Positions 1-30,154 of a stretch of 30,154 nucleotides of DNA are shown here, in pieces. Source of the DNA: a virus; IMG/VR virus record IMGVR_UViG_3300021962_000442, positions 1 to 30,154 of that record, one strand, 5' to 3'. The translations under genes and the position numbers were made by a program. Positions within the stretch are counted from its first letter, which is position 1. Each line of letters starts with the position of its first letter. Under the pieces are notes generated by a model that did not search any database, was not told the DNA's origin, and saw nothing but the letters and a program-made list of their open reading frames with translations.

Positions 1-130
1 TATAGATGGGTTATAGACAACCAAACTGGTTCGTCATCATCACTCAACTCCATAACCGTCCCTGTAGGTTTTACCGCAGTACAAGATATCGCAACTCCAA
101 CCTTCGCAACTGGTATCCATACTTTTTACA
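1..130. repeat. Left copy of terminal overlap (circular genome junction)
   Basis: These 130 bases match the last 129 bases of the window (30026-30154). The only difference is a T-run near the inner end: five Ts here (122-127 area) against four in the right copy. Within this copy the fibre reading frame stays open into its C-terminus, so the five-T version is the coding-consistent one. The simplest reading is assembly of a circular or terminally redundant phage genome with overlapping ends. It is not an internal repeat with its own function. Confidence 0.93.
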
Positions 131-174
131 TCACTGTGATAAATGACCTTGTTATTGTAGGACACTATAAATAA
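1..174 (+). CDS. C-terminal end of the tail fibre protein (continues from the right edge)
   Basis: Frame 1 is open from the first base and stops with TAA at 172-174, giving 57 residues ending in VIVGHYK. Across the terminal overlap it is in frame with the gene that starts at 27740, because 30026 is codon 763 of that gene. Joined, the protein would be 819 residues. The segment is beta-rich with alternating hydrophobic residues and probably forms the C-terminal cap of the fibre. It ends 3 bases before the next ATG, so it belongs to the rightward late operon. Confidence 0.88.
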   Translation, partial: YRWVIDNQTGSSSSLNSITVPVGFTAVQDIATPTFATGIHTFYITVINDLVIVGHYK

Positions 175-177
175 GAG

Positions 178-798
178 ATGGCGGCTCCAAGACAAAATAG
201 ATACCAACAGAGTGAAATCGGTTTACGGCTTGCGATAGAGGATGAACTAACCCGTGCTATCAAAGGTGAATTAAGTCAGTATTATGTTAGTAGGGCGTAT
301 GATGGTACAGTAAAACCAATAGGTTCGAATAAACCTTCTTATGTAGGTCCAAAAATCATGAATAGTAACTTGATAAATCAAGTTGATTGTTATTTTGAGA
401 CGGATTTTGAAACAGGAGACCCTGAACTTGTAGTTGATTTTGGTAGTGCTGATTATTGGTATTATGTAAACTACGGGCGTAAAGGTAAGTATCAATCACC
501 AGGTAATAGATACCCACCTCTAGCAGTAGGTGTTGAGATAGCGAATAAGAGAGGGGCATACCCTGGTTTGACTTTATCCCAAACCGCATACCTCATCAAC
601 CGCTCCATTGGAGAATATGGAACTTATGGTATCGAGTTTATTGAGCAAGCATGGGCGAAGGCACAAGAAAAAGTTGTAGATAAATTCGGACTTTATGGGT
701 CATTATGGATAGAAAACCAAATAAACAAAATAACTGCGATTTGGGGCAGTGAAACAAAAGATGAAGGCTCCTTTGTAATAAGTTTACAAGTAGAATAA
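178..798 (+). CDS. Neck / tail-completion protein, HK97 gp10-like
   Basis: The protein has 206 residues. The N-terminal half is helical and charged. The centre carries YYVNYGRKGKYQSPGNRYPP (about residues 95-114), then a helix-rich stretch ending near FIEQAW. A V-x-x-G-R-x-x-G-K-x-P-P pattern followed by an 'LA-x-I-x-R-x-I-x-x-x-G' helix is what I know from HK97 gp10-type head-tail joining or tail-completion proteins, and the length fits. Position between the fibre and distal-tail genes supports a virion role. There is no Shine-Dalgarno sequence; the ATG follows the fibre stop by 3 bases. The exact joint in the virion is inferred, and a minor tail protein is the main alternative. Confidence 0.55.
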   Translation: MAAPRQNRYQQSEIGLRLAIEDELTRAIKGELSQYYVSRAYDGTVKPIGSNKPSYVGPKIMNSNLINQVDCYFETDFETGDPELVVDFGSADYWYYVNYGRKGKYQSPGNRYPPLAVGVEIANKRGAYPGLTLSQTAYLINRSIGEYGTYGIEFIEQAWAKAQEKVVDKFGLYGSLWIENQINKITAIWGSETKDEGSFVISLQVE

Positions 799-801
799 GA
801 T

Positions 802-2331
802 ATGAGTATTAATTTAAGCATAACAAATACACCCCCACCACTACAACCTGTTTTAAGTGATGGTATATTTTTTACATTTAGTGCGGATACCACTAACACT
901 TATAAGTTCAAGTACAAGTATGAGCTTTACATAAACAACCAGTTAGAGTTCGCTGGTAAGTGTACGCCCAACCCTTATGGATTAGGGATTGCTGATTTAC
1001 AACAAGTATTAGACACTTATTGTGTAAACAACCCTATCGCATTGTGGGATACCACCCCTATTTATACACACCAAACAAAAGCATTCTCAAAACCTTATGA
1101 GGCGAATGTAATACCTTATTTTATCAAAGTGGGTTATGAATATGCGGACTCACCATTGGGCTCACTTACAGGTTTTACAGGTATAGGTAATACAATAGGA
1201 GCACCCGAATTTACAACAGATACCTATAAGGTGTGGTGGTCTACAATGGGGGTAAATGGTAATGCGAATAATGAAAACTTTGATGTAGACCCTTTTATCC
1301 TATCAGGCACACCTACCACTACTGACCCAACAACTACGGGTTTATTTTTAACTAACTCACCAAGATATAGGGATATAGATACTAACGAGTATTATACATT
1401 AGGTTTTACTAACTATTACCTGGGCCCAAACATTTATGATGATTTGTTGTCTGAACCCTATTATGTTGAGTATACTTTTTATGATTTCAATGGTGATGTA
1501 ATATCGGCAAGAACTTATGATAATATTACTACCAATGGTGGTGGTCCGAGAACCGATTGTAATAATGTTTACCAACAGTTATATTTGATTGACCCTATTA
1601 GTGGTAGTAGTTATAATACACTTTATGTAGGAGCCGGACCACAAAATATACAAGATTTTCCACCAAACTGCGCTCAATATACAGTACAACTATTTGGTGG
1701 TTTTACAGGTAGTACCACACCAATACCGGTATCACCTACACCAACTCCAAGCCCAACTCCGGGAGGTATAACACCTACCCCGACACCTACACCCTCTACA
1801 ACTCCCTGGTGTGCTGGTTGTACTGATTACACTTTGATTTATACCGGTAGTTGTGAATCACTAGCCAGTGTAACATTTACAAACTGCGAATATGGAATAC
1901 CACAAACTATAAAATTAACTTGTGGTGTTTATTATAACATTTGTAGTTGTAGTGCTCCACTCGTACCGGCTGAGGTAAATGTAACCACAGGATTTAGTTG
2001 TGTGCCAGCACCAACCCCATCACCATCAGCGACACCACCAGCGACACCTACACCATCACCTTCCGTGAGTGTGTTTACATATTTGGGTAGAAGTATACCT
2101 GACGGAACGGATGGTCCGGATGCTTGTAGTAGATACCAAACCGTGCGTTCTTATCAAGGAACAAAAGCACTATCCAATCTTGGTGTGGGTGATTATTTAT
2201 ATGATAGTTATCCTACCACCCCAACGAACGGAAGTGATTTATGGATTGCTTTAAAAGTAGGTGGAGCGGGAAGCGCATATTCATTCCAAGTCGCTATGGA
2301 TGGGGAAATACTAAACACTTATACTTGTTAA
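802..2331 (+). CDS. Distal tail / receptor-interaction protein with two P/T-rich linkers
   Basis: The protein has 509 residues. The N-terminal part (about 1-300) is rich in Tyr, Asn and Thr and looks like beta-sandwich domains. Two proline-threonine linkers follow (DNA about 1725-1803 and 2008-2066). They bracket a cysteine-rich module starting WCAGC with about ten cysteines, and a small C-terminal domain follows the second linker. The N-terminal style ('YELYINNQLEFAG... NPYGLGIADLQQVLDTY') resembles tail proteins of Bacteroidota phages as I remember them. The gene lies 3 bases from each neighbour. The cysteine-rich module and linkers look like shuffled exposed domains; host-surface binding is inference. 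Confidence 0.5.
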   Translation: MSINLSITNTPPPLQPVLSDGIFFTFSADTTNTYKFKYKYELYINNQLEFAGKCTPNPYGLGIADLQQVLDTYCVNNPIALWDTTPIYTHQTKAFSKPYEANVIPYFIKVGYEYADSPLGSLTGFTGIGNTIGAPEFTTDTYKVWWSTMGVNGNANNENFDVDPFILSGTPTTTDPTTTGLFLTNSPRYRDIDTNEYYTLGFTNYYLGPNIYDDLLSEPYYVEYTFYDFNGDVISARTYDNITTNGGGPRTDCNNVYQQLYLIDPISGSSYNTLYVGAGPQNIQDFPPNCAQYTVQLFGGFTGSTTPIPVSPTPTPSPTPGGITPTPTPTPSTTPWCAGCTDYTLIYTGSCESLASVTFTNCEYGIPQTIKLTCGVYYNICSCSAPLVPAEVNVTTGFSCVPAPTPSPSATPPATPTPSPSVSVFTYLGRSIPDGTDGPDACSRYQTVRSYQGTKALSNLGVGDYLYDSYPTTPTNGSDLWIALKVGGAGSAYSFQVAMDGEILNTYTC

Positions 2332-2334
2332 ACA

Positions 2335-2868
2335 ATGGGAGTTATACCACAACCAGTACCAAATACTTTTACCCCCGGTAACTGCTCAGGTTATACGGCG
2401 GTAAGCGAGATTTTTACCTTTAATATCAAAGACAACTGCTCAAGGGCAGGTACAGAAAAAAGACAACTTATGTTTTTAAACCGATATGGTATGTACGACT
2501 ACTTTACCTTCATTTGTGAAAGAGGTGAAGGGATGGCTATCAACAGACAAACCTATAATAGTTGGAATGTAGATTGGGGTAGTAGTAACCCTAACAAAAC
2601 CCAATACTCACGGGGTTTGACGGATAGTGTTGTGGATATGGAACAAACAGTATTAGTAAACTCGGGATTTATTAACCAACCAGATATGTTATGGTTAGAG
2701 GAGTTATACACTAGTAATGAGGTTTATGAAATCCAAAGTGATGGTGGGTTATATCCTGTAAACATTATAAACACGGAGTTTGTAAGAAAAATACAGGGTA
2801 ATAAAACCATTGTTAATTTGGAATTAACTTATAGATATAGTAATAACATTCAACTATTACACAAATAA
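2335..2868 (+). CDS. Virion protein, probable distal-tail component
   Basis: The protein has 177 residues. A recognisable core is FLNRYGMYDYFTF (about 48-60), and the C-terminal half has MLWLEELYTSNEVYEI followed by strands ending in YRYSNN. In related phages I recall this pair of motifs as the C-terminal half of one larger tail protein, whose N-terminal half looks like the start of the preceding gene. This may therefore be the second part of a split protein. No enzymatic motif is visible. The ATG comes 3 bases after the previous stop, and the stop codon abuts the next ATG, so the three genes are likely translated together. Confidence 0.45.
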   Translation: MGVIPQPVPNTFTPGNCSGYTAVSEIFTFNIKDNCSRAGTEKRQLMFLNRYGMYDYFTFICERGEGMAINRQTYNSWNVDWGSSNPNKTQYSRGLTDSVVDMEQTVLVNSGFINQPDMLWLEELYTSNEVYEIQSDGGLYPVNIINTEFVRKIQGNKTIVNLELTYRYSNNIQLLHK

Positions 2869-5418
2869 ATGAATACTACCTTACTTGTAACAATCACGGG
2901 TGGAACATATCAGAGGTTAGATATTTATGAAGATATACCCATATCATTAGTAATACAACAATCTGACCTTACTGATTTAACGGCACGCCGTGTACCCTAC
3001 TCAAAAACTATATCTATACCCGATACCCAAAATAACGCCAGAATATTTGAGCATTATTATGAGGTAAATGGTTTAGATTTTAACCCCCTAAACAAACTAC
3101 CATGTGTAGTCCAATATAGGGGTACGGATATTTTTACAGGGGTGTTAAGGTTAAACGCAGTTATTGAGACACTAACAAGTCGCACTTATGAGGTTTATAT
3201 TTTGGGTGATGCGGCTGATTTCGCAAGCGATATTAAAAACCTTACTTTACAAGATATCCAATGGAGTGATTTATTACACGAACAAAGTTATAGTGCGGTA
3301 ACAACAAGTTGGGAGGCGAAGGATAATGACACCGATGGTTTATTTGGGGGTAAAATAATATACCCACTTATACACTACGGATTGGAATACCAAAGTGCCA
3401 GTGCGACTACCGCAGCCTTTTCATTTTCTTTTGGTCAGAGCGACTCTTTTAGTACAAGCGGTAATCCTATGCCGGTTCAGTATTTTAAACCCGCCATCAG
3501 AGTAAAAGAGGTGTTAGATAGAATATTTGATTTGACACCATATAACATTGAGAGTGAATTTTTTGATACCAAGTATTTTAAGTCCATTTACATGGATACC
3601 TTCCAAAATGGTTTAACAGGTTTAGATACCATCAGTGCCGTAACTAACCAAAATATTTTTAGAGCATTTGGGGAAACACCATTGATTTTAAGGTATGAGA
3701 AAGATGAATATTTAGAGATACCCCTACAAGATAACCTCGCCGGTGCGTATGACCCATTGGATAACTACTCCAACTTACTTAATGGATTTTTTACGGCACC
3801 CTATCAAGGGGATTATGGTTTTAACTTACGCTTTAACTACCGAGCCGTACCATTAGTGTTATTTAGATTTTTTAGTATTGAGGTTTATAAAACTACAACA
3901 AATGATTGGTTAAATGATGGAACATTGGTTTACTCCTCACCAAGTGAATCTTTGTTTTTCAATGTACTCACACCACCTCGTTCTGTAAACTTATTTTTCA
4001 ACCTAACCTTACAACCTGGTGAAAGGGTAAAAGCATTTGTAAAATGTGGTTCAGCAGCGGGTACTGGTAACCCTGAGTTTTTTTTATTACCTTATGATTT
4101 TGGTGGTGTAACTGATGAGTATATTTTATGGGATTTGTATTATGGTCCGGATTTATCCGCATCCCAAACAGTTGATATTAGATTAGGTTTACCTAACTAC
4201 AACCTATTTGAGTTCATCAAATCCATGATAACAATGTTTAACCTTGTTATCTCACAGGATGAAAATGAAAAAATATTACGGATTGAGCCTTATAACTGGT
4301 TTTATAATGATAGTGATAGACCCGTACAGGATTGGACTAATAGGATTGACCGCTCACAAGAATACCGCATTGAGCCGTTGAGTTTTGATTTACCCAAAGA
4401 GAATGTATGGACTTGTATGGATACGGGGGATGAATACCTCAACAAACTTTATAGGGATAAGTTTGATTTTGTTTATGGAAGGTATAAGTATACAACCACC
4501 AATAATATTTTTAGTGGTATACAAGAATATGTTATCCCATTTGGTGCTGTACCTACCTCTGGTTTAACAAATGCGACAAACTTTGTTATCCCCAAGTTTT
4601 ATTATGAGAATAACAACCAGGAGATACCTTATGCGAAAAACCCACACTTGTTTTTTTGGACAGGTAATAGATATGCTTACACCGATGAGTATAAAACAGT
4701 ACCAGGTTATTGGTGGTTGTTATCAGGTAATACACCGGTACAACAAACTACCTATCCATGTGTAAGTCATATTACAAACTTGGATTTACAGGTTGATAAC
4801 CTTATATCCGATTTAAACTTTATCTCCACATTTGATTTTTATGGTAACTCAAATAACCAGATTGAGCAGTTTACGCAGTATGATTTGTATAATACTTTTT
4901 GGTCCACTTTTGTGGATAACATTTATACACCACAAACAAGGCGTATAAAATGTAGGGTATTTATGACACCGATTGATGTTTATGATACCACACTGCGTGA
5001 TAAGATTTGGATAAAGGATGCGTATTATACTATTGAAAAAATAAATGAAGCGGATTTGGTAAACAAAAAACTTACAGAGGTACAACTTATCAAAGATGTA
5101 AACCCGTATTATAAAGTTATCCCACCCGCACCAGTATACCCACTTTCAGGTAATACACCTTACCCGCCAGTAGAGCCAACATTTATAACCGAATGTTATG
5201 TCTCAACAGATAAAACGGCTGTTTGTAATGGAACAGCATCAATAGAAACTATAACCACTTTTGGTACCGGTATTTTACAAAACTTCCGTAAAGTGTACCG
5301 AGATACGGGGACGGCATTAGTTTTACTAAACATGGGTGAATACCTGCGTCAAACAACAACATCAGATATGTTTGTTGTCGCAGATACTTATGGTAGAATA
5401 TTAGAACAAGATTGTTAA
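2869..5418 (+). CDS. Large tail tip / baseplate protein
   Basis: The protein has 849 residues. The N-terminal region has LDIYEDIPISLVIQQSDLTD, then RRVPYSKTISIPDTQNNARIFEHYY (split across residues 38-62), a combination I know from large tail proteins of Bacteroidota phages. The centre has VKEVLDRIF and long Tyr/Phe-rich beta segments. The last ~50 residues, after a Pro-rich stretch, contain a short Cys-containing module ending in LEQDC. There are no transmembrane segments. Its position directly before the tape measure gene supports a tail tip or hub role. Which of hub, distal tail or carbohydrate-binding function applies cannot be told from sequence alone. Confidence 0.6.
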   Translation: MNTTLLVTITGGTYQRLDIYEDIPISLVIQQSDLTDLTARRVPYSKTISIPDTQNNARIFEHYYEVNGLDFNPLNKLPCVVQYRGTDIFTGVLRLNAVIETLTSRTYEVYILGDAADFASDIKNLTLQDIQWSDLLHEQSYSAVTTSWEAKDNDTDGLFGGKIIYPLIHYGLEYQSASATTAAFSFSFGQSDSFSTSGNPMPVQYFKPAIRVKEVLDRIFDLTPYNIESEFFDTKYFKSIYMDTFQNGLTGLDTISAVTNQNIFRAFGETPLILRYEKDEYLEIPLQDNLAGAYDPLDNYSNLLNGFFTAPYQGDYGFNLRFNYRAVPLVLFRFFSIEVYKTTTNDWLNDGTLVYSSPSESLFFNVLTPPRSVNLFFNLTLQPGERVKAFVKCGSAAGTGNPEFFLLPYDFGGVTDEYILWDLYYGPDLSASQTVDIRLGLPNYNLFEFIKSMITMFNLVISQDENEKILRIEPYNWFYNDSDRPVQDWTNRIDRSQEYRIEPLSFDLPKENVWTCMDTGDEYLNKLYRDKFDFVYGRYKYTTTNNIFSGIQEYVIPFGAVPTSGLTNATNFVIPKFYYENNNQEIPYAKNPHLFFWTGNRYAYTDEYKTVPGYWWLLSGNTPVQQTTYPCVSHITNLDLQVDNLISDLNFISTFDFYGNSNNQIEQFTQYDLYNTFWSTFVDNIYTPQTRRIKCRVFMTPIDVYDTTLRDKIWIKDAYYTIEKINEADLVNKKLTEVQLIKDVNPYYKVIPPAPVYPLSGNTPYPPVEPTFITECYVSTDKTAVCNGTASIETITTFGTGILQNFRKVYRDTGTALVLLNMGEYLRQTTTSDMFVVADTYGRILEQDC

Positions 5419-5419
5419 G

Positions 5420-8224
5420 ATGGCTGCGAATAATATAGGTTTACGGATTACACTAAACGGGGTTGATACAGTAGTAAGGAGTATTACAGAACTTGAAAAT
5501 GCTATCAAGTCTGCGAAAGAACAACTTACAGGTGAACAACTTGGTAGTGCGCAATTTAAAAAACTAACAGGTGAAATATCCAAAGCAGAGGGTAAACTAA
5601 AAGATTTACAAAAAAGAGCCGAGGGTATTAGTTTAGAAAAACGGATAGGTGATTTTACCAAGTTCGGAGCAGCGATAACCGCATCCTTCGCAGGGGCAGT
5701 CGCAGCAGTAAACCTATTTGGTGCTGATACCGAAAAAGTGTCAAAAGCAGCAGCCGCAGCACAAAATGTTTTAACGATAGCACTGGCAGCCCGTAGTGCC
5801 GCAGAGGGCTTCGCAGCCGCAGGTACTGTGGTACTTACAGTAGAAACTTACGCACTAGCCGCAGCAGAATATGTTGCGACAACAGCGACGGGGGTACTAG
5901 CGACCGCACTTGAAACTTTATTCGCAGTCATCGCAGCGAACCCTATTGGTGCGATTTTGGTCGCTATTGGTTTACTCATCGCCGGTGTAGTATACCTTAC
6001 AAGTTCAACCGATGATGCCAGGGAAGCAGAGGAGGCATACCAAAGAACATTACAGCGTGGTAAATCAATCCGTGAAGACCAATTAAAGTTATTACAAGCA
6101 CAGGGTGCTGCTGAAGATGTTATCGCACAAAAGCGTTTACAAAACGCCCAAGCAGATGCGCTGGACGCTCAAAGGGAATTAAGCAGGGCTATCGCACAGA
6201 AAAAATCTATAAAGGAGATTGAGGATTTACGAACCAAAGCATCCCAAGCAAGCCGTAATGTGGAAATAGAAAGAGCATCATTACAAACCACAATAAGAAA
6301 CAAAGAAAAACGAGAGTTAGAAGCGGCTAGACAAGCGGAAAAGGAAAGATTAGCAGAAAGAGAAAAACTTATCAAAGATAATGCTCGTGTCGCATTGGAG
6401 GCGATTGCGACGGAGAAAAAAGCATTTGAGGATTTGTTAAAAACATTAGAAAAAGAAATACCTGAACCCCTCGTAGTTACACAACTAAAATCAGTAATAG
6501 AGGTTAGTAAACAACTCGGACAAGTTGGTATACAAAAATCTTTTCAAGGTATACTAGATGATTTTTACGCTCTACCACCCGCAGTGGAAAAATCAACAGG
6601 GGAGTTGGATAAGTTCGGTAAAATGATGATTGAAGGTTTACCCAATATAAGGTTTGTTACCAGTAATATACTTGGTAGAACTGTAAAGGATTTTGGTGAC
6701 TTCCGTGATAAGTTGAGTAGGGCACTGCGTGCTGATGAAATATCCAGAGAGGCGTATGAGGCAGGTATTGAGATTGCGAATGCTTACCAAAAAATATTTG
6801 AGGTAATAAATGACCCAAAACAACCTGAACTTAAAGATATTGATATTACGGGATTGCGTAAAGCGACAGAAAACCTTGAAGCCGCAGGTGGTGAGTTTAT
6901 TTATACCTTTCAAGAAATAGAGGGTGAGTTAGTCGCTATCCAACTTAAAACCGATGATGACCTTACCGTCGCTCAAAATAAGTATAATACACGGGTACTA
7001 GCCGAAACCATGAAAGTCAAAAGGTATCTTTTGAAAAATAGTGAGGAGATACAGGCAATCCGTGAACAAGATGCGATTGACGGCACTAACCTGGCTGAGG
7101 AAACTGCTCAAGCACAGGCTGAGGCAGCAATTAAGGGTCTTGTAGAAAAACAAAAACAAATCATTTTAAAGGAGGACGAGATTAGTGCGTTTTATATTGA
7201 AATAGGTAAACTCCGTTTAGAGCGTGAACAACTACAAAATAAAGCACTGTTAGGTATAGTAAGTCAAAATGTTGACTTGATTATCGCAGAGGGACAAAAA
7301 CTTTATGATATTGACAGCGCCGCATTTGAGGAATATATCCAAGATAAAATAAGTGGGTTGATAGATTATACTAAACTAGATGCGGAAGGTTTACAACAAC
7401 TTGAAGCATTATATGCCGAGTTTTACAAAAAGGTAAAAGAACAAAGGGATAAAAACTCTGCGGATGAAAAAGCGGATTTTGATAAGAGGGTACAAAAGGT
7501 AGAACAAAATATTAGGGATATACAAGCCGCTATTACCTCTGTAAGTCAAACCCTCGCTGACTTTTATGCCCTCCAACTAGATAACCTAGATAAACAACAG
7601 GAAGCCTTACAGGCGAAAATTCTTGGTGATACAAAGGAAGCGAATGAGAAGCGTATAGAGTTGGATAAGATATACCAAAAGGAAAGGTCGGATTTAGAAA
7701 AGAAAGCACTCAAAACTTCATTGAGGCTTACCTTGTTACAGGCTATCGCTGACGCAGCGGCTGCGGTTGTAACCATCTTTAAACAAACCGGTATATTGGG
7801 TGGTGCGGCAGCGACGGCTATCGCTATAAGTAGTGCGGCGCAGATTGCGATTATTACGGCACAACTCAATAGTATTGACAAATACCGCCGTGGTGGTAAA
7901 CTTATGAAATACGCAGGCGGTGGTATGGTAGTTGGACCTTCTCATGAAATGGGTGGGGTAAAATATCAAGGTGGTGGTATAGAGTTAGAAGGTAATGAGG
8001 CGGTGATAAATAGGGTCAGTAGTATAAGGTACGCTGGACTTTTGAGTGAAATAAACCAATCGGGCGGTGGAAAACCATTAGTGGTAAATAACTTTGATGA
8101 TAGTAGGATTGTAGAAGCGATAGCGAAACAAAAGCGTGAACCAATACGAGCGTATGTATTGGAGCAAGAGATTACAAACAAACAGGCTGTATCACGCCGT
8201 TTAGAACAACTCTCACAAATATAA
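5420..8224 (+). CDS. Tape measure protein
   Basis: The protein has 934 residues. The start is a short amphipathic region, followed by Ala-rich hydrophobic segments (about 82-99 and 112-195) including NPIGAILVAIGLLIAG. A long charged coiled coil covers much of the middle. A second hydrophobic stretch lies near 770-812, and the Gly-rich C-terminus has RRGGKLMKYAGGGMVVGPSH. This layout is typical of siphovirus tape measures. It sets tail length and is threaded through the tube during assembly. By the usual proportion the length would suggest a tail of roughly 140 nm (estimate). The ATG lies one base after the upstream stop. Confidence 0.9.
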   Translation: MAANNIGLRITLNGVDTVVRSITELENAIKSAKEQLTGEQLGSAQFKKLTGEISKAEGKLKDLQKRAEGISLEKRIGDFTKFGAAITASFAGAVAAVNLFGADTEKVSKAAAAAQNVLTIALAARSAAEGFAAAGTVVLTVETYALAAAEYVATTATGVLATALETLFAVIAANPIGAILVAIGLLIAGVVYLTSSTDDAREAEEAYQRTLQRGKSIREDQLKLLQAQGAAEDVIAQKRLQNAQADALDAQRELSRAIAQKKSIKEIEDLRTKASQASRNVEIERASLQTTIRNKEKRELEAARQAEKERLAEREKLIKDNARVALEAIATEKKAFEDLLKTLEKEIPEPLVVTQLKSVIEVSKQLGQVGIQKSFQGILDDFYALPPAVEKSTGELDKFGKMMIEGLPNIRFVTSNILGRTVKDFGDFRDKLSRALRADEISREAYEAGIEIANAYQKIFEVINDPKQPELKDIDITGLRKATENLEAAGGEFIYTFQEIEGELVAIQLKTDDDLTVAQNKYNTRVLAETMKVKRYLLKNSEEIQAIREQDAIDGTNLAEETAQAQAEAAIKGLVEKQKQIILKEDEISAFYIEIGKLRLEREQLQNKALLGIVSQNVDLIIAEGQKLYDIDSAAFEEYIQDKISGLIDYTKLDAEGLQQLEALYAEFYKKVKEQRDKNSADEKADFDKRVQKVEQNIRDIQAAITSVSQTLADFYALQLDNLDKQQEALQAKILGDTKEANEKRIELDKIYQKERSDLEKKALKTSLRLTLLQAIADAAAAVVTIFKQTGILGGAAATAIAISSAAQIAIITAQLNSIDKYRRGGKLMKYAGGGMVVGPSHEMGGVKYQGGGIELEGNEAVINRVSSIRYAGLLSEINQSGGGKPLVVNNFDDSRIVEAIAKQKREPIRAYVLEQEITNKQAVSRRLEQLSQI

Positions 8225-8243
8225 AAAAGGGATATTTATTATT

Positions 8244-10505
8244 ATGTTAAAAGTTATTGAGTTAGATATTGACGGGGAACTTACAGGGGACACTGGTGTA
8301 TGGGAGATTGCGTGGGTAAATCAACCGGCGATAGAACAAGATTTTATCTTTTTTAACAAACAAGAACAAGAGTTTGAGACTTATAATGATTACCCTGAGG
8401 GTGCTAAAAATAATGCTTGCCGTGCCCTTAAATGGAGGGACGAGCACCCCGATGATGATTGTGGAACGCCCGTAGGATGGGCAAGAGCCAACCAACTCTG
8501 TAAAGGAGAAAATATAAGTAGGGAGACCATCGCTAGAATGGCTAGTTTTGAGAGACACAGACAAAATAGTGATGTACCTTATAGTGAAGGATGCGGCGGG
8601 CAGATGTGGGATGCCTGGGGAGGTGATTCTGGAATCTCATGGGCACAAAACAAACTCAAAGAAATAGATGGATTTGCGATTGACCCTAACCCATGTTGGG
8701 ATGGTTACGAACCGGTGGGTATGAAGCCTGGCGATGGTGGTGGTATGGTGCCTAACTGCGTCAAAATGGAAAAGTTTGTAAAACCAAACGCAGGTGAATC
8801 ACAAGATGATTTTATTGGTAGGTGTATACCTTACTTACTCAATGAGGGTAAGACACAAGATGAAGCCGCAGGAGCGTGTTACGGCATGTGGGAGGGTAGT
8901 AAAGAAACTTTCGCCGGTGATAAAGTCAGTTTTGATTGGGATGGTACATTAGATACCAAAAAAGGTATAGATGCTTTGGAGCGTGAGCGTGTAAGAGGTA
9001 GTGAGGTTTATATTATTACGGCAAGACCAAACATCGGTGATGATATTTGGGCACTAGCCAGAAAATATGATATACCCTCAACCCGTATTTATGCGACAGG
9101 GTCAAACCCAAACAAAATAGACAAAATCAAAGAGGTGGGTATTGTAAGACATTATGATGATAACCCACGAGTACAAAATGAGTTACCCAACATCGCAGTT
9201 AATTTTGATTATGATATAAGTGGTTTACCTAGTTATGTAAACTACCCCGAGAGTGGTGATACTGATAGTATGTTAGTAAAACCATTACCAACTCAAATGA
9301 GTGATTGTGGTTGTAATAAAAATGAAAAACACAAGTTTGAACTTGTAGGTTTTATTGACGGCACCCCCACATTTAGTAACCCTGATGAGGCTAGATTATA
9401 TGGAAATCAAATAATGGGTTGTGATGGTTACCATGAGCATGATATGGATGGGGAGTTAGTTTATATGCCGTGCGCATTACACCCTATTGAGGAGGATTTT
9501 AGTTTATCAGATTATGATGAGGAGGAAATTCAGGTACTAAAACTTTTGAGTTTACTAAAAGTACAGGACTACCAAAAGTTTGAGGCAATCACCAACCAAC
9601 TTATGCGTGGTTTTACAGCCGCAGAAATTAAGGATATGAACCATAAAAACCCTGTAAAATATTTTTTATACAAAAGGGTAATGAGTGGTAGTCCTGATAG
9701 AGATTTTTGTACTAGTATTGAGGGGCGTTATTTCCGCAGGTTACAAATAGACGCATTACGAGATACCAATACTGATTTTGGGCATAACAAACAACCATAC
9801 TCGAAATGGCTCTACAAAGGTGGTCCGAATTGCGTCCACGCTTGGGAGGGATACATCGCACAGGGTAAAAACCTTGTAAGTACAGGGATGGCAGAGGGTA
9901 ATGCCGGTATCGCACCAAAAGCGATGCCTAACAACGGATATTTTGATGAGAAGACAAAAAGAAAAAGTGAGATAGCATATATTATATCACAACAAAATAT
10001 GTCTGAACAAAAAATGGAAAGTGTTTTTAAAGCCGATGAGCAGAAGCGCATGGTTTACTCACCACTTATGATACCTAATATACTTATACCAAGAATAGAT
10101 GAGGTAAGTGGGGAAAGATTTTATGTAAAGTTTACACCTGAGACTATTGAAAAAATCCAACGCAAGTTTATGATTGAGCAAAGGTTGAGGGATACAAACT
10201 ACGAACATACGGATAAAAAATTCAGCGATGCTGTTCTCGTTGAATCATGGTTAGTTGAGGGTGAAAAAGACAAAGCATACCAGTTAGGTTTTACACCACA
10301 ACAAACACCCGTAGGTACATGGATGGGTGGGTTTAAAATTTTGGATACCGAAGAGGGGGATGTAGTATGGAATGAACTTATTAAAACTGGTAAAGTAAAA
10401 GGTATGTCAGTTGAGGGTAACTTTATTACAAACTTCTCACAAGTAAACCAAGATGAGTATTTATTAGAACAGATAAAAGATATTTTAAAAAAAATAGATA
10501 AATGA
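8244..10505 (+). CDS. Multidomain head protein: XkdF-like maturation protease with embedded HAD-like domain
   Basis: At 753 residues this is far longer than ordinary prohead proteases. Modules in order: a leader (1-45); a Cys/Trp-rich block with PVGWARANQLCKGENISRET (about 76-95); a 'CWDGYEPVGM... CIPYLLNEGKTQDEAAGACY' block (150-213); a HAD-like segment (about 224-322) with FDWDGT at 230-235, TAR at 259-261 and HYDDN at 303-307; a Cys/His block with GCDGYHEHDMDGELVYMPC (392-410); a MuF-like segment with YKGGPNCVHAWEG (524-536); and a C-terminal XkdF/S78_2-like protease domain (604-735). In the last, His655 (NYEHTDK) and Ser722 (KGMSVEG) are plausible catalytic residues. The gene overlaps the scaffold start by 4 bases, matching a head-maturation role. 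The HAD function is unknown. Confidence 0.75.
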   Translation: MLKVIELDIDGELTGDTGVWEIAWVNQPAIEQDFIFFNKQEQEFETYNDYPEGAKNNACRALKWRDEHPDDDCGTPVGWARANQLCKGENISRETIARMASFERHRQNSDVPYSEGCGGQMWDAWGGDSGISWAQNKLKEIDGFAIDPNPCWDGYEPVGMKPGDGGGMVPNCVKMEKFVKPNAGESQDDFIGRCIPYLLNEGKTQDEAAGACYGMWEGSKETFAGDKVSFDWDGTLDTKKGIDALERERVRGSEVYIITARPNIGDDIWALARKYDIPSTRIYATGSNPNKIDKIKEVGIVRHYDDNPRVQNELPNIAVNFDYDISGLPSYVNYPESGDTDSMLVKPLPTQMSDCGCNKNEKHKFELVGFIDGTPTFSNPDEARLYGNQIMGCDGYHEHDMDGELVYMPCALHPIEEDFSLSDYDEEEIQVLKLLSLLKVQDYQKFEAITNQLMRGFTAAEIKDMNHKNPVKYFLYKRVMSGSPDRDFCTSIEGRYFRRLQIDALRDTNTDFGHNKQPYSKWLYKGGPNCVHAWEGYIAQGKNLVSTGMAEGNAGIAPKAMPNNGYFDEKTKRKSEIAYIISQQNMSEQKMESVFKADEQKRMVYSPLMIPNILIPRIDEVSGERFYVKFTPETIEKIQRKFMIEQRLRDTNYEHTDKKFSDAVLVESWLVEGEKDKAYQLGFTPQQTPVGTWMGGFKILDTEEGDVVWNELIKTGKVKGMSVEGNFITNFSQVNQDEYLLEQIKDILKKIDK

Positions 10506-11269
10506 ACGCACAAGAAGCGATTACAAAGATTACAGAACTTTTAGGTTTAAAGTTCCGTAAAGAAAGTTTTTACTCTACCAAACTAGTAGATGGTTCAACA
10601 GAGGTAACAAACAACAAAGACACAGATTTCGCAATCGGTGATATCCTATATGTGGTGGGTGAGACAACACTCACACCCGCACCGTTAGGTGAGCACACGA
10701 CCCGTGAAGGTGTTGTTGTTTATGTGGATTCCGAATCTTATATTTACAAGATTGAGGAAGCCGCAGTTACAGAAGATGTTGACGATGCTATTGAGCAGGT
10801 TGAGGATGAAGCAGTAGATATGTTGTCATCTGCGACACTGGCTGATGGTACTAAAATAGAAACTGATGAGGAGGGCGATTTCGCTGTTGGTCAAAAGTTA
10901 TATGTTATTACTGAGGCTGGAGACAGAGAACAAGCACCTGAGGGGGAGCACACTACCGAAAGTGGGATTACCCTAACCGTAGATTCCGAAGGTATCATCA
11001 CGGGGGTAAAATACCCTGATGAGGCTGGAGAGGGTGAGTTAGAGGATATGAAAAAAGATATGGAGACAATGCGTCAAGCGATGTCACAACTTTTGGAAAT
11101 GTTCAAAGATTATAATGGTAAACAAAAAACAGAACTTGCGGCTCTAAAATCAGAGTTTGAAAAGTTTAAAAATCAACCAGACAGAGAACCTGTCCTAAAA
11201 AAATTCAACACCAACCCATCAGATATTATGGATTGGAAACTTGAGCTATTAAGAAGTTCAAGAAAATAA
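10502..11269 (+). CDS. Probable capsid scaffolding protein
   Basis: The protein has 255 residues and is acidic. Two related beta modules each carry a 'DGT/S... AIGD or AVGQ... GEHTT' pattern (about residues 29-85 and 113-167), showing an internal duplication. A coiled coil follows (about 175-220), and the tail is basic (WKLELLRSSRK). Position between the maturation protease and the major capsid gene, plus coiled coil and basic C-terminus, fit a scaffold that is removed during head assembly. The ATG overlaps the protease stop (ATGA type), suggesting translational coupling. The family call rests on context and architecture more than on a diagnostic motif. Confidence 0.6.
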   Translation: MNAQEAITKITELLGLKFRKESFYSTKLVDGSTEVTNNKDTDFAIGDILYVVGETTLTPAPLGEHTTREGVVVYVDSESYIYKIEEAAVTEDVDDAIEQVEDEAVDMLSSATLADGTKIETDEEGDFAVGQKLYVITEAGDREQAPEGEHTTESGITLTVDSEGIITGVKYPDEAGEGELEDMKKDMETMRQAMSQLLEMFKDYNGKQKTELAALKSEFEKFKNQPDREPVLKKFNTNPSDIMDWKLELLRSSRK

Positions 11270-11294
11270 TAAATCAAACAACAAATAAATTAAA

Positions 11295-12242
11295 ATGGAA
11301 AAGAATAAAAAATTCTCGTTCAACTATGATTTGAGTAACCTACCCACCTATAACTCTTATGGGGACGATATGCTTATCAAGTCATTTCTCGGATTGACCC
11401 TCCCAAAGTACTCGAGCGTACGTCCGAATCTTAAGGGGACAACCGAAAAAGTGGGTTTTGTTACAAATGATATCATTTTACAAGACTTATCTTGTGGTTT
11501 TGACCCCACAGGTACAACCGTCCAAAATCTCGTCACGATTGACCTATGTAATAAAAAAATTAACCAGGAGCTATGTCCCTACGACTTGTATGACACTTAC
11601 CTTTCAAAGTATTTGAGTGATTCAAACTTTCAGGAAACTGTACCGTTTGAAGAGGTAATCCTAACTGACATCTCAAACAGAGTTGCGAATGAAATCGAAA
11701 TCCAACTTTGGAGAAACACAACGGCATCTGGTGCGACACCTTACAACTCACAATGTTTTGATGGTGTATTATCTTTGGTAACATCAGGTAATGGTGCGAC
11801 TTCAATCGCATATTCTGCTGCGACAGCGACGAATGGTCTCGAAGTTTTTAGCACTTATTATGAGGCTATCCCCGAAAATGTTTTACACAGAGATGATTTG
11901 GTAATATATTGTTCTTATGCTGACTATCGTGGTTTAGTCGCTTCAATGCGTAATAGTTCTTATGTAAACCTATTCTCATTTGATGACGCATCTGCGGCTT
12001 CAGGTAGTGAGTGGAGCGTAATGTTACCTGGAACTAATGTTCGGGTAATCCCATCACAGGGTCTCAATTCGCAGAATAGAGTTATCGCTGGTGCTGCGTC
12101 TTACATCATGATTGGTACTAATGCTGAGATGATGACGACAAAGGCTATGTACGACCCGTTCTCTGATATCGTGAAAATTAACCTCCATGCGACTTATGGT
12201 GTTGGAGTATTTGATGTTGCGAGTTTTGTTTCTGCGGCATAA
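11295..12242 (+). CDS. Major capsid protein (HK97-fold expected)
   Basis: The protein has 315 residues and no signal peptide or membrane segment. It follows the protease and scaffold and is followed by the tail tube. Its body alternates helices and strands, with stretches such as LCPYDLYDTYLSKYLSD, NRVANEIEIQLWRNT and the C-terminal AMYDPFSDIVKINLHATYGVGVFD, consistent with capsid proteins of Bacteroidota phages. Codon choice differs from neighbouring genes, with more C-ending codons (ATC, CTC, GTC) and few ATA, as expected for a very highly expressed product. The upstream 25 bases are A/T-rich with no Shine-Dalgarno sequence. Confidence 0.82.
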   Translation: MEKNKKFSFNYDLSNLPTYNSYGDDMLIKSFLGLTLPKYSSVRPNLKGTTEKVGFVTNDIILQDLSCGFDPTGTTVQNLVTIDLCNKKINQELCPYDLYDTYLSKYLSDSNFQETVPFEEVILTDISNRVANEIEIQLWRNTTASGATPYNSQCFDGVLSLVTSGNGATSIAYSAATATNGLEVFSTYYEAIPENVLHRDDLVIYCSYADYRGLVASMRNSSYVNLFSFDDASAASGSEWSVMLPGTNVRVIPSQGLNSQNRVIAGAASYIMIGTNAEMMTTKAMYDPFSDIVKINLHATYGVGVFDVASFVSAA

Positions 12243-12275
12243 TAAAATAAACCAAGAAAATAAAACTTATTAAAT

Positions 12276-12827
12276 ATGTCTTCATGTTATATCTCAGAAG
12301 GATACTCACTCGACTGTCGTAATGCTTCAGTCGGCGGTGTAAAGGCAATTTGGATTCTAGGTGATAGTGGTAATACCATTACATCTTGGGCACAAAATGC
12401 TGAAGAGCAAATCACCAGTATCAGTGGTACTGGAACCTTCTACAAGTTTGAGCTAGTCAAGCAGTCATCTTCATTTAGTGAAGGTATCACTGTAAACACT
12501 ACTGCGCAGTCGGTTGTTTTTGAACCTACTGTAACACTAAACCTTCCTCGCTTGGATTCAGGATTGAGAAATCTTTTCCAATCACTAGTCGCACAAAACA
12601 ACATTTTCGCTATTGTGAAAGATAACAATGACCGTTATTGGTCTGTCGCTTTCGCTAACGGAGCTCTTGTTACTGGTGGTAATATCCAAACAGGTCTCGC
12701 ATACAATGATTTGAATGGTCTCAATGCGATGACAATCGTGGGTGGAGAACCAAACGCATCACAGGAAATCCTTGTTACAACAGATTTAGCGGCTGTTATG
12801 TCAGGTATTACTGTTAGTGCTGAATAA
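12276..12827 (+). CDS. Major tail tube protein
   Basis: The protein has 183 residues. It begins with a Cys-containing segment (SLDCRNASVGGVKAIWIL), then GTGTFYKFELVKQSSSFSE (about 50-68), IFAIVKDNNDRYWSVAFANG (about 110-129) and TGGNIQTGLAYNDLNG. This is the beta-sandwich style I know for tail tube subunits in related phages. It shares the capsid gene's C-ending codon preference, fitting a multi-copy structural protein. It is followed by a perfect 7-bp hairpin at 12838-12859 that could stabilise the message or reduce read-through. Confidence 0.78.
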   Translation: MSSCYISEGYSLDCRNASVGGVKAIWILGDSGNTITSWAQNAEEQITSISGTGTFYKFELVKQSSSFSEGITVNTTAQSVVFEPTVTLNLPRLDSGLRNLFQSLVAQNNIFAIVKDNNDRYWSVAFANGALVTGGNIQTGLAYNDLNGLNAMTIVGGEPNASQEILVTTDLAAVMSGITVSAE

Positions 12828-12837
12828 TATAAAAAAC

Positions 12838-12859
12838 GAGGGGGTGTAAAAACCCCCTC
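12838..12859 (+). terminator. Hairpin after the capsid-tube gene pair
   Basis: A perfect 7-bp stem (GAGGGGG / CCCCCTC) encloses an 8-base A-rich loop, 10 bases after the tail tube stop. On the + strand no T-run follows, so it is not a textbook intrinsic terminator. On the - strand it would be followed by GTTTTTT, but no leftward gene reads into it. A 3'-end stabiliser or partial terminator for the two highly expressed genes is the best guess. Confidence 0.5.
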
Positions 12860-12883
12860 ATAGCCTTAATATAAAAATAAAAA

Positions 12884-13756
12884 ATGAAGTGGAACGGTAG
12901 AGATTATAGACCCGCAAGACCAAGTAGAATTTCTGTATATCCCCCACGAGAGGATAGTATGGTGGAACTTTTAAAACCTTTATCTGAAAAAACCAGAAAA
13001 GGTAATATTTGGATACCTGTTTTAAATCAACCCCTGAATGTAAAAGACCCGATTACCACACCTCCCGCAAGTCCATCAGTAACGCCGACCATTTCGGTAT
13101 CACCATCACCAACTCCTACGCCCACACCAACACCATCACCATCGGTGCCGAGTGAAGCCGCAATCAGTTATATAACTTGGGCAGAAACAACAAGTTTTAG
13201 TAGTTTAAATGTTGGTGGAACTGGTTTAGTTGTTGTGGTGGTACAAGGTGAAAATAATACTGGCACCAGTACCATCAACACAGTAACTTTGGATGGTGTC
13301 GCTATGACGCAAGCGACCAAAAGTAGTTATAATGGTTTATTACCACAAGGTATTTATTATGGTGAAAATGCTGGCTCAACAGTTGACATCGTAGCGACAT
13401 TTACTGGTACAAATCTCCGAAGTGGTATTGCCGTATGGTTAGTAACAAACTACAACTCCACAACACCTGAATTTGTGGATGGACAAACATTTGGTACGGC
13501 AACTTCAAGGTCTGTTACCACAACTTCTTTATCGGCTGGTAGTGTAGGTGTTTCAGCCTTGAATAATACCACTAGTGCTAGTAGAACATTTACTTGGACG
13601 AATGCGACAAAAGTATTTGATGTTGGTTATACTGCTTCCAGTGGTGAAGGTACTGGGGCTGATTTCTCTCAATCAACATCAGGTGCTAGAACCATAGATG
13701 TTAGTGGTTTAGGTAATACTGGAGGTAATACATTCAACACAGCGACTTGGAGATAA
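12884..13756 (+). CDS. Virion protein with P/T-rich linker and beta-sandwich domain
   Basis: The protein has 290 residues. The N-terminal 50 residues (starting MKWNGRDYRPARP, with LLKPLSEKTRKGN) look like an attachment segment seen in related phage structural proteins. A proline-threonine-serine linker spans about 57-90. The remainder is Thr/Ser/Gly-rich with alternating strands and one segment of consecutive valines (GLVVVVVQG), resembling a jelly-roll or Ig-like domain. The N-terminus probably docks on the particle and the C-terminal domain projects outward. Head decoration or side-fibre roles are both possible. It shares a 26-bp exact DNA repeat in the linker with the gene at 14156. Confidence 0.5.
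   Translation: MKWNGRDYRPARPSRISVYPPREDSMVELLKPLSEKTRKGNIWIPVLNQPLNVKDPITTPPASPSVTPTISVSPSPTPTPTPTPSPSVPSEAAISYITWAETTSFSSLNVGGTGLVVVVVQGENNTGTSTINTVTLDGVAMTQATKSSYNGLLPQGIYYGENAGSTVDIVATFTGTNLRSGIAVWLVTNYNSTTPEFVDGQTFGTATSRSVTTTSLSAGSVGVSALNNTTSASRTFTWTNATKVFDVGYTASSGEGTGADFSQSTSGARTIDVSGLGNTGGNTFNTATWR
13103..13128 (+). repeat. 26-bp exact repeat in P/T linker DNA (copy 1)
   Basis: This segment is identical to 14285-14310, and both encode part of a Ser-Pro-Thr linker. The shared identity is longer than protein-level constraint alone would require. It marks a possible recombination point for exchanging the C-terminal domains of the two virion genes. Confidence 0.85.
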
Positions 13757-13757
13757 C

Positions 13758-13955
13758 ATGGAAACCGGAATAAAAGATACAGTTAGTAACTTTACTACTA
13801 TAACAGCATTAGGAGCTGTACTTATGGATTGGGCGAATTTATTTACATTACTACTTGTAATGACGGGAGTACTACTAAACCTTACCCGTTTATATGATTG
13901 GTACATTCAACGGGAAAAATCAAAAACTAAAAAAACCAATGTTAAAGGTAAGTAA
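13758..13955 (+). CDS. Small membrane protein, holin candidate
   Basis: The protein has 65 residues. A short N-terminal amphipathic stretch precedes a hydrophobic segment at about residues 12-23 and a stronger one at about 26-42 (FTLLLVMTGVLLNL). The C-terminal tail is strongly basic (QREKSKTKKTNVKGK). Small size, one or two membrane segments and a Lys-rich tail are the usual appearance of phage holins, but no family motif proves it. It starts one base after the previous stop, and its 3' end overlaps the next gene by 17 bases. No endolysin is recognisable next to it, which weakens the lysis interpretation. Confidence 0.4.
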   Translation: METGIKDTVSNFTTITALGAVLMDWANLFTLLLVMTGVLLNLTRLYDWYIQREKSKTKKTNVKGK

Positions 13956-14172
13956 ACCAATCACTTGGGATAATGTAGAATATACGGGTTATGAGATTTA
14001 TGGTATTGAGTGGGTGCTTGCGAAGGATGAGTTTTATGTTGTGGTTGTTTACCTAAATAATAAAAGGAGATTTAACAAGGTTGTAAAACACAAGTTTGAT
14101 GTGGGTAATAATGTGGATATAGATAACATGATAAATAAAGTTCATAGTTTACACGATGGAAAAAATATTTAA
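13939..14172 (+). CDS. Small hypothetical protein
   Basis: The protein has 77 residues and begins MLKVSKPITWDNVEY. It is predicted mainly beta (YGIEWVLAKDEFYVVVVYLNNKRRFNKVVKH) with a short C-terminal helix. I chose the ATG at 13939 rather than the in-frame one at 13894, because the latter would overlap the holin-like gene by 62 bases and add a Lys/Asn-rich tail with no structure. It overlaps the start of the next gene by 17 bases. I do not recognise the family. Confidence 0.6.
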   Translation: MLKVSKPITWDNVEYTGYEIYGIEWVLAKDEFYVVVVYLNNKRRFNKVVKHKFDVGNNVDIDNMINKVHSLHDGKNI

Positions 14173-15433
14173 GAGGGTACAATATAGTGATTATTTGGGT
14201 GAAAATAGACCCATATTAGATACTATTGTTAAAATATTACCAGACGCACCACCTCCAACACCAACCCCGTCATCAACAGTTATCCCATCACCAACTCCTA
14301 CGCCCACACCTACACCTACACCAATACCGCCAGGAGCAGTATTTAATATTGGTTCAGGTTTTGATGATTTTGTTAATTCTGTCCTGATTGACCCTGTAAC
14401 AGAATCCATATATGTATTTGGAAATTTCAGTGCGTATAACTTACAGATAAGTGATAAAATGGTGAAGTTGGATACCTCAGGTGATATTGACCCTGGCTAT
14501 GTAAACTATTTTGATTTATCAAATACTCAGGTTTATGATGGTATTATAGATGGTGATAACTTGATTATGGTGGGAACTTTCAACAACAGAACTTTTGATG
14601 GTGCCGTAGTAAACAGAATAGTAAAGGTAAATAAAAATACTGGTTCAAGAGATGTCACATTTGATACCACAGTATCAGCCAATCAAACTGTAATAGGTAT
14701 TTGTCAAGACGGAAGTCAGTATATTGTTGATGGGGCATTTACTACCTATGGTGGACAACCAAGAAATAGAATAGCCCGTATAAACAATGATGGAACTTTG
14801 GATAACACAATAACCTTCGGTACTGGACCTAACACAGCCATCTATAAGACCATCGTAAATAACGCAGGAAACTATGTTGTTGTCGGGGCATTTATTACTT
14901 GGAATGGTGCGACAGTAAATAGAGTTATTGAAGTAGATAGGACAACGGGATTGGATACTGGTTTATTTGGTTCTGGTTTTAGTGGTAATGTTAGTGATGT
15001 TGTGTATAACCCAAGTACTGATGAATATTGGTTCTTGACAAATGATAACGCTAGTTATCAAGGTAATCCCGCAGGACAAGTCCATCGTGTAGACGGGCTT
15101 GGTGTTGAACTTGGGCGTGGAAATGTTCAACTAGGTGTTGTCGCTCACACATTATTTTATGATTTACCAAACGACCAAATGTATTTAGGTAGAATAAGTT
15201 TTGGAAACAAGCAGTTCTATAAGTTTGACCCATATACTTTTGTAAAAGATGCGACTTGGGAAGCGAATATACCAACTATGAACTTCGGCACCTCAACATT
15301 TGGTGTTGAGGCTATGGGTACTTTGAATAATAAGTATTATATGGTGGGTCGTTTTACCATTGTTGGTGGTGAGAATATAAACCATATATTCCGAGCGAAT
15401 GCTGACGGAAGTAGTAATACCACAACATTATGA
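14156..15433 (+). CDS. Virion protein with P/T linker and delta-60-type beta-propeller
   Basis: The protein has 425 residues. Residues 1-30 form an anchor segment and 31-60 a Pro-Thr linker. The rest is made of propeller-type repeats: units with 'DGAFTTYGGQPRNRIARINN' style (about residues 198-217), GAFITWNGATVNRVIEVDR and GRFTIVGGENINHIFRANAD. These match delta-60 repeat/DUF5122 beta-propellers as I know them. At least five blades are visible and the last is near the C-terminus. The likely role is a projecting adhesin or decoration that binds a surface polymer, inferred from architecture. It starts inside the 3' end of the upstream gene and overlaps the next start by 4 bases. Confidence 0.65.
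   Translation: MEKIFKRVQYSDYLGENRPILDTIVKILPDAPPPTPTPSSTVIPSPTPTPTPTPTPIPPGAVFNIGSGFDDFVNSVLIDPVTESIYVFGNFSAYNLQISDKMVKLDTSGDIDPGYVNYFDLSNTQVYDGIIDGDNLIMVGTFNNRTFDGAVVNRIVKVNKNTGSRDVTFDTTVSANQTVIGICQDGSQYIVDGAFTTYGGQPRNRIARINNDGTLDNTITFGTGPNTAIYKTIVNNAGNYVVVGAFITWNGATVNRVIEVDRTTGLDTGLFGSGFSGNVSDVVYNPSTDEYWFLTNDNASYQGNPAGQVHRVDGLGVELGRGNVQLGVVAHTLFYDLPNDQMYLGRISFGNKQFYKFDPYTFVKDATWEANIPTMNFGTSTFGVEAMGTLNNKYYMVGRFTIVGGENINHIFRANADGSSNTTTL
14285..14310 (+). repeat. 26-bp exact repeat in P/T linker DNA (copy 2)
   Basis: This is the second copy of the segment at 13103-13128, lying in the linker of the beta-propeller gene. The two flanks diverge immediately, so identity is confined to the linker. 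Confidence 0.85.
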
Positions 15434-15870
15434 TATACATTAGACAAGGATTACAAAATACAGTACCCGCAGTTTGTTCTAGAAACTTGATAGATGAAAA
15501 TGCGGATATTTACTTATGGGATATGGAGCATAAACTTACAAGTCAAACTTTTAGGTTTATCCCTTACATGTATGATTGGACTACGGATTATTTACCAGGT
15601 TATAATCAGTTTGATATAAGTGTAGATGATACACAACCCCAATCTCTTACAGGTAATACAGTTACTGGCACCACAAATGTTTACCTTATACCCGGTGAGT
15701 ATTATGTTACAATATACGGACAAACCTCAAATTCCAACTTAAATCCCACTTTAAGTGAGGAGATTGTATATCAAACACAAGGATTAGTGGTAGGTGCGAA
15801 TAAAAACACACCGGTTTCTTATAGTGGTGAGACCGACATATTTATATTATACAACCCTGATAATGATTAA
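15430..15870 (+). CDS. Virion-associated protein of Bacteroidota-phage type
   Basis: The protein has 146 residues and is almost all beta. It contains YLWDMEHKLTSQTFRFIPYM (about 29-48), NVYLIPGEYYVTIYGQTSN (about 83-101) and LNPTLSEEIVYQTQGLVVG. I recall this arrangement in small structural proteins of Bacteroidota phages encoded near portal or tail genes; its exact role is unknown. It overlaps the preceding gene by 4 bases and the portal start by 8. No membrane segment or enzyme motif is present. Confidence 0.5.
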   Translation: MIYIRQGLQNTVPAVCSRNLIDENADIYLWDMEHKLTSQTFRFIPYMYDWTTDYLPGYNQFDISVDDTQPQSLTGNTVTGTTNVYLIPGEYYVTIYGQTSNSNLNPTLSEEIVYQTQGLVVGANKNTPVSYSGETDIFILYNPDND

Positions 15871-16936
15871 AGTAGATACATTTAATTTTAGTGATTCGGC
15901 GAACCTAATGCGTTTTGTAGAAAAAATAAACCGTAATGAGTTTTTTGTGCGTTGGGGTTTAGATAACATGGAGATTGAGAGATGGTATGATTATGCTGAT
16001 TTTTCTCCAATCCACGCAGCCTGTATCCGTTCCAAAGTAGATAACTGCTCAGGTAGGGGTTTTACCAAAGATTATAAAATTAATGGTAAGGAAAGTATAA
16101 ATGATGTTATCAAACAAATCTTTTGGGAGTTTATTGTTGGTGGTAATGTATTTTTGGAGATAGTATGGAAAAATGACCGTAATGAAGGTATCGCTGGTTT
16201 CCACATTATACCATCAAAATATATGCGGGCTAAAAAACCTGAAAATAATGAACTCCGCACTGATAGTTGGTTATATTGTCATGATTGGGCGAATTTCCGT
16301 AAAGCGGGTGTTATTGAGTTTAAAGAGTTTGACCCTAAAAACTACACTGATAGACAAATAGTACACATCAAAGCATACCAACCTGGTTATTTATATTATG
16401 GTGTACCTGATTACCTATCAAGTATGTTAGATATTAGATTATCACATGCCATCTCTGCCTTCAACCTTTCGAATATCAGTAACGGGGCTAGCCCGTCAAT
16501 GTGGGTACATTTTCCAAGTGAAGCTCCTGATTCGCAGAATGAGCAAGAGGATATACTCCGTAGGTTAGAGGAAAGGTATCGGGGTAGTGAAAATGCTGGA
16601 AGGATTATTGTAAGTTATGGTGGTGAGGGTAGTAAGCCTGAAATCACACAAATCACTCCCACGATGGCGACGGGGGGTTATGCCGAAATCTTCGCATTGG
16701 TAAGAGAAAATATTCTTGCGGGACACAAAATCGTGGACGGCTCAATCATCGGTTTACCAAACCCAACAGGGTTTAACTCAAGTGCCGAGCAGTTGATGAC
16801 TACCTACAAGTTGTTTATGTCTACTAGTATTTTACCTACACAAGAATTCATAATCCGTGAACTTCAACCCATCTTAAGGTTAATGTACCCATTAGAGCAA
16901 GTTGACTTACAAATAGAACAAAATACTATATTATGA
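15863..16936 (+). CDS. Portal protein (short, PBSX-like)
   Basis: The protein has 357 residues. Portal-like signatures include an early helix-rich region with HAACIRSKVDNCSGRGF (about 52-68), a 'GGNVFLEIVWKND' strand pair, the 'YYGVPDYLSSMLDIRLSHAI' helix (about 181-200) and a C-terminal NPTGFNSSAEQLMTTYK segment. It forms the dodecameric ring through which DNA is packaged and to which the neck attaches. I start it at 15863 (MIKVDTFNF); a longer in-frame start at 15794 would overlap the upstream gene by 77 bases. It lies far from the terminase genes, which is unusual, and overlaps the connector gene by 4 bases. Confidence 0.82.
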   Translation: MIKVDTFNFSDSANLMRFVEKINRNEFFVRWGLDNMEIERWYDYADFSPIHAACIRSKVDNCSGRGFTKDYKINGKESINDVIKQIFWEFIVGGNVFLEIVWKNDRNEGIAGFHIIPSKYMRAKKPENNELRTDSWLYCHDWANFRKAGVIEFKEFDPKNYTDRQIVHIKAYQPGYLYYGVPDYLSSMLDIRLSHAISAFNLSNISNGASPSMWVHFPSEAPDSQNEQEDILRRLEERYRGSENAGRIIVSYGGEGSKPEITQITPTMATGGYAEIFALVRENILAGHKIVDGSIIGLPNPTGFNSSAEQLMTTYKLFMSTSILPTQEFIIRELQPILRLMYPLEQVDLQIEQNTIL

Positions 16937-17550
16937 TTTATAATGTATTACTGATAACCGAACAGCGTCTTAAGGATAACACTAGTATAAATGAGAATGT
17001 CGATTCAGCCGAGCTAAGATTTTGTATTTCTCAGGCTCAACAGATTTTCATTCAGGAAAGTTTAGGGACGAACCTGTACGAATATATTTTAAACTTGGTA
17101 AAAACAGGTGATATTGAGGATGCCGGTAAAATCAAATATAAAGAGTTACTAAATAACTTTATTACCCCAACACTTATATCATATAGTTATTACCTCGCAT
17201 TAGACAACTTTTTTGTGAAGTTTGTTAATGTGGGCTTACAAAGTTTTAGAAGTGAGCAATCACAACCTATTGGTATCAAGGAGTTTACTTACCTGAAAAA
17301 TAGTGCCCGAGACCAAGCGCAGTTTAATGATAACTTGTTGAGAAGGCATTTGGTTTTCAATAACTCGGATTATCCACAATATACTTTAACCACAAACAAC
17401 GGACAACTAATCCCTGAATTTGGTGGGGCATTCAAACAAAACATTACCTTACCCTCAGGTGGTAGATATGGTATTGGAGGTTATGGTAGGAATGTTTTAA
17501 GTTCTTGCCCATATCCCTGGTGGTATGGTGGGACTGGTAGTGGTGAATAA
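16933..17550 (+). CDS. DUF6712-type head-tail connector
   Basis: The protein has 205 residues and is mostly helical in the first 150. It includes ISQAQQIFIQESLGTNLYEYI (split over residues 32-52) and LISYSYYLALDNFFVKFVNVGL (in the 95-118 region). This is the pattern of the DUF6712 family, which I associate with connector proteins binding below the portal. The C-terminus is Gly/Tyr-rich and may be flexible. It is the last gene of the rightward unit and its TAA lies directly against the terminator hairpin. Its 4-base overlap with the portal gene supports a physical partnership. Confidence 0.62.
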   Translation: MIYNVLLITEQRLKDNTSINENVDSAELRFCISQAQQIFIQESLGTNLYEYILNLVKTGDIEDAGKIKYKELLNNFITPTLISYSYYLALDNFFVKFVNVGLQSFRSEQSQPIGIKEFTYLKNSARDQAQFNDNLLRRHLVFNNSDYPQYTLTTNNGQLIPEFGGAFKQNITLPSGGRYGIGGYGRNVLSSCPYPWWYGGTGSGE

Positions 17551-17577
17551 AAAAAGGGAGAGTAATACTACCCTCCC
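17549..17577 (-). terminator. Intrinsic terminator of the leftward operon
   Basis: Bases 17556-17577 form a hairpin: 5 bp, one mismatch, 3 bp and a 4-base loop. Reading leftward, the stem is followed by seven Ts (complement of 17549-17555). It lies about 30 bases past the last leftward gene, and its hairpin may also slow rightward transcription. On the + strand no T-run follows the stem. Confidence 0.8.
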
Positions 17578-17606
17578 CCAAAACAATAAGGATTTACCAC
17601 AAAACC

Positions 17607-17828
17607 TTACTTGTTTTTCTTTTTAGTTTTTACATACTCATCAAAAGCGGTAACCCGTGTTTGAGTATTGGTATCTATACCGTTATACACAAAATCTTTT
17701 AGTAGTTCTGCTGTCCTAACCAACTCGGTTAGTGAGGGCTCAACACCAATGGTGCGGTAGTATTCCATAGCCCGTTCAAGTTGTGATTGTCTCACAATAA
17801 GTAGTTGTCGTTTATCTTCAAAGCTCAT
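17607..17828 (-). CDS. Small helical hypothetical protein
   Basis: The protein has 73 residues with two predicted helices (DKRQLLIVRQSQLERAMEYY and LTELVRTAELLKDFVYN) and a Lys-rich tail (YVKTKKKNK). It is the last gene of the leftward unit and its ATG overlaps the TGA of the 48-residue gene upstream. A coiled-coil-like helix pair suggests a small protein-protein or nucleic-acid binding role, but no family is recognised. Confidence 0.65.
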   Translation of the reverse strand: MSFEDKRQLLIVRQSQLERAMEYYRTIGVEPSLTELVRTAELLKDFVYNGIDTNTQTRVTAFDEYVKTKKKNK

Positions 17829-17971
17829 TTTAGTGGTATTGTATTTTCAATGATTTCATCAACACTTAAATTTTTTGACTTGTAAAACCAATAGTGGTAT
17901 TCATCATCAAGGTGTTTCTTTTGTAAATCCTCAAAGTATAAATCTTCGAGGTATCTTTTGTTAAGTCCCAT
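17825..17971 (-). CDS. 48-residue hypothetical protein
   Basis: This short frame starts MGLNKRYLEDLYFEDLQKKH and ends IIENTIPLK. It is charged and probably helical. Support comes from its ATGA overlap with the next leftward gene and from an A-rich leader (AATAAAAACTACAAAT) like those of other genes in this operon. A promoter-like sequence lies just upstream (17994-18024). Its function is unknown. Confidence 0.62.
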   Translation of the reverse strand: MGLNKRYLEDLYFEDLQKKHLDDEYHYWFYKSKNLSVDEIIENTIPLK

Positions 17972-17993
17972 ATTTGTAGTTTTTATTATAAAA

Positions 17994-18024
17994 TAAATAT
18001 AATAAAATAAAATAAAATGTCAAT
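17994..18024 (-). promoter_or_regulatory. Candidate Bacteroidota-type promoter
   Basis: Read leftward, the -7 element is TATATTTA (complement of 17994-18001). A 19-base A/T spacer separates it from ATTG (18021-18024), a weak match to the -33 TTTG. It would serve the last two genes of the operon with a leader of roughly 17 bases. The region is very A/T-rich, so chance matches are easy. Confidence 0.35.
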
Positions 18025-18030
18025 AAAATA

Positions 18031-18249
18031 TTAGGACAAATCCAAAATAAATCCGTAGGCATTTAGTACACCACGCATGTACTCGTAGTTTTTGTATTCT
18101 TGTTCCGTACAGGGGTCAATACGGAAGCGGGTGCGGTCTACTTTCTCACACCAAACTCCGTCAATAAAAAACGGGGTGTGTTTTTTAATAACATGGAAGG
18201 TATCCAAAAAGGTATCCAAAGTCATTGAGGGGGTAACATCAGTTGTCAT
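18031..18249 (-). CDS. Small hypothetical protein
   Basis: The protein has 72 residues: an N-terminal helix (DTFLDTFHVIKK), a central strand region with FFIDGVWCEKV, and a C-terminal helix with EQEYKNYEYMRGVLNAYGF. There are two cysteines and no metal motif. The gene has its own full copy of the shared upstream module (18250-18298), so it may be transcribed or translated independently. No family is recognised. Confidence 0.65.
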   Translation of the reverse strand: MTTDVTPSMTLDTFLDTFHVIKKHTPFFIDGVWCEKVDRTRFRIDPCTEQEYKNYEYMRGVLNAYGFILDLS

Positions 18250-18298
18250 TTTTTTGTGGTTTTTATTGTTATACCAATATCATTACAAACTCCGTGCC
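18250..18298 (-). promoter_or_regulatory. Shared upstream module, copy A
   Basis: Read leftward: GGCACGGAGTTTG, exactly 12 variable bases, TATAACAATAAAAA, then CCACAAAAAA up to the ATG. The same order and spacing occur before the genes starting at 18499 and 19776. It does not match the TTTG-N19-TAnnTTTG promoter type. It may be a phage-specific promoter, an operator or a translation-enhancing leader. Confidence 0.7.
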
Positions 18299-18304
18299 GT
18301 AGTT

Positions 18305-18499
18305 TTAAAAAGGTAAGTCACCATAAACAAATTTCCACTCACCACCTACTTTCATTAGTGAGGGCTGCCCACTAAAATTAAGTCTATCAACGATTTCTTG
18401 TAGTACTACAAGTTTTTCTCCATCGGTCAAGTATTGACCCAACTCTTCGGTAAGCCCAAAGGTTTTACCAATCTTTTTACGCTGTTTTTCAAAGTCCAT
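18305..18499 (-). CDS. Small hypothetical protein
   Basis: The protein has 64 residues. A basic N-terminus (DFEKQRKKIGKTFGL) leads into a helical region (LTDGEKLVVLQEIVDRL), and a C-terminal strand region contains GEWKFVYGD. It is preceded by module copy B (18500-18548). The stop is followed at once by module copy A of the next gene, so the two genes look like repeated cassettes. No recognisable family. Confidence 0.62.
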   Translation of the reverse strand: MDFEKQRKKIGKTFGLTEELGQYLTDGEKLVVLQEIVDRLNFSGQPSLMKVGGEWKFVYGDLPF

Positions 18500-18548
18500 T
18501 TTTTTGTGTTTTTTATTGTTATACTTGTAATATTACAAACTCCGTGCC
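18500..18548 (-). promoter_or_regulatory. Shared upstream module, copy B
   Basis: Same composition as copy A: GGCACGGAGTTTG, a 12-base spacer, then TATAACAATAAAAA and an A-rich run to the ATG at 18499. Here the spacer with its flanks forms a perfect 14-bp palindrome (TTGTAATATTACAA). The 5' part of the module overlaps the last codons of the upstream gene (18533-18548). Confidence 0.7.
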
Positions 18549-18796
18549 GTGTTTTCTCTTACTTTGTCAATACTTGTCTGTTTTACCCAACCGGCGTCAT
18601 CAAGCCTGTTAGTAGACCTCCATAAATGTTTGTAAATGTTTTCCATAATAATCATTTCAGCCTCCGAGTATTCAACCGTATCATCTTCCAACTCACCTTC
18701 CATACGGTAAATAAAGTTTTCAAGTTTTTCGGTGTGTTTTTTAATTGCTCTTACCCAATCAACCAATAGTTCTTTTTGTGTGATTTTAGTTTCCAT
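18533..18796 (-). CDS. Small helical hypothetical protein
   Basis: The protein has 87 residues and is strongly helical and charged: ELLVDWVRAIKKHTEKLENF, then an acidic stretch (EGELEDDTVEYSEAE) and a second helix pair ending in TARSL. It has no cysteines or membrane segments. Its 3' end is built from the conserved GGCACGGAGTTTG sequence, so the C-terminal residues may be imposed by the regulatory module. The leader is A-rich without Shine-Dalgarno. Function unknown. Confidence 0.65.
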   Translation of the reverse strand: METKITQKELLVDWVRAIKKHTEKLENFIYRMEGELEDDTVEYSEAEMIIMENIYKHLWRSTNRLDDAGWVKQTSIDKVRENTARSL

Positions 18797-18814
18797 GTCG
18801 TTTTTAGTTTTATT

Positions 18815-19030
18815 TTAGTTAATCAAAGTTTTTACATATTTCATCACATCAAGTTTTTCCAAACCATTCTTAACACGAGTGGGGTTTAGTTGGTTCAATG
18901 TTTCGTCAATACTTTCTTTGAAGTCATCACTCAAAGTATAGTAAAATGCGAGTTGGGTCAAAGTTATATCGAGACATTCAGCGATAAAGGTTAGACCTTG
19001 TTTGTTAGTTTTGAGAGACTTGGTTTTCAT
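18815..19030 (-). CDS. Small hypothetical protein
   Basis: The protein has 71 residues from the ATG at 19030 (MKTKSLKTNKQGL), with a helical body (FIAECLDITLTQLAFYYTL) and a basic C-terminal helix. A longer in-frame start at 19078 was rejected, because it would add residues encoded by the A-rich leader and lies just upstream of the predicted transcription start. The gene follows the best promoter match in the window (19068-19099). The helical profile could fit a small DNA-binding protein, but no HTH can be asserted. Confidence 0.62.
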   Translation of the reverse strand: MKTKSLKTNKQGLTFIAECLDITLTQLAFYYTLSDDFKESIDETLNQLNPTRVKNGLEKLDVMKYVKTLIN

Positions 19031-19067
19031 TTTTTTTGTGGTTTTTTTTGTTGTTATTATTATAGTC

Positions 19068-19099
19068 CAAATATACAAAAAACTTTTATATCAGACAAA
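19068..19099 (-). promoter_or_regulatory. Bacteroidota-type promoter, exact consensus match
   Basis: Read leftward: TTTG (19096-19099), a 20-base spacer, then TATATTTG (19068-19075), an exact TAnnTTTG. It overlaps the 3' end of the upstream gene. The predicted start of transcription is near 19062, leaving an A-rich leader of about 30 bases before the ATG at 19030. Confidence 0.65.
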
Positions 19100-19292
19100 C
19101 TTCTACAAAAATATTTTCAAGTTTTTTTTCATCCCAACCTTCCATCTCTGCTAGTTTACAACGCACTCGGTACAAAGACACAGTAAACTTATCATCTTGT
19201 CCTGTAAGGGTATTTACAAGACGCAGGTGGGTTCTTTGGGTGGATGTTGGTGGTAGGCTTACCCGCAAGTTAGTTAGTTCGTGTAAGGTCAT
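19086..19292 (-). CDS. Small hypothetical protein
   Basis: The protein has 68 residues (MTLHELTNLRVSLPP at the start; CKLAEMEGWDEKKLENIF near the end). It is basic in the first half and has a C-terminal helix. It sits 3 bases after the upstream gene with no separate leader, so it is probably co-translated with it. Its last codons carry the -33 element of a downstream promoter. Function unknown. Confidence 0.6.
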   Translation of the reverse strand: MTLHELTNLRVSLPPTSTQRTHLRLVNTLTGQDDKFTVSLYRVRCKLAEMEGWDEKKLENIFVEVCLI

Positions 19293-19295
19293 TTT

Positions 19296-19532
19296 TTAGA
19301 AGTTTACAAAGTTAGTACGGTTACGGCTGTGTACTTTAATCTCACAAATGTATTTTTCATACAAGTTTACATCAAAACAAAACTTTTGTTTGTTTACAAC
19401 TACCATTACCTCGTAGGCTCCGGCATTGTAGTAGTTACAATCTTTAATAGTAATGTCACCATGTAGTTCCATCTTATCAAACATTACTTGTAACGCATTT
19501 TCTACATTGAGGGGGAGGGTTTTATTTTCCAT
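19296..19532 (-). CDS. Small hypothetical protein
   Basis: The protein has 78 residues from the ATG at 19532 (MENKTLPLNVENALQVMF). An N-terminal helix precedes strands (YEVMVVVNKQKFCFDVNLYEK), and a basic strand lies at the C-terminus. A longer frame from 19553 would overlap the upstream gene by 20 bases, so I prefer 19532, which is one base past the upstream stop and has an A-rich context. No family recognised. Confidence 0.62.
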   Translation of the reverse strand: MENKTLPLNVENALQVMFDKMELHGDITIKDCNYYNAGAYEVMVVVNKQKFCFDVNLYEKYICEIKVHSRNRTNFVNF

Positions 19533-19533
19533 T

Positions 19534-19776
19534 TTATTTAGTGGTAAAACCATTGGGGTAAAATCCGTCCATCATGGTGTAAAACTCTTGTTGTAGTTCA
19601 AAAATACTATCAAGTAAATCTTGTTGGTTAGTATTACCTTCTTTTTTGAGTTGTTCCAAAACCATCGTCATATCAGGGTCGAGGTTAATACTCTCTTCTG
19701 TATCATATCCATAATCACCCAAACGAGCAATGGTTGAGGCTTTGTAGTTCTGTTTAATGTAATCCGTGTTTTTCAT
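19534..19776 (-). CDS. Small acidic hypothetical protein
   Basis: The protein has 80 residues. It begins MKNTDYIKQNYKASTIARL and is then acidic and helical (LDPDMTMVLEQLKKEGN, LLDSIFELQQEFYTMM). It carries the third copy of the shared upstream module (19777-19823), suggesting independent expression. Function unknown. Confidence 0.63.
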   Translation of the reverse strand: MKNTDYIKQNYKASTIARLGDYGYDTEESINLDPDMTMVLEQLKKEGNTNQQDLLDSIFELQQEFYTMMDGFYPNGFTTK

Positions 19777-19823
19777 TTTTGTGGTTTTTATTGTTATATC
19801 TACTCTATCCCAAACTCCGTGCC
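19777..19823 (-). promoter_or_regulatory. Shared upstream module, copy C
   Basis: GGCACGGAGTTTG, a 12-base spacer unrelated in sequence to the other two copies, then TATAACAATAAAAA and CCACAAAA before the ATG at 19776. A different spacer with the same length argues that spacing is under selection. Confidence 0.7.
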
Positions 19824-19834
19824 AAACTTATCCT

Positions 19835-20011
19835 TTAAGGTTGTAGTTTCGCACTTATTCTGTTCCGTAAAGTTTTTACAATAAACAGTTCATTTTTTAT
19901 TGGTTCGCTTTCATAGTCAACCAAAATCTTTTCTAACTCATCACCATATAACTCCAAAGCGTCATATAAGGTAAGCATTTGGGCGGAGGTGAGTTGTAAC
20001 TTATACTTCAT
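19835..20011 (-). CDS. 58-residue hypothetical protein
   Basis: The frame begins MKYKLQLTSAQMLTLYDALE and ends RNRISAKLQP; it is helical and amphipathic throughout. Support comes from the ATGA overlap with the stop of the gene upstream (20008-20011) and from the gap it fills exactly before module copy C. Function unknown. Confidence 0.65.
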   Translation of the reverse strand: MKYKLQLTSAQMLTLYDALELYGDELEKILVDYESEPIKNELFIVKTLRNRISAKLQP

Positions 20012-20748
20012 GGTTTAGGTAACACACTATAAACTAAACCTCTACACTCACGGAGTAAAGATTGTTGTCTATAACCTGTAATAGTATGTACTAGTTTATC
20101 GTCCATATAAATGTTTAGTGTACCGGTTTTCTTACCCTGTGGTAATACAAGTTCCAGTTTGTTACCTCTAAACCACTGCTGCCGGTAGTCAAAATCATGT
20201 GTAAGACCCAAATCACGGACACCACCCTGACAAAACTCATCAAATAACCTTACACTATACTCGTCAATAAGGTTTCTATAATCACTATACATTTTGGTGT
20301 TTTTGGTATTGTAAATATTTTTCATACCAATAATGGTTTCGCAATCAACCATATACATATCATACAACCGGTTTACAATGTTGGTATCCCTTAACAAACC
20401 ATGTAGACTTCGGATGAAGTCAATATCTACCTCACTATTATTATCCCCCCTGTAATAAGGTCTAATACATACCTCAACATGTAAATCATAGGGAAAGGTC
20501 AAATGGAGCTCTAATACATTTTGTAAGTTTCGCATACCAATGCGTACCCTTCTCTCACCATAATCATTTGTAATAATAAAGTTCCAACCATAGGTATTAT
20601 TGTTGAGGGTGGTTAGGGTTTCAGTAACCATATTGTTAAAAATAACTGCGATGTTTTTATCCAAAAACTTTTTGTAGTTACTAACATTACTAGGTTTTAA
20701 ATCAACCTCCTTGTTATACCAATCCAATAGTTTGTCCTTGTAAGTCAT
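20008..20748 (-). CDS. Hypothetical protein, largest of the leftward operon
   Basis: The protein has 246 residues from the ATG at 20748 (MTYKDKLLDWYNKEVDLK). An N-terminal helical part is followed by a strand-rich region (WNFIITNDYGERRVRIGMRN, LHLTFPYDLHVEVCIRPYY). A helical centre and a C-terminal domain with GTLNIYMDDKLVHTITGYR complete it. An in-frame ATG at 20799 was rejected, because it lies upstream of the predicted -7 promoter element (20773-20780), and the shorter form has the operon's usual A-rich leader. I recognise no catalytic motif. As the only sizeable gene in an early-type operon it is a candidate for a replication or host-takeover function, but nothing in the sequence shows which. 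Confidence 0.65.
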   Translation of the reverse strand: MTYKDKLLDWYNKEVDLKPSNVSNYKKFLDKNIAVIFNNMVTETLTTLNNNTYGWNFIITNDYGERRVRIGMRNLQNVLELHLTFPYDLHVEVCIRPYYRGDNNSEVDIDFIRSLHGLLRDTNIVNRLYDMYMVDCETIIGMKNIYNTKNTKMYSDYRNLIDEYSVRLFDEFCQGGVRDLGLTHDFDYRQQWFRGNKLELVLPQGKKTGTLNIYMDDKLVHTITGYRQQSLLRECRGLVYSVLPKP

Positions 20749-20772
20749 TTTGTGTGGTTTTATAATATGGTG

Positions 20773-20804
20773 TAAAGATAGAAAAAAGTATTTTAACAAC
20801 CAAA
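20773..20804 (-). promoter_or_regulatory. Bacteroidota-type promoter
   Basis: Read leftward: TTTG (20801-20804), a 20-base spacer and TATCTTTA (20773-20780), one mismatch to TAnnTTTG. It lies between two genes and predicts a leader of about 20 bases before the ATG at 20748. This decides the start of that gene. Confidence 0.6.
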
Positions 20805-21107
20805 TTAAAGTTTATGTTTTTTTAAGAATTGCTGGTGTATAGATACATCACCCTCCAAATCATAACCCAAGTTTTTTAGTATGTTATTTTTTTGGTTTTC
20901 TACAAACTGATTTACAGTACCAAATGGTATGGGCTCACCTTTTTGTTTTCTGTCGTTCATCTTTACACACTCCTTACAATAGTTATGTTTACCATTTTTG
21001 TTTCTTGAGTTGGCACCAAACCCCTCACATGGTAAATATTCTTTGTGTCCCGAGCACCAACAGAACTCCACCCCATCTTCTACTTTGTATCTTACAAAAC
21101 CTTTCAT
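20805..21107 (-). CDS. Zinc-ribbon protein, paralogue 1
   Basis: The protein has 100 residues. A putative zinc ribbon uses Cys16, Cys18, His21, Cys44 and Cys47 (FCWCSGH ... YCKEC). After a basic helix it ends SIHQQFLKKHKL. The same last segment ends the protein at 21342-21665. This ribbon type often precedes HNH nuclease or homing-type domains in phages, but no HNH motif is present here. A DNA- or RNA-binding accessory protein is the reasonable reading. The ATG overlaps the stop of the HTH-like gene by 4 bases. Confidence 0.65.
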   Translation of the reverse strand: MKGFVRYKVEDGVEFCWCSGHKEYLPCEGFGANSRNKNGKHNYCKECVKMNDRKQKGEPIPFGTVNQFVENQKNNILKNLGYDLEGDVSIHQQFLKKHKL

Positions 21108-21337
21108 ACTAGGTGGTTATCAAAATTTCCATACACAGCGTAGTGTATAAGTAGTTTTACACCCATTTTCTCATCGGGGCTATCTACCTCCACCCACCGG
21201 TGATTAAAGCGTATTTTCCAAATGTTTTTATGGGTACACTTACCAATAAAATCTGAAATGAATTCATCCGTATACCCGTGTTTAATAAGGTGCTTTATAA
21301 TCATCACCTCGTACCTGTTTAATTTTTGTTTACCCAT
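21104..21337 (-). CDS. Small HTH-like protein
   Basis: The protein has 77 residues. The stretch RYEVMIIKHLIKHGYTDEFISDFIGKC... (residues 8-34), then KNIWKIRFNHRW, has the spacing of a homeodomain-like helix-turn-helix ending in a recognition helix and a basic strand. It sits between the two zinc-ribbon paralogues, 4 bases after one and overlapping the other (ATGA), so the three are one translational unit. It could be a regulator of the divergent control region, or a DNA-binding partner of the ribbon proteins. Confidence 0.5.
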   Translation of the reverse strand: MGKQKLNRYEVMIIKHLIKHGYTDEFISDFIGKCTHKNIWKIRFNHRWVEVDSPDEKMGVKLLIHYAVYGNFDNHLV

Positions 21338-21341
21338 TTTT

Positions 21342-21665
21342 TTATAACTTATGTTTTTTTATAAACTGTTGATGTATTGACTCCTCATTGACCCCAAACT
21401 TATAACCCAATATCTCCAAGATTCTTTGTGCCCCCTGCCAATCCTCTTGGGTTAGTGCGTTAAACCTGATGTAGTCCATACCCTTGTCGTCCCCCTCCTC
21501 ACGCTTGGTGTAATGTAACTTACACCGGGTATCTATACCAAAGTTAGTGTTTTTACGCTTGTAAAAGTTATCTTGTGTTTTATATGTTCCACAAATCCTA
21601 CAAAAGTAAACCCACCCCTCGGCGGACATCATGCGTTGATTCAAAAACTTATCAAACTCACCCAT
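21342..21665 (-). CDS. Zinc-ribbon protein, paralogue 2
   Basis: The protein has 107 residues. Cys22-x-x-Cys25 (FCRICG) and Cys48-x-x-His51 (CKLH) form a likely zinc site. A linker and helix (AQRILEILGYKF) lead to the C-terminal SIHQQFIKKHKL, which is nearly identical to the end of the paralogue at 20805-21107. It is the first gene of the leftward operon, with a promoter so close that the message would be almost leaderless. The role is probably nucleic-acid binding; an HNH-like accessory protein is possible, but no nuclease residues are seen. Confidence 0.62.
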   Translation of the reverse strand: MGEFDKFLNQRMMSAEGWVYFCRICGTYKTQDNFYKRKNTNFGIDTRCKLHYTKREEGDDKGMDYIRFNALTQEDWQGAQRILEILGYKFGVNEESIHQQFIKKHKL

Positions 21666-21671
21666 TATTTA

Positions 21672-21702
21672 TAAATATAACAAACTCAATAAAAAAGACA
21701 AA
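21672..21702 (-). promoter_or_regulatory. Promoter of the leftward operon
   Basis: Read leftward: TTTG (21699-21702), a 19-base spacer and TATATTTA (21672-21679). The start codon at 21663-21665 lies only 7 bases past the -7 element, so transcription would begin at or within a few bases of the ATG. Confidence 0.6.
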
Positions 21703-21762
21703 TAAAGAATATTTTTTTCTTTTTATTCTTGACAAATACATTTAGGACAATATCTTGACATT

Positions 21763-21784
21763 GTTATACTTGAAATAGTATAAC
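21763..21784. promoter_or_regulatory. Inverted repeat, possible operator over a sigma70-like promoter
   Basis: GTTATAC (21763-21769) and GTATAAC (21778-21784) form a perfect 7-bp inverted repeat with 8 bases between. The right arm contains TATAAC, which with TTGACA at 21755-21760 (18-base spacing) also resembles a sigma70-type promoter pointing right. The sequence AAGTATAACAAT, read leftward, recurs in the shared upstream module of the leftward genes. Confidence 0.45.
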
Positions 21785-21972
21785 CCCTCCTAACCAAATT
21801 CAGGGACTTATAAAAGTTAGGCACCACCTCAAATAAAAATGAGATAATGGTAAAGGGTCTACCCAACCTCCACAAAGTACTAAAAACTAGTGGGGGGAAA
21901 GGGGGGACTTACCCAATACACTCCTAAATAAAGATTTAAATTAAAAGCCTATAAATTAATACTAGAAATAAC

Positions 21973-22003
21973 TTTACTCACATTAAATAAAAAGATATAT
22001 TTA
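21973..22003 (+). promoter_or_regulatory. Candidate rightward promoter
   Basis: TTTA (21973-21976), a 19-base spacer and TATATTTA (21996-22003) match the Bacteroidota promoter type with one mismatch in each element. Transcription would start near 22010 and meet the terminator ending at 22167. Confidence 0.4.
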
Positions 22004-22009
22004 TATAGA

Positions 22010-22167
22010 ACAACTACTTTATAGAGCACCCATTTTTATAAAGATATGTTTTTATTATAAAATAGTAGGAGAGTGTTTTTCAAGTCCTGTAAATAGTAAT
22101 ATTACTATCCAACTCTCCTCCCCCCCAGTTTTACACAATCTGCCATATTTGTTCTGGGGGGTTTTTT
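22010..22167 (+). ncRNA. Candidate short structured RNA or attenuator leader
   Basis: The segment lies between a promoter-like sequence and a strong terminator and has no reading frame. It contains a long-range stem GGAGAGT (22068-22074) / ACTCTCC (22112-22118) enclosing a perfect 16-bp palindrome (22093-22108), followed by the terminator hairpin. The result would be a transcript of about 155 bases with two structured domains, either a free small RNA or a leader controlling read-through into the rightward genes. The start is inferred; the structures are seen directly. Confidence 0.45.
22121..22167 (+). terminator. Strong intrinsic terminator before the rightward genes
   Basis: CCCCCCAG (22121-22128) pairs perfectly with CTGGGGGG (22154-22161) around a 25-base loop and is followed at once by six Ts (22162-22167), with a second T-run soon after. 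It is the clearest rightward terminator in the window and lies 40 bases before the first rightward gene. Confidence 0.8.
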
Positions 22168-22207
22168 ATGCTTTTTTTTTTATAAAATGATATTATATTT
22201 ATATTAT

Positions 22208-22447
22208 ATGACGATTGAAGAACTTGTAAAAAACTACTTTAAAAAAAGTTATGAAGAACAACTTGAAATACAGAGTAGAGTATTGACGGATATTATAGAG
22301 ATTATGGAGGGGGAACATATATCTTATAGTAGTGTGGATAAACACCTGAAAATACTAATACAAAAAGCAATCCAAAAAGAGGATTATGAGATTGCGGAGA
22401 TTTTTACACGGATGAGAGAAAGTCTGAAAATATTTATACAAGATTGA
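22208..22447 (+). CDS. Small helical hypothetical protein
   Basis: The protein has 79 residues from MTIEELVKNYFKKSYEEQLE. It is strongly helical with alternating Lys and Glu, ending FTRMRESLKIFIQD. An in-frame ATG at 22187 would add seven residues (MILYLYY) encoded by A/T-only sequence. I prefer 22208, but 22187 cannot be excluded. It is the first gene of the rightward unit; its stop is followed by the next ATG at 22450. Function unknown. Confidence 0.62.
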   Translation: MTIEELVKNYFKKSYEEQLEIQSRVLTDIIEIMEGEHISYSSVDKHLKILIQKAIQKEDYEIAEIFTRMRESLKIFIQD

Positions 22448-22449
22448 CA

Positions 22450-22701
22450 ATGGGGTGTAACTGTAAAAAACAAATAATAAATAACCTAAACTCAACAGAC
22501 CACCTTCTTATGGTAAAAGATATTGTGGATAACATAATAGATGTAAAACCATTTGAGGAACTTGACGAGGCAGATTGGATGGAGATTTATCAAGGGTATA
22601 AACAACTATACCCCAACGCATCAGCCTTACCATCAAAAGAGGAGGTAATAACTAAACTACGGGACTCATTACAGTACCTAACAAAAAAAATAAAAAGATG
22701 A
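22450..22701 (+). CDS. Small Cys-containing hypothetical protein
   Basis: The protein has 83 residues from MGCNCKKQIINNLN. An N-terminal CxC is followed by a helical domain that includes the acidic PFEELDEADWMEIYQGY. I chose the ATG at 22450 over a TTG at 22444, because the CxC start immediately after Met-Gly is common in small phage proteins and it clears the upstream stop. It overlaps the following gene by 4 bases. No function can be assigned. Confidence 0.6.
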   Translation: MGCNCKKQIINNLNSTDHLLMVKDIVDNIIDVKPFEELDEADWMEIYQGYKQLYPNASALPSKEEVITKLRDSLQYLTKKIKR

Positions 22702-23120
22702 ACGAAAAACAAGGTAGGGGTAGACCCCCATTGGAACATACCATGAATCCAGAGTGGTATGATATTATTATTGACGCTGGTACAAAGGGTAAACACATTA
22801 CAGATTTTCTTATTACACTAGGGATAAGTTGGGACGGACACCACGCATTATTGAAAAGAAATACAAAATATTCCGAAGCCGTCCAAGAATATAAAAAACT
22901 TTGTGAAAACTATTGGTTTAACCTAGCCCATAAGAGTATGGAAAATGATGGGGGTAATGGTTTTAATAGTAGATTATGGAGTTTGATTGTCCGTAATAAG
23001 TTTCCTCAACATTGGAGTGATAGTAGTAATGTAGATATTACCACAAAAGGTGAAGGTATTAACCAACCCACCCCAATACAAATAGAGATTATTAGAAATA
23101 AAACAGAGGATAGTGAATAA
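22698..23120 (+). CDS. Terminase small subunit-like DNA-binding protein (first of two)
   Basis: The protein has 140 residues. The N-terminal RGRPP (7-11) resembles an AT-hook. A helical region follows (HITDFLITLGISWDGHHALLKR, split at 38-59) that could be an HTH recognising the packaging site. The C-terminal half has SMENDGGNGFNSRLWSLIVR followed by NKFPQHWSDSSNVDITTKGEG, which I know from small terminase and DNA-packaging proteins. It is separated from the large terminase by four genes, and another small-subunit-like gene abuts the large subunit. This one may be the packaging protein, or a related regulator. Confidence 0.6.
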   Translation: MNEKQGRGRPPLEHTMNPEWYDIIIDAGTKGKHITDFLITLGISWDGHHALLKRNTKYSEAVQEYKKLCENYWFNLAHKSMENDGGNGFNSRLWSLIVRNKFPQHWSDSSNVDITTKGEGINQPTPIQIEIIRNKTEDSE

Positions 23121-23126
23121 GGGTAT

Positions 23127-23621
23127 ATGAAGCGTACTGTACAAAAAAACACCCTATCCTTTACCACTTCCAAGTCCATGATGTATTTGAGAACCCCTGT
23201 TGATATTTGGGCTGACCTTACAAAAGAATTTAACTTTACATTGGATGCGTGTGCTAGTGATGAAAACCATTTATTACCGAAGTGGTACACCAAAGAAAAT
23301 AGTTGTTTAGATAAAGATTGGAGTGGGGAGGTTGTGTATTGTCACCCAATGTTTGACATTTACATCGGTAAGTTTGTGGAGAAATGTTATACCGAAATGG
23401 TAAACAATAATGTTACCTCCGTTATGTTAATACCCGCATCAACCCATACAAGGTACTTCCACAAGTACATTTACAACAAACCAAATGTTGAGGTTAGATT
23501 TTTAGAAAAACCTGTTAAAGGGTTTAGATTTTTACACGATGGTGGTGTGGAAGATGACCTTACCAAAATAGGGTACATCAAACCATTAATGGTTGTTATT
23601 TTTAACAACACACAAAAATAA
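23127..23621 (+). CDS. Phage Dam-like DNA N6-adenine methyltransferase, altered motif IV
   Basis: The protein has 164 residues. TPVDIWADLTKEFNFTLDACAS (about 23-44, written in parts) is the SAM-binding opening of the phage Dam family. LIPASTHTRYFHKYI (101-115) and the 'VEVRFLEKPVKGFRF' strand (121-135) complete the family pattern. Where the catalytic N/D-P-P-Y/F is expected, the sequence is CHPMFD (72-77). The protein is therefore either a divergent subclade or has lost methyl transfer. Its neighbours are ParB-like and Mom-like genes, forming a DNA-modification cluster. The length is near the family norm, so it is not truncated. Confidence 0.7.
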   Translation: MKRTVQKNTLSFTTSKSMMYLRTPVDIWADLTKEFNFTLDACASDENHLLPKWYTKENSCLDKDWSGEVVYCHPMFDIYIGKFVEKCYTEMVNNNVTSVMLIPASTHTRYFHKYIYNKPNVEVRFLEKPVKGFRFLHDGGVEDDLTKIGYIKPLMVVIFNNTQK

Positions 23622-23630
23622 TAATAGTTT

Positions 23631-24230
23631 ATGAAAGCAGAATTATTTGATATTGAGGACATAAAACTAAACCCCAATAACCCACGCACCATCACAAAGG
23701 TACAAAAAGAAAAACTTATGAAATCCATAAAGGAGTTTCCACAAATGTTAAACATTAGACCATTGGTAGTTGATGAAGATAACATGGTATTGGGGGGTAA
23801 CATGAGATATCAAACATTAGTGGAGTTGGGTTATAAACAAGTACCTGTAATAAAGGCTATGGATTTGACACCCGAACAAAAACAAGAGTTTATCATCAAG
23901 GATAACATCGCATTTGGTGAGTGGGATTGGGATGTACTACAAACAGAGTGGGAGATGGAGACACTATGGGATTGGGGTTTAGATAGTGGTGGTTTTGAGG
24001 TGGATAAAAACTTATTTGATACAAACTTTAAACTAGCAGAGGGGGATAAATCACCCTTCCAACAAATAACCTTTACCCTATCTGATGAGCAGCATACCAT
24101 TGTAAAAAATGCTATGAGTGATATAAAACAAACAGAGGAATTTAAGTATTGTGAGACCTTTGGTAATGAAAACTCAAATGGTAACGCACTTTATTTACTT
24201 ATACAACAATGGGCAGAGCAAAAGAAATAA
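23631..24230 (+). CDS. ParB/sulfiredoxin-fold DNA-binding or nuclease-like protein
   Basis: The protein has 199 residues. The N-terminal ParB-type domain shows LNPNNPRTI (13-21), then LVVDEDNMVLGGNMRYQTLV (45-64), with the GGNMRY turn at 55-60 in place of the classic GERR-type motif, and EFIIKDNIAFGEWDWDVLQ (86-104). Phage ParB-like proteins of this type often sit beside or are fused to methyltransferases and may bind DNA or nick it. The C-terminal half is unrelated to methyltransferases. Its last 22 bases overlap the Mom-like gene, pointing to coupled translation. Confidence 0.72.
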   Translation: MKAELFDIEDIKLNPNNPRTITKVQKEKLMKSIKEFPQMLNIRPLVVDEDNMVLGGNMRYQTLVELGYKQVPVIKAMDLTPEQKQEFIIKDNIAFGEWDWDVLQTEWEMETLWDWGLDSGGFEVDKNLFDTNFKLAEGDKSPFQQITFTLSDEQHTIVKNAMSDIKQTEEFKYCETFGNENSNGNALYLLIQQWAEQKK

Positions 24231-24904
24231 TAGTAAAAGTTATACCTGCGACACTGGCGAATAGTTTTGTAAGGAGACACCATTATAGTGGTAAGGTAGT
24301 CCCAAATAGTACCCTACACTTTGGGTGTTTTTTGGATGATAAACTACATGGTGTAATGTCTTATGGTCCGAGTATAAATAAAAAGGGCACCATAAACCTT
24401 GTAGAAAATACAGGATGGAATGAGTTTATTGAGTTAAACAGGATGGCATTTGATGACTACCTTCCAAAGTATAGTGAAAGTAGGTGTATTAGTATTAGTA
24501 TAAAACTTATAAAAAAGAATGCCCCCCAAATAAAATGGATTATCTCCTTCGCTGATGGGACACAATGTGGGGATGGCACCATTTATAGGGCTAGTGGTTT
24601 TAAACTTGTAGGTATAGTAGATAACACCGCACTGCGGTTAAACCCAAAGACAGGAGAGGCTATACATGTTATACAAGCACACCACCTAAAAATAACCAAT
24701 GAATTTAAAAAGTGGAAACCCATCTCTGGTAAACAACTCAAATATGTTTACCTGATAGATAAAACCTGTAAGTTAAATGTCCCCGTTATACCATTTAGTA
24801 AAATAGATGAATATGATGCCGGCATGTATAAGGGGGAAAAAATAACCCTCAAACAACGGAGAGGGGATTTGAGCGATGGAGTCGGGTTGAACGCTATCTC
24901 CTGA
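24209..24904 (+). CDS. Mom-family adenine modification protein (GNAT-like)
   Basis: The protein has 231 residues. VRRHHYSGKVVPNSTLHFGC (21-40), the 'LHGVMSYGPS' strand (46-55), 'FIELNRMAFDDYLPKYSESR' (about 73-92) and SFADGTQCGDGTIYRASGF (113-131) together match Mom-like proteins, which in phage Mu convert adenine to a methylcarbamoyl-adenine and protect DNA from host restriction. The substrate here is inferred from family. It starts inside the ParB-like gene. Its final 33 bases are shared, on the other strand, with a tRNA-Gly-like element. Confidence 0.7.
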   Translation: MGRAKEIIVKVIPATLANSFVRRHHYSGKVVPNSTLHFGCFLDDKLHGVMSYGPSINKKGTINLVENTGWNEFIELNRMAFDDYLPKYSESRCISISIKLIKKNAPQIKWIISFADGTQCGDGTIYRASGFKLVGIVDNTALRLNPKTGEAIHVIQAHHLKITNEFKKWKPISGKQLKYVYLIDKTCKLNVPVIPFSKIDEYDAGMYKGEKITLKQRRGDLSDGVGLNAIS

Positions 24905-24942
24905 TTGGAATATCAAGTGTGTTACCATTACACCACCATCGC
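24872..24942 (-). tRNA. tRNA-Gly(TCC)-like element with atypical anticodon loop and T-stem
   Basis: Read leftward from 24942: a perfect 7-bp acceptor stem (GCGATGG / CCATCGC); a perfect 4-bp D-stem with loop AATGGTA; an anticodon stem CTTGA / TCAGG around an 8-base loop TATTCCAA, in which T-TCC-A is the standard context for a Gly anticodon; the T-loop sequence GTTCAACCC; and discriminator T, the base usual for bacterial tRNA-Gly. Two departures exist: the anticodon loop is one base too long, and the T-stem (AGCG / CGACT) pairs only if one A is bulged. CCA is not encoded. It is either a functional odd tRNA, a decaying copy, or a tRNA-derived attachment-type remnant. Confidence 0.55.
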
Positions 24943-24984
24943 AGTATAAAATAAATATAACACAAAAAAAAACAAAAGAAATAT

Positions 24985-25245
24985 ATGACAGAGTTACAAT
25001 TAAATTTTTTGGATACATTGGAAAAGAGTTTAGGTATAACCTCCGTCGCACTCAAAACCCTTGAAATAGAAAGGGAAACTTACGAGGGGTGGTTAAACAA
25101 CCTTGAATTTAAAAAACGGATTACCCAAATAAATGAGGGGAGTATAGATTTTGTTGAGAATAAGTTATTACAGAAAATAAACCAAAATGATTTAAACGCC
25201 ATCCAGTTTTACCTAAAAACAAAGGGTAAAAAAAGAGGTTACTAA
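24985..25245 (+). CDS. Terminase small subunit (adjacent to the large subunit)
   Basis: The protein has 86 residues. An N-terminal helical HTH-like region (FLDTLEKSLGITSVALKTLE, 10-29) is followed by YEGWLNNLEFKKRITQ and the C-terminal DFVENKLLQKINQNDLNAIQ / FYLKTKGKKRGY. This sequence style is familiar from small terminase subunits of Bacteroidota phages. It overlaps the large subunit ATG by one base, the usual arrangement for the DNA-recognition and motor pair. The short length is normal for this type. Confidence 0.68.
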   Translation: MTELQLNFLDTLEKSLGITSVALKTLEIERETYEGWLNNLEFKKRITQINEGSIDFVENKLLQKINQNDLNAIQFYLKTKGKKRGY

Positions 25246-26396
25246 TGAAAGTAAAAACTACCATAGTATTTGATGAACTACTCAAAAGCGATGAGGCGGG
25301 TAAACGCATTGTTGTCGCACAGGGTGGAAGCCGTAGTGGTAAAACTTTCAACATTTTGATATATTGGATTTACAAACTATTACAGGAGAATAACAAGGTA
25401 CTATCCATTGTCCGTAAAACCTCCCCCGCTATGAGGGCATCCGTATTACGGGATTTAAAAGAGGTATTGGAAATATTTGGTTTGTATAAAGATGAGGATT
25501 GGCACAAGGGGGAAAGATACTATCAACTCGGTACAAACATCATCAACTGGTTTAGTGTGGATGAACCACAAAAACTGCGTGGTAGTAAAAGGGATTATCT
25601 GTATTGTAATGAGGCGAATGAATTAAGTATTGAGGATTGGAATCAGTTAATTTTTAGAACAAGTGATAAGGTTATATTAGACCTTAACCCATCGGAGTTA
25701 TCTTGTTGGGTTTATGATTTAGCAGAAAGGGAGGATTGTTATTATTTTAAATCAACATGGAGGGATAATCCGTTTGTGGATGAAAACATTATCAAAGAGT
25801 TGGAAAGCCTAAAAGATAAAGACCCAAACCTTTACCGTATTTATAACCTCGGCGAAAAAGGTATAGCGACAACCCTTGTCTTTAACCAATTTAATGAGAT
25901 ACAACTTATACCACCCGATGCGAAACTTTTGGGGTATGGTGCTGACTTTGGTTATAATGACCCTGCGACATTAATTGCGGTATACCATAATGGTGATTCT
26001 TTATTTTATAAAGAACTTATATTTGGTAGGAGTATGACTACTACTGATTTTATAGAAAAAATGAATCAACTAAATATAGAAAGGACGGATACTATTTGGT
26101 GTGATAGTTCTCAACCCCAAACCATTGAGGAGATGCGTAGAGCAAAGTTTAATGCGAAGCCTGTAAATAAAAAATCCATATTACATGGTATTGACCTTAT
26201 GAAGCGACACTATAACTTTATTACCACCTCAAGCCCCAATATCTTATATGAGTTTAATAGTTATAAGTGGAAAACAGATAGGGATGGTAAACTGCTTGAT
26301 GTACCAGAGGACAAAGACAATCATACCATTGACTCAATAAGATATGTATTAGAAAGCACCATTGGAAATAAACCCCGAAAGTTTGTAGTAATATGA
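25245..26396 (+). CDS. terL: Terminase large subunit
   Basis: The protein has 383 residues and is the packaging motor. Walker A is GGSRSGKT (27-34); the Walker B-like segment is DYLYCNEA (117-124, with Glu123 as the probable catalytic base); LDLNPS (145-150) fits the coupling motif. The nuclease domain has ADFGYNDPA (233-241, Asp234), WCDSSQP (285-291, Asp287) and HTIDSIRY (360-367, Asp363). All key acidic residues are present, so both ATPase and nuclease functions look intact. The length is slightly short for the family but shows no missing domain. The gene overlaps its neighbours at both ends by 1-4 bases. Confidence 0.93.
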   Translation: MKVKTTIVFDELLKSDEAGKRIVVAQGGSRSGKTFNILIYWIYKLLQENNKVLSIVRKTSPAMRASVLRDLKEVLEIFGLYKDEDWHKGERYYQLGTNIINWFSVDEPQKLRGSKRDYLYCNEANELSIEDWNQLIFRTSDKVILDLNPSELSCWVYDLAEREDCYYFKSTWRDNPFVDENIIKELESLKDKDPNLYRIYNLGEKGIATTLVFNQFNEIQLIPPDAKLLGYGADFGYNDPATLIAVYHNGDSLFYKELIFGRSMTTTDFIEKMNQLNIERTDTIWCDSSQPQTIEEMRRAKFNAKPVNKKSILHGIDLMKRHYNFITTSSPNILYEFNSYKWKTDRDGKLLDVPEDKDNHTIDSIRYVLESTIGNKPRKFVVI

Positions 26397-27079
26397 TAGA
26401 ATTAGAAATAAATGGTACGGTAAAAAAAATCAATACCGAACTTACCATCGAACAATACCAAAAATATGTGAAGGATTTACCCCGTTATACCGGCTCAACC
26501 CTATCACTATTAAGTTTGTTAGTAGATGTGGAGGAAAAAGAATTAAAGAAAATCCCTAAACCACAAATAGATTTTGTCCTTACATTTTTATCAAGTGAAA
26601 TGCTTACAACAAAAAGTGATGAGATTGTAAAAACCTTTTTACACAATGGTGTGGAGTATGGGTTAGAGAATAGGTGGGATAAACTAGCGTGGGGGGCATG
26701 GGCTGACTTTGAGATACTTACGGCTGAAAACCCAACAGAGAATATACACCACATAATGTCCATCCTTTATAGACCTGTTATTGGTAGTAATAAGAAGGGG
26801 TATATCATTGAGGATTATGATAGTGAAACGGTACAGGAAAGGGCAATAGAGTTTAAGGAGTTACCTGTTTATATTTGGTTCGGGGTGAGCCGGTTTTTTT
26901 TTCTCATCGCCGAGTTATACATACAAGATATAAAGCGTTCTTTGACCATCAAGAGCCAAATAGCGAAGGCACTGATGAAGGGGTGGAATCACCTACCGAA
27001 ATTCGTCCGAGAGAAAGTACCGCTAGATACTATCATCAACTCACATTTAATCTTGCGAACCAAGACATTACCAAAATGA
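26393..27079 (+). CDS. Tail assembly chaperone, short form (G-like)
   Basis: The protein has 228 residues. The N-terminal region (MIELEINGTVKKINTELTIE) resembles a small beta domain, and the rest is helical with FKELPVYIWFGVSRFFFLIA (about 155-174). It lies between terminase and tail genes. A T-run coding for FFF (codons 168-170) lies where a -1 slip would join it to the open frame ending at 27198, the arrangement of lambda-like G/GT chaperones that coat the tape measure protein. Beyond the slip site the two frames overlap for about 180 bases. Confidence 0.6.
   Translation: MIELEINGTVKKINTELTIEQYQKYVKDLPRYTGSTLSLLSLLVDVEEKELKKIPKPQIDFVLTFLSSEMLTTKSDEIVKTFLHNGVEYGLENRWDKLAWGAWADFEILTAENPTENIHHIMSILYRPVIGSNKKGYIIEDYDSETVQERAIEFKELPVYIWFGVSRFFFLIAELYIQDIKRSLTIKSQIAKALMKGWNHLPKFVREKVPLDTIINSHLILRTKTLPK
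26896..26902 (+). promoter_or_regulatory. Candidate -1 ribosomal frameshift site (T TTT TTT)
   Basis: The heptamer lies in the zero frame as T TTT TTT within a run of nine Ts (26894-26902), immediately before CTC. A -1 slip continues as TCT CAT CGC in the frame that stays open to 27198. The predicted fusion would be about 268 residues. A homopolymer length error of one T would also join the frames, so this is not proven. Confidence 0.5.
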
Positions 27080-27198
27080 GCCAGATTGAAAAGATGTCGG
27101 TATATTTAGTATTAAACACGGCTGCTTTACTGAAAGACCAAAGGACGGCAGAGAGAAATGAACTAAAAAAAATAGAACAACAATATAAAAAGAAATGA
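26902..27198 (+). CDS. T-part of the tail chaperone fusion (-1 frame)
   Basis: The -1 frame runs from the slip site to TGA at 27196-27198, giving 98 codons. Its C-terminal half is helical: YYHQLTFNLANQDITKMSQI, then EKMSVYLVLNTAALLKDQ and a Lys-rich end. I recall a similar 'DITK' helical segment as the second half of tail chaperones in related phages. There is no suitable ATG in the first two-thirds, which favours translation by frameshift from 26393 rather than independent initiation. It overlaps the next ATG by 4 bases. Confidence 0.55.
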   Translation, partial: SHRRVIHTRYKAFFDHQEPNSEGTDEGVESPTEIRPRESTARYYHQLTFNLANQDITKMSQIEKMSVYLVLNTAALLKDQRTAERNELKKIEQQYKKK

Positions 27199-27731
27199 AA
27201 CCTTATGTAACTTTCCATTATCTTATAAATCAGTTGGAACTATTCCAAAAATCTAGCCCTATACTAAAAACCTTCGGTTATGGTAACTTGGTTGATTTTG
27301 GTAAAAACACATCGGGTACAACAGTACAATATCCTTTTATGTTTGTTGTCCCACAATCCATAACCTATGATGAAAACACAACCACTTATGGTTTGAATGT
27401 TTTTTTCGCCGACATATTACATAGCGATTTATCCAACGAGTTAGATTGTGTAAGTGATATGAGTTTAGAGGCACGCAGATTTTTGAGTTATATCAAAAGG
27501 GGTATGAGACAAGACCCCCCACTTTATGATGTAATGGATGTTCAGTTATCCGCATCTGCGACACCTTTCATGGAAAGATTCGGAGACCACACCGCCGGTG
27601 TCGCTCTTACAATAAACATACTTGTCTTTGAAGACATTAACGCTTGTGATTATTATGAAACCCGTTATATTTTGTTTGAAACCTCAGATATTTGGACGAC
27701 AGAACAAGGGTGGTTATTACAATATCAATAA
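27195..27731 (+). CDS. Tail terminator / completion-like virion protein
   Basis: The protein has 178 residues, mixed alpha/beta, starting MKPYVTFHYLINQLEL. It has a central VQYPFMFVVPQSITYDENTT followed by 'YGLNVFFADILHSDLSNELD' and a helix (DMSLEARRFLSYIKRGM). This fold-like order is usual for small tail-completion or terminator proteins in Bacteroidota phages as I remember them. Position between chaperones and fibre fits. Its ATG overlaps the upstream TGA (ATGA). The exact function is inferred. Confidence 0.5.
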   Translation: MKPYVTFHYLINQLELFQKSSPILKTFGYGNLVDFGKNTSGTTVQYPFMFVVPQSITYDENTTTYGLNVFFADILHSDLSNELDCVSDMSLEARRFLSYIKRGMRQDPPLYDVMDVQLSASATPFMERFGDHTAGVALTINILVFEDINACDYYETRYILFETSDIWTTEQGWLLQYQ

Positions 27732-27739
27732 TAAAAAAA

Positions 27740-30154
27740 ATGGATAAAAAAATATCTCAACTACCCCAATATGTTGGTAACCCGGCAGCATCTTGGATTG
27801 TAATGAATAATTCGGGTGAAACAGAAACTTTTAAAGTTTTACGAGAGGATTGGATTGCTGGCTCGGGCACATCGGGCACATCCGGCTCCTCAGGAACTTC
27901 GGGTTCATCAGGTACTAGTGGAGCATCTGGCTCGGCAGGTACATCGGGTTCATCAGGCACCTCTGGCTCGTCAGGTACTAGTGGAGCATCTGGCTCGGCA
28001 GGTACATCAGGGTCAAGTGGTACATCAGGGTCAAGTGGTACATCGGGCTCAAGTGGTACATCAGGCTCGTCTGGTACAAGCGGCTCCTCCGGTGCGGCAG
28101 GTGCGCCAGGAACATCGGGAAGTTCAGGTTCATCAGGCACATCGGGTTCATCGGGTACTAGTGGTGATGCTTTCTTTGTTGAATCAAATACTTTGGGTGG
28201 AAACTCATTTGTAAATGATTGGTATTTGACTACCGATACAAATGGTGATTACCAGTTTATTTTAGGAGGAACAGCGAACGCAATCACGGCATCATCTGAC
28301 AGGCTAGCGATTATCAACTCCCAAGGCTCAACTATCAACACGGGAACTGTGGGTGATACGAGAACCATTGTAGGTGCGAAAAATAGTCAGGTTAGAGGTG
28401 ATGCTGTTGGGGCTGGTATCTATGGTGGTATAAACCATACCGTATTCGCTGGTGATGGTTCAAACATCTATGGTGGTCAAAATAACCAAATCAACGGAGG
28501 TCAAAACCAAAGTGTTGTGGGTGGTAATAATAACTCAATAAATAACGGTGGTTCAAACTTTGTAGGTGGTAGTGATTCGAATACTCTCAACGCAGGATTT
28601 AAGGTAGGACTTATTGGTGCTGAAGCGACACAAGTAAGCGGAGACCAAAGATTTTTATTTGTAGGTGCGTCCTACGCATCACAGTTCCAAAACCCTGGAC
28701 AACAAAATGCTGTTATCGCATCAGCATCCGCACAAATGACGGGTGGAAACTACCTTTACCGTTCAGGTCTTATTGGTACTGATAATAGTAATATTCAAAC
28801 TACGGGAGATAATGGTATGAGAAACTGGGTTATTGGTTCAAATAACTCAACCATTTACTCAAATGATACTTGGGATGAAAACCTTATCGCATCAAGTGAA
28901 GGTGGTTTGATTTCAGGTACAACAAATGGTACAATGTTAGGGTCATATAACTCAACCCTCAAGGGTGGTGAAAGAGGATTAGTATTAAACTCATTCCAAA
29001 GTGAGATAAATAGTACTTTTACGGGTAATACTCAAAACACTATTATTGGTGGATATAACTCATCCATCACAGGTTATACGGATATGAATACCCTACAAAA
29101 CTCACTCAACTCACATATTTACCAATCAGGTTCTGGTGGTGATTTTGATAGTAACCATATCTCAAACTCTGAAAGTGTTTATATTGAGTCATTCTCAGGT
29201 GCGAAAAATAGAATACAAAGTTCTACTAACTCAAATATTACTAGTAGTAATGATGGGCAGTATAATATGATTTCAAACTCATATAATGCGATTATTGAAA
29301 CAACCGCAGGCTCCCAAAGTCACAATACCATTATAGGTTCTTTAAATTCGGTTGTTGTAGGTACAACAGCGAATGACCACAACACTATTATCGGTTCAAG
29401 TTCAGCAACTATAAGTGGAACTACGGGTGATAGAAATACTATGATTGGAACTCACAACTCAAATATCAAAACTACATCGGGTGGGTATAATACAATCATC
29501 GGTGGTGGTACTAACACCATAGAGGCACAAGGGTCAAACTATAACATTATTATTGGTCAGAATCACCAGATTACAGGAACAAGCAGTACAAACTATAACA
29601 CCATTGTTGGTGGTTATGGTTCTTGGATACACGGGACAACAAGTGATTATAACTCCACCTTTGGAGGTAAATATGCGACTATCACTGGTACATCAGGAAA
29701 CTATAATACTGTTATAGGAGGTGAAAGTGCGTATCTGTTTGATGGAGGAAACTCAATGAATATTGGTTCAAAGAATAGTACAATCCAAAATGGTATTTTG
29801 ACTATCGCTCTTGGATTATCAGGTAGGACTATTACAGCACCAGAAACCAAAACCGTTTATATGGAGAACACTTATGTTTACGGACATGAGATACATCCAA
29901 ATACCGTTACTGCGGATGTTGGTGGTGTAGAGTATTTTGATGCGAATAACGGGATGGTACAATATTGTTCCGTCGCAGCAGGTAACCTCAACCTTGAATT
30001 CCAAAATGTGAAAAATGGTGAGATGTATAGATGGGTTATAGACAACCAAACTGGTTCGTCATCATCACTCAACTCCATAACCGTCCCTGTAGGTTTTACC
30101 GCAGTACAAGATATCGCAACTCCAACCTTCGCAACTGGTATCCATACTTTTACA
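27740..30154 (+). CDS. Tail fibre: GTSG-repeat shaft and beta-roll head domain, runs off the edge
   Basis: The gene begins MDKKISQLPQYVGNPAASWI, a short attachment segment. Residues about 41-141 are a low-complexity Gly-Thr-Ser-Gly / Gly-Ser-Ser-Gly shaft. From about 175 to 690, units with NTIIGG / NSxI / NxIxG patterns repeat many times, resembling the left-handed beta-roll heads of YadA-type trimeric adhesins and related phage fibres. No stop occurs before the window end. Across the terminal overlap it continues at position 1 and stops at 174, for 819 residues in total. Host recognition is the probable role. Trimerisation is inferred from repeat type. Confidence 0.85.
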   Translation, partial: MDKKISQLPQYVGNPAASWIVMNNSGETETFKVLREDWIAGSGTSGTSGSSGTSGSSGTSGASGSAGTSGSSGTSGSSGTSGASGSAGTSGSSGTSGSSGTSGSSGTSGSSGTSGSSGAAGAPGTSGSSGSSGTSGSSGTSGDAFFVESNTLGGNSFVNDWYLTTDTNGDYQFILGGTANAITASSDRLAIINSQGSTINTGTVGDTRTIVGAKNSQVRGDAVGAGIYGGINHTVFAGDGSNIYGGQNNQINGGQNQSVVGGNNNSINNGGSNFVGGSDSNTLNAGFKVGLIGAEATQVSGDQRFLFVGASYASQFQNPGQQNAVIASASAQMTGGNYLYRSGLIGTDNSNIQTTGDNGMRNWVIGSNNSTIYSNDTWDENLIASSEGGLISGTTNGTMLGSYNSTLKGGERGLVLNSFQSEINSTFTGNTQNTIIGGYNSSITGYTDMNTLQNSLNSHIYQSGSGGDFDSNHISNSESVYIESFSGAKNRIQSSTNSNITSSNDGQYNMISNSYNAIIETTAGSQSHNTIIGSLNSVVVGTTANDHNTIIGSSSATISGTTGDRNTMIGTHNSNIKTTSGGYNTIIGGGTNTIEAQGSNYNIIIGQNHQITGTSSTNYNTIVGGYGSWIHGTTSDYNSTFGGKYATITGTSGNYNTVIGGESAYLFDGGNSMNIGSKNSTIQNGILTIALGLSGRTITAPETKTVYMENTYVYGHEIHPNTVTADVGGVEYFDANNGMVQYCSVAAGNLNLEFQNVKNGEMYRWVIDNQTGSSSSLNSITVPVGFTAVQDIATPTFATGIHTFT
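27858..28164 (+). repeat. GTSG/GSSG-coding tandem repeat region
   Basis: About 300 bases of degenerate 9- and 18-base repeats coding Gly-x-Ser-Gly triplets. It includes one exact 38-base duplication (27908-27945 and 27971-28008), showing recent expansion by slippage or recombination. Long open frames seen on the other two + frames or on the opposite strand here are artefacts of this composition. Confidence 0.9.
30026..30154. repeat. Right copy of terminal overlap
   Basis: The sequence matches 1-130 with one T fewer in the final T-run (four instead of five). It lies inside the fibre coding frame. If the four-T version were correct, the frame would shift 5 bases before the window end and the C-terminus seen at 1-174 would be lost, so the left copy is probably the right reading. 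Confidence 0.93.

Follow-up and report, generated by a model that had tools for sequence, protein, structure and literature searches.

A multi-module head-maturation protease precursor with an exchangeable HAD-type block in an uncultured phage

The window, the whole 30,154-nucleotide stretch of viral DNA analysed here, encodes a head-maturation protease precursor in which residues ~225-322 very probably form a divergent HAD-type domain. This HAD block is an exchangeable, dispensable cassette: among related viruses it may be retained, inactivated, deleted or swapped. Catalytically dead versions, overlooked by the initial annotation, are both common and conserved.

Protein layout and head-gene context

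The single Pfam domain in the 753-aa ORF is the XkdF protease (PF14550 at residues 592-726, E 1.9e-11; 44.5 bits, cut-off 24); it makes up the C-terminal end of a protein with several domains, as the initial annotation had proposed. H655 and S722, kept in 30/30 relatives by column counts, are probably catalytic by analogy with the protease family. The accessory modules lie between the XkdF-type N-terminal segment and the protease core (Table 1). In L026 the protease directly follows that N-terminal segment, and in relatives of ~345 aa such as L070 GESK and HAD come in between. The Cys/Trp and Cys/His blocks noted earlier are real conserved modules. The MuF-like character earlier given to residues 455-559 was not supported, and MuF identity was rejected, with Pfam MuF unmatched by this segment and by four from relatives.

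Among all parts of the protein, the WARANQL module has the broadest isolate-virus matches, including head-protein annotations. Isolate viruses of both bacteria and haloarchaea have it, in proteins labelled as portal, major capsid protein or prohead protease. The GESK module typically stands immediately N-terminal of the HAD domain and is also present in most solo HAD genes; a search for it in isolate phages gave no match. The Cys/His module matches PF12518 with an E of 0.021 here and of 5.6e-8 for the segment of the relative L023. The full-length AlphaFold2 model is poor (pLDDT 69.9, pTM 0.31), too poor for domain packing, and cleavage in the linker is therefore a guess.

Table 1. Features of the protease precursor and of the neighbouring head and packaging genes, with window coordinates
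Feature	Residues	Position	Strand	Basis
Multi-module head-maturation protease precursor, 753 aa		8244..10505	+	complete open frame
N-terminal segment of XkdF-type proteins, ...VxxPAIExxFxxF	1-37	8244..8354	+	seen in relatives
Helical Cys/Trp module 'WARANQL'	47-142	8382..8669	+	phrog_2859, E 1.4e-12
Short module CWxGYExxGMK...VPNCV	149-174	8688..8765	+	block HMMs; presence varies across tree
GESK...C...C helical module	176-217	8769..8894	+	block HMMs
Predicted capless HAD-type phosphohydrolase domain; D231, D233, T259, K291, D305, D306	225-322	8916..9209	+	model, motifs, profiles
Flexible linker	323-358	9210..9317	+	pLDDT < 50 at residues 323-362, full-length model
Cys/His module GCxGxHxH...YMPCxxH	359-412	9318..9479	+	weakly DUF3721-like
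Conserved module FC...GGPNCVHAW	455-559	9606..9920	+	weak phrog_33693 portal C-terminus, E 0.025
XkdF/Peptidase_S78_2 protease core	592-737	10017..10454	+	PF14550; H655, S722 invariant
Downstream ORF, probable scaffold		10502..11269	+	ATGA overlap with protease ORF at 10502-10505; second half of phrog_24921
Portal protein		15794..16936	+	phrog_33693, E 5.5e-27
Terminase large subunit (TerL)		25245..26396	+	phrog_2, E 1.9e-37

The gene order places the protease in a head operon. The probable scaffold ORF starts inside the protease stop codon (ATGA), the first half of the phrog_24921 model is matched by the protease and the second half by this downstream ORF, and the portal and TerL genes lie on the same 30-kb viral contig. 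ORF 11295-12242 is, as a guess, the candidate capsid gene. Two long ORFs directly upstream of the protease, at 2869-5418 (849 aa) and 5420-8224 (934 aa), have weak PHROG matches only. Just upstream of TerL, the ORF at 24209-24904 encodes a Mom-like DNA modification protein (phrog_1384, E 6.9e-46), and a short ORF at 23127-23621 is DNA methyltransferase-like; in L064, a Mom-like gene separates the solo HAD gene from the terminase genes.

Identity of the HAD-type block

The motifs FDWDGT (230-235), TAR (259-261) and HYDDN (303-307) are present in the correct order, as reported earlier, and K291, absent from the earlier list, completes the HAD set. D231 and D233 fit the HAD motif I pattern DxD[GDE]T. 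Motif IV reads DDN here and DNN in most relatives, the canonical HAD form being an acidic pair. A profile of the HAD block matched at least 328 IMG/VR stretches, 80 of which were kept as HAD loci; these were found by motif-based patterns, biasing their motif conservation upwards, and a sample collected by the protease alone is therefore the fair estimate. Across 77 distinct relatives, the first Asp of motif I is kept in 75 (Glu in the other two) and the second in 72, the Thr/Ser of motif II in 73, the Asp of motif IV in 75, and the Lys corresponding to K291 in all 77. Most homologues thus keep the Asp residues on which the initial annotation had staked its proposal, although not all do. A chance match of the HAD motifs was rejected, conservation in the 77 relatives being far above chance.

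AlphaFold2, run on 73 sequences, gives the HAD block a pLDDT of 93.2 and a pTM of 0.87, with strands and helices alternating and the cap domain absent. Motif I follows strand 1, motif II sits at the end of strand 2, the Lys lies in the helix that leads into main strand 4 and motif IV comes after that strand, these being the strand ends expected for HAD enzymes. In a Foldseek search against the PDB, the HAD P-domain of CopA ranks at the top (TM 0.67, E 0.004); nothing falls under an E of 0.001, and HAD proteins are mixed with USP-like, NAD-binding and other Rossmann-type folds. The search with the full-length model returned mainly Rossmann-type folds, again with CopA at the head, making it the top PDB match in both structure searches. 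In BFVD, the block matches viral proteins that carry XkdF or HAD annotations, as well as phage PNKs and a HAD hydrolase from a Marseillevirus. The lack of a HAD fold in a confident model, named earlier as an outcome that would count against the proposal, was not fully what was found, the fold being confident and the PDB matches mixed.

Profile comparisons connect the block to known phosphatases. A sequence profile searched against the PDB matches the class B acid phosphatase AphA (E 0.0025). Profile-profile comparison with the PNKP phosphatase region, built from T4 PseT and related proteins (nine phage sequences in all), scores 30.4 (P 1.1e-4) over 94 columns with all four motifs in register. 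As controls, the kinase part of those nine proteins reaches 16.4, and none of 30 column-shuffled profiles exceeds 17.7. Together with the model and the catalytic residues, the AphA and PNKP matches support the HAD-like segment of the initial annotation. By sequence, the domain appears akin to the polynucleotide 3'-phosphatases of phages and to class B acid phosphatases, and would act as a phosphatase. The 753-aa ORF has no kinase domain.

Pfam HAD models have no match for this member and match 3-4 of the 73 members, weakly; a single-sequence Pfam search of the HAD segment returned no HAD match and only spurious weak ones, while Pfam ADH_zinc_N matches 38 of the 73 members weakly. A curated Pfam HAD match is a practical marker and not a defining feature of the fold.

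Intact, dead and absent states among relatives

A whole-protein scan collected 25 viral loci, whose alignment reveals a conserved protease core, with entire blocks gained or lost in the stretch that joins it to the N-terminal segment. Applying HMMs of each block to all ORFs, truncated ones included, revealed dozens of module combinations and orders. The length of 753 residues, earlier regarded as unusual, is normal in a lineage where about 680-1010 aa is usual, and it exceeds the shortest common form, N-terminal segment, GESK, HAD and protease, which spans about 335-350 aa. The HAD module has no match in isolate phages by tblastn with one relative's module, and a search of 84,980 bacterial and archaeal genomes, which relies on short patterns, yielded 88 pattern stretches and 0 relatives.

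Avoiding bias, 45 distinct full-length proteins were collected via the protease alone, and of these 27 are motif-intact, 10 degenerate and 8 without HAD. Sorted by block type, the same sample holds 29 HAD-type blocks (the 27 intact ones and two partly decayed), 8 of degenerate type and 8 with none. The two partly decayed members, L143 and L166, have lost part of their catalytic motifs and are possible intermediates from intact to dead.

Close pairs display the exchange directly. L004 and L006, one intact and one dead, share mostly 85-100% nucleotide identity in the flanks and ~40-55% in the HAD block, with amino-acid identity mostly 95-100% outside the block and about 10-50% inside. L127 and L128 are about 90% identical, and the ~100-aa HAD block is cleanly absent from L128. 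On a backbone tree of the N-terminal segment and protease from 45 proteins, a partly different set in which motifs were scored more strictly (28 intact, 11 degenerate, 6 none), the HAD state changes at least 12 times; the remaining accessory modules show 9-11 changes, and the 455-559 module just 4.

Dead copies are still held by purifying selection: degenerate HAD modules retain their own set of conserved residues, and by a simple pairwise method their median dN/dS is 0.22 (11 pairs) versus 0.28 for intact ones (1394 pairs). Because dead versions are common and conserved, catalysis cannot be the sole job of the slot. A second HAD-family copy was found on none of the 10 degenerate or 8 HAD-less contigs, which may be partial. 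The three states and the lack of a second copy indicate a function that is useful, not essential, and a slot that is valuable even without catalysis.

The block also occurs outside XkdF proteases. In L052 and L073 it is fused, together with a TUDOR-like domain, to a second head protease family (PF04586, E about 1e-46 to 1e-48), and it forms a short gene or is accompanied only by the WARANQL module in L064, L065, L075, L079, L082, L084 and L099. Separate HAD genes lie upstream of terminase in 7/7 loci, TerL being confirmed in all seven. The PF04586 fusion and the solo genes upstream of terminase indicate that the block is an accessory to head assembly or packaging that phages can do without. 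Hva1_TUDOR domains are fused into head-maturation proteases of two families (L052, L073 and L063).

Possible roles and relation to known systems

Assemblin-type head proteases are active inside the prohead, where they cleave head proteins, and capless HADs tend towards large or exposed substrates. The reading we favour, at about an even chance as a whole, is that an assemblin-type head protease precursor doubles as a carrier, with the HAD domain as capsid cargo that is released, retained, ejected and active as a phosphatase. The precursor would be produced from the head operon immediately ahead of the scaffold and incorporated into the prohead, where the protease would cleave the scaffold, the capsid protein and its own linkers. 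The HAD domain and other modules would thereby be freed inside the head, some staying with the DNA and entering the next host with it. There, the domain could remove phosphate from an accessible substrate, with nucleic-acid ends suggested first, because of the substrate tendency of capless HADs and the PNKP match, and nucleotides or a phosphoprotein next. The earlier idea of a passenger released when the protease cuts is plausible and the most economical reading of an exchangeable, dispensable cassette recurring in head and packaging contexts.

An alternative places the work of the HAD domain in head assembly or packaging, for instance by removing 3'-phosphates from the ends of packaged DNA or by dephosphorylating a head protein, and has it discarded before the mature virion. 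We regard this as fairly improbable, although separate HAD genes adjoin the terminase genes in all seven loci, the PNKP 3'-phosphatase domain is the closest catalytic relative tested and the domain is carried on a protease active in the prohead; with 8/45 relatives lacking HAD, about 10/45 carrying a dead one and no second family copy on those contigs, an essential packaging step is unlikely. The persistence of degenerate modules, with the lower median dN/dS and conserved residues described above, is what would be expected if the domain were mainly a structural or binding module, whether a spacer, a scaffold partner or a ligand-binding head component, in which catalysis is incidental and often lost. 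The inactive PBECR domain in phage Mu gpF provides a precedent for such a catalytically inactive enzyme (PMC5512222). A pure spacer would nevertheless have no need of the full motif set found in most copies across deep divergence and three contexts, and the block is cleanly deletable (L127/L128), leaving a mainly structural role doubtful.

It is very unlikely that the block is another Rossmann-type nucleotide-binding domain, for example USP-like, with convergent HAD-like motifs. USP and NAD-binding folds do appear among the top PDB Foldseek matches and ADH_zinc_N weakly matches about half of the members; against this, the four HAD motifs occur in the correct order and structural position, the PNKP profile match is well over its controls and the CopA P-domain comes first in both PDB searches.

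A broader extension of the carrier reading is unlikely as it stands. It treats the slot as a cargo bay in which active, dead or absent HAD versions are swapped, freed in the head and injected. The active form would then act against a host defence that depends on phosphate, or mend blocked ends of nucleic acids, and an arms race would drive the turnover. If the carrier reading is true, head-maturation proteases would act as a chassis for delivering enzymes in a large uncultured phage group, loading them into the capsid by covalent fusion and freeing them by the head-maturing cut, and further cargo domains would be worth seeking in the same slot. The relatives supply a natural allelic series, in which the HAD block is active, dead or missing while the background is nearly identical.

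Among the closest described arrangements is that of the polyvalent proteins, whose assemblin-like peptidase is always at the C-terminus, with a proposed role in protein processing during virion assembly (Iyer et al. 2017, PMC5512222). The present protein shares the layout of several unrelated domains in mosaic order, a packaging gene context and a C-terminal assemblin-like protease. It differs in that a HAD or phosphatase domain is not named in the main text of PMC5512222, and in that the protease here is apparently the phage's own head-maturation protease. The proposed self-cleavage has a parallel in phage SPN3US, whose protease cleaves many head proteins and itself (PMC10052503). In T4 PseT polynucleotide kinase, the 3'-phosphatase domain has its HAD motifs in register with ours; T4 PseT, however, is a repair enzyme in its own right, with larger inserts and an additional kinase domain, whereas the HAD domain here comprises ~98 aa.

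UniProt entries from uncultured Caudovirales named 'XkdF' or 'HAD-like domain containing protein' (e.g. A0A6J7WUA4) have a very similar HAD fold, with TM up to 0.92, under names that are automatic annotation only. Since several of these HAD-fold entries are annotated XkdF, the HAD-XkdF pairing is already in databases; a paper describing it was not found in the open literature searched.

The closest cultured matches of the XkdF protease are in Nonlabens phages P12024S and P12024L. P12024S_01 (349 aa) and the Rhizobium phage RHph_TM16 protein (210 aa) belong to the same PF14550 family and lie in a head or portal context, but, unlike the 753-aa protein, are without inserted modules. P12024S_01 has the full length of the phrog_24921 model, and the protease and scaffold-like parts of this model are two overlapping ORFs here. 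The Rhizobium protein, labelled 'DNA methyltransferase/prohead protease', was rejected as another enzyme fusion, PF14550 (9-120) being all that is recognised in its 210 aa. In the cultured haloarchaeal virus HGTV-1, the 889-aa prohead protease gp11 shares the WARANQL module, and others by eye, but its protease lies at the N-terminus and belongs to a different type (PF09979, below cut-off only) and HAD motifs were not seen. This HGTV-1 protein corresponds to L200:1636-4302, where similar modules stand behind the N-terminal protease.
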